NCBI GenBank assembly: GCA_017525905.1
Contig: JAFXSD010000024.1
Location: forward strand, 1-64,000
Origin: Elusimicrobiota bacterium
GTDB lineage: Bacteria; Elusimicrobiota; Endomicrobiia; Endomicrobiales; Endomicrobiaceae
Direction: 5' to 3'
Length of the DNA: 64,000 bases
Both the position numbers and the translations under genes were made by a program. Positions 1 through 64,000 of the stretch are shown here, in pieces (the first letter of the stretch is position 1; every line of letters starts with the position of its first letter). The notes below the pieces were generated by a model. That model was not told the origin of the DNA, did no database searches, and worked only from the letters and a program-made list of their open reading frames with translations.

Positions 1-399
1 CAAGAAAGTAAAAAAATATTTAAGTTAAGAAACAAATTAATGAACGGAATTTTAGAAAAAATTCCGGAAGTTGTAATAAACACTGATATAAAATATGCCG
101 TTCCGAGTGTTTTAAGTGTAAGTTTTAACTATATAGAAGGGGAATCTTTACTTTTAATGCTTGATATGGCAGGTATTGCTGCATCAGCAGGTTCTGCTTG
201 TGCAACGGGTTCTGCCGAACCGTCACATGTGTTATCTGCAATAGGTGCAAGTCCTTTGGCAGCACAGGGAACATTAAGGTTTTCTTTAGGCAGATACAAC
301 ACCGAAGAAGATATAGATTATGTGTTGGATGTGTTACCGAAACTTGTTGAAAGAGTAAGAAAAATGTCACCGGTGTGGAACAACAAAGTTGAGGAATAG
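1..399 (+). CDS. Cysteine desulfurase, NifS/IscS type (C-terminal part, 5' end outside window)
   Basis: This is the C-terminal third of a class I PLP-dependent cysteine desulfurase, the enzyme that takes sulfur from L-cysteine as an enzyme-bound persulfide for Fe-S cluster assembly. The frame is open from base 1, so the ATG at 40 is internal and the start lies upstream. The visible part has the catalytic-cysteine loop (SAGSACATGSAEPSHVL) and the usual C-terminal helices (LGRYNTEEDIDYV). A degenerate paralogue follows 51 bp downstream, then iscU and an Rrf2 regulator, so this is probably the active desulfurase of the cluster. The PLP lysine lies outside the window and cannot be checked. Confidence 0.92.
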   Translation, partial: QESKKIFKLRNKLMNGILEKIPEVVINTDIKYAVPSVLSVSFNYIEGESLLLMLDMAGIAASAGSACATGSAEPSHVLSAIGASPLAAQGTLRFSLGRYNTEEDIDYVLDVLPKLVERVRKMSPVWNNKVEE

Positions 400-450
400 A
401 TGTACGGAAGTATAGAAGTATGGAAGAGACGATAGAAGATTGGAGGAAAA

Positions 451-1683
451 ATGAAACAAGTATATTTAGATAATCAATCAAATACAAGAATGGATGATAT
501 AGTTTTTGATGCTATGGTTCCGTATTTTAAACAATATTACGGAAACCCGCAAAGCATTTATTCTTTAGGACAAATTTCTAAAGATTCAATAGAAGAAGCA
601 AGAACTTCAGTTTCAAAATTAATAAATTCCAAGCCGGAAGAAATTATATTTACTTCATGCGGTTCGGAATCCAACAATTTGGCAATAAAAGGGTATGCAT
701 ACGGGAACAGTAAAAAAGGTAAACATATTATAGTTTCCGCAATAGAACATTTTTCAGTTTTAAATGCGGTAAAATCTTTGGAAAAAGACGGCTTTGAAGT
801 TACCTATGTTCCTGTAGATAACAAAGGATTTGTTGTACTGAATGAACTAAAAAAATCTATAAGACAGGATACAATTTTGGTATCAATACAATATGCAAAT
901 ACGGAAATAGGAACTGTTCAAAACATTGATGAAATATCAAAAACAGTTAAAGAAAAAAATATTGTGTTACATGTTGATGCGGTTGTCGCAGCGGGTGTTA
1001 TACCTATAGATGTTATTAAATCCAATATTGATATGCTTACAATTTCAAGTTCTGTAATTTACGGCCCTAAAGGTGCTGCTGCTCTTTATGTTAAAAAAGG
1101 GATATATTTAAAACCGCAAATAGACGGCGGAGTACAGGAATTTAACAAAAGAGCAGGAACGGAAAATGTTCCGGCAATTGTAGGTTTCGGTGTTGCTTGC
1201 AGCAGAGCATTAAGCCAAATGCAACAAAATTATGAAAAAATTATAAAGTTAAGAGATAAATTGATTAACGGATTACAAAAAAACATAGATTATATTTATC
1301 TTAACGGACCTACCAAAAACAGATTACCGACAAATGTAAATTTTTCCATAGAGTTTGTTGAAGGGGAATCACTTTTCCTTTTATTGGATGCTAAAGGTAT
1401 AATGGCTTCAAGCGGTTCCGCCTGTGCAAACAAATCTTTAAAAATATCGCATGTGTTAACGGCAATAAATGTTGATGTTGCGGTAGGACAGGGTTCGATA
1501 GTGTTTACGTTGTCAAAATATAATACGGAAGAAGAAATAGATTATGTTATAAACGAGTTTCCGACAATAGTTAAAAGGTTAAGAATGATGTCGCCGTTAT
1601 ATGACCATTTTAAATCTACCGGTGAAAGAATGAAAGCCGGTCCGGGAACAGACTATGAGCACCACCATCATCATGAAGAATAA
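451..1683 (+). CDS. Degenerate cysteine desulfurase paralogue lacking the PLP lysine
   Basis: A full-length (410 aa) NifS/IscS-family protein by overall sequence: SESNNLAIKG, IEHFSVL, ANTEIGTVQ, RAGTENVP and a retained catalytic-Cys loop (SSGSACANKS). The segment normally reading S-x-H-K-x-Y-G-P-K-G, whose Lys forms the Schiff base with PLP, reads SSSVIYGPKG here, so both the His and the Lys are replaced (Ser, Val). The Gln of the usual DAVQ motif is also changed (VDAVVAAG). The N-terminal DNAATT motif is degraded to DNQSNT. It is therefore unlikely to be a normal desulfurase. It could be a partner subunit of the adjacent active NifS or a sulfur carrier through its retained Cys. The C-terminus ends in a natural five-His cluster (YEHHHHHEE), possibly metal-binding. 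A good Shine-Dalgarno (TTGGAGGAAA) precedes ATG 451. Confidence 0.85.
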   Translation: MKQVYLDNQSNTRMDDIVFDAMVPYFKQYYGNPQSIYSLGQISKDSIEEARTSVSKLINSKPEEIIFTSCGSESNNLAIKGYAYGNSKKGKHIIVSAIEHFSVLNAVKSLEKDGFEVTYVPVDNKGFVVLNELKKSIRQDTILVSIQYANTEIGTVQNIDEISKTVKEKNIVLHVDAVVAAGVIPIDVIKSNIDMLTISSSVIYGPKGAAALYVKKGIYLKPQIDGGVQEFNKRAGTENVPAIVGFGVACSRALSQMQQNYEKIIKLRDKLINGLQKNIDYIYLNGPTKNRLPTNVNFSIEFVEGESLFLLLDAKGIMASSGSACANKSLKISHVLTAINVDVAVGQGSIVFTLSKYNTEEEIDYVINEFPTIVKRLRMMSPLYDHFKSTGERMKAGPGTDYEHHHHHEE

Positions 1684-1739
1684 AAATAGAGTTTGAATTA
1701 AAAAAATAAAGTTGTTTAAAATAATATAGGAGAAAAGGT

Positions 1740-2117
1740 ATGGCTTTTTATAGTGAAAAGGTAATGGATCATTTTGCAAATCCGAGGAATGTGGGAGAAA
1801 TAAAAGATGCATCGGGTGTAGGAGAAGTCGGTAACCCTGTATGCGGTGATATGATGAAATTTTATATTAAAGTTGAAAATAACATAATAAAAGATGTTAA
1901 GTTTAAAACTTTCGGTTGCGGTGCGGCAATAGCGGTATCTTCAATGGTATCCGAAATGGCTATGGGTAAAACAATTGAAGAAGCACTTGCTTTAACAAAC
2001 GAAGCGGTTGCAAAAGAATTGGGTGGATTACCGCCAAACAAAATGCACTGTTCCAACTTAGGTGCGGATGCATTACATAAAGCGATTGAAGATTACAAAC
2101 AAAAATTATCAAAATAA
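1740..2117 (+). CDS. iscU: Fe-S cluster scaffold protein, IscU/NifU-N family
   Basis: A scaffold on which [2Fe-2S] clusters are built from sulfur delivered by the desulfurase and iron. It has 125 aa, the family's usual length. All three cluster-ligand cysteines are in their expected contexts: GNPVCGD, TFGCGAAIA and PPNKMHCSNL. The Asp next to the first Cys, typical of IscU, is present. There is no C-terminal NifU thioredoxin-like domain, so it is the short IscU form. It lies 56 bp after the degenerate desulfurase, with AGGAGAAAAGG ahead of the ATG, in the same operon direction. Confidence 0.93.
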   Translation: MAFYSEKVMDHFANPRNVGEIKDASGVGEVGNPVCGDMMKFYIKVENNIIKDVKFKTFGCGAAIAVSSMVSEMAMGKTIEEALALTNEAVAKELGGLPPNKMHCSNLGADALHKAIEDYKQKLSK

Positions 2118-2289
2118 TTTTTGCTCGAAGAATAGAGGGAAGGAAGTATAGAGGTATAGAAAAGGAAATAATAAAAAGTCGTTATTACGAGTAAAACGAA
2201 GTAATTAATGTTGTTTCTATACGTCCATTAATCCATACATCCATACATCAATACATCAAAATCACCGAAGGTGATTTTAAGGAGTTAAT
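2118..2289 (+). repeat. Dispersed intergenic element with hairpin abutting the rrf2 Shine-Dalgarno
   Basis: No gene is seen here. The left half is purine-rich (GGAAGTATAGAGGTATAGAAA-like) and the right half pyrimidine-rich (TTTCTATACGTCC, then repeated ATACATC words). The two halves are imperfectly complementary. The element ends in a perfect 9-bp hairpin, AAAATCACC-GAA-GGTGATTTT (2258-2278), immediately followed by AAGGAG, the ribosome-binding site of the Rrf2 gene. The same architecture, on the other strand, lies at 11581-11707. A left-half fragment lies at 400-450 between the two desulfurase genes. Confidence 0.6.
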
Positions 2290-2733
2290 ATGTTAATATC
2301 GACAAGAGGCAGATATGCCATTAGAGTAATAATAGATTTGGCTCAAAATTCCAACGGGAATTTTATACCTATGAAAGATGTTGCCAAAAGGCAGGAAATA
2401 TCATTAAAATATTTGGAAAAAATTTTGCCTATACTTACAAAACATAAAATTGTTGAAGGTGTTCACGGTAAAGGCGGCGGATACAAATTGGGTAAAAATA
2501 TAAACAAGTATAAAGTTATAGATATACTGAAACTTACCGAAGGAGACCTTGCACCTGTTACATGCTTAAAAAAAGGTGAACATTGCAAAAGAAAAGCACA
2601 ATGCAAAACCGTATTTATGTGGAACAAGTTTTATGACATCATAAACAAATTTTTCGGTTCTATAACTATAGATGATTTGTTAAACGATAACAAAAATTTC
2701 GATTTGTTCACAAATATTCAACAACTTTTATAG
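2290..2733 (+). CDS. Rrf2/IscR-family transcriptional regulator
   Basis: A 147-aa winged-helix repressor of the Rrf2 family, with the diagnostic N-terminus (MLISTRGRYAIRVIIDLA) and the wing GVHGKGGGYKLGK. Three cysteines in the linker (CLKKGEHC, then KRKAQC) match the spacing of the [2Fe-2S] ligands of IscR. It probably senses Fe-S status and regulates the upstream desulfurase-iscU genes; that role is inferred from context. In many genomes the regulator precedes the desulfurase, whereas here it follows iscU. A hairpin sits directly upstream of its ribosome-binding site. Confidence 0.9.
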   Translation: MLISTRGRYAIRVIIDLAQNSNGNFIPMKDVAKRQEISLKYLEKILPILTKHKIVEGVHGKGGGYKLGKNINKYKVIDILKLTEGDLAPVTCLKKGEHCKRKAQCKTVFMWNKFYDIINKFFGSITIDDLLNDNKNFDLFTNIQQLL

Positions 2734-2746
2734 ATAACTTAAAATT

Positions 2747-2755
2747 TGTTATAAT
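2747..2755 (+). promoter_or_regulatory. Extended -10 promoter candidate for thyX
   Basis: TGTTATAAT is an extended -10 element (TG-N-TATAAT) 34 bp before the thyX start. No convincing -35 is visible, as expected for extended -10 promoters. It lies just after the end of the Rrf2 gene. Confidence 0.5.
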
Positions 2756-2789
2756 ACTTCATAATAAATAAAACATTTTGGAGTAAAAA

Positions 2790-3461
2790 ATGATAGTAGA
2801 ATTACTAAAATATACAAACGAGCCGGAAAAAACTTGTGCCATAGCGGGAAGATTATGTTACAGTGCTGTAGGTATAGAAGAATTAAAAGAACAAATGACA
2901 CAAGAAAAAATCGAAGATATTTTGAAAAGAATAATAAAGTCCGGACATTTATCTGTTTTGGAACATGCATCATTCAGTTTCGGAATAGAAGGTGTATCAA
3001 GAGCTTTACTTGCACAACTTACAAGACACAGAATTGCATCTTTTTCGGTTCAAAGTCAAAGATATGTAAAGTTTAACAAGAAAGGTGTAGATTTCGTTAT
3101 TCCGCCTACAATAGCTAAAGATGAAAAATTGTTGGCAAAATATAACGAGTTTTTAAAATTGTCGCAACAATATTATAACGAGTTTATCGAAGCCGGTATT
3201 CCAGCCGAAGATTCAAGATATGTTTTGCCTAATGCTTCTTCGACAAAAATAGTTATTACTATGAATGCAAGAGAATTAAGACATTTCTTTGAATTAAGAT
3301 GTTGTAACAGAGCACAATGGGAAATAAGAGATATGGCTTGCAGAATGTTGAAACTTGCAAAAGAAGTTGCACCGATACTTTTTAATGATGCAGGTCCTAA
3401 CTGTGTAAAAGGTGCTTGCACGGAAGATAAACCTTGCGGTAAACCTTGGAAAAAAATATAG
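2790..3461 (+). CDS. thyX: Flavin-dependent thymidylate synthase ThyX
   Basis: Makes dTMP from dUMP using FAD, NADPH and methylene-tetrahydrofolate. The 223-aa protein carries the diagnostic ThyX motif RHRxxSxxxxSxR as RHRIASFSVQSQR, and the C-terminal substrate region ELRHFFELRCCNRAQWEIR. Its length fits the family. It has its own extended -10 promoter and is followed by an intrinsic terminator, so it is probably monocistronic. No thyA is present in this window. Confidence 0.96.
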   Translation: MIVELLKYTNEPEKTCAIAGRLCYSAVGIEELKEQMTQEKIEDILKRIIKSGHLSVLEHASFSFGIEGVSRALLAQLTRHRIASFSVQSQRYVKFNKKGVDFVIPPTIAKDEKLLAKYNEFLKLSQQYYNEFIEAGIPAEDSRYVLPNASSTKIVITMNARELRHFFELRCCNRAQWEIRDMACRMLKLAKEVAPILFNDAGPNCVKGACTEDKPCGKPWKKI

Positions 3462-3483
3462 TTAAAAACAATAAACTGAATAT

Positions 3484-3520
3484 AAAATCCGTATATAATT
3501 TATATGCGGATTTTTTATTT
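3484..3520 (+). terminator. Intrinsic terminator after thyX
   Basis: A stem of about 14 bp, left arm starting AAAATCCGTATAT and right arm ATATGCGGATTTT, with one G-T pair and a 3-nt loop. It is followed by a run of T broken by a single A. Confidence 0.8.
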
Positions 3521-3541
3521 TAACAACAAAGTTCAAAATAG

Positions 3542-3547
3542 TATAAT
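3542..3547 (+). promoter_or_regulatory. -10 box candidate before the flavin reductase-like gene
   Basis: TATAAT 33 bp upstream of the ATG at 3581, just after the thyX terminator. The -35 region is poor (TTTAAC at 17-bp spacing). Confidence 0.4.
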
Positions 3548-3580
3548 ATTAAGATACAATACTTTTTTAAGGAGCATTTT

Positions 3581-4138
3581 ATGAGAAAAAATTTCGGACA
3601 ACAAACTTGGTTTTATCCTATGCCGGTATTAATCGTTGCTGTTTATGATGAAAAAGGTAATGCAAATGCAATGAATGCGGCTTGGGGCGGTGTATATGAT
3701 ACCAATAAAGTTATTATTTGTTTAGATGAAAGTCACAAAACAACAAAAAATATAAAAGTAAAAAAAGCATTTACCATAAGTTTTGCGGATGTTAAACATG
3801 TTAAAGAGTGCGATTATTTAGGTATAGTTTCGGGAAACGAAGTTCCGAATAAACTTGAAAAAGCGGGATTTACAGTTGAAAAAAGTTCATTTGTAGATGC
3901 ACCTGTAATAAAAGAGTTACCTATGACATTGGAATGTAAATTAATAAAATTTGACGATAACGGAAACATTATTGCGGATATCGTTAATGTAAGCGCAGAT
4001 GAAAAAATATTGAACGAAAAAGGGAAAATAGATCCGTTGAAATTACAACCTATAAGTTATGACGGTGTGGGACACAAATATTTAAAAGTAAGTGAAATTG
4101 CAGGTAATGCTTTTGAAGACGGTAAAGCAATAAAATAA
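3581..4138 (+). CDS. Flavin reductase-like / flavoredoxin-like FMN-binding protein
   Basis: A 185-aa protein of the FMN-binding split-barrel superfamily. Typical features are PMPVLIVAVYDEKGNANAMNAAWGG at the start (metal- and flavin-handling loop), VIICLDESHKTTKNIKVKKAFTISFA, and the downstream YLGIVSG stretch. Members bind FMN and act as NAD(P)H:flavin reductases or small electron carriers; the precise substrate cannot be told. Ribosome-binding site AAGGAG precedes ATG 3581. The next gene (mfd) starts one base after the stop, so the two are cotranscribed. Confidence 0.8.
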   Translation: MRKNFGQQTWFYPMPVLIVAVYDEKGNANAMNAAWGGVYDTNKVIICLDESHKTTKNIKVKKAFTISFADVKHVKECDYLGIVSGNEVPNKLEKAGFTVEKSSFVDAPVIKELPMTLECKLIKFDDNGNIIADIVNVSADEKILNEKGKIDPLKLQPISYDGVGHKYLKVSEIAGNAFEDGKAIK

Positions 4139-4139
4139 T

Positions 4140-7100
4140 ATGACAGAAAAGAAAGTTTTTGATACAAAAAAAATTTATATATCCGGGGTAAACGAGTGTT
4201 CCGTAGCACACTTTTTGTCTCAACACATATTAACAAGTAACGGAAAATCTTTGCTTGTCATACTTAACGATAACGAAATAGATTCCGTAAGCCAAGATAT
4301 CAAAACTTTTCTTGATAAAAAAAATATAACGGTATTGGAATATCCGTCCGATGACGAAGCTAAAAGGATAATCACTTTATCTAAAATATCGGCATTACAA
4401 CAAACCGTTGTTGTTGCCGATAAAGAATCTGTCGATAAAGAAGTGTTAACTTTTAATGCTTTAAAAGATAATACCATAACCTTAAAAGTAAATAACGGAT
4501 ACAAATACAGCGGTATAATAACGACATTATCAAAAATAGGATACTCAAGAGAAAATTTTGTTGAAGATAAAGGTCAATTTTCCGTAAGAGGAGATATCCT
4601 TGATATTTGGCCTTGCGATAACGAAAATCCCATAAGAATAACTTTTGATTTTGAAACGGTGGAAACAATAAAAACATTTGATTATATCTCGCAAAGATCG
4701 CAGGAATATTTAAGTGAAATAACTATCCTTCCGTATAAAATGGTAGATACAAAAACAACTTTGTTGGACCAACTGGATAATAACTTTATTGTATATTGCG
4801 ATGATGAAATAGAAAAAGATAACCGTTTTGATAAATACAATTTGATAATAAACGATCCGTTAAATAAAAAATCCATACATTACAATTATCAAAGTTTTCA
4901 GGGATTTCAAGGCGACATAAAATATTTTATCGGGTTGATACAAGATTTAAAATATAATGCTATACCGATAAAAATATATTGTTCCAACGAGCCGGAAAAA
5001 CAAAAAATGGTGGACTTGTTTTATGAGAACGGATGGGAGTTTGACGATATCCCCGCAATGACAATTATGCCGTTATGGCACGGCTTTTATTTGAAAGACG
5101 AAGTTGCGATAATTTCAACAAAAGAAATTCTTTATAAAAGAAAACAAATAAGTTTCCCTAAAATGAAAAGCGGTAAACGACTTGAAGGAATATGGGAAAT
5201 ATCCGCAGGCGATTATGTTGTTCATGAAAAGTACGGTATAGGAAAATATAAAGGGTTAAAGAAGATAAGTCAGTCCGATAAAACTGCGGAATATTTGTGT
5301 ATAGAGTACAGAAAAGGGGACAAACTTTATGTTCCGCCTGACGATTTCAGGGTGGTACAAAAATATATCGGTGTTGAAGGTGTAAAACCGAAACTGTATT
5401 CTATGGACACTTTTGCTTGGGAACGAGTAAAACACAGAGCCAGAGAAGAAGCTTCCGCTTTTGCAAAAGAGTTATTAAAACTTTATGCTCAAAGAGCACA
5501 AACTCAAAGGCAACCGTATCCGCAAATGAGTTTGTTGGAAAAAGATTTGGCAGACTCTTTTGCATACGAGGAAACAACAGACCAACTAAAAGCTATAGAA
5601 GATATAAATAACGATTTTTCTAAACCGTATCCTATGGAAAGGTTAATTTGCGGAGATGTCGGGTTCGGTAAAACCGAAGTTGCTTTAAGAGCGGCATTTA
5701 AAGTTGTGTGCCAATCAAAACAGGTTGCACTTCTTGTTCCTACAACGGTGTTAGCCGAACAGCATTACAACACTTTTGTTAACAGATTAGCGGCATTTCC
5801 CGCAAAAGTTGAAGTTATAAGCAGATTCCAAAAACCTGCACAACAAAAAAAGATTTTGCAGGAACTTAAAGCGGGAAATATTGATATTATTGTAGGTACA
5901 CACAGATTATTGCAAAAAGATGTTGAGTTTAAAAATTTGGGACTTTTGATTATAGATGAAGAGCACAGATTCGGTGTAAAGCAGAAAGAAAAAATTAAGC
6001 AGATGAAACAAAATATAGATATATTGATGTTATCGGCTACTCCTATTCCGAGAACTCTTTCGGGAGCTTTGTACGGGTTAAGAGATTTATCTTTGATAGA
6101 AACACAACCTTACGGCAGATTGCCTATAGAAACAAATATCGCATTTTACGATTCCAAACTTATAAAAAATATTATCGAGGCCGAACTTTCAAGAAACGGT
6201 CAGGTATTTTATGTTTATAACAGAGTTGAAACTATATTAAATAAAGCTGCCGAAATAAAAAAATTGTTACCGGATATAAGGTTGGATGTTATACACGGGC
6301 AAATGAAACCATCCGAAATAGAAAAAGTTATGTGGCGGTTTTTGCACAGGGAACTGGATGTTTTGATAGCAACAACTATAATAGAGTCCGGTATAGATAT
6401 TCCTACCGTAAACACAATGATAATAGAAGATGCACAAAATTTCGGTCTTTCACAACTTCATCAGTTGAGGGGAAGAATCGGCAGGGAAAAACAAAAAGCA
6501 TATTGTTACCTTTTCTATAAAGAAAAGGATATGAATGATGATGCAATTAAAAGACTTGAAGCAATGAAAAATTTCAGTGAGTTGGGTTCGGGATACAAAA
6601 TTGCATTGAAAGATTTGGAAATAAGAGGTGCAGGCGGTATATTAAGCGCAAAACAGCACGGTTTTGTCAGGGATATCGGTTATGAGATGTTTGCAAGATT
6701 ACTTGAAGAAGAAGGGCATAAAGTCAGAGGTGTTCCTCAGAAAGAAGACAGGAAACATAATGTTGAAGTTGACTTATATATAGATGCTTTTATTCCGCAG
6801 GATTATATTGAAGATGAAGATATAAGAATATTGTTTTACAGAAAAATATCGAACATATATGTTCAGGAAGAAATTGATGAAATAAGAAACGAACTTTTGG
6901 ACAGGTTCGGCAAGATTCCCGAAAATGTTGAGAATTTGTTTAAGATAGCACAAATTAAAATAAATGCATCAAAGATTTTTGTTGAAAGAATTTCCGAAGA
7001 TAAAAGATTTTGTTACATATATTTCAGGAAGGATACAAATTTTGACAAAATAGACTCAATGAGATTTATAACGGATTACAATTCTTTGGTGGAATTTAAC

Positions 7101-7205
7101 AGAACGGACAGTTTCAGCTTTAAGTTGGTAAAAAGCAAAATATATTCAAATTTCATTGATTATATAATACAATTCTTAAAAGAATTTAAAAAATATATGA
7201 AGTAA
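4140..7205 (+). CDS. mfd: Transcription-repair coupling factor Mfd
   Basis: A DNA translocase that removes RNA polymerase stalled at lesions and recruits the UvrA-UvrB excision machinery. It has 1,021 aa, slightly shorter than E. coli Mfd. Domain order is visible: a UvrB-like N-terminal part (FSVRGDILDIWPCDNENPIR, about residue 145), the CarD-like RNA polymerase interaction domain (GDYVVHEKYGIGKYKGL, about 355), and a RecG-like helicase core. The core has Walker A (GDVGFGKTEVALRA, about 505), the DEEH box (IIDEEHRFG), LSATPIPRTL and QLHQLRGRIGRE. A C-terminal TRCF domain begins near 870. It starts one base after the upstream stop. Overall, a normal complete Mfd. Confidence 0.97.
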   Translation: MTEKKVFDTKKIYISGVNECSVAHFLSQHILTSNGKSLLVILNDNEIDSVSQDIKTFLDKKNITVLEYPSDDEAKRIITLSKISALQQTVVVADKESVDKEVLTFNALKDNTITLKVNNGYKYSGIITTLSKIGYSRENFVEDKGQFSVRGDILDIWPCDNENPIRITFDFETVETIKTFDYISQRSQEYLSEITILPYKMVDTKTTLLDQLDNNFIVYCDDEIEKDNRFDKYNLIINDPLNKKSIHYNYQSFQGFQGDIKYFIGLIQDLKYNAIPIKIYCSNEPEKQKMVDLFYENGWEFDDIPAMTIMPLWHGFYLKDEVAIISTKEILYKRKQISFPKMKSGKRLEGIWEISAGDYVVHEKYGIGKYKGLKKISQSDKTAEYLCIEYRKGDKLYVPPDDFRVVQKYIGVEGVKPKLYSMDTFAWERVKHRAREEASAFAKELLKLYAQRAQTQRQPYPQMSLLEKDLADSFAYEETTDQLKAIEDINNDFSKPYPMERLICGDVGFGKTEVALRAAFKVVCQSKQVALLVPTTVLAEQHYNTFVNRLAAFPAKVEVISRFQKPAQQKKILQELKAGNIDIIVGTHRLLQKDVEFKNLGLLIIDEEHRFGVKQKEKIKQMKQNIDILMLSATPIPRTLSGALYGLRDLSLIETQPYGRLPIETNIAFYDSKLIKNIIEAELSRNGQVFYVYNRVETILNKAAEIKKLLPDIRLDVIHGQMKPSEIEKVMWRFLHRELDVLIATTIIESGIDIPTVNTMIIEDAQNFGLSQLHQLRGRIGREKQKAYCYLFYKEKDMNDDAIKRLEAMKNFSELGSGYKIALKDLEIRGAGGILSAKQHGFVRDIGYEMFARLLEEEGHKVRGVPQKEDRKHNVEVDLYIDAFIPQDYIEDEDIRILFYRKISNIYVQEEIDEIRNELLDRFGKIPENVENLFKIAQIKINASKIFVERISEDKRFCYIYFRKDTNFDKIDSMRFITDYNSLVEFNRTDSFSFKLVKSKIYSNFIDYIIQFLKEFKKYMK

Positions 7206-7249
7206 GTTTATAGGGTTATTTGGTGACAGGTTTATAGGTTGAACAATAA

Positions 7250-7290
7250 TAATTATACATTATAAATTGTAAATTATAAATTATAAATTG
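7250..7290 (+). repeat. AT-rich intergenic repeat, copy 1
   Basis: A run built from ATTATAAATTGTAAATTATAAATT-like words, which recurs in reverse-complement orientation at about 9991-10026 before yraN. It lies between mfd and the rpsP promoter and has no coding potential. Confidence 0.5.
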
Positions 7291-7303
7291 CTTTTCCCGG
7301 TTG

Positions 7304-7332
7304 TTGACAAATTAGCCAAAAACATATAAAAT
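7304..7332 (+). promoter_or_regulatory. Sigma-70-type promoter of the rpsP operon
   Basis: TTGACA (7304-7309), a 17-bp spacer and TAAAAT (7327-7332): a near-consensus housekeeping promoter. It sits about 55 bp before the rpsP start and is likely the main promoter of rpsP-khpA-rimM-trmD-rplS-rnhB-yraN. Confidence 0.75.
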
Positions 7333-7341
7333 CTTATACTA

Positions 7342-7360
7342 ACTTGCTTTACAGGCAAGT
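7342..7360 (+). promoter_or_regulatory. Leader hairpin upstream of rpsP
   Basis: A perfect inverted repeat ACTTGC-TTTACAG-GCAAGT in the predicted 5' leader, between the promoter and the rpsP Shine-Dalgarno (AAGGAG). There is no T-run after it, so it is not a terminator. It may stabilise the transcript or bind a ribosomal protein; the function is unproven. Confidence 0.45.
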
Positions 7361-7387
7361 AGTTATTTTATTTAAGGAGAAATGTAA

Positions 7388-7645
7388 ATGAGTGTGAGAA
7401 TTCGTCTACAGAGAATAGGAAGACCGAAAAGAGCCTACTATAGAGTAGTTGCTATTGATCAAAGAGCAAAAAGAAACGGCAAACCTATTGAAATTTTAGG
7501 ACAATACGATCCGGTATTGCAGGAAAACAAATTGAATGTAAAACAAGACAGAGTTGAGTATTGGTTGAAAACCGGTGCAAAACCATCTGATACTGTTGCA
7601 GATTTATTGAAAAAAGCAGCAGCACCTGCAGAAGAAAGTAAGTAG
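7388..7645 (+). CDS. rpsP: 30S ribosomal protein S16
   Basis: A small-subunit protein needed for 16S rRNA folding. The 85-aa sequence begins MSVRIRLQRIGRPKRAYYRV, the classic S16 N-terminus, and continues with IEILGQYDPV and VEYWLKTGAKPSDTV. It is the first gene of a translation operon, with a strong promoter and the ribosome-binding site AAGGAGAAATGTAA upstream. Confidence 0.98.
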   Translation: MSVRIRLQRIGRPKRAYYRVVAIDQRAKRNGKPIEILGQYDPVLQENKLNVKQDRVEYWLKTGAKPSDTVADLLKKAAAPAEESK

Positions 7646-7691
7646 TTTTTGAGAGTTTATTTAAAATTTTAGAAATCAACGGAGATAAGAA

Positions 7692-7922
7692 ATGAAAGAA
7701 TTAATACTTTTTATAGCAAAATCATTAGTAGATAATCCTGATCAAGTAGAAGTTAATGAAGTTATAGGTGAAAAATCAACAATTTTGGAACTCAAAGTTG
7801 CAGCAGGCGACAGAGGCAAAATTATCGGTAAAGAAGGAAGAATAATAAAAGCTATCAGAATAATTTTGAATTCCGCATCTGCAAAACTCGATAAGAGAAC
7901 AACATTGGAGATAGTAGAGTAG
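7692..7922 (+). CDS. khpA: KH-domain RNA-binding protein KhpA
   Basis: A 76-aa single-KH-domain protein with the RNA-binding GxxG loop (GKIIGKEGRIIKAIR). KhpA proteins between rpsP and rimM are a conserved arrangement in many phyla. In Gram-positive bacteria KhpA partners KhpB in RNA binding and cell-size control; the role here is inferred. Ribosome-binding site GGAGATAAG precedes the ATG. Confidence 0.93.
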   Translation: MKELILFIAKSLVDNPDQVEVNEVIGEKSTILELKVAAGDRGKIIGKEGRIIKAIRIILNSASAKLDKRTTLEIVE

Positions 7923-7927
7923 TAAAA

Positions 7928-8257
7928 ATGGGTAGTACTCGTAAAACTGCCGCTAAGACATCTTGGAAAGTGGCAGATATTTTAGGTTTTGAAGTTATAG
8001 ATCAAGACGGAAATTCTTTAGGGCTTTTAACGGATGTTATATCAACAGGCAATAATGATGTTTGGACGATAAAGTCCGATACGGAAGAACTTTTGATTCC
8101 GGCTTTGAAAAGTATAGTTACAAAAGTAGATATATCTAAAAAAAGAATTTTTGTATCTTTACCCGAAGGGTATAGTGATATTTACGGGACTAAGATTAAG
8201 TTGGAAGATGCAGTAGTTGTAGAGGATTTTCCCGGAATTACTGTTTATGAAGATTGA
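7928..8257 (+). CDS. rimM: RimM-like 16S rRNA processing protein, PRC-barrel half only
   Basis: Position between khpA and trmD and the C-terminal PRC barrel (LGFEVIDQDGNSLGLLTDV, NNDVW, ELLIPALKSIVTKVD) identify it as the RimM position, the 30S maturation factor that binds S19. Only 109 aa are present; ordinary RimM is about 165-180 aa and has an N-terminal beta-barrel that is absent here. The upstream gene ends 5 bp before this start, so the N-domain is not hidden in another frame. The last 11 bases overlap the trmD start. Either a natural one-domain RimM or a diverged PRC protein. Confidence 0.75.
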   Translation: MGSTRKTAAKTSWKVADILGFEVIDQDGNSLGLLTDVISTGNNDVWTIKSDTEELLIPALKSIVTKVDISKKRIFVSLPEGYSDIYGTKIKLEDAVVVEDFPGITVYED

Positions 8258-8954
8258 TATATTAACTATATTTCCAGAAATGTTTAAAGGTCCTATGACT
8301 TGCAGTTTAATGAATAGGGCAATACAGAACAAAATTTTAGATATAAACTATGTAGACATAAGATCTTTTACAAAAGACAAACATAAAAAAGTAGATGATA
8401 GACCTTTCGGCGGCGGACCGGGCATGTTAATGCAGGTGGAACCGATATATTTATCATTGAAAAGTGTCGGTGTAAAAAAGAAAAATTGTTTGTATAAAAA
8501 TCCTTATAAAAAACCTTATGTTATTTATATGAGCCCGCAAGGAAACTTATTAAATAATAAAAAGGTTAAAACTCTTTCAAAGTATGAACATTTAGTTTTA
8601 CTTTGCGGACATTATGAAGGAGTTGATGAAAGGGTTTTAAATTGGGTGGACGAGGAAATTTCTATAGGAGATTATGTCTTAACCGGCGGTGAAATTCCGG
8701 CAATGGTTTTAATAGATTCCGTTGCAAGAATGTTGCCCGGGGTGGTACAAGACAAAAATTCCGTGGAACAAGATTCTTTTTATGACGGGATGCTTGATTA
8801 TCCTCAATATACGCGCCCCGCAAAATTTAAAAATTTTAAAGTTCCGGAAGTGTTATTATCCGGTAATCATTTAGAAATAGAAAAATGGCGAAAACAGCAG
8901 TCTTATGAGAGAACAAAAAACAGAAGACCTGACCTGTTAAAGTTAAAAAAGTAA
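8247..8954 (+). CDS. trmD: tRNA (guanine-N1-)-methyltransferase TrmD
   Basis: Methylates G37 next to the anticodon using S-adenosylmethionine, preventing +1 frameshifts. The 235-aa SPOUT enzyme starts MKIDILTIFPEMF and has the RPFGGGPGM loop and the trefoil-knot SAM site (LCGHYEGVDERV, ISIGDYVLTGGE). The C-terminal helical domain ends NRRPDLL. It overlaps the rimM-like gene by 11 bp, consistent with translational coupling. Confidence 0.97.
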   Translation: MKIDILTIFPEMFKGPMTCSLMNRAIQNKILDINYVDIRSFTKDKHKKVDDRPFGGGPGMLMQVEPIYLSLKSVGVKKKNCLYKNPYKKPYVIYMSPQGNLLNNKKVKTLSKYEHLVLLCGHYEGVDERVLNWVDEEISIGDYVLTGGEIPAMVLIDSVARMLPGVVQDKNSVEQDSFYDGMLDYPQYTRPAKFKNFKVPEVLLSGNHLEIEKWRKQQSYERTKNRRPDLLKLKK

Positions 8955-8975
8955 TTAAGTTAAAGGAGTAGTAAA

Positions 8976-9350
8976 ATGTCACTTATAGACCAAATCGAAG
9001 CAGCACAAAAAAAAGATGTTAAAGTTCAATTTAAAGCTGGAGATACAGTAAGGGTTTTCTTCAAAGTTGTTGAAGGCGGAAACGAAAGAATTCAGGCTTT
9101 TGAAGGTGTAGTTATACAGAAAAAAGGTACAGGTTTAACCGAAACTTTTACGGTAAGAAAAATTTCTTTCGGTGTAGGTGTAGAAAGAATATTCCCTATT
9201 CACTCACCAAGAATCGATAAAATTCAGGTAATAAGAAAAGGTAAAGTAAGAAGAGCAAAACTCTATTACTTAAGAGACTTGTCCGGTAAAGCTGCAAGAA
9301 TTACGGAAGTTCAAAACAAACAACAAGCAGAAGCTGCAGTCGCAAAGTAA
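8976..9350 (+). CDS. rplS: 50S ribosomal protein L19
   Basis: A large-subunit protein at the 30S-50S interface. The 124-aa sequence has [26 protein letters not shown], the diagnostic [13 protein letters not shown], and [20 protein letters not shown]. Usual place after trmD, with ribosome-binding site AAAGGAG. Confidence 0.98.
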
Positions 9351-9371
9351 TAATATTAAGAGGAAATTAAA

Positions 9372-9989
9372 ATTTCTCTTTTTAAATTTGATAAAGATTT
9401 TTATGATAAAGGACTTCAATTTGTCTCCGGTGTTGACGAGGCAGGTCGAGGTCCTTTAGCAGGTCCGGTGGTGGCAGCTGCAGTTATCCTCCCGAAAGAT
9501 ATTTTTATAGACGGTGTAAACGATTCAAAAAAACTAACCGAAAAGAAACGAAATGTTCTGTTTGAAGAAATAAAACAAAAAGCTTTTTCTTATGGTATCG
9601 GCATAATTGATGCCAAAACAATAGATGAAATAAATATTTTACAGGCAACTTTTCTTGCAATGAAAAAAGCATTGGATCAGTTATCCGTAAAACCTGATTT
9701 GATTTTAGTTGACGGTAACCACACAATACCTAATTTACAAAATAAACAACAGGCAATAGTTTCAGGTGACGCAAAAAGTGCATGTATAGCTTGTGCTTCG
9801 ATACTTGCAAAAGTTACAAGAGATAATATGATGTACGAATATGCAAAACAATATCCGCAATATAATTTTGAAAAACATAAAGGTTACGGAACAAAAGCTC
9901 ATCTTGAAGCTATACAAAAATACGGACCGTGTCCTATACACAGAATGACATTTGCTCCGTTAAATTCAAAACAATTGGAACTGCTTTAA
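9372..9989 (+). CDS. rnhB: Ribonuclease HII, apparently with an ATT start codon
   Basis: Cleaves RNA in RNA-DNA hybrids and at single ribonucleotides in DNA. The active-site block GVDEAGRGPLAGPVVAAAV lies at the N-terminus, DGVNDSKKLTEKKR follows, and later acidic residues (LILVDGN, GDAKSACIACASILAKVTRD) are intact. Conserved sequence begins well before the first GTG (9468). No ATG, GTG or TTG occurs in frame between the upstream stop (9357) and the GVDEAGRG block. The best start is ATT at 9372 (MSLFKFDKDFYDKG...), seven bases after AGAGGA, which gives a normal-length 205-aa protein. ATT at 9366 is an alternative. Confidence 0.88.
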   Translation: MSLFKFDKDFYDKGLQFVSGVDEAGRGPLAGPVVAAAVILPKDIFIDGVNDSKKLTEKKRNVLFEEIKQKAFSYGIGIIDAKTIDEINILQATFLAMKKALDQLSVKPDLILVDGNHTIPNLQNKQQAIVSGDAKSACIACASILAKVTRDNMMYEYAKQYPQYNFEKHKGYGTKAHLEAIQKYGPCPIHRMTFAPLNSKQLELL

Positions 9990-9990
9990 C

Positions 9991-10026
9991 GGCAATTTAT
10001 AATTTACAATGTATAATTTATAATTA
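9991..10026 (-). repeat. AT-rich intergenic repeat, copy 2 (inverted)
   Basis: Between rnhB and yraN. The reverse complement reads as ATTATAAATTATACATTGTAAATT-type sequence and matches the element at 7250-7290. No coding potential. Confidence 0.5.
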
Positions 10027-10061
10027 ATGAAGAGCAATAAATGGCAATTTAAGGAACAATA

Positions 10062-10430
10062 ATGAAAGAGTTGACCACCGATATCGGTAAAAAACATGAA
10101 CAGGAAGCAGCGGATTTTCTTAAAAATTTAAAATATAAAATTATAGAACAAAATTTTAAACTTTTACCTGTCGGAGAAATAGATATTATTGCCAAAGATA
10201 AAAATACAATAGTTTTTGTTGAAGTAAAATACAGAAAGACAAAAGATTTTGGAACACCTGCGGAATTTGTAACAAAATCCAAACAGAAAAAAGTTATAAA
10301 AACAGCATTATGTTATGTGAAGAAGAACAATATAAAAGCAGATATAAGATTTGATGTGATTTCAATTTGCCAAAATGAAATCGAACATATAAAAAATGCT
10401 TTTTGTCCTGATACTTATTTTACTTATTGA
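10062..10430 (+). CDS. YraN/UPF0102 endonuclease-like protein
   Basis: A 122-aa member of UPF0102 (YraN). It has the restriction-endonuclease-like core GEIDIIAKDKNTIVFVEVKYRK, which carries the acidic E-I-D and E-V-K positions. The family fold suggests nuclease activity; the cellular role is not established. It sits after rnhB, a very common arrangement. Its 3' end overlaps the convergent M20 gene by 11 bp. Confidence 0.9.
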   Translation: MKELTTDIGKKHEQEAADFLKNLKYKIIEQNFKLLPVGEIDIIAKDKNTIVFVEVKYRKTKDFGTPAEFVTKSKQKKVIKTALCYVKKNNIKADIRFDVISICQNEIEHIKNAFCPDTYFTY

Positions 10431-11580
10431 GGAAAAGTTTTGCGGTGTTAGCTAAAATTTCTGCACCTTTGGGAAGAGCAGTTTCATCTAAATCAAACTT
10501 TTCATGATGCCAAGGATAAGAAGTTTTCTCGTTTGAAGAAGTTCCAACATAAATAAAAGCACCTTTAACTTCATGTAAATATTCGGCAAAATCTTCGCCG
10601 GCCATGGACGGATTTTTTAAAAATTCTATGTTTTTGGGACCGTAAACTTGTTTTGCCGATTCATAACATAAATCTACAACGGAATCCGTATTTATTAAAG
10701 GATTGTTCAAAACTTGATAATCAAAAGTGTATGTCATTGAATAACTTTTACAAATACCTTGCAGCCTTTTTATCATTTCTTTTTTTATAAGTTCTCTTGT
10801 TTTTTCGCTGAATGTCCTGACTGTGCCCACAACGGTTACTTTGTCCGCAATTATGTTATATTGTTGTCCGCCTTCAATTTTTCCTACGGTAACAACCACC
10901 GGTTCAACAGGATTTACTATTCTTGAAGGAATAGTTTGTAAAGACATTATAAATTCACTTGTTGCAACAATAGGATCTTTGGATAAATGAGGATATGCAC
11001 CATGTCCCAAAAGACCTTTTATTTCTATAACAAATTTATCTACTCCCGCCATCATTGCACCGTACTTTAAGGCAACTTTACCTGATTTTGTCCAAGGGCT
11101 TACATGTGCACCTATAATGCAATCAACTTTATTTGTTGATAATACTCCTTCTTTTATCATTCCTTTGGATCCGCCTGCAGTTTCTTCATCAAGTTGGAAC
11201 GTGAATTGTATTTTACCTGCAAATTCTTCTTTTTGTTCAGCTAAAATCATTGCCGCACCGAGTAACATTGTTGTGTTACCGTCATGACCGCAGGCATGCA
11301 TTACACCCGGATTTTTTGATTTATATGAATTATTGTTTTTTTCTTTTATGGGAAGAGCATCCAAGTCCGCTCTTAAAGCTATGGTTTTAGTTTTTTTGTT
11401 GGTTTTCTTTGTTCCTTCCAAAATGCCGATAACACCTGTTTTACATAATCTGTATGTTTTTATACCTTGTTCTTTTAAAATTTTTTCAACGAAATCCGCG
11501 GTTTTATATTCCTTATTACTGAGTTCGGGATTTTGATGTATTGTCCTTCTTATATTTTGTAAAGTTTTAAATAAGTTCAT
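10420..11580 (-). CDS. M20-family amidohydrolase (hippurate hydrolase/IAA-amino acid hydrolase type)
   Basis: A 386-aa metal-dependent amidohydrolase that removes acyl or amino-acid groups from N-acylated amino acids or small peptides; the substrate cannot be told. Metal and catalytic motifs are present: LRADLDALPI, MHACGHDGNTTMLLGAA, DEETAGGSKGMI around the catalytic Glu, GAHVSPW, AGEDFAEYL and WHHEKFDLDE. The GLLGHGAYPH segment marks the dimerisation lid domain. It is transcribed after nnrD, separated by a 127-bp dispersed element that ends in a hairpin next to its Shine-Dalgarno. Confidence 0.9.
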   Translation of the reverse strand: MNLFKTLQNIRRTIHQNPELSNKEYKTADFVEKILKEQGIKTYRLCKTGVIGILEGTKKTNKKTKTIALRADLDALPIKEKNNNSYKSKNPGVMHACGHDGNTTMLLGAAMILAEQKEEFAGKIQFTFQLDEETAGGSKGMIKEGVLSTNKVDCIIGAHVSPWTKSGKVALKYGAMMAGVDKFVIEIKGLLGHGAYPHLSKDPIVATSEFIMSLQTIPSRIVNPVEPVVVTVGKIEGGQQYNIIADKVTVVGTVRTFSEKTRELIKKEMIKRLQGICKSYSMTYTFDYQVLNNPLINTDSVVDLCYESAKQVYGPKNIEFLKNPSMAGEDFAEYLHEVKGAFIYVGTSSNEKTSYPWHHEKFDLDETALPKGAEILANTAKLFLNK

Positions 11581-11707
11581 ATCTTTCTCCGAAAAATTCC
11601 TGTGGAATTTTGATGTATAGATGTACAGATGACCGGATGTATGGAAACTACAAAAAATTTATTTTGTTGTTTTTTTCTATACTTCTATCTCTCTATATCT
11701 CCAGCCC
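11581..11707 (-). repeat. Dispersed intergenic element, second full copy (minus strand)
   Basis: Read on the minus strand, from nnrD towards the amidohydrolase, it starts with a purine-rich half (GATAGAAGTATAGAAA). It continues with GTTTCCATACATCC and further ATACATC words, then ends in a hairpin AAAATTCC-ACA-GGAATTTT next to the Shine-Dalgarno CGGAG. The order and words match the element at 2118-2289. No gene is seen. Confidence 0.6.
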
Positions 11708-12589
11708 TCAAAAATTGCCTTTGGTAATTTTTTTTATTGCTTTAGATATGTTCCCGATTATATCACTTGCCGTTAGAGAAACTTGAGTTTTTTCTTTTGC
11801 TGCAAAATCTCCGGCAAGACCGTGAACATAAACTGCAGTTGCAACTTTTAATAATAAATCTTTGTTTTCAATACATATAAAAGCGGAAATTGTACCGGTT
11901 AAAACATCACCGCTTCCGGCTGTAGCCATACCTGCATTACCTGTATTGTTTACATATATTTTGTTGCCGTCACTTACAACGGTTTTATGTCCTTTTAATA
12001 AACAAATTATATCATTATTTTTAGCAAAAGTTTTAGTTATTTGTTTTCTGTAATTTGTATCTTCTTTATATTTTATTCCGGATATTCTTTCAAATTCTTT
12101 AGGATGAGGGGTAACTGTTATTTTTGATTTTGAATTTTTAAATTCTTTTATTATTGATTGCCTTTGTTTGCCTTCCAAAGAATTCAGTCCGTCGGCATCG
12201 ATTGTTACATAGATATCGAACTTTTTTATTATTGATAGTATTAAATTTTTTACGGAACTGTTTTTGCCCGTTCCGCAACCTACAGCAACGGAAGTAATTT
12301 TTCTTTTTTCTATAAATTTTAATATTTTATTTTGTGCAGACTTTGAAAAAGTTCCGTTTTTTTCTTCTAGAGGCAAAAGCATTATTTCCGGTTTAATGTT
12401 TTTTGCTATAACAGGGTATGCGGATTTCGGAAAGGCAATTGTTACAAGGCCTGCACCTGAAGTTATTGCCGAATTAGCACATAAAACTCCGGCTCCGGGC
12501 ATATTATAAGAACCTGCAATAACAAGTACATGACCGAAATTATTTTTAAAACTGTTATTCTTTCTTTTAAATATATTTTTTATTTTCAT
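11708..12589 (-). CDS. nnrD: ADP-dependent NAD(P)H-hydrate dehydratase
   Basis: Repairs hydrated (damaged) NADH and NADPH by ATP- or ADP-dependent dehydration. The 293-aa protein has the ribokinase-like motifs of the family: HVLVIAGSYNMPGAGVLCANSAI, VTPHPKEFERI, and the nucleotide site NAGMATAGSGDVLTGTI. The NnrE epimerase domain, often fused at the N-terminus, is absent. It starts one base after the acpS stop, so the two are an operon. Confidence 0.93.
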   Translation of the reverse strand: MKIKNIFKRKNNSFKNNFGHVLVIAGSYNMPGAGVLCANSAITSGAGLVTIAFPKSAYPVIAKNIKPEIMLLPLEEKNGTFSKSAQNKILKFIEKRKITSVAVGCGTGKNSSVKNLILSIIKKFDIYVTIDADGLNSLEGKQRQSIIKEFKNSKSKITVTPHPKEFERISGIKYKEDTNYRKQITKTFAKNNDIICLLKGHKTVVSDGNKIYVNNTGNAGMATAGSGDVLTGTISAFICIENKDLLLKVATAVYVHGLAGDFAAKEKTQVSLTASDIIGNISKAIKKITKGNF

Positions 12590-12590
12590 T

Positions 12591-12929
12591 TTATTTAGAA
12601 GATACCGCTACAGCTACAACGGTAGTTCTGTTGTGCGAAAAAGATATATCGATATAAGATACTTTTTTGCCTTTAATATAAACTTCTGGCTTTCCAGAAA
12701 CTGAATTTTTAAATGATATATCCGTTATTACTAATTTTTTTGATTTGTTTATTGCTTTCCAAACGGCTTCTTTGCCTGCAAATCTGACGGCAAAATGTTG
12801 AACGGCATTCTTTTTCTTGGACGAACAATATTCTATTTCATCTTTAGAAAATACCCGTTCAATGAAATTTTTGTCTTTCAAAAATTTTTGAAATCTTTTT
12901 ATTTCTTCTATGTCTATTCCGATATTCAT
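12591..12929 (-). CDS. acpS: Holo-[acyl-carrier-protein] synthase
   Basis: Transfers 4'-phosphopantetheine from CoA to acyl carrier protein for fatty acid synthesis. The 112-aa protein has GIDIEEI (metal-binding Asp), the RFAGKEAVWKA catalytic motif and the C-terminal SFSHNRTTVVAVA. It heads the minus-strand group acpS-nnrD-amidohydrolase and is divergent from the sugar epimerase gene across a 142-bp AT-rich gap. Confidence 0.95.
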   Translation of the reverse strand: MNIGIDIEEIKRFQKFLKDKNFIERVFSKDEIEYCSSKKKNAVQHFAVRFAGKEAVWKAINKSKKLVITDISFKNSVSGKPEVYIKGKKVSYIDISFSHNRTTVVAVAVSSK

Positions 12930-13041
12930 TTTTATAACCGATTAAAAAAATTATTTATCGTCAAAATTGTATACTATTAATGAAAAAAAATCAATGATAT
13001 ATTTTTATCAAAAAAATTCGTTTTTTTATATATATTTTTTG

Positions 13042-13047
13042 TATAAT
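13042..13047 (+). promoter_or_regulatory. -10 box candidate for the polysaccharide gene group
   Basis: TATAAT 25 bp upstream of the epimerase start, within an extremely AT-rich divergent intergenic region (12930-13071) that holds no other recognisable feature. No good -35 is visible. Confidence 0.4.
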
Positions 13048-13071
13048 ATTTAAAATATTTTTTTTTGAGGA

Positions 13072-14046
13072 ATGCCCGTGAGCATAATAGTTACCGGAGT
13101 TGCAGGTTTTATTGCAAACAAAACCGCAGAATTTTTATTAAAAGCAAAAAAAGAAGTTATAGGTGTCGATAACCTTAATGATTATTACGATGTCAGAATA
13201 AAAAATTACAGATTAAAACAGTTAAAAAAATATAAAAATTTTAAATTCTTTAAACTTGATATTGAAAACAAAAATTCAATTGAAAAGATATTTAAAAAAA
13301 ATAAAGTTTCTGCAGTTATCAATTTGGCTGCAAGAGCGGGTGTAAGATACAGCCTGGAAAATCCGTTTGTTTATGTTTCAACCAATACTATGGGAACACT
13401 TAATCTTTTGGATTTATGCAGACAATATAAAGTAAAAAAGTTTGTTTTAGCATCAACCTCTTCTCTTTATGCGGGACAAAAAACGCCTTTTACCGAAACA
13501 CTTGCCGTAAACACTCCGATTTCTCCGTATGCCGCTTCAAAAAAAGGAGCGGAAGCCATGTGTTATTCATATCATTATTTGTACGGTATAGATGTAAGTA
13601 TAGTTAGATATTTTACCGTGTACGGCCCTGCGGGAAGAACTGATATGAGTACACTGAGATTTATAAAATGGATAGATGAAGGGACACCTATTAATCTTTT
13701 CGGGGACGGTTCACAAAGCAGAGATTTTACTTATGTTGATGATATTGCTAAAGGAACAATAAAGGCATTAAAGAAAGTAGGTTTTGAAATTATAAATTTG
13801 GGCGGCGGCAATAATCCTGTTTCATTAAATTATGTTATAAGTTTAATGGAAAAATATTTGGGTAAAAAAGCAAAAATAAACAGAAAACCTTTTCATAAAG
13901 CAGATGTTATTTCAACTTGGGCAGATATTTCCAAAGCAGCTGAAATATTAAATTGGAAACCGACCGTTTCGTTGGAACAAGGTATAAAAAATACAGTTAA
14001 TTGGTATTTGGAAAATAAAACATGGTTTAAACATGTTAAAGTATAA
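13072..14046 (+). CDS. NAD-dependent nucleotide-sugar epimerase (UDP-glucuronate 4-epimerase-like)
   Basis: A 324-aa extended short-chain dehydrogenase. The N-terminal GVDNLNDYYDVRIKNYRL is characteristic of UDP-uronate 4-epimerases. The catalytic YxxxK is YAASK, with the partner Ser/Thr in STSSLYAG. The glycine-rich NAD loop reads TGVAGFIA, so the last Gly of TGxxGxxG is Ala. Followed by a UDP-sugar dehydrogenase and two GT2 enzymes, it probably makes an uronic or amino-uronic sugar for surface polysaccharide. The GAG Shine-Dalgarno region is merged with the start (TTGAGGAATG). Confidence 0.85.
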   Translation: MPVSIIVTGVAGFIANKTAEFLLKAKKEVIGVDNLNDYYDVRIKNYRLKQLKKYKNFKFFKLDIENKNSIEKIFKKNKVSAVINLAARAGVRYSLENPFVYVSTNTMGTLNLLDLCRQYKVKKFVLASTSSLYAGQKTPFTETLAVNTPISPYAASKKGAEAMCYSYHYLYGIDVSIVRYFTVYGPAGRTDMSTLRFIKWIDEGTPINLFGDGSQSRDFTYVDDIAKGTIKALKKVGFEIINLGGGNNPVSLNYVISLMEKYLGKKAKINRKPFHKADVISTWADISKAAEILNWKPTVSLEQGIKNTVNWYLENKTWFKHVKV

Positions 14047-14099
14047 TCGAAAAAAACAAAGAAAAATTTTGTATGGATAGACTTTAAAGGGAGTTGAAA

Positions 14100-15395
14100 A
14101 TGTATAAAAGTTTATTGGAGAAAATAAATTCAAAGAAGGCCAATATAGGTGTTATAGGTTTGGGATATGTCGGACTTCCGTTAGCGGTTGAACTTGCTAA
14201 GAAAGGTTTTACGGTAACAGGTTTGGAAGTGGATTCAAAAAAAGTTGAAAGTATAAAAAACAAAAAATCTTATATCGGCGATATAGATACTAAAGATATA
14301 AAAGAATTGGTGGAAGCAAAAAGATTTTCCGCAACAACAAATTTTAAAACAATATCAAAGTTGGATGTTGTTATTATATGTGTTCCTACTCCGTTAAGAA
14401 AATCTAAAGATCCGGATGTTTCATATATAGTTGCGGCAACAAAAGAAATAAAAGATAATTTACAAAAAGGGCAGTTGATAGTCCTTGAATCAACAACATA
14501 TCCGGGAACAACAGCCGAATTGGTTTTGCCTATGCTTGAATCCACGGGATTAAAAGCAAGTAAAGATTTTTTCTTGGCATTTAGTCCTGAAAGAATAGAT
14601 CCCGCAAACAAAAAATTTACTATTGCAAATACAACAAAAGTTGTAGGCGGTATATGTAAACAATCCACCGAGCTTACTGCAGCGGTTTACGGTAGTTTTA
14701 CAAAGGTTTATAAAGTATCGTCAACACAAGCAGCGGAGATGGTAAAACTTTTGGAAAATACTTTTAGAGCGGTAAATATCGGACTTGTAAACGAAGTTGC
14801 ATTAATGTGTGACAGATTAGGTTTAAATGTTTGGGAAGTAATAAATGCTTCCGCAACAAAACCGTTTGGTTTCATGAAATTTACTCCCGGCCCCGGAATA
14901 GGAGGACATTGTATTCCGTTGGATCCGCATTATTTGGCTTGGAAATTAAAAACATTAAATTTTTATTCAAGATTTATAGAACTTTCGGGTGAAATAAATG
15001 CAAAAATGCCGGAATATGTTGTAACAAAGTTGGCAGATGCATTGAACAAAAAATCAAAGTCAATTAAAAATTCAAAAATATTGGTTTTAGGTGTTGCTTA
15101 TAAGAAAGATGTTTCTGATATGAGAGAGTCACCTGCAATAGATGTTATGTATTTATTAAATAAAAAAGAAGCAAAACTTTTTTATTATGACCCGTATGTT
15201 CCAACCGTTAAAATCGAAAATAAAGTGATGAAATCCGAAAAAGATATTAAAAATATTTCAAAATATGATGTTGTATTAATATTAACGGATCATACATGCA
15301 TAGATTATGCTGATGTTGTTAAAAAATCTAAACTTGTTTTTGATACAAGAAATGCAACAAATTTAATGAAATCATCAAAAATAGTAAGGATATAA
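14100..15395 (+). CDS. UDP-sugar 6-dehydrogenase (WbpA-like, UDP-GlcNAc or UDP-glucose)
   Basis: Oxidises the C6 hydroxyl of a UDP-hexose to the acid with two NAD+. Motifs are GVIGLGYVGLPLAVELA (NAD fold), LESTTYPGTTAE, FSPERIDPAN, and the catalytic Cys in GPGIGGHCIPLDPHYLAWK. A C-terminal UDP-binding domain (LGVAYKKDVSDMRESPA) follows. GGHCIPLDPHYL and the PGTT motif are closer to the UDP-GlcNAc dehydrogenase (WbpA) branch than to plain UDP-glucose dehydrogenases; the substrate remains inferred. ATG 14100 was chosen over the in-frame TTG 14094 because AAGGGAG gives correct spacing. Confidence 0.88.
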   Translation: MYKSLLEKINSKKANIGVIGLGYVGLPLAVELAKKGFTVTGLEVDSKKVESIKNKKSYIGDIDTKDIKELVEAKRFSATTNFKTISKLDVVIICVPTPLRKSKDPDVSYIVAATKEIKDNLQKGQLIVLESTTYPGTTAELVLPMLESTGLKASKDFFLAFSPERIDPANKKFTIANTTKVVGGICKQSTELTAAVYGSFTKVYKVSSTQAAEMVKLLENTFRAVNIGLVNEVALMCDRLGLNVWEVINASATKPFGFMKFTPGPGIGGHCIPLDPHYLAWKLKTLNFYSRFIELSGEINAKMPEYVVTKLADALNKKSKSIKNSKILVLGVAYKKDVSDMRESPAIDVMYLLNKKEAKLFYYDPYVPTVKIENKVMKSEKDIKNISKYDVVLILTDHTCIDYADVVKKSKLVFDTRNATNLMKSSKIVRI

Positions 15396-15398
15396 TTG

Positions 15399-16208
15399 GT
15401 GGATAAAGGGAAAAAATTATCAATTGTTTTAGTTACAAGAAATTCTAAATCAGTGTTGTTTGATTGCCTTAAAGCGTTGGATAATAACGATGACATTACA
15501 TCTTCAAATAATGCTCAATGGATTATAGTTGATAATGCCAGCAGTGACGGCTCAATAGAAGAAGTTTTAAAATTATATCCTCGAACACAAGTTATAAAAA
15601 ACAACGACAATTTAGGATTTGCAAAAGCTGCGAACCAAGGTTTTAATGTATCCGAAACAGACTTTATTCTTTACATAAACACAGATACCGAAATAAAACA
15701 AAATTCGATATCAAAACTTTACAATAAAATTGTTTCCGATAAAAATGTTGCCGTTATCGGCCCCAGACTTTTAAGAAAAAATAATACAATTCAAAAGTCG
15801 GTATATCCGGAAGCAACTTTATATACCGAAATTTTTAAACCTTTAGTAAAATTGTCCGTTTCAATAAAAGAAAATTTTTATAAAGCAGGTAAATGTTATA
15901 CGGTTAATTCGTTAAGAGGAGCTTGTTTTATAATAAATAAAGAGTATATGAAACAGGTTGGCGGTTTTGACGAAAGATATTTTTTCTATTTGGAAGAAAC
16001 GGATTTGTTTAGACAATTAAAACTGGCAGGTAAAAAAATTTGTTATCTTCCAGAAAGTGAAGTTTATCATTACGGCGGACTCGGAAGTGATGATAAAATG
16101 ACTTTTAATAAGAAAAAAATGTATAACGAGTCTTTACTAAAATATTTTGCAAAAAACAGAAACAAGTTTGAAAATTTTATTATAAGGAAAATAATTAAAA
16201 ACAAATGA
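15399..16208 (+). CDS. Glycosyltransferase family 2 (rhamnosyltransferase-like)
   Basis: A GT-A fold inverting transferase of about 269 aa: LSIVLVTRNS, DNASSDGS, DNLGFAKAANQG, the metal-binding NTDTE motif, and RGACFIINKEYMKQVGGFDERYFF with the catalytic ED-type YLEETDLFRQ. Such enzymes add a sugar to a growing surface polysaccharide or LPS on the cytoplasmic face. Start GTG 15399 (TTG 15396 is possible) follows the dehydrogenase stop. Its 3' end overlaps the next glycosyltransferase by 4 bp. Confidence 0.85.
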   Translation: MDKGKKLSIVLVTRNSKSVLFDCLKALDNNDDITSSNNAQWIIVDNASSDGSIEEVLKLYPRTQVIKNNDNLGFAKAANQGFNVSETDFILYINTDTEIKQNSISKLYNKIVSDKNVAVIGPRLLRKNNTIQKSVYPEATLYTEIFKPLVKLSVSIKENFYKAGKCYTVNSLRGACFIINKEYMKQVGGFDERYFFYLEETDLFRQLKLAGKKICYLPESEVYHYGGLGSDDKMTFNKKKMYNESLLKYFAKNRNKFENFIIRKIIKNK

Positions 16209-16960
16209 AAATTTCTTTAGTTATGATAGCTAAAAACGAAGAAAAAAATATAGCTAAATCTTTGGAATCAGTTAAAGATTTGGTAAGTGAAATTATTATT
16301 GTTGACAGCGGTTCTACGGATAATACAAATAAGATAGCACAATCTTACAGAGCAAAAATTTTTAAAAGACAGTTTGATAACTTTTCCGCTCAAAAAAATT
16401 ATGCGCTTTCTCTTGCGTTGAACGAATGGGTGTTACATCTTGATGCGGATGAAGTTTTATCGCAGGAATTAAAAGAAGAAATAAGACAAACAATTTGTAA
16501 TTCGGATAAGATAAATTATGACGGTTTTTTACTTACAAGAGAAAATTTTTTCCTTGGACGGAAAATGAAATATTCCGGTATAGCAAGAGAAGACAGACTT
16601 AGACTTGCAAAAAAATCTTTGTCGAAATATGTAGGCGGAATTATTCATGAAGAATTGGTTGTAGACGGGAAAGTGGGGAAATTCAACAATACTTTTTATC
16701 ATTATACATGCTCGAATTTGGATGGTTATTTTAATAAGTTTGAACAATACACAACTTTCGGTGCATTGAAAATGCTTGATAAAAATAAAAAAGCAAAAAT
16801 TGTTGATATAATCTTCAGACCTCCTTTTGAATTTATAAAAAGATATATTTTAAAGCTCGGATTTTTAGATGGGTTAGAAGGGTTTGTTTGGGCGGTATTA
16901 GGTTCTTATTACAGCTTTACAAAATATATAAAACTCTATTTGCTGCAAAATAAAAGGTAA
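16205..16960 (+). CDS. Glycosyltransferase family 2 (WaaE/KdtX-like)
   Basis: 251 aa, starting MKISLVMIAKNEEKNIAKSLESV. It has VDSGSTDNT, the LDADEVLS metal site and a C-terminal FxxxYxLKLGFLDG region, as in LPS-core beta-1,4-glucosyltransferases of the WaaE type. It may act on lipid A-core; this fits lpxB and msbA-like genes nearby. The start is in an ATGA overlap with the previous gene, implying translational coupling. Confidence 0.85.
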   Translation: MKISLVMIAKNEEKNIAKSLESVKDLVSEIIIVDSGSTDNTNKIAQSYRAKIFKRQFDNFSAQKNYALSLALNEWVLHLDADEVLSQELKEEIRQTICNSDKINYDGFLLTRENFFLGRKMKYSGIAREDRLRLAKKSLSKYVGGIIHEELVVDGKVGKFNNTFYHYTCSNLDGYFNKFEQYTTFGALKMLDKNKKAKIVDIIFRPPFEFIKRYILKLGFLDGLEGFVWAVLGSYYSFTKYIKLYLLQNKR

Positions 16961-16968
16961 TTGCAAAA

Positions 16969-17691
16969 ATGTATCCGGAACTTTTTTCTATCGGTAAAAT
17001 TACAATATATACTTACGGTGTTCTTGTAGCACTGGGGTTTTTTATAGGTATGCAATATGTTGTTAAATATTCAAAAGATATAGTAAGTAAACAACAAGTA
17101 TATGATTTTTTGTTTTATGTTATTTTAATTGGTATTATCGGTGCAAGATTATTTTATGTTTTACTTGATATTCCGTATTATAAATCAAATCCGTTGGAAA
17201 TTTTTCAGGTTTGGAAGGGCGGACTTGTATATTACGGCGGCTTTTTTGCCGTATTAATTTTTGCTTTTTTGTATTGCAAATACAAAAAAATAAATATTGT
17301 AAAACTTATGGATGTATTTGCTCCCGCTCTTGCATTAGGCCATGCATTCGGAAGAATAGGATGCTTTTTTTCAGGTTGTTGTTACGGAAAAAATACGGAC
17401 TGTTTTTTGGCAATATCTCAAAAGCATCCCACCCAATTATATGAAGCTGCGGGGAATTTAGTAATATTTTTTATATTACACACATTATTAAAAAAATCTC
17501 ATAAAGACGGATATATTTTTGTTTTGTATATAGTCATGTATTCCGTATTACGATTTGCGGTTGAATTCTTTAGAGGAGATGACAGAGGTGCTTTTATATT
17601 CGGGTTGTCTCCGGCACAAAATATTTCGATAATTGTATTTGTTGTTGCCATTGTTTTACTGTTTAAAGCGGGGTTTAAAAATGAAAAATAG
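16969..17691 (+). CDS. lgt: Prolipoprotein diacylglyceryl transferase
   Basis: An inner-membrane enzyme that moves diacylglycerol from phosphatidylglycerol onto the lipobox Cys of prolipoproteins. It is 240 aa with several TM helices. Signature parts are YGVLVALGFFIG, GLVYYGGF, and HAFGRIGCFFSGCCYG with the essential Arg and Gly. HPTQLYEA and FRGDDRG follow. It overlaps the rluD start by 11 bp. Confidence 0.96.
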   Translation: MYPELFSIGKITIYTYGVLVALGFFIGMQYVVKYSKDIVSKQQVYDFLFYVILIGIIGARLFYVLLDIPYYKSNPLEIFQVWKGGLVYYGGFFAVLIFAFLYCKYKKINIVKLMDVFAPALALGHAFGRIGCFFSGCCYGKNTDCFLAISQKHPTQLYEAAGNLVIFFILHTLLKKSHKDGYIFVLYIVMYSVLRFAVEFFRGDDRGAFIFGLSPAQNISIIVFVVAIVLLFKAGFKNEK

Positions 17692-18574
17692 TTTTGTTTG
17701 CGATAAAGACACAAATGAAAGACTGGATTGTTTTATGAACAATTTACATAAAGACTATTCAAGAACTTTTTTCCAAAATATGATAAAAAAAGGAAATCTT
17801 TTGGTAAACGGCAAAAAAGTTCAACCGAGCTATAAGGCAAAACAAAAAGATGTTATAGAGTACACTATTGAAGAAAATGTTGCCACATCTTTGAAACCCG
17901 AGAATATTCCTTTAAACATTATTTATGAAGATGAAGATATTATTGTTATAAACAAGCAAACGGATTTGGTTGTTCATCCTTCTTTCGGACACGAAACAGG
18001 AACTTTATTAAATGCTCTTCTTTATCATTTCAACGGTAAATGCAGTCCGTTTATGGTTCACAGATTAGACAAAGATACGACAGGCGCAATAATATTTGCA
18101 AAAAATGAAAAATCAAAAGTTTCTTTATCGAAACAATTTCAAAAACGAACAATACACAAAACTTATGTAACTGCAGTAACCGGAACCGTTGTTGAAGAAT
18201 ACGGAAGAATAGAAGCTCCGTTGGGAAGGTCTATGCAGAACAGAAAAATTATAGAAGTCGGCCCTCTTGCAAAAAAAATGGCAATAACCGAATTTAAAGT
18301 TTTGTCCAGAAGCAGAGATGTATCTTTGTTGGAAGTACATATTATTACGGGAAGAACTCACCAAATAAGAAGTCATATGAAATATATAGGTCATCCCGTT
18401 TTAGGTGATGTTGATTACGGCGGAAGCGATCACCTAAAAGATATTAAGTTTACAAGGCAGATGTTGCATTCATACAGAGTAAGATTTACACATCCGACAA
18501 CGAGCAAAGAAATAGAAATTATTGCTCCGTTACCTGATGATATGAAAAGTTTGTTCAAAAATATTAAGTTGTAA
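17681..18574 (+). CDS. rluD: RluD-family large-subunit rRNA pseudouridine synthase
   Basis: Converts uridines in 23S rRNA to pseudouridine. An N-terminal S4 domain (RTFFQNMIKKGNLLVNGKKV) precedes the catalytic domain with MVHRLDKDTTGAIIFAKN (catalytic Asp), GRTHQIRSHM and HPVLGDVDYGG. About 297 aa, normal for RluD. Sequence before ATG 17681 in this frame is not family-like and overlaps lgt, so that ATG is preferred. Confidence 0.93.
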   Translation: MKNSFVCDKDTNERLDCFMNNLHKDYSRTFFQNMIKKGNLLVNGKKVQPSYKAKQKDVIEYTIEENVATSLKPENIPLNIIYEDEDIIVINKQTDLVVHPSFGHETGTLLNALLYHFNGKCSPFMVHRLDKDTTGAIIFAKNEKSKVSLSKQFQKRTIHKTYVTAVTGTVVEEYGRIEAPLGRSMQNRKIIEVGPLAKKMAITEFKVLSRSRDVSLLEVHIITGRTHQIRSHMKYIGHPVLGDVDYGGSDHLKDIKFTRQMLHSYRVRFTHPTTSKEIEIIAPLPDDMKSLFKNIKL

Positions 18575-18590
18575 TTTATAAGGTTTGAAA

Positions 18591-21044
18591 ATGATTGATT
18601 TGGATAAAATATTACCTCTGGTTCAACGACCATCAAGATATATAAATCATGAAATAAATTCATATAAACCCGATATGGAAAATGATGTTAGTATATGTTT
18701 ATGTTTTCCGGATATTTATGAAATAGGTGCATCCAATTTAGGACTTGAAATTTTATATCACTTAGTGAACGAAAAAAAAGTTGCCAGATGCGAAAGATCT
18801 TATGCTCCCGATATAGATATGGAACAAATTTTAAGACAGAAAAAAATTGAACTTTTTTCGTTGGAATCGAAAACGCCGTTAAAAGAATTTGATATAGTTG
18901 GATTTAGTTTACAATGCGAACTTGTAGGAACAAATATTGTAAATATGTTGTCATTATCGAATATTCATATATTTTCAAAAGACAGAGAAGAAGACGAACC
19001 TCTTATTATAGGCGGCGGACCGGTAATGGCAAACCCGGAACCGTTTGCGGATTTTTTTGATTTGTTTACAATAGGTGACGGTGAAGTTTCAATGGTTAAA
19101 ATTTTGGAAACATACAGGAACTGTAAAAAAAATAAATTAACCAGAAAAGAAACTCTTTTCGAGCTTTCAAAGATAGAAGGAATTTATATACCGTCTTTTT
19201 ATGATGTCTCTTATAATGATGATAACACGGTAAAAGATATAAAACCGAACATTGAAGGTGTTCCGGAAACAATAAAGAAAACAATAGTCGATTTGGATAA
19301 AGTTTTTTTTCATGATAATAAAATCGTTCCGTTCGTTGAAACAGTTCACAACAGATTAAATATCGAAGTGGCAAGAGGTTGTATAGGCAGATGCAGATTT
19401 TGTCAAGCTTCAAAATATTACAGACCATGGAGAGCAAGAAAAGTAGAAACGATTTTAAGTTTGTTGGATAAAAGTTTAAAAAATACCGGATATGAGGAAG
19501 TTTCTTTTTCTTCTCTTTCTTGCACGGATTATAAAGATTTGGAAGAGCTTTTGTTACAGACAAATGAAAAGTATTACAAACAAAATTTGAATGTAACTTT
19601 GCCGTCAATGAGGTGCAACAAATTTTCTTTAAAAGTTGCCGAATATTTAAACAGAGATAAAAAACCGTCTATAACTTTTGCCCCTGAAGCTGGTTCGGAC
19701 AGATTAAGAAATGTTATAGGAAAATATTTATCAGAAAACGAAATAGTTGATACTCTTAACTTTGCTTATCAAATGGGTTGGCGTGCAATAAAATTATATT
19801 TTATGATAGGCCTTCCCACCGAAACTCTGGAAGATATTTCCGCAATAAAGACACTTGTTGATAAAGTTAGAAAAACGGCAAACAGATTAAATTTCAGTAT
19901 AACGGTATCTCCGTTTGTACCGAAAGCACAAACGGCATTTCAATGGGAACCGATGTTTTCAAGTGAATATTTCAGAGATGTTATAACAAATATTAAAAAA
20001 ACAATTCCTGCCGATATCAGAGCACATAACCATCAATCAAGCATAATAGAAGCTTTCCTGGCAAGAGCAGATAGACGAGTTTCAAAAGCGATATATATTG
20101 CTTGGCAAAAAGGTATGAGATTTGATCAATGGAAAGATAAATTTAATTTTGAAGTTTGGATTGAAAGTATAAAAGAAGCAGGGTTTGATTTGAATTTTTA
20201 TGTTTACAGACGAAGAAATTTTGATGAAGTTTTACCGTGGCAACATATAAATTTGGGAGTAGATAAACAATTCTTGTATAACGATTATTTAACCGGAATA
20301 AAAGAAACGGCAAACACTGTTTCCGGAAAAGAAAAACAAGTTACAAAACTTCCCGAAAATATATCGTCGGTAAAAAAAGAAATTTTCGAAACAAAATTCA
20401 GAGTATTACTGAAATTTTCAAGGACAGGATATGTAAAATATATTTCGCAACTTGAACAGATAGATTTTTTCAGAAGGGCGTTAAAAAGAACAAGTTTACC
20501 TTTGGCATACACGAACGGATTTAGTCCGCAGGTAAAAGCGGCTTTCGGTCCGGCAATTGCAGTGGGTTACGAAAGTAACAGCGAATATGTGGATTTATCT
20601 TTAACGGATAAAGTTGATATTGAAACAATAAAACAGGAAATATCAAAAATTTTGCCTGAAGGTTATACTTTGCTTGAAGCAAAATATGTTCCGTTAAGAC
20701 TACCTTCCGTAGAAGGTCTTGTAAATTTGGCGGAGTATATTGTTAAGGGTATAAAGTTGGAACAAGAATATGTTGATGAATATTTGAAACAAGATAAAAT
20801 TTTGGTTACAAAAGAAAAAAAAGGCAAACAAACCGTAATAGATATAAAAGATATTATAAAAAATATAGAGATTATAGATGACAATACTTTTAAAATTTTT
20901 GTTAGATTTTTACCGACAAAAAATCTTAAACTTGAAAAAATTTTGCAAAACTTGTTGAAAATACAAGAAAAAGATGTGAAAATATTGTATACTAAAAGAG
21001 AAAGATTATTTGTTGAAAATAAAGGAACAGTTTATGAAATTTAA
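18591..21044 (+). CDS. TIGR03960-family radical SAM protein with C-terminal DUF2344
   Basis: About 817 aa. An N-terminal cobalamin-binding-like region is followed by a radical SAM core with the cluster motif CxxxCxxC (VARGCIGRCRFCQASKYYRPWR). A C-terminal DUF2344 domain starts near KFRVLLKFSRTGYVKYISQLEQ. In many genomes the two parts are separate neighbouring genes next to rng; here they are fused and rng is two genes downstream. The biochemical reaction is unknown; the constant association with RNase E/G suggests RNA or ribosome modification. ATG 18591 was chosen over TTG 18585. Confidence 0.9.
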   Translation: MIDLDKILPLVQRPSRYINHEINSYKPDMENDVSICLCFPDIYEIGASNLGLEILYHLVNEKKVARCERSYAPDIDMEQILRQKKIELFSLESKTPLKEFDIVGFSLQCELVGTNIVNMLSLSNIHIFSKDREEDEPLIIGGGPVMANPEPFADFFDLFTIGDGEVSMVKILETYRNCKKNKLTRKETLFELSKIEGIYIPSFYDVSYNDDNTVKDIKPNIEGVPETIKKTIVDLDKVFFHDNKIVPFVETVHNRLNIEVARGCIGRCRFCQASKYYRPWRARKVETILSLLDKSLKNTGYEEVSFSSLSCTDYKDLEELLLQTNEKYYKQNLNVTLPSMRCNKFSLKVAEYLNRDKKPSITFAPEAGSDRLRNVIGKYLSENEIVDTLNFAYQMGWRAIKLYFMIGLPTETLEDISAIKTLVDKVRKTANRLNFSITVSPFVPKAQTAFQWEPMFSSEYFRDVITNIKKTIPADIRAHNHQSSIIEAFLARADRRVSKAIYIAWQKGMRFDQWKDKFNFEVWIESIKEAGFDLNFYVYRRRNFDEVLPWQHINLGVDKQFLYNDYLTGIKETANTVSGKEKQVTKLPENISSVKKEIFETKFRVLLKFSRTGYVKYISQLEQIDFFRRALKRTSLPLAYTNGFSPQVKAAFGPAIAVGYESNSEYVDLSLTDKVDIETIKQEISKILPEGYTLLEAKYVPLRLPSVEGLVNLAEYIVKGIKLEQEYVDEYLKQDKILVTKEKKGKQTVIDIKDIIKNIEIIDDNTFKIFVRFLPTKNLKLEKILQNLLKIQEKDVKILYTKRERLFVENKGTVYEI

Positions 21045-22245
21045 AACATTGATTGTTTTTATTTTACTGTTGTTTTCTTTGTCTGTTGTTTTTGCGGAGA
21101 AATCTATTGTGTACATGTCCGACAGTGTACACATGTCCGATTCTTTTAATACAAAATATGTAGATATGTTGCAAAGTTTAATAGATGATGATTTCGGTAA
21201 AGGAAAAGTTAATGTAAGTAAGGTCACAAAATTTGATATGAATACTACTCAATGTTTGGAACTGTGCAATGCTTTGTTTAATAAAAAATATCAAGATACG
21301 ATAATACTAAATGTAGGAGATTCGAATTATCACAATTTGTACGGTTTTTCCGCATATGTAAAAGACAGGTACAGAGACAAACCATTAGTTATAAAAGAAA
21401 GTAAAGATATTTATGAAATCAATAACGAAATGTTAAAAATTTACGGTTCAACAGGGAAAAACACACTGACAAAAATCGTAAGTGATGTCTATTATAAAAT
21501 AATGGGACCCGATTCAAATAAAACTTTTAAGCCGAAAGTTGTTCCTAATTTTTATGTTTTAAAAAGTGATTTTACCGTAGATAATAATTTTATGGCGGCG
21601 ATAACAACTTATGAACAGGCTTGGGAACTTATAAAAAATAAAAAATTTGACGAAGCAAAAAGTTTTCTGTCTTCTATTATAGAAAAAAAACCGTCTCAAA
21701 GTATGTTGTATTATGCGTTAGGTTCAGCCTATTTATCAGAAAGCAAGGAAGGATGTGAATTAAAAGCATTACAATATTTTGAAGACGGAATACTTGTTGA
21801 TCCTTTAAACAAATTAAATTTATGTTATAAAGGCTTGGAATTAATTTATATGTTGTATAAAGGGGAAATAACGGCTGATGTTTTATTTTTTGCAAGAGCT
21901 TTGGATCAATATATTACTTTCCCGAGTGAATCATTAGAATCCATAGTTGCAATAAATACCGTAGATTACAATGAAAAAATTCAAATTATTAATGATTGGA
22001 TTGTATCAGATATGGATAAATTAAGAAACAAAGCTTTTGTTGCCGGAACGGACATAGTTTTGTCGGGGTATCCTGATGATGTACCGATAAATTCATTGCT
22101 TTCCGATTATGCAAAAAATTCGTCAAAGACATTATATCTGGAAAACAAAATGGACATTCAGGATAATTCCGATGTTACAATATATACCATGGCAAAAAAG
22201 ATATACGATTTCTTAATAGGAAACAGAATATTGATAAGAAAGTGA
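21034..22245 (+). CDS. Exported TPR-type protein of unknown function
   Basis: 403 aa with a clear signal peptide (MKFKTLIVFILLLFSLSVVFAEK). After it is a near-duplicate five-residue pair (VYMSDS, VHMSDS) that reflects a short DNA repeat. The middle contains TPR-like helices (EQAWELIKNKKFDEAKSFLSS and ALGSAYLSESKEG...YFEDGILVDP). No enzyme motif was seen. The ATG overlaps the radical SAM stop by 11 bp, with AAAGGAA as ribosome-binding site. The context suggests a periplasmic or envelope helper, but no function can be assigned. Confidence 0.75.
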   Translation: MKFKTLIVFILLLFSLSVVFAEKSIVYMSDSVHMSDSFNTKYVDMLQSLIDDDFGKGKVNVSKVTKFDMNTTQCLELCNALFNKKYQDTIILNVGDSNYHNLYGFSAYVKDRYRDKPLVIKESKDIYEINNEMLKIYGSTGKNTLTKIVSDVYYKIMGPDSNKTFKPKVVPNFYVLKSDFTVDNNFMAAITTYEQAWELIKNKKFDEAKSFLSSIIEKKPSQSMLYYALGSAYLSESKEGCELKALQYFEDGILVDPLNKLNLCYKGLELIYMLYKGEITADVLFFARALDQYITFPSESLESIVAINTVDYNEKIQIINDWIVSDMDKLRNKAFVAGTDIVLSGYPDDVPINSLLSDYAKNSSKTLYLENKMDIQDNSDVTIYTMAKKIYDFLIGNRILIRK

Positions 22246-22258
22246 GAGTTTATATTAA

Positions 22259-23692
22259 ATGAGCAAAGAAATTATAGTAAACAGAACATTTGAGGAAACA
22301 AGAGTTGCGGTTTTGGAAAATGACAGATTATCGGATGTTTTTATTGAAAGAAGAGAAACCGAAAAGCTTTTGAACAATATATACAAAGGTAAAGTTCAAA
22401 ATATTGTTTCAGGCCTTTCTTCCGCGTTTGTGGATATCGGTTTCGGTAAAAGTGCATATTTGGGAGTTGCCGATATCGTCGCCCCGAGAAACGAAAACAA
22501 AATAGAAAACATGATTAAAGTCGGGCAAGATATAATGGTTCAAATTTATAAGGAACCTATAAGTACGAAAGGTCCCAAAGTTACAATGGATATTTCTCTT
22601 CCCGGCAGACTTTTGGTGTATATGCCGTTTAGTAAAAGAATAGGTGTTTCAAAACAAATAGAAGATAAACAAGAATACAACAGATTAAAAGATATTGTAA
22701 AAAAACTTAAAGGAGATCTTGCCGGCGGAATTATTGTTAGAACCGAAGCCGAAGATGCAACCGAAGAAGAAATAAAAAGAGAGATGAAGTATCTTTCGAG
22801 ATTATGGGCTTCTGTTTTGAACAGATTTAACAATTCAAAAAGCGGAATGTGTATCCATAAAGATTTAGGAGTTGTTTTTCAAACCGTAAGAGATTATTTT
22901 ACCGAAGATGTTAAGTTAATGCAGATAGATAGTCAAAAAGAATTGAACGATGTTGTTGATTTTGTAAGAACGGTTTCTCCCGAACTTGAAGACAGAATAG
23001 CTTTATATGAAGGCAAACAACCTATTTTTAAAGCTTACGGCATAGAAGAGGAAATTAAAAGATTAAGAGCAAATAAAGCAAGATTGAAATCCGGCGGATA
23101 TCTTATTATACAGGAAGCCGAGTCTTTATGTGCTATAGATGTAAACAGCGGTAAGTTTGTAGGTAATAACAATACACAGGAAGAAGTTGTAACTATAACG
23201 AACATAGAAGCCGCTCGAGAAGTTGCAAGACAGTTAAGGTTAAGAAATATCGGTGGAATTATAGTTATAGATTTCATTGATATGAAAAAAGAAAAAAACA
23301 GAAAAAAAGTTTTGGAAGCTCTTAAAGAAGCAACAAGGCATGATAAAGCGAAAATAAAAATATGGCCGATTACACATTTGGGACTTATAGAAATGACCAG
23401 AGAGAGAAAAAGAGAATCGTTGTTTTCTTTGCTTGGTGATACTTGCCCTACATGTCACGGACTTGGACTTATATTATCCAAAGAATCCGTTTTTATTTCC
23501 GTCTGTCAGGAAATAGAGCAGATGAAAATAGAAAGCTTTTTCGGAAAAATAAAAATAAAGCTGCATCCGGATGTTGCACAATATTTTGTTGAAAGGAAAA
23601 GAAGATTGCACGAATTGTTTAAAAAAGATATAGATATTATTCCTACGGACACGATTACAAGAGAAGATTATAATATTATATTGGAACAGTAG
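22259..23692 (+). CDS. rng: Ribonuclease G (RNase E/G family)
   Basis: A single-strand-specific endoribonuclease in rRNA maturation and mRNA turnover. At 477 aa it has RNase G length. Visible are the S1 domain near the start (YKGKVQNIVSGLSSAFVDIGFGKSAYL) and the catalytic DNase I-like region with both metal-binding Asp sites (AIDVNSGKFVG; IVIDFIDM). The zinc-link CPTCHGLG and the LxEMTRERKRESL motif follow. It lacks the RNase E scaffold tail. Confidence 0.95.
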   Translation: MSKEIIVNRTFEETRVAVLENDRLSDVFIERRETEKLLNNIYKGKVQNIVSGLSSAFVDIGFGKSAYLGVADIVAPRNENKIENMIKVGQDIMVQIYKEPISTKGPKVTMDISLPGRLLVYMPFSKRIGVSKQIEDKQEYNRLKDIVKKLKGDLAGGIIVRTEAEDATEEEIKREMKYLSRLWASVLNRFNNSKSGMCIHKDLGVVFQTVRDYFTEDVKLMQIDSQKELNDVVDFVRTVSPELEDRIALYEGKQPIFKAYGIEEEIKRLRANKARLKSGGYLIIQEAESLCAIDVNSGKFVGNNNTQEEVVTITNIEAAREVARQLRLRNIGGIIVIDFIDMKKEKNRKKVLEALKEATRHDKAKIKIWPITHLGLIEMTRERKRESLFSLLGDTCPTCHGLGLILSKESVFISVCQEIEQMKIESFFGKIKIKLHPDVAQYFVERKRRLHELFKKDIDIIPTDTITREDYNIILEQ

Positions 23693-23709
23693 TTTTATTA
23701 ATTAAAAGT

Positions 23710-25854
23710 ATGATGAAAAAAATAGTTATATCACTTTCTTTTATGTTTTTTTTAACAGCGGCATTTGCCGGTAATAACGGTATTGTTTCAGGTGCCAGAA
23801 AACTTATGAAAAACGGTGATTATTATAAAGCTGTTATAGAATACACAAAAGTATTAAAAGAAGATAAAGACCCTCACTTGTTTATTGAACGAGGGGATGC
23901 AAAATATTTTTTGGAAAATTACAGAGGAGCAATAGGAGATTACTCTTCTTCTTTGGAAATTCAGGCCTCTTCCAAAGCATACATATCAAGAGGAAAAGCG
24001 GAATTGTTGGATAAACAATACGATAGAGCTTTTGAAGATTTTAATGCGGCATTGGCAATTGAAGAATCTCCGTATGTGTATGCATTGTTATCCGATACAA
24101 ATTTTAAAAAAGAAAATTATGAAGAATCAATAAAAAATTATACAAGTGCAATAAAACTTATGCCGATAGCATATTTTTATGTTAACAGAGGTATGGTTTA
24201 TCAAAACATAAAAGAGTATGACAAGGCTTTGCAAGATTATACAAAGGCAATAGAATTGGATGATACCAATGCCGAATATTATACTCTCAGATACGAATTA
24301 TGTAACATAATGCAAAAATTCGATTTGGCGGATGAAGATAAAGCCGAAGTAGATATGTTAAACGAGCAATATGAATCTGCAATAAAAAGATTTTTCGGCA
24401 TTTTAAATAAAAAAGAAGATTTTAAAATTCATTACAAAATCGGTTTGTTGAAAAGTAAAATAGGTGACTATGCCGGTGCAATAAACAGTTTTACAAGTTC
24501 AATCAACATAAAAAAGACACAGGAAGCTTTTTTTGAGAGAGGAAAAGTAAAAGCCAAGATAAGAAAATATAACGGTGCAATGGAAGATTTTAATAATGCT
24601 TTAAAAATAAAGAAGACTGCGGATACATATTTTGAATTGGCGGAAGTTTATTATTCTACGGAAAAGTATGAACAAGCATTGGAATTTTATAATAAAGCAT
24701 TCAAAGCGGAACCTAATTTGGAATTTGCTGTTAAAAAGTGGGAATGTCTTTATTTGTTGGAACAATATAAAGAAATTATATTGGAAAAAGTCAGCATGAT
24801 TTCTCAATTTAAAGATACGAGATTATTGGATTTGGCCGCAAAAGCCGAGTATAAAGTCGGTATGTATGAAGAGGCCTTAAAAGATTTGGATAAATCTTTG
24901 AAAATATCACCGAAAGTTGAAACATACATGTTGGCAGCGGAAATATACAAAAAAATAAAAGATTATAAAAAAGCTATTTTAAATTATACTGTTGCAATAG
25001 ATATCGAAAAAGAAAATGTAGGTTTTATAGCAAAACAAAATTTAAAAGACCTTTATTCAAAAAGAGCAGACTTGTACAATTTAGTGGGAAGAAAAGATTT
25101 GGCACAAGCAGACAAAGGCTTTTTTAGCGCCATTGTCGGTTCGTATCAAAATACGGTGGCAATATCCGAATTTACAAAATCGTTGGAAATGAGACAAAAT
25201 GCAGAAGTTTATATTGCAAGAGGCGATTTAAAACTTCAAAATCAAGATTATCAGGAAGCAATGAAAGATTTTAATAAAGCTTTGGAACTAAAACCTTCTT
25301 CTTTAGCTTACCTTTATATAGGCAGAACTCAAATGGAAACAGATAAAGATAACAAAGCATTGGAAAGTTTTAATTCTTCAATATCTCTTGACGGAAATAA
25401 TGTAGATACTTATTATTATCTGGCAAAATTGATGGAAAAAGAAGGAAATTATGATAAAGCAATTATGTATTGTTCGAAAGCTTTGTCGTTAAAAAAGAAA
25501 AGAATATATTATTTGTTAAGAGCATCTTTGTATGAAAAAATATTGAAAAACGATTTGGCTATGGCTGATAAAGGGAACGTTAAAGTTATATTCGATAATT
25601 ATAAAGAAGCCATAAACGATTATACAAAATCGTTGGAAATTTATGAAAATTCTTTTGTCTATGCAAAGAGAGGTTTTGCCGAAGAACAATTAGGTTTGTA
25701 TGAACAGGCTTTAAGTGATTATATAGAAGCTATAGATTTGGACAAGAAAGGCACATATTCTCAACTTAAAGAAAATTTAGTAAAAAAATTATCGAAAGAA
25801 CAACGAATGGTTTTTGAATTAAAACAATTCGAAAAATTACTTTTTGAAGAATAA
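23710..25854 (+). CDS. Exported TPR-repeat protein
   Basis: 714 aa with signal peptide (MMKKIVISLSFMFFLTAAFAG). The rest is almost entirely tetratricopeptide repeats, recognisable as repeated Y..AI.DYTKAIE-type helices about every 34 residues (for example EYDKALQDYTKAIELDD and DYQEAMKDFNKALELKP). It is probably a periplasmic or outer-membrane-associated protein-protein scaffold. No catalytic domain. The partner is unknown; the next genes handle lipid A export and an outer-membrane barrel. Confidence 0.88.
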   Translation: MMKKIVISLSFMFFLTAAFAGNNGIVSGARKLMKNGDYYKAVIEYTKVLKEDKDPHLFIERGDAKYFLENYRGAIGDYSSSLEIQASSKAYISRGKAELLDKQYDRAFEDFNAALAIEESPYVYALLSDTNFKKENYEESIKNYTSAIKLMPIAYFYVNRGMVYQNIKEYDKALQDYTKAIELDDTNAEYYTLRYELCNIMQKFDLADEDKAEVDMLNEQYESAIKRFFGILNKKEDFKIHYKIGLLKSKIGDYAGAINSFTSSINIKKTQEAFFERGKVKAKIRKYNGAMEDFNNALKIKKTADTYFELAEVYYSTEKYEQALEFYNKAFKAEPNLEFAVKKWECLYLLEQYKEIILEKVSMISQFKDTRLLDLAAKAEYKVGMYEEALKDLDKSLKISPKVETYMLAAEIYKKIKDYKKAILNYTVAIDIEKENVGFIAKQNLKDLYSKRADLYNLVGRKDLAQADKGFFSAIVGSYQNTVAISEFTKSLEMRQNAEVYIARGDLKLQNQDYQEAMKDFNKALELKPSSLAYLYIGRTQMETDKDNKALESFNSSISLDGNNVDTYYYLAKLMEKEGNYDKAIMYCSKALSLKKKRIYYLLRASLYEKILKNDLAMADKGNVKVIFDNYKEAINDYTKSLEIYENSFVYAKRGFAEEQLGLYEQALSDYIEAIDLDKKGTYSQLKENLVKKLSKEQRMVFELKQFEKLLFEE

Positions 25855-25911
25855 TCTTTTTGTAAGTAACCGCAGATTTTTCAATCAACAAAAAATAAAA
25901 TCAAAAATTTA

Positions 25912-25940
25912 TTGAAATTTGTTTTGATTTTCAATATAAT
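25912..25940 (+). promoter_or_regulatory. Sigma-70-type promoter before lpxB
   Basis: TTGAAA (25912-25917), 17-bp spacer, TATAAT (25935-25940), just before the lpxB start at 25949. The leader would be very short (a few bases), or lpxB may start at a later codon. Confidence 0.6.
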
Positions 25941-25948
25941 TTTAAGAT

Positions 25949-27043
25949 ATGGAAAAGAATAAATCTATCTTTATTTCTGCCGGTGATATTTCCGGAGATA
26001 TACATGCTGCAAATTTAATAAAATCTATAAAGAAAAACGGTGATTATAAAGTTTATGCTATCGGCGGGAATCAATTAAAAGTTGTTGCCGATAACTTTAT
26101 AAAAGATATTGTAAATATCAACGGTTTTGGTTTCTTTCCGATAAAACAAGTTTTCTTTTTAAAAAAATTATTTAAAACGATAAAAGAATATTTGATTAAC
26201 GAAAAAATAAATAAAGTGATTTTAGTCGATTATTACGGTTTTAATATACATATTGCAAAACTTGCACATGAACTTAAAATTCCGGTTTATTATTTTGTTA
26301 CTCCTCAGGTTTGGGCTTCGAGGAAATACAGAATAAAAAATATAGCTAAATATGTTACAATTGCATTTCCTATTCTTCCGTTTGAAAAACAAATGTACGA
26401 AAAAGAAAAGGTAAAAGTTTTTTTTGAAGGAAATCCTTTGGTTGATTTAGTGCCGGATGCAGTTGAAGAAAAAGAAATGAATCCTAAAAAAGAAATTAAA
26501 ATAGGCCTTTTTGCAGGCAGCAGAAAAAATACAATAAAAAGACATTTGCCGGTAATATTGGATACCGTAAAAATATTAAAAGGAACAATTAATGCTAAAT
26601 TTGTGTTGTTCTCTGTAGATAAATCAGAACAGGATATTCCGGAATATGTAACCGTTAAAAGCGGAAACGATTTTGAAGAAAGAAAAAAAATAGATTTAGC
26701 TTTATGTCCTTCCGGAACGGTAAGTTTGGAAAATGCTTTAATGGGAATACCGATGGTTGTTATGTATAAATTATCTTGGGCGAATTACCTTTTGGCAAGA
26801 TTGTTGGTTCGGGTAAAATATATTACATTGGCAAACATTTTGTTGAACAAAGAATTAATTCCCGAATGTATACAACATAAAGCAACGGCCAGAAATTTGG
26901 CAATAAACATATTAAATGTTTTAGAGGAAGAAAAATATATTTCAATAAAGGAAGAATTATTAAAATTCAGACAACAGTTAGGACCTGAAGGTGTTTATGA
27001 AAGAGTAGCAAAAAGAATTGCGGAGGACGATAATGGATTATAA
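25949..27043 (+). CDS. lpxB: Lipid-A-disaccharide synthase
   Basis: Joins UDP-diacylglucosamine and lipid X into the lipid A disaccharide at the inner face of the cytoplasmic membrane. 364 aa, GT19. The N-terminal ISAGDISGDIHAANLIK matches the AGExSGD signature, with VTPQVWASRKYRIKNI, FEGNPLVD, LFAGSRKNTIKRHLP and PSGTVSLENALMGIPMVVMYK downstream. Its presence is direct evidence for a lipid A-containing outer membrane. The stop overlaps the exporter start by 11 bp. Confidence 0.95.
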   Translation: MEKNKSIFISAGDISGDIHAANLIKSIKKNGDYKVYAIGGNQLKVVADNFIKDIVNINGFGFFPIKQVFFLKKLFKTIKEYLINEKINKVILVDYYGFNIHIAKLAHELKIPVYYFVTPQVWASRKYRIKNIAKYVTIAFPILPFEKQMYEKEKVKVFFEGNPLVDLVPDAVEEKEMNPKKEIKIGLFAGSRKNTIKRHLPVILDTVKILKGTINAKFVLFSVDKSEQDIPEYVTVKSGNDFEERKKIDLALCPSGTVSLENALMGIPMVVMYKLSWANYLLARLLVRVKYITLANILLNKELIPECIQHKATARNLAINILNVLEEEKYISIKEELLKFRQQLGPEGVYERVAKRIAEDDNGL

Positions 27044-28754
27044 AAGATTGATAAAATATGCAATGCCGTATAAAGGAAGATTTGTTTTTGCAATGTTATC
27101 TATGTTGATTTATTCGGGTGTTGCGGCATTGCTTGTATATTTGTCCAAAATCATAATGGACGGCGTTTTTGTCAGTAAAGATCCAGTACAAGCAAAAAAA
27201 ATGTTAATAGAACTTTGTATAGCCATGCCGTTAATATATGTGATCAAAGGTTTTGCGGATTACGGTAAAACATATTTTTTAAATTATGTGGCACAGAATG
27301 CAATTAAAGATTTAAGACAAGACTTATATACGAAACTTATTTCATTATCTCATAATTTTTATGTTACACATACATCTTCTAAAGTAATGTCCAGAGTAAC
27401 AAATGATATAAATGCCTTGCAAGGTGCATTATTGAAAGTTCCTCCTACAATTATAAGAGACGGTTTGATAATAATCGGAATGATTGGAGGACTTTTTTAT
27501 TTACATTGGAAATATGCTTTTTTTATAGTGGTTGTTCTTCCCGTATTGGGAATACCACTTGCTCAGTTTGCAAGAAAGTTAAGAAAAGCATCTAAAGACA
27601 GTATGGTTCAAATATCTGAAATTTATACATCTTTGCAGGAAATGCTGAGCGGTTTTACTGTTATAAAATCTTTTTGCAGAGAAAAACATGAAGAAAAAAG
27701 ATTTGCCGTCAACAATAAAGATTATTACAATGTTCAACAAAGAATAGTCAGGGTCGATGCAAGAACAACTCCGGTAATGGAAGTTTTGTCAATGACAGGT
27801 GTTTCCATTGTTTTATGGTTTGGCGGAAAAGATGTTATTAACGGTGCATGGACACTCGGAGATTTTACGGCATTTATATTAGCCGTTCAGCAAATGTATC
27901 AACCCATCAAAAATTTTTCGCAATTAAACTCTACAATACAACAGGCGGTTTCCGCTTCCGAAAGAGTTTTTGAAATATTGGATGAAGAAAGTAAAATATT
28001 TAATTTGCCTGATGCAAAAAATATAGATGTATTTTCAAATGATATAGTTTATAAAAATGTTTCTTTTGAGTATGAACAAAGTAAATCTATTTTAAAAAAT
28101 ATAAATATTGATATAAAGAAAGGTCAAACGGTTGCGTTTGTCGGTTCATCAGGTTCGGGGAAAAGTACTATAGCCAATTTACTTTTAAGATTTTATGATG
28201 TAAATTCCGGTGAGATTTTAGTTGACGGAACCAATATAAAAAATTTAACATTGGAATCGTTGAGAGATAAAATCGGCGTTGTTTCACAAGATGTGTTTTT
28301 GTTTAATGATACGGTAAAATATAATATCGCTTACGGCAAACTTGATGCCGGTGATGAAGAAATAGAAAAAGCAGCTAAAGCTGCAAATGCGCATAAGTTT
28401 ATATCTGCAATGCCCGACGGCTATAACACTTTAATCGGTGAAAGAGGTATGAAATTGTCCGGCGGGGAAAAACAAAGAATTGCAATTGCAAGAGCTATGC
28501 TTAAAAATCCGCCTATACTTGTTTTAGATGAAGCAACATCGGCATTGGACAGCGAATCGGAAAAACTTGTACAGGAAGCAATAGAAACTTTAATGAAAAA
28601 CAGAACCGTTATTTTAATAGCACACAGGCTTTCTACGGTTAAAAATGCCGATCAAATTATAGTTATAGATAAAGGAACCGTTGTTGAAAGAGGGAAACAT
28701 CAGGAACTGCTTGATAAAAACGGTGTATATGCCAAATTGTATAATTTAAAGTAA
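27033..28754 (+). CDS. MsbA-like lipid A/multidrug ABC exporter
   Basis: A half-transporter of 573 aa: six TM helices, then an ATPase domain with Walker A (GSSGSGKSTIANLLLRFYD), Q-loop (VVSQDVFLF), signature LSGGEKQRIAIARAMLKNP, Walker B ILVLDEATSALD and H-loop AHRLST. Directly after lpxB, flipping of lipid A-core across the inner membrane is the likely job; sequence alone does not exclude a drug exporter. ATG 27033 follows CGGAGG with 7-bp spacing, so the TTG at 27018 is not needed. Confidence 0.9.
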   Translation: MDYKRLIKYAMPYKGRFVFAMLSMLIYSGVAALLVYLSKIIMDGVFVSKDPVQAKKMLIELCIAMPLIYVIKGFADYGKTYFLNYVAQNAIKDLRQDLYTKLISLSHNFYVTHTSSKVMSRVTNDINALQGALLKVPPTIIRDGLIIIGMIGGLFYLHWKYAFFIVVVLPVLGIPLAQFARKLRKASKDSMVQISEIYTSLQEMLSGFTVIKSFCREKHEEKRFAVNNKDYYNVQQRIVRVDARTTPVMEVLSMTGVSIVLWFGGKDVINGAWTLGDFTAFILAVQQMYQPIKNFSQLNSTIQQAVSASERVFEILDEESKIFNLPDAKNIDVFSNDIVYKNVSFEYEQSKSILKNINIDIKKGQTVAFVGSSGSGKSTIANLLLRFYDVNSGEILVDGTNIKNLTLESLRDKIGVVSQDVFLFNDTVKYNIAYGKLDAGDEEIEKAAKAANAHKFISAMPDGYNTLIGERGMKLSGGEKQRIAIARAMLKNPPILVLDEATSALDSESEKLVQEAIETLMKNRTVILIAHRLSTVKNADQIIVIDKGTVVERGKHQELLDKNGVYAKLYNLK

Positions 28755-28762
28755 GTTTTATT

Positions 28763-29752
28763 ATGAATAAAAAATTTTTATTTGTATTATGTGCTCTTTT
28801 TACTGTGGAAGTTTTGGCTTTTGCAAAGAAACCGCCTACTATGCCTAACTCTTACGATTCTACGGGAGTTTCGGCAAGAAGTTTTGCTATGGGATATACC
28901 GGAGCTGCAATGCCGGGAAGTTTGGAAGGTGTTTTTTACAATTCCGCAAGTTTGGGCTTTAATAATACTGAAAGAGTTCAGCTTGAAGCTGCGGTTGTTG
29001 CAATAAGAAATACGGATTTGGATAACAATATTATTTCATCTTTTGATCCGATAGATTTGGGCTTTACTTCTTTTGTTATTATGCAAAGGCAGGGGGCAAT
29101 ATCGTGGAGAACATATTCTTCCAACGATACAGAAAAGAAAGACGGCTCAAATTTTTATAAAAAATCGGAACATATAAAAGCTGTTACAATATCTGCGGCA
29201 AATGTGAATGAAGCGGGAGTATCGTTAGGTTTAAATTTATCTTATTTGTACGGAACCGTTGCCGAAAGTTCTGTGTTTAATGGAACACCGTTTGCACAAA
29301 CGTCTTCCGGGAACGGTTTTACAATGGATATAGGATTGATGGCTCCTGTTAAAGGAAATTTATATTTCGGTATAAATTTTGAAAATGTTGTTGGAATGAT
29401 GTGGTGGGAACATTATGATTACGATCAACTGCCTTTCGGTATAAGAACCGGTTTGGGGTATGTGACAGGAAAATTTAATTTGCTTGCAGATTGGAATAAA
29501 AAATTTTACAGATTCGGAAATGCAGAAGATGACAATTTGTACAGTGTCGGTATTGAACAATATATAGGCAGTATGTTTGTTTTAAGAGCGGGAGCGCAAA
29601 CTCCTTCCGTTACATCTGAAGATAAAATAAAGTATACTTACGGTGCAGGAATTAATGTGTCTGTTTTCTCATTATCTTTTGCCGGTGAAACTTATAAATA
29701 TGAATCGGAAAGAGTTTATCAGTATAGTTTTTCGTTAAGGGTGATAATTTAA
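28763..29752 (+). CDS. PorV/UPF0164-like outer-membrane beta-barrel protein
   Basis: 329 aa with a signal peptide (start MNKKFLFVLCALFTVEVLAFA). It has the GVSARSFAMGYTGAAMPGSLEGVFYNSASLGF region typical of PorV/FadL-like barrels. Alternating beta-strands continue to a C-terminal strand ending with an aromatic and hydrophobic pattern (YQYSFSLRVII). Probably an outer-membrane pore or assembly protein. It is expressed with the exporter (8-bp gap) and ends one base before the relA/spoT start. Confidence 0.75.
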   Translation: MNKKFLFVLCALFTVEVLAFAKKPPTMPNSYDSTGVSARSFAMGYTGAAMPGSLEGVFYNSASLGFNNTERVQLEAAVVAIRNTDLDNNIISSFDPIDLGFTSFVIMQRQGAISWRTYSSNDTEKKDGSNFYKKSEHIKAVTISAANVNEAGVSLGLNLSYLYGTVAESSVFNGTPFAQTSSGNGFTMDIGLMAPVKGNLYFGINFENVVGMMWWEHYDYDQLPFGIRTGLGYVTGKFNLLADWNKKFYRFGNAEDDNLYSVGIEQYIGSMFVLRAGAQTPSVTSEDKIKYTYGAGINVSVFSLSFAGETYKYESERVYQYSFSLRVII

Positions 29753-29753
29753 T

Positions 29754-31232
29754 ATGATAGAAGAATTAAAAAAACTTATAAAAGAATATTCTCCAAATGC
29801 AAATTTTGATTTAATTGAAAAAGCTTATAATTTTGCTTCAAATGCACATTCTTATCAAACAAGAGCAAGCGGGGAACCTTATATAAATCACTGTTTTAAT
29901 ACCGCAAAAATTCTTACCGAACTAAAACTGGATGAAGCTACAATATGTGCCGCATTACTTCACGATATTCTGGAAGATACTTTGGTTGTAAGAGAAGAAT
30001 TAAAAGAAGAGTTCGGTGAAGAAATAACCGCTCTTGTTGAAGGTGTAACGAAAATCAATTCTTATAAGTTTAACGATAATATTACCGAACAAGCCGAAAA
30101 CTGGAGAAAGATGCTGCTTGCTATTGTTAAAGATACAAGAGTTATTATTATAAAACTTGCCGACAGGCTTCATAATATGAGAACGATAAAATATTTGCCG
30201 CCGGATAAACAAAAAGAAATATCTTTGGAAACATTAACATTGTATACTCCTTTTGCACACAGGCTCGGGATATATAAATGGAAAAGCGAACTTGAGGATT
30301 TAATATTTGAAGTTTTGCAACCGGTAAAATATCACGAAATAAAAAATAAATGGCAGGCAAGATCCGAAAGCAATTTAAAAAATCTTGAAATAGTAAAAAA
30401 GCAACTGGAAGAAAAAATAAAAAATTTAAATATTAAATACAGAATGCTTGCAAGACCAAAAAATCTTTACGGCATTTACAGAAAAATGCAAAGGCAGGAA
30501 AAGCCGTTTTCCGCCATACAAGATTTGTTCGGATTGAGAGTAATTACAGATACGAAAGAACATTGTTATGCGGTATTGAGTGTAATTCAATCCGAATTTA
30601 ATGTTTTGGAAAATTCTTTTACGGATTATATTGCCGTTCCTAAAGCAAATATGTATCAATCTTTACATATAACAGTAGTTTCCGATCAAAATGTTATAGT
30701 TGAAGTGCAGATACGAACCGAAGAAATGCACAGAAGAGCCGAATATGGTATTGCCGCTCATTGGAGATATAAAGAAGCTTTTAATAAAAACGGTGCAAAC
30801 AATTTAAAACAAACAGACATAAATATGGAACATCATTTGGAATTCATAAAACATATATTGGAATCTCAAAAGGATGTGAAAGATTCAAATGAATTTTTAA
30901 CGGCAATAAAAACGGAATGTAATTTCGATCAAATATATGTTACCACCCCGAAAGGTGCTGCGATAAAACTTCCCGAAGGTGCAACCGCTTTAGACTTTGC
31001 ATATGCCGTTCACAGTGATATAGGTGACAGGTGTATGGGAGTAAAAGTTGACGGTAAAATAGTTCCTTTGGATTATAAACTTAAAACAGGCCAAAAATGT
31101 GAAGCTTTGGTTAGAAAAAATGTAAATCCTACAGAGCATTGGTTATCCATAGCAATAACCGCTCAGGCAAGAAGCAGAATAAGAAAGTATTTAAGAGAAC
31201 ATCCAAAAAAAACAGGAAAATCCAAAAAATAA
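29754..31232 (+). CDS. RelA/SpoT bifunctional (p)ppGpp synthetase/hydrolase without ACT domain
   Basis: Controls the stringent response. 492 aa. The N-terminal HD hydrolase has YINHCFNT, ALLHDILEDT and KLADRLHNMRT; the synthetase has RPKNLYGIYRKM, DLFGLRVI, DYIAVPKANMYQSLH and EVQIRTEEMHRRAEYGIAAHW. A TGS domain follows (VTTPKGAAIKLPEGATALDFAYAVH). Both catalytic halves look intact. The protein stops shortly after TGS (ARSRIRKYLREHPKK), so the zinc-finger/RIS and ACT domains of full-length (~700 aa) Rel proteins are missing. An intrinsic terminator follows. Confidence 0.93.
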   Translation: MIEELKKLIKEYSPNANFDLIEKAYNFASNAHSYQTRASGEPYINHCFNTAKILTELKLDEATICAALLHDILEDTLVVREELKEEFGEEITALVEGVTKINSYKFNDNITEQAENWRKMLLAIVKDTRVIIIKLADRLHNMRTIKYLPPDKQKEISLETLTLYTPFAHRLGIYKWKSELEDLIFEVLQPVKYHEIKNKWQARSESNLKNLEIVKKQLEEKIKNLNIKYRMLARPKNLYGIYRKMQRQEKPFSAIQDLFGLRVITDTKEHCYAVLSVIQSEFNVLENSFTDYIAVPKANMYQSLHITVVSDQNVIVEVQIRTEEMHRRAEYGIAAHWRYKEAFNKNGANNLKQTDINMEHHLEFIKHILESQKDVKDSNEFLTAIKTECNFDQIYVTTPKGAAIKLPEGATALDFAYAVHSDIGDRCMGVKVDGKIVPLDYKLKTGQKCEALVRKNVNPTEHWLSIAITAQARSRIRKYLREHPKKTGKSKK

Positions 31233-31243
31233 AATAAAAAAAC

Positions 31244-31275
31244 ACAACTCTCAAAATTTAAGAGTTGTATTTTTT
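31244..31275 (+). terminator. Intrinsic terminator after relA/spoT
   Basis: ACAACTCT (31244-31251) pairs with AGAGTTGT (31261-31268) over a 9-nt loop, followed by ATTTTTTT. An A-rich stretch on the other side means it could also serve the convergent rpmB transcript. Confidence 0.8.
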
Positions 31276-31295
31276 TATTTAAAAGATATTTTTCG

Positions 31296-31487
31296 TTATA
31301 TGGCTTTTTGTATTTTACCGGAACGAATGCAGGAAGTGCAAACATATTCCTTTGTCTTTTTGCCGTTAACTACTATTCTTAATTCCTGAAGGTTAGGTCT
31401 GAATAATCTTTTTGTAGCTTTATTAGAGTGGCTAACCGTATTTCCGGAAGAAGAACCTTTTCCGCATACATAACATTTGTAAGACAT
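31296..31487 (-). CDS. rpmB: 50S ribosomal protein L28
   Basis: 63 aa: [34 protein letters not shown] is the L28 signature, and two CxxC pairs (CYVC, CTSC) show the zinc-binding form. It has its own promoter (31518-31546, minus strand) and a good ribosome-binding site (GGAGG). It is convergent with relA/spoT. Confidence 0.97.
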
Positions 31488-31517
31488 TTTAAATCCTCCA
31501 ATCTAACTGATTAGGAA

Positions 31518-31546
31518 AATATATCAAATTATTATTTTTTTTTCAA
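31518..31546 (-). promoter_or_regulatory. Promoter of rpmB
   Basis: On the minus strand TTGAAA (31541-31546), a 17-bp A-rich spacer and TATATT (31518-31523). It is placed about 30 bp before the rpmB start and downstream of the tmRNA 3' end. Confidence 0.6.
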
Positions 31547-31598
31547 TAGTTATATGTGTTCATACACAAATATAACAGGTTACAAAAACCTTCTCTTT

Positions 31599-31990
31599 TG
31601 GTGGAGGTGGCGGGAATTGAACCCGCGTCCGAAAAAGTTTCAGTAAGAGCACTACAAGTTTAGTCCGGAAAGATTTATCTCGTTTATAAAACCATTACCG
31701 GACGGAATTGTTTTATAAACCAGCCCCGTTAGAATTTCATACTAACTTGACGGAACAAGCAAATTAATACTAACCTGCTCTTGACGGTTTATCCTGATAG
31801 CAGGTGTCAAAGGTAAACCGTAGCTGACTTAAGCAGCTATTGGCATGAATGCCGGAACCATAGGTTTCAACATCATGTTAGGAACGATTTGTTTGTCGTT
31901 TCTTTTTTGGTCGATTAGTAACCGAGCCATCGACCAACTCGGACTTGCTCTCTTTACATCTTTCATTCCCGTCGAACCCAACTCACCCCC
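31599..31990 (-). ncRNA. ssrA: Transfer-messenger RNA (tmRNA)
   Basis: Rescues stalled ribosomes and tags the unfinished protein for proteolysis. The minus-strand RNA starts GGGGGUG and its 3' part has the T-arm GGGUUCAAUUCCCGCC and ends CACCUCCACCA. GGGGGUG pairs fully with CACCUCC (one G-U), fixing both ends at about 392 nt with encoded CCA. The 5' side carries the typical GUUCGACGGGAAU. The tag reading frame (31832-31900) encodes 23 residues beginning NDKQIVPN and ending MVPAFMPIAA before UAA (31829-31831). It is long, methionine-rich and ends PIAA rather than ALAA. The triplet before the first Asn codon is AGA, an unusual resume codon if used. Confidence 0.93.
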
Positions 31991-32468
31991 GAGTTCGTTT
32001 GCTTTTAAAGAACTTTTTTATTATTGTAGCACAATCTTGTTCCAAAAGTCCACTATATACATTTATTTTATGATTTGTTTTTGCTTTTGATATATCCAAA
32101 ATACTTCCGCAGGCACCTGCTTTAATATCTTTTGCACCGAAATAAAGATTTTTTATTCTTGCAAGAATTAATGCTCCCATACACATGGAACATGGTTCTA
32201 TGGTAACATATACGGAACAATCGTTTAATCTGTAATTGTTTAATTTTTTACAGGCTTTTCTTACGGCAACAATTTCGGCATGAGCGGTAGTATCTTTTAA
32301 TGTTATACTTTTATTGTATCCTTTTGAAAGAATTTTATTGTCTTTTACAATGACCGCACCTATGGGAACTTCATCTTTTTCTTGTGCTTTTTCAGCACAT
32401 TTTAATGCTTGTTGCATAAAATAAATATCTTGTTTTGTCCACTTCTTTTGTTGTTTCAATACACCCAT
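31983..32468 (-). CDS. tadA: tRNA-specific adenosine deaminase
   Basis: Converts A34 to inosine in tRNA-Arg(ACG). 161 aa of the cytidine-deaminase fold: zinc and catalytic motifs TAHAEIVAV and EPCSMCMGALILARI, and later YFGAKDIKAGACGS. Its stop codon (TGA, 31983-31985) lies inside the tmRNA 5' end, an 8-base overlap on the same strand. It follows the YbgC-like gene by two bases. Confidence 0.93.
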   Translation of the reverse strand: MGVLKQQKKWTKQDIYFMQQALKCAEKAQEKDEVPIGAVIVKDNKILSKGYNKSITLKDTTAHAEIVAVRKACKKLNNYRLNDCSVYVTIEPCSMCMGALILARIKNLYFGAKDIKAGACGSILDISKAKTNHKINVYSGLLEQDCATIIKKFFKSKRTRG

Positions 32469-32470
32469 AC

Positions 32471-32881
32471 CTAAATTCCCGTTTCCGTTTCTATGTGCGG
32501 AATCAACAATTCTCTTATATTTTGCGGTATTCTTGTAGGCTTAAAAGCATAATTTACCAACGGATGTTTTGTATAACCTGTAACTAATACTTTATCGTTA
32601 CATTTTACTTTATAACTGAAAGTAACGGTTACATGTTTAAGTTCGGAGATAGTAGTTTCCACGGTTATGAAATCGTCATAATGTGCGGGAGCATGATAAT
32701 TGCATTGTGCACTTACAACAGGGAAATAAAAGCCCTGTTTTTCCATTTCATCGTATGTGTATCCTATTTGCCTCATAAGTTCCGTTCTGCCCATTTCAAA
32801 ATATTTCAAATAGTTTGAATGATAAACCACACCCATTTTATCCGTATCCGCATAAGGTATTCTGTAATCAAATTTGTTCAT
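32471..32881 (-). CDS. YbgC/4-hydroxybenzoyl-CoA thioesterase family protein
   Basis: A 136-aa hotdog-fold acyl-CoA thioesterase. The N-terminal signature YADTDKMGVVYHSNYLKYFEMGRTELMR contains the catalytic Asp of the family. The substrate is likely a short-chain or phospholipid-linked acyl-CoA, by family; it is not determined here. First gene of a minus-strand pair with tadA. Confidence 0.9.
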   Translation of the reverse strand: MNKFDYRIPYADTDKMGVVYHSNYLKYFEMGRTELMRQIGYTYDEMEKQGFYFPVVSAQCNYHAPAHYDDFITVETTISELKHVTVTFSYKVKCNDKVLVTGYTKHPLVNYAFKPTRIPQNIRELLIPHIETETGI

Positions 32882-32956
32882 TTTAGCGCTCCGATTATAT
32901 ATAAATTAACAACTAATATAACATTAAAATAAATTTTAGTAAATAGGACAACAATA

Positions 32957-34426
32957 TCAAAATAAAAAATTTACAACTTTTGTATAATTGGTATCTTTCA
33001 GAGAACTATATTCCCAAAAATTTTCCTTACAAAATAACAGAGATATGTTTATAAAAACGGAAAAAACAAATATCAATATGAACAAAAAATTAAAAAATTT
33101 TTTTGTTAATTTATCTTCTATTTTGTTTATATAAAAAAGAAATATGATAACGGATAGTATAATCATTAACGATAAATATTCAAAAATATACCTTATAATC
33201 ATTCCAAAAAAACTTGCAACAAATATATTGATAATTGCTACCAACAATATTGTCAGCACAAAAATAAAATTTTTGATATTTTCTTTATAAAGTTCTTTTA
33301 AAAAATACGGAATGAAAAAAAACACAAATATAATCGGACAAGTCCAAAAAGCGCCTGTTATATATTCATGCCCGATTCTGTGACCTGAAGTTTTTGTTAA
33401 TGAAAATATTGTAGTTTCATTCATGTTTGGTAATAACAGAAAATTGTTTTTTAAACCCGCTAAAAAATCTTTAAGTGTAATAGTAAATTCCGCTTGATTA
33501 TTTGAATTCATTTGGTATGTCCAACCGAATTCAAAAACGGAATCAAATCTTAAGTAGTTATATAGAGCAAGAAGTGTTCCATATATGAAACAAGGTATCA
33601 AAAAAAACAAAATTGTTTTAAAAAGATCTTCAGTGCTTTTCTCTTTATATTTTAAATAAATAACAGAGAAGAAAAATATCGGGATTATTAATACATAATT
33701 AGGTCTTGAACCGACCGCAAAACAAAGTAATAACGAAACAAAAAACAGAAGAACATATTTTTTATTGCTGTTGCTTGTGTTGATGTAATAATAAAATAAA
33801 TATAATGAAGCAAGCAATAAAACATTTGCCGTTATAACAGTTACTTGATATATAAGGCCCTGTATTATAACGAACGGCAGCAGATTGCAAAGCCCTATCA
33901 GGAATATTGTCAGTATTATTATGTTTGAAGGAATATTTTTATTGTATTCTGTTACTTTTTTTACTAAAGCCAAAGAAAAAAGTAAGCTGAATAACGATAA
34001 TATGAAAATTAGAAGTCTGTCCGTTAAGTACAAATTTGTTGCTAAATTAAAAGGCAGGTAGAACAATAAAACGGGAGTTATTCCAAAATATAAATATATC
34101 TTGTCATTGTAAAGGCTGGTATCCAACAAAAAACCATTAATATTATAATTTTTATTGTTTACATATTCAAAAATATTTAACTTATAATTCTTGAATGAAT
34201 CAACTAATAAATTATAGTAATTGCTGCATGTCCCCGTGGAATAAATTGTTTTATCCGGGAAAAAAACGGTAGCTTTAAATAAATTTAAATTTGTGGCTAA
34301 AAAAAAGTAAAAACAAGCAATCAACAGTATTGAAATTATAACAAATATTTTTTCCCGTTTTTTGTTAAAAAAATTTGTTATCAGTGAAAATAATACCAAT
34401 GAAAATATAATAAGTAAAAGTGTCAT
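32957..34426 (-). CDS. Polytopic membrane protein, putative GT-C-like glycosyltransferase (paralogue A)
   Basis: 489 aa, almost all TM helices. It shares an extended pattern with the next gene upstream: IYLYFGITPVLLFYLPFNL, CFAVGSRPNYVL, ALYNYLRFDSVFEFGWTYQ and ASFFGMIIRYIFEYL. The order of an extracytoplasmic loop after the first helices, a YFGITPVL segment and a conserved Arg-Pro-N/H-Y loop resembles large GT-C-type sugar transferases that use polyprenyl-phosphate sugars. No family is recognised with certainty. Last gene of a four-gene operon, 5 bp after its paralogue. Confidence 0.65.
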   Translation of the reverse strand: MTLLLIIFSLVLFSLITNFFNKKREKIFVIISILLIACFYFFLATNLNLFKATVFFPDKTIYSTGTCSNYYNLLVDSFKNYKLNIFEYVNNKNYNINGFLLDTSLYNDKIYLYFGITPVLLFYLPFNLATNLYLTDRLLIFILSLFSLLFSLALVKKVTEYNKNIPSNIIILTIFLIGLCNLLPFVIIQGLIYQVTVITANVLLLASLYLFYYYINTSNSNKKYVLLFFVSLLLCFAVGSRPNYVLIIPIFFFSVIYLKYKEKSTEDLFKTILFFLIPCFIYGTLLALYNYLRFDSVFEFGWTYQMNSNNQAEFTITLKDFLAGLKNNFLLLPNMNETTIFSLTKTSGHRIGHEYITGAFWTCPIIFVFFFIPYFLKELYKENIKNFIFVLTILLVAIINIFVASFFGMIIRYIFEYLSLMIILSVIIFLFYINKIEDKLTKKFFNFLFILIFVFSVFINISLLFCKENFWEYSSLKDTNYTKVVNFLF

Positions 34427-34431
34427 ATTTT

Positions 34432-35979
34432 TTATTTAAACAAAAAATTTATAAATTTAGTGTAATTGATACAACTGGAATCAATATAGTTACCGGCATT
34501 TTCCTTACAAAATAATAGAGATATATTTAAAAATACGGAAGAAATAAAAATTGCCGTAAATAAAACAGCAATAAAATATTTTAAAAGTTTGTCTTCCGTT
34601 TTGCCGGAGTAAAATAAAAGAACGGTAACAGATAATATTGTCATTAAAAACAAATATTCAAAAACATATCTTATGAGTATTCCAAAAAAACTTGTAAAAA
34701 TAAAATTAATAATAATTATTGTTGTTATTGATAATATAAAAACAAAAGTGCTGATATTTTTTTTATAAATTTTTATTAAAAAATCCGGGAGAAACAATAA
34801 CACAAATATAATAGGGGAAGTCCAACAGATTCCTGTTATAAGATCGTTTCCCAAACTATGACCGGATGCTTTAGCCATAGAAAAAACAGTTGTTAAATTT
34901 ATGTTCGGCAATTTGAATAAAGCTTGTTTTACGGTGACGATGAAATTTTGCAGTAATGTCACTATGCTAAATTTAAAATTTATAAATTCATACGGGTTTA
35001 TTTGATATTTAAATCCGAATTCAAATATGGAATCAAATCTTATATAGTTGTACAAAGCAAGAACTGCTCCATATACAAAACAAGGTATCAAAAAAAACGA
35101 AATCGGTTTAAAAATATCTTTAATATTTTTGGCCTTTTCTTTATATTCAAAATAAACAATAAAGAAGAAAATTACCGGAATAGAAAATATATAATGCGGT
35201 CTTGCTCCTACGGCTAAACAAAGAAATAAGGAGATAAAAAATATAACAATATATTTTAAGGTACCGTTAGTTATATGTGTGTAGTAATGAAGCAGACAAA
35301 GACTTATCAATAATAAAAAAGCAGCTGTTGTAATAGCAACTTCGTATATGGAAGTTCTTATCATAACAAATGGTAATAAATTGCAAAAACCGATAGTAAA
35401 TATACTGAGGATTATTATGTTTGTCGGGATATTTTTGATATTTATTATGCTTTCTAAAATCTTTTTTACTAAAAATAAAGAAAGCAGGAAAATAAAACAT
35501 GCCAGTATAAATAGTAAAAACTTATCCGTAAGGTACAAAGTTGTTATTAAATTAAAGGGTAAATAGAATAATAAAACAGGCGTTATTCCGAAATATAAAT
35601 ATATATGCTTTTTATAAAAACTTGTATCAAGCAGAGTAAAATATATTCTTTTTTTATTGTTGTTAATTTTAATATCGTGTTCTCCAACATAAAAAAAGTC
35701 GGTTTTATAATTAACATTAAATTGATATTTCGCAATGTAAAGATGTTTGTTTTTTATGGAATCCATAAGAAGATTATAATAATTAAAACACATATGATAA
35801 GTTTTCAAATTTTTTGAAGGGAAAAAACTTTCCGTATGATAAAAATTCATTGGCAAAAACAAGTAAAAAGAAATAACAACAGACACTGAAATAAAAATAA
35901 AGAAATTTTTATGTTTTGGAAAGAAGTATGATATCAGTGACAAAAAAGCTAAAGATGTTATTATTAACAATAATGTCAT
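34432..35979 (-). CDS. Polytopic membrane protein, putative GT-C-like glycosyltransferase (paralogue B)
   Basis: 515 aa; a tandem duplicate of the following gene. Both begin MTLLLII. They share HIYLYFGITPVLLFYLPFNL, CLAVGARPHYIF, YNYIRFDSIFEFGFKYQ and FFGILIRYVFEYLFLM, and a C-terminal SLLFCKENAGNY. This copy has a longer first extracytoplasmic loop (extra FFYVGEHDIK-like part). Probably sugar or lipid-linked-sugar transfer at the membrane, by analogy and context. Its start overlaps the YfhO-like stop by 4 bp (ATGA). Confidence 0.65.
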   Translation of the reverse strand: MTLLLIITSLAFLSLISYFFPKHKNFFIFISVSVVISFYLFLPMNFYHTESFFPSKNLKTYHMCFNYYNLLMDSIKNKHLYIAKYQFNVNYKTDFFYVGEHDIKINNNKKRIYFTLLDTSFYKKHIYLYFGITPVLLFYLPFNLITTLYLTDKFLLFILACFIFLLSLFLVKKILESIINIKNIPTNIIILSIFTIGFCNLLPFVMIRTSIYEVAITTAAFLLLISLCLLHYYTHITNGTLKYIVIFFISLFLCLAVGARPHYIFSIPVIFFFIVYFEYKEKAKNIKDIFKPISFFLIPCFVYGAVLALYNYIRFDSIFEFGFKYQINPYEFINFKFSIVTLLQNFIVTVKQALFKLPNINLTTVFSMAKASGHSLGNDLITGICWTSPIIFVLLFLPDFLIKIYKKNISTFVFILSITTIIIINFIFTSFFGILIRYVFEYLFLMTILSVTVLLFYSGKTEDKLLKYFIAVLFTAIFISSVFLNISLLFCKENAGNYIDSSCINYTKFINFLFK

Positions 35980-38117
35980 TTTGTTAAATGTTTATTTCTT
36001 TTAAATTTGTTTTTTGTATAGCAGAAAAATATGAAAATTATAAATATAATCCAAGAAACAAAAGATATCCACTTGCCTAATACAAAAGATAACGGCATGT
36101 ATTCAAATCTTATTTTATGGTATCCTTTATCAACAGATATTGCTTTGTATATATAATCGGCACAAAGTATTTCATATTCTTCCTTTGGGTTTTCAATATT
36201 GTAAGCTTTCCAACCTCTTGCATAATTATCTGTGTACAATATAATAACCGGTTCGGTTGTATTGCATTCAAAATCTATTTTATTTTCATTAAAAAACATG
36301 ATTTTAAAATCGTATTCTCCTTTATTGTACGGTTTATATTTCGGTTCTTTTTCCAAGAAGACAGTCTCGGACAATTTCAATTTGTTATTGTTATTATTAT
36401 ACAGTAATGCATGGATTTTTTCTCTGTTTGTTTCTATTCTGTAGTCATAAATAAAGTTTATTCTGTTAAGTGTGTTATTGTTAAGCTTTTTTATGCTTCC
36501 GGAGTTCTCATCTACGAGATATTTACATCTTAATAGTTCCATAATAGTAATATTTTTTGCTTTTCCTATAAAGACCAAGTAATTTTTTAACTTATCTTGT
36601 GCTCTTCCTACAATATTTTCCGCATTATATGTTAAATTATATCTGTTATAAGATGCAAATCTTGGTTGTTCATTAAAATCTTCTTTTAATATATATTCAT
36701 ATTTGTAATCGTTTTTGAAAAAAAACGGTCTTGAATATAACTTCATAACTATTATCGGTTCTATGATTAAAAGTATTATTATGATTATTTTAGGAATCAG
36801 TTGCTTTTTAAAGTATAATAATATTGAGAAAATAAAAAATATTATAGCGGGAATTTTAAAAGAAAAAATTATGTTTTCCAAATCTTTTCTGTCAAAATTA
36901 CTTGGAATTATTAAATATAAAAGGGATTCTCTATATAAAAAAACAAAAGATGAAAACAGTAATAATAAAATTATAAATAATATATTTACTTTCAGTTTCT
37001 TATTTAAGATAAATTTTATTCCGTAAGCTAATAAAGGCATTAAAAGAATATTTATAAATAAAATAAGTTTTACGGGACTCCTAAACCAAGAAAAACAAGG
37101 TATTATTTTTTCTGCTAAATTTGACGGCGTTTCAAATGTTAGTGAATATAAAAGTAAAATTAAAATAAGAAATTTTAATGTTTTTTTATTCCATATATGA
37201 AACAACGCAATTAAAACAACGAAAATGTTTAAAGTTCCTATATAGTTGGATGTTTCCCAATACATTACACTTGTAAAGAGTATCCTTTGATGGAATATTA
37301 AAGTTAATAAGTATTTAAACCTTGAAACTACGGAAACATTTCCGGTATCAAAAATATTTGCTCTTCTTGCTCCTTCCAAATAAAAATCATAACTTGAAAA
37401 CAATTGGATTGCCGTTAGGAAAAAAGCAATGCAATAAGAAGAAAATAAAGTAATAAAGGCATGTTTGTTCCTGCAAAAAAGTAATACATAAATTAAGGAA
37501 ACAAGTGCGGAATAATATACATATTGAAAGTGTCCGGCAAATATTTGCAATGAAATAATAAAACTTACGGGAAAGATGTTGATATATTCCTTTTTTTCAA
37601 AAGTTTTATCATAAAAATATAACAGGAGCGGGAACCAGGAAACGGTAATTATATTTGATAAATGTGCGGCATAAAAATGTAAATAATAATTTGAATTAAA
37701 AACAGAAATTATTGCGACAATTACAGCTATAAATCTGTTTTTTATTTGATTGTTTATCCATAAAAATATAGAAAATCCAAAAATAAAAAAGTGCAGCAAG
37801 AAAGAGAAATTAATAGCTTTATATATCGGCAGGAAGAAAAATATTATATTAGGCAAATAAAAAATAGCTGTTTCCGGATTTGCCAAAAAAGGTGTCCCGC
37901 AAAAAATTCTGGTTGTCCATAACGGAAAGATTCCTGCCCCGATTGTGTTAAAAGCATATTGCCTTATATTTATAAAATAAAGCAAATCCATTTTGTCACA
38001 AAATTGAAAAAATCGGTTTGCACCGGCAAGTATTATATCTATGTGTATTAAAGAAATAACAAATGTAATAAAAAGGAAAATATAAAAAATATTAATTTTG
38101 TTAAAAATTTTCTTCAT
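35976..38117 (-). CDS. YfhO-like polytopic membrane protein
   Basis: 713 aa. It has a polytopic N-terminal two-thirds with FPLWTTRIFCGTPFLANPETAIFYLPN, typical of YfhO-family proteins. A C-terminal extracytoplasmic beta domain follows (ILYTDNYARGWKAYNIENP, GYHKIRFEYMPLSFVLGKW) and then a last TM helix. YfhO proteins are implicated in glycosylating cell-envelope polymers such as lipoteichoic acid in Gram-positive bacteria. The substrate here is unknown. Overlaps of 4 bp at both ends show tight coupling within the operon. Confidence 0.75.
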   Translation of the reverse strand: MKKIFNKINIFYIFLFITFVISLIHIDIILAGANRFFQFCDKMDLLYFINIRQYAFNTIGAGIFPLWTTRIFCGTPFLANPETAIFYLPNIIFFFLPIYKAINFSFLLHFFIFGFSIFLWINNQIKNRFIAVIVAIISVFNSNYYLHFYAAHLSNIITVSWFPLLLYFYDKTFEKKEYINIFPVSFIISLQIFAGHFQYVYYSALVSLIYVLLFCRNKHAFITLFSSYCIAFFLTAIQLFSSYDFYLEGARRANIFDTGNVSVVSRFKYLLTLIFHQRILFTSVMYWETSNYIGTLNIFVVLIALFHIWNKKTLKFLILILLLYSLTFETPSNLAEKIIPCFSWFRSPVKLILFINILLMPLLAYGIKFILNKKLKVNILFIILLLLFSSFVFLYRESLLYLIIPSNFDRKDLENIIFSFKIPAIIFFIFSILLYFKKQLIPKIIIIILLIIEPIIVMKLYSRPFFFKNDYKYEYILKEDFNEQPRFASYNRYNLTYNAENIVGRAQDKLKNYLVFIGKAKNITIMELLRCKYLVDENSGSIKKLNNNTLNRINFIYDYRIETNREKIHALLYNNNNNKLKLSETVFLEKEPKYKPYNKGEYDFKIMFFNENKIDFECNTTEPVIILYTDNYARGWKAYNIENPKEEYEILCADYIYKAISVDKGYHKIRFEYMPLSFVLGKWISFVSWIIFIIFIFFCYTKNKFKRNKHLTK

Positions 38118-39475
38118 TTTTTTATTATTGCGCTCTTTATATTATTTAAAAATCTTATTTTAGCTTTCTGTTTTATTCTTTTTATGCCGCTGTTATCTTT
38201 AATATTCTTCTTAATCCCGAATTCATAATATTTCATACCGATAGGAGCGGAAAACAAATTCATTTTCCAATCAAAAACTCTATTAAAAGAAAGATAGGAC
38301 AATGTCCCGAAAATTGTTAAACAAACAACAACAACAAATACTTTTACTAAATTTAAAATTTTGTTTTTGAATTTGTTTGGAATATTGTATATATACAATA
38401 TAAGTTTGGCAAAGATAAAAAATAGTCCCAAATAAGGTATATAGGTATATCTGTCGGCAACAACAAAAAGACCTATCGGTAAAATACTGCTTACGGGAAT
38501 TATTGATATTAAAAAAAACATGAAGCCGTAGAAAATCACTTTTGTTTTTGCCAAAGATAAATAACAAAAGTAAATAAGTAAATATAATGCTGCAGGCGAA
38601 TACAGAATAAAGTTCGGAGGCAAAGAACCAAACTCATTATAAAAAAACGGATACATACAGTATAGGTTTATAGGTAATATTAATTTATCCAAATAAAATA
38701 AAATATTAAAATGCGCATTGATAAAATTTACTGTTTGTCTGAAAATATCAAATTGGAAACGAGCATTTCCCCAATCTAAATAGTGAGCAATTATTGTGAT
38801 AACAACGAACAGTACCGTGATGGATAAATAAATTAAATAAATTTTAATTCTTTCTTTAGAAAAGACATTTTTGTATAAATCTAATATTATCAGGACAAAC
38901 GGTAATGTTATTGCCATAGATTTAGATAAACAGGCAAGCAAATATAATAAAATGGAACCGGTTATTAAAAGGGCGGAATGTTTTTTGTTGTCATATGTTT
39001 GTACATAAAAGAACACGGATAGCAAGTAGAACACCGAATAAAGAAGGTCTTTCCTTGAACTTATCCAACAAACAACTTCTGCTCTTGTAGGGTGGATAGC
39101 AAAAAGAGCGGTAACTATAAAAGACAACCAAAAGGAATCTGATAATTTTAAAAGAATCAAAAAAACTAAAATTGTATTGAAAATATGTAATAACACATTA
39201 TCAAAATGAAACATTGCCGGTATGAAGCCGAAAAGAGTTTTTTCTAAACTGTAGGATAAAGTTACTAAAGGGTGGTATAATCCTTCATGCCTGTTTTTAA
39301 AAGTATTTACAATAAAATCTTTTGAAATGTCCTTTAATGAACCGGAATAACTTCTTAACATTATGTGATCATCTAGAGTAGAGTATGTCCCGTCTAAAGT
39401 TGGTGAAAATATAATAAATGTTACAGAAATTAAAAAGAAAAATAAAAAAATTTGATAAATTTTAAGATTTCCCAT
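38114..39475 (-). CDS. TMTC/O-mannosyltransferase-like GT-C membrane protein
   Basis: About 453 aa with many TM helices. The first loop carries the acidic DDH motif (TYSTLDDHIML) typical of GT-C transferases. Later sequence HPTRAEVVCWISSRKDLLYSVFYLLSVFFYVQ and LLACLSKSMAITLPFVLIILDLY is characteristic of TMTC-like (DUF1736) O-mannosyltransferase relatives. There are no C-terminal TPRs, unlike the eukaryotic proteins. It probably moves a sugar from a polyprenyl-phosphate donor to an exported protein or glycan. ATG 39475 is preferred over TTG 39517 because the -10 box at 39525-39530 would leave the latter without a leader. Leads the operon. Confidence 0.75.
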   Translation of the reverse strand: MGNLKIYQIFLFFFLISVTFIIFSPTLDGTYSTLDDHIMLRSYSGSLKDISKDFIVNTFKNRHEGLYHPLVTLSYSLEKTLFGFIPAMFHFDNVLLHIFNTILVFLILLKLSDSFWLSFIVTALFAIHPTRAEVVCWISSRKDLLYSVFYLLSVFFYVQTYDNKKHSALLITGSILLYLLACLSKSMAITLPFVLIILDLYKNVFSKERIKIYLIYLSITVLFVVITIIAHYLDWGNARFQFDIFRQTVNFINAHFNILFYLDKLILPINLYCMYPFFYNEFGSLPPNFILYSPAALYLLIYFCYLSLAKTKVIFYGFMFFLISIIPVSSILPIGLFVVADRYTYIPYLGLFFIFAKLILYIYNIPNKFKNKILNLVKVFVVVVCLTIFGTLSYLSFNRVFDWKMNLFSAPIGMKYYEFGIKKNIKDNSGIKRIKQKAKIRFLNNIKSAIIKK

Positions 39476-39524
39476 ATTTGTTATGAACTCACAACTAAAA
39501 CTATTGATTTTTATCAACGGTTAT

Positions 39525-39530
39525 ATTATA
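39525..39530 (-). promoter_or_regulatory. -10 box candidate of the membrane-protein operon
   Basis: TATAAT on the minus strand about 50 bp before ATG 39475. No matching -35. It lies in the divergent gap 39476-39677 shared with the secreted repeat protein gene. Confidence 0.4.
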
Positions 39531-39626
39531 CTAAAAAAAAGAAAAAAATTGGTTGCTTTTGTAAATTGAATATAATATTTCACATTTTTTTTACAAAAGA
39601 TTTTAAAATTTTTTTAAATAAAAAGC

Positions 39627-39632
39627 TATAAT
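39627..39632 (+). promoter_or_regulatory. -10 box candidate of the secreted repeat protein gene
   Basis: TATAAT in the context GCTATAATAA, 45 bp before ATG 39678. A weak TTAAAA lies 18 bp upstream. A near-identical GCTATAATAA context recurs before 42655. Confidence 0.45.
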
Positions 39633-39677
39633 AAGTGTAGGAAATTGGGAGTTAAATTTATTTTAGGAGGTGTGGCC

Positions 39678-42482
39678 ATGAACAAAAAATTGGTGTCTTT
39701 TGTCTTGGCAATGGTTTTAAGTGTTGGTCTTGGTGTCAGTAGTTTGTTTGCAGGTGCTTATTCTGATCAAGCCAGTGATTTCCAAGCCGGTATAGGAGGC
39801 GGCTCTGTTAGAGTTAATATTGGTTCTTATACTTCTACCGGTAATAGTGAAGGAGTTTCCGGTGGTGATTTAGACGTTTTGGTTGGGAATTTGGTTTCGG
39901 TATTTAAGTATTATGCCGGTACAATACTTGCTGTACAAGGTGCAAATTCTACATTTACGTTAATGGATTCTTACGGCGCAAGATTTTCCGTGGATGCAAA
40001 AGGTGGAGCATGGAACGTTGCTACTGTTAATTTAAGAGAAGTTGATTATGCAAGAATAGCAGGTAAAAGTGATGAACAAGTTGTACAATGGTTACAAGAT
40101 CTTGGCTTTAGCCCGTCTTCTTTGCAAATAGCAGCAACAGATGATGATGGTAATATATTGGGGACGGATAAAAAACCTATAAGTATAAGTAGTACTACAG
40201 GTCAATTTAACGGCGAAGTTCTCCATCAAGATTTGGCTGTAGCATTGAAGGCTTGGATTGCTAAGTTAAAAGATCATATGAAAAATGGTGTAAACTATGG
40301 TGCGAGTATTTCCGCCGGAACAGGTGTTACCGGTCCTACATTGACAACTTCCATAGATGGAAAAGCTATGAACAGTTATCAAGTAAATATTGGTTGGGTA
40401 AAAGATAAGGATGGAAACAAGGTACAAAATACTCTTTCCAATGTTGCTCATTATGTGTATGACAATGCAGGGTTCCTTACCGGAATAGCAAAATCTGCAT
40501 TTGAGACAGTGGCCACAAGTACTGCAGCGGTTGTTACTCAACCGAATGTTATTTACACGAAAATAGAATACGATAAAAACGGAGTAAGAACAGATACATC
40601 GTACAAGATTACCGGTGACAGAATGGCTGATCTTGCCGGTAGTGAAGATTTTGAAGCATCTATAAATGCTGTTATAAAAGATGCTCCTGCACTTGGTGCA
40701 GAAATCGGAGAGAATGATAATGTATTTATAATGTCAGTTACGCATTATTCGGCAAATAATTCAATGGTTTCCACTTTTGATAATGAGAAAAGTGAAACGA
40801 CATTCTATGCAAATGGTACTGAAAGTTATGTAATGAATGCACAAGGTACCGTAATAAAAGCTTACAGGTATACCGATAACGGAATATTACAAGCTGTTTT
40901 TAATGCTAATGGTTTGGATGCCGAAGGAAATAAAGTTGGAACGGTAACAATATACGATAAATGGGGCAGAAGTTTGTTTACGGCAACAGGTGGGCTTGAT
41001 TTGTTCCACGACGAAGCAGAGATACAAGCATTAAAGGACGAATATTATAAAGGTCTTGCGGAAGGTAGATTTGAGGCTTCGACTATGGTATCTACACTAT
41101 CAACCGGTAAAACTGTAGTTACAGGAGAAGATGGCAGTACATCCACAAATGATACAACAGCAACACAATATGTGCCTCAAGCAGGTACAGGTACAAGAAT
41201 AGTAAGTATATGCATATATGCAGATCAAATTCTTAATAAAGATATGGTTATCGGTACTAATGGTCTTATTGATATGACTTTAGTATATAATAAAATTAAT
41301 GCCGGAGATTTTTCTATCATCAGTAATCATTTAAGCGGTTTCGGTTATACTGACAATGATTTAAAAAATATGTTAACTTTTGCTAACGGAACAAATACTG
41401 TGTTAGCTGAAACAACAATCAAGAGTAGTGCTTGGTCTGCAGATAATCTTCCTACAAATGCTGATACCTCCGGTATGACCGGTAAAGTTGGAACTAAAGG
41501 TGGTGACAGAACATATGCTCCAAAAGGAGTTACAGTTAACGGAACATATTATGCACATGGTGATTCAGTTCCAGACGATAGTGGTGTTTTCTATAGCGGT
41601 ATAACTTATACAAATACCATATATTTGGGTGGAGCACAAGCTTATCAAACACAACATGATGTTGTGAATTCAATAAGTGGAGATGTTATTACTCATTTAG
41701 TAGATCCTGTTGTTAGAGGTAATATGTGGAGCGCAGAACCTACTGAAGAAGAATTAATAGAAAGAGCTGAAAAAGAAGGTATAGATGTTAATGATGAAGG
41801 AGCTATGGCTGAATTAAAAGAAAAAATGACAAGTGAAAAACTAGAAGAAAAAGCCAATGAGTTAGGTGTTGATATCAATGATGAACAAGCTATGGAAGAT
41901 TTGAAAAACGGTTTCTACACTAAAGACGGTAAAACTTATGCTATAGTTGATGCAACAAGCGTTAATATGATGGATGGTTCCGGATTCCAAACCGTTGAAG
42001 GTGAAACAATCATGGTTGAAGTAGATGCTGCTACTAAAGAAAATATAACTAATAATGTGGCTTCCGGTGACAGAAGAGTAATGTTTATGGGTGATGTAAG
42101 AGGTACCGGCAATACTGCAAGCGGTGAAAAATATTTAGTAATGGCAATGAATACAAAATACGGTGGCGGTGTTGTTTTAGGTGACGATATTGCTGCTGCG
42201 GAAGCGGAGATTGCTGCAGCTTCTCTTGAGGTAGCAAACAATCCGGATGCTTATAAAGACGATGTTGATAGAATTAGTTCTATGCCAAAAGGTCCGGGCA
42301 AAGATAAAGCTATGGCAGACTTTGCAAAAGAGCACGGTGTACCTTTCTGGGTAGCACAAAATACTCTTGCTAATATAGATAAGTTAGGTGTTGGCGGAAG
42401 CAAACTCGTTGACAATGACGGTCAACCTCTTGAAGGAAACGCAAGAATAGAAGCGGCATGGGACTTATTGTATTTGTTCTAA
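39678..42482 (+). CDS. Secreted YD/RHS-like repeat protein
   Basis: 934 aa with a signal peptide (MNKKLVSFVLAMVLSVGLGVSSLFAG). The body is beta-rich, with YD-like units such as YVMNAQGTVIKAYRYTDNG and VTIYDKWGRSLFTATGG. A helical stretch near residue 690-740 contains two similar ~24-residue units (EKEGIDVNDEGAMAELKEKM and NELGVDINDEQAMEDLKNGF). Threonine, serine and asparagine are abundant. It is probably extracellular or surface-attached. Function unknown; there is no visible toxin or enzyme motif. It belongs with the YD-like gene at 43520 and precedes the giant gene. ATG 39678 has a strong AGGAGG; the earlier TTG is not needed. A perfect terminator follows. Confidence 0.8.
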   Translation: MNKKLVSFVLAMVLSVGLGVSSLFAGAYSDQASDFQAGIGGGSVRVNIGSYTSTGNSEGVSGGDLDVLVGNLVSVFKYYAGTILAVQGANSTFTLMDSYGARFSVDAKGGAWNVATVNLREVDYARIAGKSDEQVVQWLQDLGFSPSSLQIAATDDDGNILGTDKKPISISSTTGQFNGEVLHQDLAVALKAWIAKLKDHMKNGVNYGASISAGTGVTGPTLTTSIDGKAMNSYQVNIGWVKDKDGNKVQNTLSNVAHYVYDNAGFLTGIAKSAFETVATSTAAVVTQPNVIYTKIEYDKNGVRTDTSYKITGDRMADLAGSEDFEASINAVIKDAPALGAEIGENDNVFIMSVTHYSANNSMVSTFDNEKSETTFYANGTESYVMNAQGTVIKAYRYTDNGILQAVFNANGLDAEGNKVGTVTIYDKWGRSLFTATGGLDLFHDEAEIQALKDEYYKGLAEGRFEASTMVSTLSTGKTVVTGEDGSTSTNDTTATQYVPQAGTGTRIVSICIYADQILNKDMVIGTNGLIDMTLVYNKINAGDFSIISNHLSGFGYTDNDLKNMLTFANGTNTVLAETTIKSSAWSADNLPTNADTSGMTGKVGTKGGDRTYAPKGVTVNGTYYAHGDSVPDDSGVFYSGITYTNTIYLGGAQAYQTQHDVVNSISGDVITHLVDPVVRGNMWSAEPTEEELIERAEKEGIDVNDEGAMAELKEKMTSEKLEEKANELGVDINDEQAMEDLKNGFYTKDGKTYAIVDATSVNMMDGSGFQTVEGETIMVEVDAATKENITNNVASGDRRVMFMGDVRGTGNTASGEKYLVMAMNTKYGGGVVLGDDIAAAEAEIAAASLEVANNPDAYKDDVDRISSMPKGPGKDKAMADFAKEHGVPFWVAQNTLANIDKLGVGGSKLVDNDGQPLEGNARIEAAWDLLYLF

Positions 42483-42501
42483 TGGTATTTTTTTCATAAA
42501 C

Positions 42502-42533
42502 AAAAAAAGCGGATAGAAATATCCGCTTTTTTT
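42502..42533 (+). terminator. Strong intrinsic terminator
   Basis: A perfect 14-bp stem, AAAAAAAGCGGATA and its complement, with a GAAA tetraloop and a seven-T tail. It ends the transcript of the secreted protein at 39678. The rest of 42483-42654 holds only the next promoter. Confidence 0.92.
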
Positions 42534-42580
42534 GTTTTGTTATAGAATAATTATCGTTGGAAAATTTGTTGTAAAATCTA

Positions 42581-42609
42581 TTGAAAAAAAAGTATATTAG
42601 TGCTATAAT
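42581..42609 (+). promoter_or_regulatory. Sigma-70-type promoter
   Basis: TTGAAA (42581-42586), 17-bp spacer, TATAAT (42604-42609), upstream of the single-pass membrane protein gene. Confidence 0.7.
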
Positions 42610-42654
42610 AAATGGTGAAATTTCGTATATTTTCTTTATAAAGGAGATACAAGG

Positions 42655-43434
42655 ATGGATAAAACAAATAGTAAAAATACCAAGTGGGTTGTAATTGGTA
42701 GTATTATTTTTATAGTAGCGATACTTTTCGCTGTAGGTCCTTTTTTGGTAACAAAATATATGAGAGCAAAATGGCAAGATGGTCCGAAATATAAAGTTTC
42801 AAATATGTTAATGAATGTTTCCGGAGAATTAAAAATATCTGCAGATAAGGTTTATTATTTAAAGGGTGATAACGGCTTGTTTTATGTGTTGGAAGACGTA
42901 AAACAAGATATATCTGAGCATAATAATGAAAAATGCAGTGTTGTAGGTAAATTCAGACAGGCTTTAAATGATGAAACTATAGACGGTAATCCCGTAAGAT
43001 TGTTTATCGGAGTTGACAGGCTTGTGTTTAAAGACAGCGACCTTGTTTTGGATAACAGTGAAGGAAATATAAGCGATAACAGTAAAGCTGATATTGATAT
43101 TAAAGAAAAATCTTTGAAAAAAGCACAATTAAGGGTAGAAGCAAATGCAAGACTCAATAAAAAACTTCTTTTTGATGTCGTAAAAGGAAAAGTATCTTCT
43201 GTAAAAAGAGTTGACAATAACAATAAAGAGTATACAGCTTTTGTTTTGACCGATGAATTTGGTGACAATTATATGCTTTATAAAGGCGGAAAAGATTTAT
43301 CTAAGTTGGAAAACAACGAGATTATTGTTCTCGGTAGAGAAATAATACCTCCATCTAAATATCCTTTGATAGTTGACGAAACGACTTTCGAAATATACGA
43401 AGTTTATGATATAAATTACAATAAATTAATGTGA
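42655..43434 (+). CDS. Single-pass membrane-anchored protein of unknown function
   Basis: 259 aa. One N-terminal TM helix (WVVIGSIIFIVAILFAVGPFLV) is preceded by a short positively charged tail, so the bulk is probably periplasmic. After it are two similar beta-rich parts: SGELKISADKVYYLKGDNGLFYVLEDV and VKGKVSSVKRVDNNNKEYTAFVLTDEFGDNYMLYKG. They may be related OB-like barrels that arose by duplication. No recognised family. Strong ribosome-binding site (AAAGGAGAT). Own promoter. Confidence 0.75.
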   Translation: MDKTNSKNTKWVVIGSIIFIVAILFAVGPFLVTKYMRAKWQDGPKYKVSNMLMNVSGELKISADKVYYLKGDNGLFYVLEDVKQDISEHNNEKCSVVGKFRQALNDETIDGNPVRLFIGVDRLVFKDSDLVLDNSEGNISDNSKADIDIKEKSLKKAQLRVEANARLNKKLLFDVVKGKVSSVKRVDNNNKEYTAFVLTDEFGDNYMLYKGGKDLSKLENNEIIVLGREIIPPSKYPLIVDETTFEIYEVYDINYNKLM

Positions 43435-43460
43435 TTTTTCACAAAAATTTTGCAAATATT

Positions 43461-43491
43461 TTGACTAATTTTTAGATGTTTTTACTATAAT
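43461..43491 (+). promoter_or_regulatory. Promoter candidate of the second YD-like gene
   Basis: TTGACT (43461-43466) and TATAAT (43486-43491) with a 19-bp spacer, longer than optimal, ahead of AGGAGG and ATG 43520. It may drive the genes through to the giant reading frame, subject to the terminator-like hairpin at 45952. Confidence 0.5.
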
Positions 43492-43519
43492 TAGTATAGG
43501 AGAGAAAAGGAGGTATTTC

Positions 43520-45349
43520 ATGAAGAGAATACAAGCTTTAGCAATCTCACTTTTATTTCTTATAACTAATAATATACAAGCATCTTTTTTACAGGGGCCC
43601 AATCCTTATTCTTTCGGTCCCCAAGGTCGCTCTGTTTCCGATTTAAGAAATTTTGCCAAACCCAAAAATATGATAAGGATTTTGCCTAACAGACCTGTTG
43701 CTGCAACTGATTCCAGCGGAGCCAGAGTTTATTATACTCCCGACGGAAAGATGGTTTTAAGCGTTGCAAAAGACGGTTCAATGTCTTTTTCTTTGGGCGG
43801 TTTAACGAAAAATTATAATTCCGACGGAGATTTTTCCGGATCAGCCAGAACTTTGAGAGGAAGCGGTTTGTTGCAGGAAGTTAGAGATAAAGAAGACAGA
43901 CTTTTAGGATATAAAACTTTAAACGGTGACGGTAAAGTTTCGCAAACTTATGACAAAGATTTCAATTTAACGGCAACATACTCTTATATTGGTCAAGGTG
44001 CAAAATTAGATTATGTTCAAAATGAAATGACTAAGGGTAGATCTTATTACGATGAGTTCGGAAGAAATAAATATGATGTTGATTTTAACGGATATATCCA
44101 AAAAACATATTTGTATGCCGATGTTGAATATATTGCAGATGAGAAAGATCTTACAAGAAAAACTTTGAAAGTAAAAAGAACAAACTCCAATCCTACAAAT
44201 ACCGGTTTGTTAACATCTGTTAGAGAATATACCCATGATATGTATTCCACCGATCATGGTCAAGCGGAAATAAACCCTTTAGTGTATAACGAAACTTTTT
44301 TTGATTTGGAAGGGAAATCTCTGTATATTAAGAACACGGAAGGTTTTATTGCAAGAGAATATCATTATAAACAAGATGATAAAGGCAACAAAATATTGGA
44401 TTATCATTTAGATTCTTCAACAAAAAATAAAACTTATTATGATGAACACGGAACTGCTTCTTATACTGTTAATGCTCAAGGAGCGGTTATTACAAGATAT
44501 TTTGACGGGTATACCGTTAATGTTCAGTCTGACGGGGCGTATGCCGAAGTAACAAAGTATGATATAGACGGTAAAGAATTATACACAACATTAAAAAATA
44601 TTAAGTATAACGAGGACGGAACAATAAGTAAAGTTATGGATGAAGAAAATGAAGTTTGGCAGGAATATTATTACAGAGAAGAGGGTGGTAAAAAAGTTGT
44701 GGATTATGTAGTAACTCGCTCCAATACTGATTTTGGCGGGGAAGAAACATATACCTGGTATGAAGATGATAAACCTGTATATGTCACGATGAAACCAAAC
44801 AGACCGGCAGATAACAGTGCGGACAATATTGTTAGAACTTATTTTTGGGAAGGGGACACTTTACGTTGGACTTTCGACAAGCAAACAAACACTACTAAGT
44901 GGTACAATATGGATAAAGAGTTGGTATATGAAACATTGAATGAAAGAATAATTTCTAAAAATATTTACAGTAACGGGCAATTGGTTGGAAAATGGGATGC
45001 ACAAAAAGGTACAACAACAATTTATGTAAACGAAAGGGCTTGGATAACGGTTGTATCCGATTATGAACCAAAACCCGATATGATTACAGCTTTGATAGCA
45101 CATTCAACGGAAATAGATGATGCTGTAGCAAAAGATGAAAAAACTATTGAAACAGCAGTTGCGACAGCAAAGGCTGAAGCTGCTACCAAGGGTATTGAGT
45201 TTGATGAAGAAGAGTTTATTAAAGAGTATAAAAAAGAGTTTTATAATTCCGATAAGTCAGAATCAAAAAGAGTTTTAGATAAATTGATGGCTGCTTTTGG
45301 TTGGGAAAAAGGTGCAGCATCAAACTTGTTGACAAAGGCTGAAGTTTAA
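43520..45349 (+). CDS. Secreted YD/RHS-like repeat protein, shorter
   Basis: 609 aa with signal peptide (MKRIQALAISLLFLITNNIQA). It is built of YD-type beta hairpins: SYYDEFGRNKYDVDFNGYIQK, YYDEHGTASYTVNAQGAVITR and KYDIDGKELYTT. It shares this style and words such as NAQGxVI with the secreted protein at 39678. A helical C-terminal tail follows (DEEEFIKEYKKEFYNSDKSE). Probably a surface or secreted filamentous protein. There is no terminator before the small gene at 45392. Function unknown. Confidence 0.8.
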   Translation: MKRIQALAISLLFLITNNIQASFLQGPNPYSFGPQGRSVSDLRNFAKPKNMIRILPNRPVAATDSSGARVYYTPDGKMVLSVAKDGSMSFSLGGLTKNYNSDGDFSGSARTLRGSGLLQEVRDKEDRLLGYKTLNGDGKVSQTYDKDFNLTATYSYIGQGAKLDYVQNEMTKGRSYYDEFGRNKYDVDFNGYIQKTYLYADVEYIADEKDLTRKTLKVKRTNSNPTNTGLLTSVREYTHDMYSTDHGQAEINPLVYNETFFDLEGKSLYIKNTEGFIAREYHYKQDDKGNKILDYHLDSSTKNKTYYDEHGTASYTVNAQGAVITRYFDGYTVNVQSDGAYAEVTKYDIDGKELYTTLKNIKYNEDGTISKVMDEENEVWQEYYYREEGGKKVVDYVVTRSNTDFGGEETYTWYEDDKPVYVTMKPNRPADNSADNIVRTYFWEGDTLRWTFDKQTNTTKWYNMDKELVYETLNERIISKNIYSNGQLVGKWDAQKGTTTIYVNERAWITVVSDYEPKPDMITALIAHSTEIDDAVAKDEKTIETAVATAKAEAATKGIEFDEEEFIKEYKKEFYNSDKSESKRVLDKLMAAFGWEKGAASNLLTKAEV

Positions 45350-45391
45350 ACTATACTTATATAGGTATAGGAAGATATAATAAAAAATATT

Positions 45392-45967
45392 ATGAAAAAA
45401 AGTTCAAAGAACATTATTCCTAATGTTAGTTTTTTGCACAAGTTTTTTTCTTGTGTAATAGTTTTTTTTATGATAATAAGTTCCGTTTGCGTTGCCGAAA
45501 TAAAAACTGATTTTTCTATTGTTGAATCGGCAAAAGTTTCTGCGGATACTTTGTTGGTGCAATTCTTTTATATTTCAACTTTTCCGTTAAATGTTATTTC
45601 TAAATTGTTCATAAATACCGAAGAAAAGACACCTGCGGCGCCGGTAAACAAGCAAGATAAAAACAATGCTGCAAAAGAATCCAACTCTTCTAAAGCTTCT
45701 TTCGGTTACTCAATTTTGCCAAGTATACTTTCTGTTTCGCAAACAGTTAAAACAAAAACAGTTAAAGTTTTCACTTTGTTGGATAAAGTAAAAAAATCAA
45801 AAATATTTATGCATTTTGAAAGTTATGAGTTTATTTGTATAGAAAATCTGCTAAAATTTAATTTCGTTATGATGCTATTATTAGCAATATTGATTACAAG
45901 AAGAAATATTGGTAACGATAGTATTGTAATAAAAATAGAAAATAATAAATTAGCTCGGCTTATTTAG
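45392..45967 (+). CDS. Small two-TM protein preceding the giant gene
   Basis: 191 aa. It has an N-terminal signal anchor or signal peptide (FFSCVIVFFMIISSVCVAEIK), a low-complexity middle (EEKTPAAPVNKQDKNNAAKE) and a second TM helix near the C-terminus (NFVMMLLLAILITRR). No family is recognised. The last codons and the stop lie inside a terminator-like hairpin. Its weak Shine-Dalgarno and position (42 bp after the YD gene, 48 bp before the giant gene) suggest coupling with those genes. Confidence 0.65.
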   Translation: MKKSSKNIIPNVSFLHKFFSCVIVFFMIISSVCVAEIKTDFSIVESAKVSADTLLVQFFYISTFPLNVISKLFINTEEKTPAAPVNKQDKNNAAKESNSSKASFGYSILPSILSVSQTVKTKTVKVFTLLDKVKKSKIFMHFESYEFICIENLLKFNFVMMLLLAILITRRNIGNDSIVIKIENNKLARLI

Positions 45968-45985
45968 TTAAGCCGGGCTGTTTTT
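45952..45985 (+). terminator. Terminator-like hairpin overlapping the end of the 191-aa gene
   Basis: AGCTCGGCTTA (45952-45962) pairs with TAAGCCGGGCT (45969-45979) apart from one G-T, followed by GTTTTT. The stop codon of the preceding gene lies in the loop. It would reduce read-through into the giant gene. Confidence 0.7.
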
Positions 45986-46005
45986 GTGTTTACAGCACAA
46001 AAACA
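45979..46005 (+). promoter_or_regulatory. Second hairpin immediately before the giant gene's Shine-Dalgarno
   Basis: A perfect 10-bp stem TGTTTTTGTG and CACAAAAACA with loop TTTACAG. It abuts the AAGGAG (46005-46010). Its left arm includes the T-run of the first hairpin, so the two structures share that tract. Possible attenuation or leader control; the mechanism is inferred. Confidence 0.55.
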
Positions 46006-46015
46006 AGGAGAAAAC

Positions 46016-49000
46016 ATGAACATAATCAAAAACTTTTTTAAGGGGCTTGCAGCCAAACTTAAAGGATTAATAAACAAAGAAAAATTTGTTGAAATCTACA
46101 TTAAGACGAAAGAATGGACTCTTTCTCTTAATGCAGTAAAGATAACGGCGATAATCGTTGTTAATTGTTTCTTGTTAACCGGTGTTTACGGACAAGCCGT
46201 TGCCGGGTTGCTTGAAAACAATAGAGCAACTGAGCAATTTAAACAAGTTTTTGAAGATTTCAATCTTCCTTACAGTTACGGTAAAATAACATCGGCAAAT
46301 TATCAGGCAAGTGATACGGTTGTTATTAATATTCAAGATTTGCACAGCCATGCCGAAGTTCAAAGAAATATTAATAATATAATTTCTTTGTTCGATGATA
46401 AATACGGTGTTAAATCGGTTTATATTGAAGGTGCTTACGGTCAAGTTAGTACAAAATGGCTTACCGCTTCCAAAGATGAAAATATAAAAAATTCAGTAAT
46501 GAACAGATTGTTGGATAGCGGAAGACTTACCGGTGCTGAATATTATTCGGCTTCTAAAGGTAAAACCGAAATAATTAAAGGTTTGGAAAATAAAGAAGTT
46601 TATTTTGATAACTTAAAAAGGTTTGGAACATTAATAGATAATCAAGAAGTAATAACTCTTCATATAGATTCCATAAAAGATACCGTTAAGAATTTACAAG
46701 AACAGTATTATAACAGACAACAGAAAAAGATAGAAGAACTTTCTGCAGGTTATGTTTCCGGAAATATAGAAGCAAACAAATATTTTACATTGATGAAAAA
46801 ACATGCCGAAAAGTTGGCTGTCGATATAGAAAATTATCCGAATTTGTCAATGTATATCACTTTGCTTGAAAGACAAAAAGAAATTAACTATCAAAGGACA
46901 ACACAAGAGTTACAAGCATTTGTTATAAAATTGAAAGAAAATTTACCGTATAATGCGTACAAAATATTGTTGTCTGAAACAAAGAATTTCTCTCAAATGG
47001 ATAAATTGTACGGATACATGATAAAGCTTTCAAGACAATATAACTTGGATTTGTCTCAAAACTTTAAAGAATTGGAAAAATTCTTTGCTTACATAGAATT
47101 GAGCCAAGCAATAAATCCTTTGGAATTGATTAAAGAAGAACAAAATTTTAAAGACGAAATTAACGATAGATTTTCAGAAAACAAAGCTGAAGAAGAAGTT
47201 GTATTTTTAAGTAATTTTGTAAGGTATTATCAAGATTATTTACTCGGTAAAATTACAGCTGATGATTGTAACTATTACAACGCAAATATTGATAGATTCA
47301 AAAATGTATGGGTGAAATATATTGATAACAGAGAGCTTGTAGCTTTAGAAGATTATGAACAGATTTCCGATAAATTCTATAAAATAAACTTTGAAAGAAA
47401 CCAATATTTCTTGGATAACATGAAAGAAGTGTTGGATAGTAAGAAAATAGAAGGAGTTGTTGAAGGTAAAGACGAACTTCAAAAAACAATGAATTCTTTG
47501 CAACAAGCAAAGGAAGTTTATATAACCGTAACCGGTGGTTTCCATACACAAGAGATGTCTGCTATGTTGGCAAAAGCAGGTATAACAAACATAGTTATTA
47601 CTCCTAATGTAACCGGTGATACAAAAATAGCAGAAGAAACTTATTACAAAATAGCTCAAGAACAAGCAAAAATCTCTTTCCAGGCATTGGCAGCATTACC
47701 TACATCTGAGATGATAAAATTAATATCGGGTGAAGAAATAAAAACTGATTCAGTTCGTGAACCTTTACAAGATATTCTCAAACAATTAGAAATATTAAGT
47801 GAATCCGATATAAATGAGTTTTTCAAAACAAGTACTGAAGGAAAAGTTTCATATAGAGAAGGTCTCCTTTCCGTAAAAGTAGGTAATAGCGTTATTACCT
47901 ATGATGCAAAAGCAGAAAAATGGTTGGATATATCGGAAGGCCCTACCGGGATGGAAAAATCGGAGAGAACAATAAAAAGTACAATAAGTGCTGCTTGGAA
48001 GTTAACGGCATATTCCGTTATAGCTTCTGTATTTTTGTTTGCAGCACCTCTTACAGGCGGTTTGGCATTATTGCCGATAGTTCCGATGATTTCGGCTCTA
48101 TATGGCGGTTTATCATTAGGTACTCAGTATTATATGAAAAATCAAATTGCTAAAAATGCTATTGAGGAATCCGATGCCGAACCTAATGAAACAATAAACA
48201 ACTTCTTAAGAGATAATTTCGGTGATATAGATGAAAAACTTCTTACGGATATTTCTGACAGGCTTGATGCTTCAACAGTTGCCAGAACAGAAGAGCAAGA
48301 CGGTAAAAGATTAATTCATTTGAATTATTCTATGCTTAACAAAATGTTTGTTAATAAAGAAACCGGCAGTATTAAAAACGAAGCTCTTTTGAGAACTATT
48401 ATCAAGCACGAAATTAGACATATCAATCATCCTAATATGTCGGAAAACAATGTAGGACTTATAGATACTATAAGTTTTGTTACTGATTTTATTGCAAGTT
48501 CGGTAAAGAACAGTGTAATACTTAACAATATTAGAAATTTTGTATTTACAAGAGCTCCATCAGCAGTAAAAGGTAAAGTTAAAAGTTTATCCGTTTCAAT
48601 CAGAGTAAGAGACAGAAAGATTAGTAAATTAATAAATGAATATTCTTATGATAAACCGTTGAGCGATGAATTGGTATCTGCATTGGCAGAAATGTCAAAA
48701 CTTGATGAAAATTTAATAAGAATTTTCTTGGAAAACGGCAGGGAAAAATATAGAGAACAATTCAATATACTTCAAGCTTATGCACAGATAAAAACGGCAG
48801 GTTTTATTTCTCAATTTGAAAATGTTCATTTGGGAACAGGAGGAGGAAAAACCGAAGCCGGTCAATTAGCATTAGTACAGATATTGATGAATCAGGCAAG
48901 AGGAGAATTTGATATTACAAAATCTTGCGGTTTGTATATGACAAAAGAATCACAATTAATTGGAGATTGTGAGGGCTTTTTCAACTTTTTAAACAGTCCG

Positions 49001-52000
49001 GAAATAAAGCCTTTATTGCTTGAAAGTAAATTTATTTCTAATTTGGAACAACCTGTAAACATAGGTTATGTGAAGAAAAATTCAGAAGGACAAGATGAAT
49101 TTCATATTATTAGTGAAGCCGGAGATAATGTTTATAACGGAACATTTGCACAGCTTCAAGAAGAATGTGCAGTAGTAGGTTATACTTTGAGTTCTTTTTC
49201 TCATTTATATCAAAGAGGGGCATTTTCTACAACACAAGACTTTTTCACCATGCATGATGAAGGACATGTCGGTTATGTTGAAGGCGGTAATACCGCAAAT
49301 ACCATTGCAAGTAATAAAAAAGTAAAAAATGCAGAACAAAAACAACAGGCTATGCTTGAGATAATGGATTTGGCAATAGCAATGTATGAAAAATACGGTG
49401 ATGATCCTGAAGTTAGAGCAATGGAACTCGGAGAAAAGCACGCTCCATATAAAAAGAATTTTACATTGTTTACGGATAGTTTTGGAGAATACGGAAGAAC
49501 CGGTGAATACAAAGATGCTTTTGAGGCTGCGAAAGCTAAGTATTCCGGATTAACTGAGAGTGATTGGAGAAGATATTTAGAAGCTGCACTCGGAATTATA
49601 AAAGATTATAGAAACGGAAAGGATACAAAAGAAGGATACACTATGGTTGACGGCAAAGTATGGCCGAAACATAATAATGTGACTGCTGTTGGTGAACATT
49701 TAAAAGATTGGAGACATTTATTTTTAGAAAAATGGGCAGAGTACGAAAATGAAGGATTTAAGGTAAAAGAATACAGTTTAGAAACAATTTCACAAAGTGA
49801 ACAAACAAACAAAAACTTTTTAAGAGATGTAGCCGGAAAGAAAAATTCCGCATATTCCGGTTCATTGGAAGCAAGCAAAAGAGTTATAAAGAGATTGTTT
49901 GGTAAAGATGTTAAAATAGTAGAATCTACCGAGATTGCCGTTCAAAAGCCAAGGGGAACAAAATGGTTCTTAAGTGAAGACCAAAAACAAAAAGAAATAA
50001 TCAGACAAATAGAAAGTTTGTTAGCACAAAAGAATAATTCTGTTGTTATAAGAATGGATAATGAGCAAGATAGAGAAGTAGTAATGAAATATTTAAGAGA
50101 TAACAACATTCCTTTTGATTTTTGGAGTGCAGATAATCCAAGATGGAATACAGATAGAAACGGTTATATTGATTCTTTGAAAGAATTTGTTAAAACCGAT
50201 GGCAGAGTTGCAATAGTTACATCTGCATTTACAACCGGTCTTGACTTAAGAACAAGAAAAGAAAATGGCAAAGAAGTTCAACATTTGGATTTGATGGATA
50301 CAAATACGGGAAGTTATTTAACGGAACAACAGTTACAGGCCAGAGTTGGTAGAGGTGGTGATACCGGAACTTTCGGAAGAGTTTATTCCGTAGAGTCATT
50401 AAAACTGCAATTTGCTGATGAAGAAGATAGTGTAAAACAAGTTTTAATAGAAAAAATAGAAAGAGCCGTTAGAGCCGGAAAGCAAGAAAAAGCTTCAAAA
50501 CTATACAGGAAACTGCAAGATATTCTGTTCGATGAACAACTTGCAAGAAGTGAAAGTATACAGAATAAAGGTGATTTGAAAGATAATATATCAAAAAAAT
50601 ATAAAGCAATAATTGATGCTTATGGCAGAGATGTTTCTGAAAGAGATTCCAATGGCAGGATTGTAAAACCGAGTTGGCAACAACTTGTCTTTGGAAAAGA
50701 TTTGACAGATGAAGATTATATGAAAATAGCCGGAAATTTGGTTGAAGATGATTTGTATTATCTGTATTATCAACAAAAAATGCTTAAAGAGGCATCTAAA
50801 AAAATTAAAAGAGGTATGTCTGTTGACGAAATAAAAGAAATACGTGCTTTTACGGAACAGGATGCGGAAGAATCAGCATTAATAGCTGTTGGTATAAGAG
50901 CTTTAGAAACGGGGAAAATAAGAGCTAACGATATATATGATTTCTATTTTAGAAGAGATTTTGAACAATCTTTAAGAAAGGCTGTTGTAAATTTAGGAAG
51001 AGAACTTACACCAAATGAAATAGAAAAGATAAGAGTTAATTCCGAAAAAAGAGCTAAAGTACAAGCTGAGCTTTTTAACAGAAATTCCGGTAGTGTGTCT
51101 GCCGAAATTTCTGATGTAGAATATATAAAAATGGAAGTAGCTAAAGATCTCTTAGGAAGATTTAAAGCACAAATTCTAAGAGTTCTTGAAAAAGCCAATG
51201 AAGATTTTGATACAGCAATAGATGAAGCAGATGCCAGATCTTTTTCAGAAATGGGTAATGGTATTTTATCAAGTTTTGAAAGAATGGCGGAAATTGATCC
51301 ACAAGTTGAAAATACCGAAAGGGCATATAGAACATTAGATGGCTTTTTTAATGGTGTACAAATACAGGCAATAAAAAATTTTGGAATAAGAACAAATACT
51401 GAAACATATTCGTCAGCATTGTTCGGATTATTTGATGGCGAGTTTGTAGGTGATATTTACAAGGATGATACAAGCGTAAAAACGGTTCTTTCTAATCTTG
51501 TAGGTAATATTTTGAAATTTGTAGGTTCTTATTCTCCTATTATAGTTAGAAGTTTAGCTGTTATACTTCCGTCAATTGTAATTGCTTCTTCTCTGAATCT
51601 TTTAGGTGGAGCGGGAATTCTTTCAACAATAGCATTATCACTTTTATCTTTTACGGCAGCACCGGTGCTAATGGTAGGTATTATTGCGATTGGAGTTATC
51701 GCTTTGGTTGTACTGAAAAATTTAGTGGTTGATAAAGTTCAAAAATATGATGGCGAATCCGAAATGAAATATGCGGTATCGGACTTCAAAGGTAATCCGA
51801 CTTTTGAAAATTTTAAGAAAGCAATATCTTCTGTTTCGGATAAAATTTTAACATCTGTTTCCTCAACATCTTTAATTGGCGGACTTGTATTGGGATTCTT
51901 AGGTATGTTTATACCTTCTTTGCTTCCGGTTGCGGTGATTTTTGTTGGATTGGGCTTAATTGCAGGTGTCGCTCTTACAATAAAGAATGCAAAGAAGTTA

Positions 52001-55000
52001 TCAATGATGTCTAATGTTGTTCCGGATGAATCAAGTAATGCAATTACAAACGTATCTTCCGGTATAGGTATAGCAATGGCTGTTTTTGCTGTAACTACTC
52101 TCAATATTTCCGCTCCTTTAGTTCTTTTATGCTTGGGAGTATTTTTAGCACTTCAATATGCAGGTAAAACAGATTTCATGAAATTAAGAGGAACAGCTAT
52201 TTTTGCAGGTACAGGATTACTTGGTGCAGTAGCTTTTGGACTATTGTTCGGTTTGTTTGGAACGACTGTTACAGCAGCATTACCTATAGTTGCATTTGCA
52301 GTCATAGGTATAATGTTTGGTGGAAATATTATAGGTTCTGCGGCGCGTAAATTATTTTCAGAGAGGAAAATAGAAAAATCAATTAATGATTTGGAAAAGA
52401 CTTACTTACCTCAAGTTGACAAATTGGGAGCTAACAAAAAGGCGGCTCTTAAGATTAGAGGTTTAGGTTCTATTTCTAATTTCTTAAATAATAACAGAAG
52501 ATACATTGTAGGCTTTTTAACAACCGGTATGTTGAAATTTTCTGTTTTTGGTGTAGTTATGGCTGGATTATCAGCGATACAATTTATTAATCCTGTTGTA
52601 TCGATGGCAATATTGTTGGCTGTTTATGTAGGTTTCTCTGTGTTTAAGAAAAATTCTTATTTAAATAAAGCTAGAGAAATGCAAGGAAATTTAAGACTTC
52701 ACATGAATAATGAAGAATTGGAGGAAAAGGCCAAGTCTATAAGAGAAAATAAAGCTAAAGCAGAACAAGAGCAAAAAGTTGCAGAAGCAAAGGCAGAAGA
52801 AAGCAAAGCAAAAGAAATTAAAAGTTTTGCAGGTAGAGTGACAGCAAGTAGTAGGTTTAGAGATGTTTTGAGTTCAAAATTTATTCAAAAAATGCCGAAG
52901 GTTGCATTGCCTGCAGTAGCAACTGTTGCAGTAGCAATGAGTCCGGCTTTTAGAGTTGACGCCTATGCAGAGGAAATAGAAGCAGAAGAAGCAAATGAGC
53001 AATCTTTTGATGACGCAGAAGCGGAAGTATTCGACTCGTCTAATGAAGAACCGGCACCTGTAGTGGAAAAGACACCGGAACCGGCACCTGTAGTGGAAAC
53101 GACACCGGAACCGGCACCCGTAGTAGAAACGACACCGGAACCGGCACCCGTAGTGGAAACGACACCGGAACCGGCACCCGTAGTGGAAACGACACCGGAA
53201 CCGGCACCCGTAGTAGAAACGACACCGGAACCGGCACCCGTAGTAGAAGAAACAGTACCTGTAGTAGAAGAAACAGCACCTGCAGCAGAAGAAACGGCTC
53301 CTGCAGCAGAAGAAACGGCTCCTGCAGAAACAGTAGCTCCTACAGAAACGGCACCTGCAGAAACAGCACCTGCAGAAACAGCAACTCCTACAGAAACGGC
53401 ACCTGCAGAAACGGCAGCTCCTACAGAAACAGCACCTGCAGAAACAGCAGCTCCTACAGAAACAGCACCTGCAGAAACGGCAGCTCCTACAGAAACAGCA
53501 CCTGCAGAAACGGCAGCTCCTACAGAAACGGCACCTGCAGAAACAACAGCTCCTACAGAAACAGCACCTGCAGAAACAGCAGCAACGACAGAAACACCGG
53601 CAGAAGGAAAAGAAACATCCGGAGAGGGAGAATCTGAGGGTGGAATTATTAATGCAGCTACTGAACAGATAGAACAAGCAGTAGAAGATATGCAAAAACC
53701 TGCAGTAGATGCGGAAGAAACAATTACAAATTTAATTACCGGAGAGGGTGAAGAAGTATCCGAAACTGAAGGTAGCACAGAAGGTACGCCCGGAACAGAA
53801 ACAGAAGAGGAAGAACAACAGAATATTGAACAGACACAACCACAGCAAACAGCAGATTCTATAATTTCAAAATATGGTTTAACAACAGAAAACAATGAAA
53901 TAAAAATTTCTGAAGGTGTTTTATCTTCAGAAGAAATGGAAGTTTTGAAAGCGGCAGGATATGCTTTGAGCGAAGAGGGAGAATTACTTGACGGGAGTAT
54001 AATGAACGATCTGCAAGAAGAAAATAAAGATCAAGAAGGTGTTGAACAGGAAGGTGTTGAGCAGGAAGGAACGGGAAAAACAGAAGAAGATACTACAGAA
54101 GGTAAAGAAACAGAAACCGGAGTTGGAGCAATTGAAGGAGCAACAGATGCTGCATTGGATGCTGTACAAGATGCAACAGGTATTGATGGATTGAAAGATT
54201 TAAGTGAAGCTATAACAGAATCCGTAGCAGGAGAAACGGAGGAAACTTTATCTGAAAATGAACAGGAATTAAAGAGTGAATTACAAAAAGCCATAGATAA
54301 TGAAGATGTTGGAGCTATGGTGGATTTGATGGGTCAATTGAGTGCAATTGATCCGGATAATTCATTGATAACCGCAGCTCAAAATAAACTTAATGAATTA
54401 GAAGAGACGGCAGAACATCAACAAGCGTTGGAAAATGCACAACAAACATTACAAGAATTTTTGGATAGCGGAAGTACGAATATAGATGACTTGTCAGGAA
54501 TAATGGATGCATTAAGAATATTAAACCCTAACGATGATTTATTGAGTCAAGGACAAGTAAAATTAGATGAATTAAACAGAGCGGCTATAGAAACAGAGTT
54601 GAAAGATGCAATAAGCAGAGGAGACTTAGATGCAATAGCAGATCTAAAGGACCAATTAAGTGTAATGGATCCTGACAATTCTTTAATTTCTTCAGCAGAA
54701 CAAGAAATAGAGAGATTAGGTACAGAAAAAGCCATTAGTGATGCTACTCAAACGATACAAACAGAACTTGAGAATTATGATAATTTGAGTGAAGAGGAAA
54801 AAGTTGAAGCTAAACAAAGAATGTATAATTTACTTGCGGAAATAGAGAAACGCGGTGGTGATACAAGTGCATTGAAATCAGAAATTGAAAATTTGGAATT
54901 AACGGATACGGAAAGAGACGCAGAAACAAAAGGATCAATAGATTCTTGGTGGGAAGAATATATAAATGGAAACGAAGATGCCAAAGGGCATTTAGTACAC

Positions 55001-58000
55001 TTTTATAATATGCTTAACGACAAAAGTGTATTAACGGAAGAACAGTTGAAAGAAATAGAAAAAATAGTGGAAGAAGCTAAAGCACAGGAAGAAAAAGCTG
55101 CAGCAGCAAGCAAATCAAAAGCAGAGTTGATAAATGAAATACAAGAAGAATATCCGAATGCAACAATATCACAAGTATATAAAGATGAGAACGGATATGA
55201 ATATATAACAGTAACAGTAAACGGACAAGAGTTCAAACATTACATATTTAAAGATGGAGAAGGAAATTTAAACAGAGATTATGAGAATTATGATAAATTG
55301 GCAGCATTGATGAATGAATACAAAATATCCAAAGAAGAAGCTTCAGCCTTTATGTATCCGAGATGGCAAGATGAGAATGGAAATTGGCAACAAAAAGACA
55401 GAAGTAACATGACTGCAGAAGAGTTGATAGCGGCATATGATCAATATTTGAAAGATGAAGCGATATTTAAGGAGTCAAGTGAATTAAAAGCAGAGTTGAT
55501 AAATGAAATAAAAGAAAAATATCCGAATGCAACAATATCGGAGAAAGTATATAGAGATGAGCAAGGGAATGAATATATAACAGTAACAGTAAACGGACAG
55601 GAGTTCAAACATTACATATTTAAAGGGGAAGAAGGAAATTTAAGTGACAGACTAAACAGAGATTATAAGAATTATGATAAATTGGCAGCATTGATGAATG
55701 AATACAATTTATCCGAACAAGAAGCTTTAAACTTTATGTATCCGAAATGGCAGGATAAGAATGGAAATTGGCAACAAAAAGACAGAAGTAATATGACTGT
55801 GGAAGAGTTGATAGCGGCATATGATCAATATTTGAAAGATGATGCGGAAGCAAAGGAAGCAGGCAAATTAAAAGCAGATTTGATAAATGAAATACAAGGA
55901 AAATATCCTGATGCAACAATATCACAAGTATATGAAGATGAGAACGGATATGAATATGTAACAGTAACAGTAAACGGACAAGAGTTCAAACATTACATAT
56001 TTAAAGGAGAAGAAGGAACTTTAAGTGACAGACTAAACAGAGATTATGAGAATTATGATAAATTGGCAGCATTGATGAATAAATATAATTTGTCCGAACA
56101 AGAAGCTTTAAACTTTATGTATCCGGAATGGAAAGATGAAAACGGAAATTTACAAAAGGGTGACAGGAGTGGGCTGACAACGGAACAGTTGATAGCGGCA
56201 TATGATCAATATTTGAAAGATGATGCGGAAGCAAAGGAAGCAAACAAATTAAAAGCAGATTTGATAAATGAAATACAAGGAAAATATCCTGATGCAACAA
56301 TATCGCCGGTACGTAAAGATGATAACGGATATGAATATGTAGAGGTAACAATAGGTGGAGAAACATTTAAGCATTATATATTTAAAGACGGGGCGGGAAA
56401 TTTATCTGACAGATTAAATAAGGATTATGATGAGTATGGCAAAATAGCAGGAGTAAGAGATTCTTTAGTAGGTAATGATTATACAATAATAAACAGCGGA
56501 CTTGATGAAAACGGGAATTTCTATTATGAAATAGGTAAGAAAATAGGGGATAAAACATATACTACGAGAGTATATCCTATCAAAGATGATAAAGGAAATG
56601 TGCTGAACGTAGATGATTTTAATAAAATATTTGATTATCAAGGGACATTAACCGGAAGTGATTATACGATAATAGGCAGCGGACATGATGAAAATGGCAA
56701 TTTTTATTATGAAGTAAGTAAACAAATAGGCGGTAATACATACAAAACGAAAGTATATCCTATCAAAGATGATAAAGGGAATATTACGGATATAAAAGAT
56801 ATAAATCAATCTTTAAAAGTAGCCAGTGAGATAGACAGAGCTAACGGTATGACATTAGAGCGAAATGAAGATGGAACATTGAAAACAAATGAAGACGGTT
56901 CATATAATGTTACGGTAAAAGTAAACGGAAAGGATGTGACAATACGTGTTTCTCCTACGGCGCAAGATGCTAAGGGGAAATATTATTCTGATAGTGATAA
57001 TTTTGCTGAAAATTTAAGAAAAATGGCAGAGACAGCCGATAAAATAAACAAAGCCGGTAATATGACATTGGAACGAAATGAAGATGGAACACCGAAGATG
57101 AACAAAGATGGCTCGTATAATGTAACGGTAACATTAGGAGATGGTACAAAAATAACAACACAAGTATGGCCAACGGCACAAGATGCTGATGGGAACTATT
57201 ATTCCGATAGCGAAAATTTTATAAGAGATGTAACACAGACAGCGGAAATAGATAAATTTTTAGCAGAATACTATGACGGAGAAGGAACAGGAATAGGGCA
57301 ATACACAAGGAATAAAGACGGTTCGATAACTATACATACTATGGATGGAAAAGTTACGATATATCCTACCGGAGTGAACAGTGAAGATGACTATATATAT
57401 GATACAAGTGATCCTGAAAAAATAATAGCAGATATAAATCAAACTGCAGCGATAAATAAATTTTTGGAAGAAAACTATAAAAAGGGAGAAGGAACAAAAG
57501 TAGGACAATACACAAGGAACGACGACGGTTCTATAACAATACATACTAAAGACGGGGATGTTGATATATATCCCACCGACTATCTTGAAGATGGATATGT
57601 GTATGATACGGATAATCCTGAAAAAATAATAGCAGATATAAATCAAACTGCAGCGATAAATAAATTTTTGGATAAGAACTATGACGGGCAGTACACTAGA
57701 AATGAAGATGGCTCGATAACAATACATACTGCAAACGGAGATGTTACAATATATCCTACCGGGACGATTACAGATAGAGAAGGCAACGAGAGATATATAT
57801 ACGATACAAGTAATCCTGAAAAGATAATAGCAGATATAAATCAAACTGCAGCGATAGATAGATTTTTGGATAAGAACTATGACGGAGAAGGGAAAAATAT
57901 AGGGCAATACACAAGGAATAAAGACGGTTCGATAACAGTACATACTGCAGACGGAGATGTTGTTATATATCCTACTGGAACGATGAAAAATGAAAAAGGT

Positions 58001-61000
58001 GAAGTTGTGTATGTATATGATACAAGCAATCCTCAAAAGATAGTAGATGATATAAATCAGACTGCAGCAGTAGATAAATTTTTGAAACAAACCTATAAAA
58101 AAGGAGAAGGGACAGGAGTAGGTCAATACACTAGGAACGAAGACGGCTCGATAACAATACATACCAAAGACGGAGATGTTGTAATATATCCTACCGGAAC
58201 GATGAAAAACGAAAAAGGTAAAGAGGTATATATATACGACACAAACAATCCTAAAAAGATAGTAGATGATATAAATCAGACAGCCAAAGTCCATAAAACA
58301 TTAAAAGACACATATGGAGATAATAATGTAATACCTAACGAAAATGGTTCGTATAGTGTATTAGTAAGAGATTCACAAGGAAATGTCATAGGAAGTTTAG
58401 AAGTTTGGCCAACAGAAAGAAATGAGAAAGAGCAATATACTTTTAACAAAGATAATTTTAATAACTATCGTAATGCCTATGCCAGCTTGTTGGCTTCCGG
58501 TTATAAGGTAACAGTTAATAAAAATGGTTCGTTTACGGTAACAAAGAACGGACTCACAGTACCTGTATGGCCATTTGATGAAAACGAGAAGTATACATTT
58601 AATATTGATAAATTTAACGAGTATTTCCAATATTTGTTGAACGGCGGAGATCCTGCTAAGTACGGTTGGACATGGTCATCTTCCGAAGATTCATCTTCTG
58701 CAGATTTATATTGGACAGAAGAAGAAACCGCATCTGTATCTGCAAAACATTATACTGCGGATGATATAGTAGCCGGAGAAGTTATCCCTTATGAATATCA
58801 ATTTGACCTTGATAACTTTGATCATGCTATAGCAAATGCTGAGAAAATTTTTGCCGCTACTTCAAAAGAACAACAATCGGTAATGTCTAAATTGGAAAAT
58901 GAAATGACAAAGAAAGAGGAACAAGTTGTGGAAAAAGAATTGTCTTCTTTCCAACAATTCTGGAACGATAATGTAAGAATAATTACTTCCGTAATAATTG
59001 GACTTGTTGGAGTTGCAGCAGCTGTTGTAATGGCTGTTGTATCGGCACCGGCACTTCTTTTTGCAATACCTGTGCTTGTAGTTATCTTTGCTATATATAA
59101 TGCTGTTGCTGATGTCCCGCTCATTACTTTCCCTGTGATCAAAAAAGAGACGGAAACAATCGAAGTATCAAAGCCTGAATTTAATCTTGAACAAAACGAA
59201 TATAAAGAGGGTGATTATAATATTGTTGTTTCCGGCCATGCTGAAAGAAATCAAACAACCGGAATTATATCATATACATATACGAAAACTGCTTATGATG
59301 CACAAGGTAAAAAAGTTTATGAAATAGAAGTTACATCTTTCTCTCTTGAAGAATTGTCTGATCGCTATGTTGTTAGAACCTACGAAAATGGAGTTTTAAA
59401 TAGAGTAGTAGAATGCAACAATACTAACGAGAGAGTATATATTGAAACTGCTTGTGATGATGCCGGAATTGAAAAGGCTAAGAGACAAGTTAATGTTGCA
59501 GAAGCGGAACAAATATACAAAGAGTTAGGCGTAAATTCTATATCTGACTCCGTAAAAATATTCGCAAGCGGTGATTTGAATAAAATGGCAGCCGGTGAAG
59601 AAAAACCTGCATTGTATCCGTTCTATTCTTATCTTCAAAAAACAGATATGTCAGAAGCCGGTAAAGACTTTTTCCAGTTGTATGATAATTCTGTTGCAGG
59701 TATAAATGCTGTACTTGATGATGATACTATAACTGCACAAGCAATATTAAGAGCTATGGCTGATAGAATTATGACTACCGGTCCTGAAAATAAATTGGAT
59801 CTTTCAACCAAAGACGGCTATGAGATGACGGGAGAAATGTTATGGGCAGGAATGTTTGCTTTGTATTGCCAAAAAGCCGGTATAGATATTGATATTAACG
59901 GAAACTCAGCGATATCAACAATACTTAACCATGTTGACGGATACTTAAGTGCGACAAAAATAGAAAAAGACGGCACTCTTGGATTTAAAGGAACAAGATC
60001 TGCCGATTGGGTATCTACCGAGCATATGTTGGATGCAGCAATGTATTATGCTTTGAAAGCAGATGTCGATTCTGACATATTGAAAGGTGATTCTGATGCA
60101 TATAAGAGAGATATTGAATCATTAAAAGCAGTGTTAAATTATATCAATGCAAATTTAGTAAATAAGAAAGATGGTACAATGCAACAAGGTCTAAATGATG
60201 GCAGACAAGCAATGGATACATATACTTGGGGTTATTTGATGTTGTCTGCAATACAAAATATGAAATTGCCCGGTGTAGATATCGATGAAATATTTGGTAA
60301 AAAGAATTTTGCAAATAGTCTTTTGGATAAATTGGTGGTAAGAGGCGGACTTGTCGGTTTTACAAATGAAGGGGAAATTAGTGGTGAGTTTACAATGCAG
60401 GCCTATGCTGCATTTGCGGCTGCCGGCAGAGAAGATGATGCAAATGCCATACTTCAGTCAGCTATAAAAGCAGGCTTGATTGTTATTGATGGGAAAAATA
60501 TTTATGTTAAATATACCGATAAAGCAGGAAAAAATCGTGCAACCGGTTACGATGTAAACCCTGATATTTCTATTGCGGCAACGGGTTGGCTTAAGTGGGG
60601 AATAAATGAATTTGAATCTAGACAAAACGGCGGTAACGGAAATATATTTAATTTAGCGACTTTAGGCAGTTTAGGAGAAATATCGGCAGAAACCAGAGAA
60701 GCCGTAGATGATGTTATTGATTCTCTAAATGCTGTTTCCGATGAAAAAACTACGGATTACAAAAAATACGAAGAAGTCAGCAAAAAAATAGCTGCATATC
60801 TTACAGATGGAACGATAAAGATTGATCAGGCAAAAATATTATATGCTAAAGTACAAGATGCATTAAACAATATGGACTTCACCGAAGGCAGTTCCGTAAG
60901 AATGAAAGTAACAGGGGATGCTATAATAACACAGGAAGCTATGCGTTCGGTAGGATATAGAAAGATTGAAGAAACTACGGGAGTAATAGAAGATAATTCC

Positions 61001-64000
61001 ACATATGCGGCAAGAATACAAGAACATATAAAGACTTATACAGATGAAGAAGGGAAAAATTTTAATACTGTAATTGACAATGAAAAAGAACAAGCTGTAA
61101 TAGCTGCTCTTAACAGTGCTTTGGGAGTTACATTTATTGATGGAAAAATGGCTGAAAAGTTAGTAGGTGTGATTATGAAGGTTGGAGTACAATCTTCCGA
61201 TACTCTTTCTACTTGGGCAATAAGAGCTACAAAGAGTGTTTTATCTTCCAGTGGTAAATATAATAGAGTTTTTGAAGACCTTTTACCTTATTTAGATAAG
61301 AATCAACAGGAACAGATATTGACATCATTAATATCTTCGGCAACTTCAGATGATATCGCTTCTTTGTTGGGCAAGATTAAAGGTGCTATTAAAAAAGAAA
61401 CTATTGATTCTGATATTCAACAAAGTGTATTAAAGGCTGCTTATGAGAAACAAATATCTTTATCTACAAAAAATTATGGCGGATTATCCGATGTAATATC
61501 CGATATAAAAGGTTCAAAGATATTAGATGATGCTTCAAAGGCGGATTTATTATACCAGGCATATTCAAAAGCAACAGTATTATCTTCATCTTTGGACAGT
61601 TTCTATAAGAGAATGGATGAAATTGTAAAAGATGAATATGTAGCTTCAGACAAGAAAAAAGAATTGTTAAATGATGTACAAAATCAATTGGTAGAAGCTT
61701 ATAAGGAACAAATAAATGCCCAAACAAACAGAATGGATATTAGGAATTTAGGTCATCAAATAAAAGAAATCCCTTCAACAAGAAAAGTAAACGGTGAAGA
61801 ATATACTTTATTATCTGATGAGGCCAGAACAGCTCTATACGGTGAAGTTGAAAGAAAAGCATTTGAAATAGATTTAGAAAAAGGCAGTTACGTAAGACAA
61901 AATGTTTCGGCCAATGCCGTAATTACAAAGGCTGCTATGATTGAGATGGGAGCTGCAGGCGATTATGCGAAGATCGATCCTGCCACAGGTTGGCTTGAAG
62001 ACGGTGTTTCTTTTGCTAATAGAATTGATGCTTATATAAAAAAATCTTCGGATGCAGATAATTCTGATTTAACTTTCGGACAAGTTATAGAAAATAAAAA
62101 GAGAGATGAAGTTCGTGCATTATTTAAAGAAGTTTTTGGAATAACCGATGATGAACAAGCAGCAGAACTTTTAACTGATGAAAAAATTGACAATATACTT
62201 AAAGAAGCAAGTATAAATGGAGAAGATACTCAAGCGACTTGGAATGAAAAAGCTTTAGAGGTGTTACTTGCCGATGATGCTGCAATTTTAGAGTTTGCAA
62301 CAACCGTGAAAGATTCTTCTTTATCTGAAGAGCAGAAAGAATCAATATTTGGCAGATTAAACGAAACATATTATGAATCTCTTAAGAGAAGATTAAATAA
62401 TGCTACTTCACAAAAAGAAATTGATTCAATTAAGAACATAGTTTCAAAATCCGACATGATTTTAAACGAAGATCAAATAAAAGAACTTACTGCGGATGTA
62501 GATTGGTTAAATATGAAAACGCCGGAACTTTTAGAGGAAAGATTAACACAGGAGTTGGGAGTAAAAGTTACGGTTACGGATGTAACAGTAAAGAGACGTC
62601 AAGTTAGACCGGGAGATGTGTATAGGAGATATATTGCTATATACGAAGTAAAAGTAGAAGACGGGAAAAACGGAATAACTTTTGACTATTACCAATATAC
62701 CAGAGATAGAGAGGATACTTTTTCCATTGAAAATAAACTTGATACATATGATGGTATGAAAAATATGATTGAAGCTTGGAGAGCTTTGTTAAAGAAAGGC
62801 TTTCAAGTTGAATCTAAGACAGATGAAAATGATAATCAGTATTTTGAAATAACGAAATCCGGTACCGACGCCAAAATAAATGTTTATTTATACAATATAG
62901 AAGGAGAATATATTTTCGATGCAGAAAAAACCGAAGAGTTGTTTAATATATATTCGAGATTCGAAAAAGATTTAAAAGCAACAAAAAGCGGATATACGGT
63001 TGAATTTGATACCGATGAAAATAATTATGCAATTTTTAAAGTTTCAGGATATGGAAAAACAGCGAAAATTTATCCGTTCAATTCAAGCGGCGAAGTGGAA
63101 GATATGTTTAAATATTATACACCTGATATGGCAGAAGCAATAGCGGGAATGTATATTTACAATGAAGGCACAGATTCCGTTATGCAAAAAACAGTAGATC
63201 CTGTTTTAACTGCGGCAATCGAATTTGAACAAATCGAAAACGAACTTGAAACAAAACTCAATTCAAGAAATACTGCATCTGAAACAACTGAAAAAATAAT
63301 AAAATATTCCGATGGTACTCAAGTTATTATCACTGTTACATTGAATAAAACGGCTTCCGGTTTAACAGGTAGCTATATAAAAACTTTCTGTGATGCTAAA
63401 GGTGAACCTTTGATAGGTTCGGATGGTAAACCCTTGAAAATAGAAATGTCTTATTCTTCTGAAGGCGGCATAACCTTTACGACTGAGAATGGCACACAAC
63501 AGAAGATTACTAAAAAGGAAGAATTCACCACAGATGATGGAATAACAGGTGTTGTTTATGCGAAAGATATATCTGATGATGAAGGAAACTATCTCGGAAC
63601 CGAAGAATTTATCGATTACAATGCAGATGGTAATAAAGATGAAGTGTCAAAAGTATTTTATAAAAATCCTGTTATTGAATTTGAAACAGGTTTAACAATT
63701 TCGAAAACGGATGTTACTGAAGATTCTCCTTTGAACCAGGAAGAGTTAGCAAATTTCTTAAAAAAAGCTTTGCTCCAAAACGGTTGCGATGCATTGGGAA
63801 GATTAAAAGATTTTGTATTCAATGATATTCATGATGGTTTCTTGTTAAAGAGAACTACCATCAACGGTGTTGAACATTACATCTATATTGAAAATGTTGT
63901 AGATAATGGTGACGGTACATATACATTTGATGTTATTTCTTCTCCGAATGACCAAAGAACACAAACAACAAAAATGGGAACTGTTACGATAAAGGTTGAA
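46016..64000 (+). CDS. Giant multidomain protein with divergent SecA-like motor (at least 5,995 aa, 3' end outside window)
   Basis: One frame, read codon by codon, stays open from ATG 46016 (AAGGAG five bases upstream) to base 64000. Order by residue: N-terminal membrane anchor (40-60); large domain (about 85-650) with IQDLHSHAEV and GGFHT (507-511); TM hairpin (663-700); HEIRH (798-802); divergent SecA-type helicase with GTGGGKT (940-946), DEGH (1081-1084) and QARVGRGGDTG (1441-1451); about 11 TM helices (1835-2215); signal-like segment ending AYA (2318); Pro/Thr/Glu linkers (2344-2527); acidic helical region; four ~125-residue repeats (3035-3475); beta modules (3480-4210); TM hairpin (4323-4375); possible alpha/alpha-toroid (about 4540-4870); duplicated helical units; further beta modules. 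Cysteines are rare. Probably a surface or secreted protein with its own export motor. Giant SecA-containing proteins are known from Omnitrophota; function unproven. Confidence 0.93.
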   Translation, partial: MNIIKNFFKGLAAKLKGLINKEKFVEIYIKTKEWTLSLNAVKITAIIVVNCFLLTGVYGQAVAGLLENNRATEQFKQVFEDFNLPYSYGKITSANYQASDTVVINIQDLHSHAEVQRNINNIISLFDDKYGVKSVYIEGAYGQVSTKWLTASKDENIKNSVMNRLLDSGRLTGAEYYSASKGKTEIIKGLENKEVYFDNLKRFGTLIDNQEVITLHIDSIKDTVKNLQEQYYNRQQKKIEELSAGYVSGNIEANKYFTLMKKHAEKLAVDIENYPNLSMYITLLERQKEINYQRTTQELQAFVIKLKENLPYNAYKILLSETKNFSQMDKLYGYMIKLSRQYNLDLSQNFKELEKFFAYIELSQAINPLELIKEEQNFKDEINDRFSENKAEEEVVFLSNFVRYYQDYLLGKITADDCNYYNANIDRFKNVWVKYIDNRELVALEDYEQISDKFYKINFERNQYFLDNMKEVLDSKKIEGVVEGKDELQKTMNSLQQAKEVYITVTGGFHTQEMSAMLAKAGITNIVITPNVTGDTKIAEETYYKIAQEQAKISFQALAALPTSEMIKLISGEEIKTDSVREPLQDILKQLEILSESDINEFFKTSTEGKVSYREGLLSVKVGNSVITYDAKAEKWLDISEGPTGMEKSERTIKSTISAAWKLTAYSVIASVFLFAAPLTGGLALLPIVPMISALYGGLSLGTQYYMKNQIAKNAIEESDAEPNETINNFLRDNFGDIDEKLLTDISDRLDASTVARTEEQDGKRLIHLNYSMLNKMFVNKETGSIKNEALLRTIIKHEIRHINHPNMSENNVGLIDTISFVTDFIASSVKNSVILNNIRNFVFTRAPSAVKGKVKSLSVSIRVRDRKISKLINEYSYDKPLSDELVSALAEMSKLDENLIRIFLENGREKYREQFNILQAYAQIKTAGFISQFENVHLGTGGGKTEAGQLALVQILMNQARGEFDITKSCGLYMTKESQLIGDCEGFFNFLNSPEIKPLLLESKFISNLEQPVNIGYVKKNSEGQDEFHIISEAGDNVYNGTFAQLQEECAVVGYTLSSFSHLYQRGAFSTTQDFFTMHDEGHVGYVEGGNTANTIASNKKVKNAEQKQQAMLEIMDLAIAMYEKYGDDPEVRAMELGEKHAPYKKNFTLFTDSFGEYGRTGEYKDAFEAAKAKYSGLTESDWRRYLEAALGIIKDYRNGKDTKEGYTMVDGKVWPKHNNVTAVGEHLKDWRHLFLEKWAEYENEGFKVKEYSLETISQSEQTNKNFLRDVAGKKNSAYSGSLEASKRVIKRLFGKDVKIVESTEIAVQKPRGTKWFLSEDQKQKEIIRQIESLLAQKNNSVVIRMDNEQDREVVMKYLRDNNIPFDFWSADNPRWNTDRNGYIDSLKEFVKTDGRVAIVTSAFTTGLDLRTRKENGKEVQHLDLMDTNTGSYLTEQQLQARVGRGGDTGTFGRVYSVESLKLQFADEEDSVKQVLIEKIERAVRAGKQEKASKLYRKLQDILFDEQLARSESIQNKGDLKDNISKKYKAIIDAYGRDVSERDSNGRIVKPSWQQLVFGKDLTDEDYMKIAGNLVEDDLYYLYYQQKMLKEASKKIKRGMSVDEIKEIRAFTEQDAEESALIAVGIRALETGKIRANDIYDFYFRRDFEQSLRKAVVNLGRELTPNEIEKIRVNSEKRAKVQAELFNRNSGSVSAEISDVEYIKMEVAKDLLGRFKAQILRVLEKANEDFDTAIDEADARSFSEMGNGILSSFERMAEIDPQVENTERAYRTLDGFFNGVQIQAIKNFGIRTNTETYSSALFGLFDGEFVGDIYKDDTSVKTVLSNLVGNILKFVGSYSPIIVRSLAVILPSIVIASSLNLLGGAGILSTIALSLLSFTAAPVLMVGIIAIGVIALVVLKNLVVDKVQKYDGESEMKYAVSDFKGNPTFENFKKAISSVSDKILTSVSSTSLIGGLVLGFLGMFIPSLLPVAVIFVGLGLIAGVALTIKNAKKLSMMSNVVPDESSNAITNVSSGIGIAMAVFAVTTLNISAPLVLLCLGVFLALQYAGKTDFMKLRGTAIFAGTGLLGAVAFGLLFGLFGTTVTAALPIVAFAVIGIMFGGNIIGSAARKLFSERKIEKSINDLEKTYLPQVDKLGANKKAALKIRGLGSISNFLNNNRRYIVGFLTTGMLKFSVFGVVMAGLSAIQFINPVVSMAILLAVYVGFSVFKKNSYLNKAREMQGNLRLHMNNEELEEKAKSIRENKAKAEQEQKVAEAKAEESKAKEIKSFAGRVTASSRFRDVLSSKFIQKMPKVALPAVATVAVAMSPAFRVDAYAEEIEAEEANEQSFDDAEAEVFDSSNEEPAPVVEKTPEPAPVVETTPEPAPVVETTPEPAPVVETTPEPAPVVETTPEPAPVVETTPEPAPVVEETVPVVEETAPAAEETAPAAEETAPAETVAPTETAPAETAPAETATPTETAPAETAAPTETAPAETAAPTETAPAETAAPTETAPAETAAPTETAPAETTAPTETAPAETAATTETPAEGKETSGEGESEGGIINAATEQIEQAVEDMQKPAVDAEETITNLITGEGEEVSETEGSTEGTPGTETEEEEQQNIEQTQPQQTADSIISKYGLTTENNEIKISEGVLSSEEMEVLKAAGYALSEEGELLDGSIMNDLQEENKDQEGVEQEGVEQEGTGKTEEDTTEGKETETGVGAIEGATDAALDAVQDATGIDGLKDLSEAITESVAGETEETLSENEQELKSELQKAIDNEDVGAMVDLMGQLSAIDPDNSLITAAQNKLNELEETAEHQQALENAQQTLQEFLDSGSTNIDDLSGIMDALRILNPNDDLLSQGQVKLDELNRAAIETELKDAISRGDLDAIADLKDQLSVMDPDNSLISSAEQEIERLGTEKAISDATQTIQTELENYDNLSEEEKVEAKQRMYNLLAEIEKRGGDTSALKSEIENLELTDTERDAETKGSIDSWWEEYINGNEDAKGHLVHFYNMLNDKSVLTEEQLKEIEKIVEEAKAQEEKAAAASKSKAELINEIQEEYPNATISQVYKDENGYEYITVTVNGQEFKHYIFKDGEGNLNRDYENYDKLAALMNEYKISKEEASAFMYPRWQDENGNWQQKDRSNMTAEELIAAYDQYLKDEAIFKESSELKAELINEIKEKYPNATISEKVYRDEQGNEYITVTVNGQEFKHYIFKGEEGNLSDRLNRDYKNYDKLAALMNEYNLSEQEALNFMYPKWQDKNGNWQQKDRSNMTVEELIAAYDQYLKDDAEAKEAGKLKADLINEIQGKYPDATISQVYEDENGYEYVTVTVNGQEFKHYIFKGEEGTLSDRLNRDYENYDKLAALMNKYNLSEQEALNFMYPEWKDENGNLQKGDRSGLTTEQLIAAYDQYLKDDAEAKEANKLKADLINEIQGKYPDATISPVRKDDNGYEYVEVTIGGETFKHYIFKDGAGNLSDRLNKDYDEYGKIAGVRDSLVGNDYTIINSGLDENGNFYYEIGKKIGDKTYTTRVYPIKDDKGNVLNVDDFNKIFDYQGTLTGSDYTIIGSGHDENGNFYYEVSKQIGGNTYKTKVYPIKDDKGNITDIKDINQSLKVASEIDRANGMTLERNEDGTLKTNEDGSYNVTVKVNGKDVTIRVSPTAQDAKGKYYSDSDNFAENLRKMAETADKINKAGNMTLERNEDGTPKMNKDGSYNVTVTLGDGTKITTQVWPTAQDADGNYYSDSENFIRDVTQTAEIDKFLAEYYDGEGTGIGQYTRNKDGSITIHTMDGKVTIYPTGVNSEDDYIYDTSDPEKIIADINQTAAINKFLEENYKKGEGTKVGQYTRNDDGSITIHTKDGDVDIYPTDYLEDGYVYDTDNPEKIIADINQTAAINKFLDKNYDGQYTRNEDGSITIHTANGDVTIYPTGTITDREGNERYIYDTSNPEKIIADINQTAAIDRFLDKNYDGEGKNIGQYTRNKDGSITVHTADGDVVIYPTGTMKNEKGEVVYVYDTSNPQKIVDDINQTAAVDKFLKQTYKKGEGTGVGQYTRNEDGSITIHTKDGDVVIYPTGTMKNEKGKEVYIYDTNNPKKIVDDINQTAKVHKTLKDTYGDNNVIPNENGSYSVLVRDSQGNVIGSLEVWPTERNEKEQYTFNKDNFNNYRNAYASLLASGYKVTVNKNGSFTVTKNGLTVPVWPFDENEKYTFNIDKFNEYFQYLLNGGDPAKYGWTWSSSEDSSSADLYWTEEETASVSAKHYTADDIVAGEVIPYEYQFDLDNFDHAIANAEKIFAATSKEQQSVMSKLENEMTKKEEQVVEKELSSFQQFWNDNVRIITSVIIGLVGVAAAVVMAVVSAPALLFAIPVLVVIFAIYNAVADVPLITFPVIKKETETIEVSKPEFNLEQNEYKEGDYNIVVSGHAERNQTTGIISYTYTKTAYDAQGKKVYEIEVTSFSLEELSDRYVVRTYENGVLNRVVECNNTNERVYIETACDDAGIEKAKRQVNVAEAEQIYKELGVNSISDSVKIFASGDLNKMAAGEEKPALYPFYSYLQKTDMSEAGKDFFQLYDNSVAGINAVLDDDTITAQAILRAMADRIMTTGPENKLDLSTKDGYEMTGEMLWAGMFALYCQKAGIDIDINGNSAISTILNHVDGYLSATKIEKDGTLGFKGTRSADWVSTEHMLDAAMYYALKADVDSDILKGDSDAYKRDIESLKAVLNYINANLVNKKDGTMQQGLNDGRQAMDTYTWGYLMLSAIQNMKLPGVDIDEIFGKKNFANSLLDKLVVRGGLVGFTNEGEISGEFTMQAYAAFAAAGREDDANAILQSAIKAGLIVIDGKNIYVKYTDKAGKNRATGYDVNPDISIAATGWLKWGINEFESRQNGGNGNIFNLATLGSLGEISAETREAVDDVIDSLNAVSDEKTTDYKKYEEVSKKIAAYLTDGTIKIDQAKILYAKVQDALNNMDFTEGSSVRMKVTGDAIITQEAMRSVGYRKIEETTGVIEDNSTYAARIQEHIKTYTDEEGKNFNTVIDNEKEQAVIAALNSALGVTFIDGKMAEKLVGVIMKVGVQSSDTLSTWAIRATKSVLSSSGKYNRVFEDLLPYLDKNQQEQILTSLISSATSDDIASLLGKIKGAIKKETIDSDIQQSVLKAAYEKQISLSTKNYGGLSDVISDIKGSKILDDASKADLLYQAYSKATVLSSSLDSFYKRMDEIVKDEYVASDKKKELLNDVQNQLVEAYKEQINAQTNRMDIRNLGHQIKEIPSTRKVNGEEYTLLSDEARTALYGEVERKAFEIDLEKGSYVRQNVSANAVITKAAMIEMGAAGDYAKIDPATGWLEDGVSFANRIDAYIKKSSDADNSDLTFGQVIENKKRDEVRALFKEVFGITDDEQAAELLTDEKIDNILKEASINGEDTQATWNEKALEVLLADDAAILEFATTVKDSSLSEEQKESIFGRLNETYYESLKRRLNNATSQKEIDSIKNIVSKSDMILNEDQIKELTADVDWLNMKTPELLEERLTQELGVKVTVTDVTVKRRQVRPGDVYRRYIAIYEVKVEDGKNGITFDYYQYTRDREDTFSIENKLDTYDGMKNMIEAWRALLKKGFQVESKTDENDNQYFEITKSGTDAKINVYLYNIEGEYIFDAEKTEELFNIYSRFEKDLKATKSGYTVEFDTDENNYAIFKVSGYGKTAKIYPFNSSGEVEDMFKYYTPDMAEAIAGMYIYNEGTDSVMQKTVDPVLTAAIEFEQIENELETKLNSRNTASETTEKIIKYSDGTQVIITVTLNKTASGLTGSYIKTFCDAKGEPLIGSDGKPLKIEMSYSSEGGITFTTENGTQQKITKKEEFTTDDGITGVVYAKDISDDEGNYLGTEEFIDYNADGNKDEVSKVFYKNPVIEFETGLTISKTDVTEDSPLNQEELANFLKKALLQNGCDALGRLKDFVFNDIHDGFLLKRTTINGVEHYIYIENVVDNGDGTYTFDVISSPNDQRTQTTKMGTVTIKVE
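46199..47960 (+). other. N-terminal domain of the giant protein (QDLHSHAEV/GGFHT domain)
   Basis: Lies between the first TM helix and the TM hairpin. It starts with a beta strand and VINIQDLHSHAEVQRNI, then KSVYIEGAYGQV and GRLTGAEYYSASKG. A long alpha-helical insertion follows, then ITVTGGFHTQEMSAMLAKAG and ITNIVITPNVTG. Early His plus late GGFHT motifs flanking helices resemble the general layout of ChaN/TraB/EreA-type folds; that link is tentative. I recall similar sequences in Omnitrophota giant proteins. Confidence 0.5.
48716..50436 (+). other. Divergent SecA-like DEAD-motor domain of the giant protein
   Basis: In order it contains AYAQIKTAGFISQFENVHLGTGGGKTEAGQLA (Q and Walker A region of SecA), VVGYTLSSFSHL, and MHDEGHVGYVEGG in place of the DEVD box. 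YSLETISQSEQTNKNFLRDVAGK corresponds to SecA's motif before nucleotide-binding domain 2. VVIRMDNEQDREVVMKYLRDNNIPF, VTSAFTTGLDL and QLQARVGRGGDTGTFGRVYSVES match SecA QLRGRxGRQGDPGxSRFxLS. Catalytic Lys, DE and the motif VI Arg residues are kept, so ATPase activity is plausible. A segment between DEGH and motif IV is where the preprotein-binding domain would lie. Confidence 0.8.
51512..52662 (+). other. Polytopic membrane region of the giant protein
   Basis: About eleven hydrophobic helices, mostly in pairs separated by short charged loops (for example IIVRSLAVILPSIVIASSLN, GGLVLGFLGMFIPSLLPVAV, IAMAVFAVTTLN, GAVAFGLLFGLFG, VYVGFSVFKKN). It lies directly after the motor and its helical tail and before the signal-like segment. 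No transporter family is recognised. Confidence 0.75.
52889..52975 (+). other. Internal signal-peptide-like segment
   Basis: A charged start (KMPK), hydrophobic core VALPAVATVAVAMSPAF and a cleavage-like AYA followed by acidic EEIEAEE. It is placed exactly between the membrane region and the Pro/Thr/Glu linker, at residues 2292-2319. It would be an ordinary Sec signal peptide if it were at an N-terminus; it could also be a last TM helix. Confidence 0.55.
53045..53253 (+). repeat. 30-bp tandem repeat encoding EPAPVVETTP
   Basis: Seven in-frame copies of a 30-bp unit coding for the decapeptide EPAPVVETTP, with only a few silent (A/G, C/T) or K/T differences. This is a Pro-rich extended linker in the giant protein. 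Confidence 0.93.
53254..53595 (+). repeat. Degenerate APAETAAPTET-type repeats
   Basis: Continuing from the decapeptide array, units of about 33 bp coding for TAPAETAAPTE alternate with shorter TAPAET units. They are very rich in Thr, a plausible O-glycosylation region. The DNA repeats are nearly identical, so copy number may vary between strains and assemblies. Confidence 0.9.
55118..56440 (+). repeat. Four tandem ~125-residue repeats
   Basis: Units begin at about 55118, 55487, 55871 and 56249 (periods 369, 384 and 378 bp). Each has KAxLINEIxxxYPxATIS, YEYxxVTVNGQEFKHYIF, LAALMNEY and AYDQYLKD; the fourth breaks off after NKDYDEYG. A mixed alpha/beta module duplicated recently. Confidence 0.92.
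56462..58640 (+). repeat. Expanded beta-module array (61- to 73-residue units)
   Basis: Three sub-families of one template. Two 61-residue units have DYTII (56477, 56660). Two 71-residue units have MTLERNEDG (56849, 57062). Six units of 66-73 residues start TAxIxKFL (57239, 57443, 57647, 57845, 58061, 58280) with QYTRNxDGSITIHT, VxIYPTG and YIYDT. One or two more diverged copies end with VPVWPFDENEKYTF. Similar modules reappear near 62740-63110. Confidence 0.88.
59640..60620 (+). other. Possible alpha/alpha-toroid (glycosidase-like) domain of the giant protein
   Basis: Regularly spaced helices with TRSADWVSTEHMLDAAMYYALK, DTYTWGYLMLSAIQN, GEISGEFTMQAYAAFAAAG and ATGWLKWGINEFES. Paired WxSTEHxLDA and DTxTWG motifs recall alpha/alpha-toroid carbohydrate-active proteins. 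No family assignment or catalytic residue is certain. Confidence 0.4.
60893..62520 (+). repeat. Two diverged copies of a helical unit
   Basis: Copy 1 begins GSSVRMKVTGDAIITQEAMRSVG (about 60893) and copy 2 GSYVRQNVSANAVITKAAMIEMG (about 61886). Each is followed by a TG-(V/W)-(I/L)-ED segment, then (A)xRIxxxIKxY, FxxVIxNxxxxxV and a long helical tail. Copy distance is about 990 bp. An old internal duplication, not a recent one. Confidence 0.6.

Follow-up and report, generated by a model that had tools for sequence, protein, structure and literature searches.

The IscS of Archaeoglobus fulgidus is reported to be inactive as a desulfurase and to supply a Cys ligand for the [2Fe-2S] cluster on IscU (PMC7585200; PMC5176006), and IscS1 of Methanosarcina acetivorans is likewise without the Schiff-base lysine (PMC7585200). 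Until now, lysine-less IscS has been a curiosity of A. fulgidus and the methanogens. We describe here a bacterial gene of this kind. The original prediction for it knew of no described role for such a protein paired with a desulfurase; the archaeal precedent, with its Cys ligand to the IscU cluster, supplies one. Like the bacterial protein, A. fulgidus IscS 2 (PDB 4eb5, 4eb7, 4hvk, 4r5f) has the IscS fold, and its losses match (Q to A176, H to N198, K to D199 and R to L347, with C321 kept); it works with IscU, as the bacterial protein probably does. It differs in having aspartate at the lysine site, where the bacterial proteins mostly have V or Q, in keeping the N155 equivalent and in being archaeal. 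E. coli IscS and human NFS1 share the fold, the mobile Cys loop and the probable partnership with IscU, but they carry the catalytic residues K206, H205, Q183, N155 and R354, all five of which the bacterial protein lacks. The MIS system (MisS/MisU; Garcia et al. 2022, as cited in PMC12442378 and PMC10653786) is similarly a two-gene, minimal cluster system of IscS-like and IscU-like proteins; MisS, however, is described as a cysteine desulfurase. We found no paper on a lysine-less IscS in Elusimicrobiota or Endomicrobia in the open-access literature.

The gene lies in a 64,000-nucleotide stretch of DNA (the window) that runs from the start of contig C83 of a metagenome-assembled genome (MAG) related to Candidatus Ruminimicrobiellum (rumen Endomicrobia, Elusimicrobiota). 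We call the lysine-less IscS-type gene and its protein K-less, and the lysine-bearing, canonical desulfurase paralogue K+. The window protein is about 45-47% identical both to the K+ paralogue and to A. fulgidus IscS. The features of the locus are collected in Table 1.

Table 1. Features of the K-less locus in the window.
Feature	Position	Strand	Remarks
Canonical K+ desulfurase, C-terminal 132 aa only	1..399	+	Truncated by contig start; 95% identical to complete copy on contig C7
K-less IscS-type protein, 410 aa	451..1683	+	Type-I cysteine desulfurase fold; under NCBIfam NifS/IscS equivalog cut-offs
SSSV (S199-V202) replacing S-x-H-K	1045..1056	+	V202 = E. coli K206, S201 = H205
C325 codon, catalytic-loop cysteine	1423..1425	+	= E. 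coli C328, A. fulgidus C321
V351 codon	1501..1503	+	= E. coli R354; R354 lost in every K-less copy of the clade
Conserved tail SPLYxxFxxTGxRxxAGPGTDY plus His/acid-rich end	1591..1680	+	Absent from K+ paralogue
IscU scaffold, 125 aa	1740..2117	+	Above TIGR03419 NifU_clost cut-off; cluster Cys motifs CGD, GCGA and HCS kept
Rrf2-family regulator, IscR-like three-Cys stretch (CLKKGEHCKRKAQC)	2290..2733	+	Directly after iscU

The window thus reads K+ desulfurase (cut at base 1), K-less, iscU, rrf2. Because the contig starts inside the K+ gene, the lysine of the upstream desulfurase is invisible within the window. Contig C7 of the same MAG carries the complete order mnmA, rhodanese, K+, K-less, iscU; a congener (L045) has this order too, with rrf2 downstream. 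At another locus (L048), a gene for an Rrf2-family regulator stands between the K+ and K-less genes. The two K-less copies in the MAG (G000:C7 and G000:C83) are 95% identical, and since MAG contamination is 7.4%, the C7 copy of the locus is probably a second strain. The tandem of an active and an inactive desulfurase that had been predicted stands, with two corrections. In the complete tandem copies, on contig C7 and in congeners, the K+ paralogue is canonical, with H-K present; the window itself shows only its last 132 residues, and the tandem order is found only in the window's genus and a few others, the two genes lying apart in most genomes.

We numbered residues by aligning the K-less protein to E. 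coli IscS (L251). This alignment bore out the prediction that SxHK had become SSSV with the active-site Cys kept (V202, S201, C325). It also revealed the loss of Q183 (V179) and N155 (T151) from the window protein, which keeps C328 (C325), H104 (H100), D180 (D176) and T243 (T237). We then compared 82 K-less with 167 K+ proteins, the groups being set by the lysine column and then by origin. K206 was found in none of the 82 distinct Elusimicrobiota orthologues, whose residue at this site is V in 50, Q in 23, A in four, T in two and M, S or I in one each. With a non-lysine residue in every orthologue, the sequencing error that the original prediction had named as a possible refutation is excluded, and with seven residue types at the site there is no conserved replacement catalytic residue. 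N155, H205 and R354 were likewise absent from all 82, and Q183 was present in one; each of these four residues was kept in at least 165 of the 167 lysine-bearing relatives from bacteria and archaea. C328, H104, D180, G325 and S326 were invariant in the K-less proteins, T243 was kept in 81 and T76 persisted as S or T. E. coli IscS loses its desulfurase activity with either K206A or Q183E, and it cannot do without C328 (PMC9978102). From the active-site losses and the inactivity of these E. coli variants, we infer that the K-less protein is not a cysteine desulfurase. It may still bind PLP or PMP, since H104, D180 and T243 are conserved, more than a pure scaffold would seem to need.

Matches to the K-less protein at E <= 1e-118 occurred in 90 of 341 genomes of the phylum Elusimicrobiota; the match in one of these (G338) bears the lysine, so the count of K-less genomes is slightly below 90, and incomplete genomes may conceal additional copies. 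The gene is under purifying selection: against ten relatives its dN/dS was 0.04-0.10, and that of the active K+ copy was 0.03-0.06. Reading frames are intact, and the gene is retained in strongly reduced genomes; the pseudogene pattern that had been proposed as a second refutation was looked for in the relatives and did not appear. The protein matches PF00266 (class-V aminotransferase fold) and scores 494.6 bits against TIGR03402, under the cut-off of 530.75, whereas the K+ paralogue scores 538.1, above it. An AlphaFold2 model built with 35 relatives had a mean pLDDT of 87.9, with values under 50 only at the Cys loop (323-329) and the tail end (403-410). Its TM scores (query) to IscS/NFS1 were 0.88-0.93, and its best PDB matches were NFS1, A. 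fulgidus IscS (4r5f, 4hvk, 4eb5) and E. coli IscS. We conclude that the K-less gene is real, conserved and probably misannotated as a desulfurase.

The K-less protein ends in a tail in which the original prediction saw a possible five-His metal site. The His run is indeed present (tail end EHHHHHEE; H404-H408, bases 1660-1674). The exact run is local, and what holds across the phylum is a tail of about 31 residues with a His/acid-rich end, often with Cys. We observed an AGPGTDY-like stretch in 66 of 78 tails and at least two His after tail position 20 in 61 of them. The K+ paralogue terminates about 10 residues past SP. The tail has been lost in several strongly reduced genomes, and A. fulgidus IscS does not have it, a difference that counts against reading the K-less protein as the same kind of IscU partner. 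A role for the tail in metal handling would be a guess. Outside the phylum, the IscUs of four loci (L051, L056, L062 and L068; Clostridia, Eggerthellaceae) have a His-rich end (HDH, HYEHHH) resembling the K-less tail.

Which protein does K-less work with? The original prediction placed its emphasis on the adjacent active desulfurase. The gene neighborhoods point elsewhere: taking same-strand genes within 700 bp downstream, iscU follows 69 of 79 assessable K-less genes in Elusimicrobiota versus 3 of 32 K+ genes, and K+ is mostly unlinked to K-less. One IscU was present in most of the 47 genomes searched, iscU being usually single-copy, and SufB/D was not found in 21 of 25 genomes of the phylum. 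On these grounds IscU, rather than the neighboring active desulfurase, appears to be the best-supported partner of K-less. The phylum's K-less-linked IscUs form one clade (support 99/94), and nearly all retain the cluster Cys motifs. Three observations run against IscU as the partner: for ten of the assessable K-less genes no iscU lies within 700 bp, iscU adjoins K+ instead of K-less in one genome (G051), and one SufB/D-like protein is present in the window's genus. Each of three outgroup genomes (G058, G336, G339) holds both a K+/IscU and a K-less/IscU pair.

Genomes with K-less nearly always contain a K+ gene as well. In about a dozen of 42 genomes, the K+ gene adjoins mnmA or is separated from it by no more than about 1.5 kb. 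The neighbors of K-less/iscU are MnmA, rhodanese and Rrf2 in the window's genus; in other genera they include a flavodiiron protein, desulfoferrodoxin, rubrerythrin, Fur, a thioredoxin-reductase-like protein, DsrE and TusA. One very reduced genome of the family (G316, loci L144 and L216; about 200 kb, 66% marker-complete) contains K-less, IscU and MnmA, and no lysine-bearing IscS was found in it.

Archaeal genomes contained two lysine-less types, A (A. fulgidus-like) and B, with iscU adjacent in every copy read. The type-B copies (L252-L261, from methanogen genomes of the class of G341) and the M. acetivorans IscS1 reported as lysine-less resemble K-less in having lost the lysine, kept the Cys and stayed beside iscU. 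Type B differs in its other changes (H104D, Q183H, K206T and T243L/V/I) and in retaining H205 and R354 along with C328. In one Methanosarcinaceae MAG (L220:2861-4195, minus strand), the IscU adjacent to the lysine-less gene is fused to a thioredoxin-reductase-like FAD/NAD domain. Among the best 30 matches in 299 sampled Bacillota genomes, we found one lysine-less copy (L292, G690:C28), which has A179, C201, Q202 and V351 and adjoins iscU. It falls inside the Elusimicrobiota K-less clade and groups with an Elusimicrobiota copy (L168), which suggests lateral transfer; other genomes of its class had either no close match or lysine-bearing ones. In free trees, the Elusimicrobiota clade, archaeal type A (with A. 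fulgidus IscS) and archaeal type B stood apart, each strongly supported. These trees suggest independent origins of the three types, although a single lysine-less clade was not rejected by the AU test (Elusimicrobiota plus A, p 0.19; all three, p 0.51). The kind of protein is known from archaea, and what is new is a phylum-wide bacterial branch of it, with one Bacillota copy. Also new are the conserved His/acid-rich tail and the coexistence with an active desulfurase often encoded beside mnmA.

We think it probable, while allowing considerable room for doubt, that the product of the K-less gene is an IscS dead as a desulfurase, that it works with IscU and that its C325 serves as a ligand or hand-off point during [2Fe-2S] assembly. 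A conserved, desulfurase-dead paralogue with its loop Cys and a role in sulfur or cluster handling, as originally predicted, is thus supported. By homology to A. fulgidus IscS, the protein would lack activity, dock IscU and ligate the cluster through its Cys. It retains the IscS fold, the contacts to the PLP ring and the mobile Cys loop, and not the residues that do the chemistry. Most likely it docks IscU as IscS does, and C325 would then be offered as an outer ligand, or as the point of persulfide hand-off, while the [2Fe-2S] cluster is built on IscU. The sulfur source might be free sulfide, which an anoxic gut should offer, or a persulfide formed at another site, with the active K+ paralogue as one candidate producer. 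When E. coli lacking iscS grows anaerobically, its IscU-dependent cluster assembly can draw on sulfide (PMC13015791). Sulfide as the source here is speculative, and on present data a persulfide delivered by K+ is just as possible. The active K+ paralogue, often beside mnmA, would serve mainly tRNA thiolation and other sulfur needs; the genome with MnmA and no K+ (G316) fits poorly with K+ as the sulfur supplier of MnmA, unless its assembly is incomplete.

Might the two paralogues instead form a heterodimer, with persulfide produced by the active K+ chain and the K-less chain carrying IscU and acting as acceptor or regulator? T243 of IscS contacts the PLP of the partner subunit, and its retention in all but one of the K-less proteins would fit such a pairing, though archaeal type B has lost it. 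The near-constant presence of K+ in K-less genomes and the tandem order in the window's genus fit as well. We nevertheless consider a heterodimer unlikely: in most genomes the two genes are unlinked, their products are only about 45% identical, and K-less occurs without K+ in G316, itself an incomplete genome. More doubtful is a PLP- or PMP-dependent enzyme that does without the Schiff-base lysine and has acquired a different reaction. Lysine-less PMP enzymes exist among fold-type-I enzymes. The residues for the PLP ring and phosphate are kept (H104, D180, T76 as S/T, and T243), and some PLP remains on the K206A variant of E. coli IscS (PMC9978102). Against a new enzyme stand the variety of residues at the lysine site, the loss of N155, Q183, H205 and R354, and the persistence of the gene beside iscU.

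Alternatively, oxygen stress could be the main setting in which K-less and IscU build or repair clusters, a part that SUF plays in other organisms. The neighbors of the pair in several genera fit this reading: a flavodiiron protein, desulfoferrodoxin, rubrerythrin, a regulator of the Fur family or a thioredoxin-reductase-like protein, with DsrE and TusA alongside in some. Those in the window's genus are different. Because the K-less-linked IscU is usually the only IscU, a role confined to stress is improbable, and we give this explanation little weight. The contamination of the MAG and its two strain-level copies of the locus could suggest a decaying pseudogene, or an error in sequencing or assembly. 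The relatives refute this almost beyond question, with the same losses in 82 distinct proteins across the phylum, intact frames, low dN/dS and retention in strongly reduced genomes.

The reading that we prefer, a desulfurase-dead partner of IscU, can be extended to a broader proposal that we advance very tentatively and think rather less likely to be right than wrong. The phylum's clusters would be built by IscU with a dedicated, non-catalytic IscS, the ancestral desulfurase having split in two, one protein releasing sulfur as an enzyme and the other providing the cluster with a ligand. The His-rich tail would deliver or hold metal, and assembly would be uncoupled from cysteine and capable of using sulfide.

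A phylum-wide branch under strong selection and linked to iscU suggests that cysteine donation to the scaffold can be retained without desulfurase chemistry. The K-less proteins are natural separation-of-function proteins with which to ask how IscS serves IscU other than as its sulfur supplier, and they are relevant to whether anaerobes feed the ISC system with sulfide. They also carry a warning, in that the automatic annotation "cysteine desulfurase" is probably wrong for K-less genes. Fe-S cluster building in these rumen Elusimicrobiota may depend on a non-enzyme partner of a kind so far described only in archaea.
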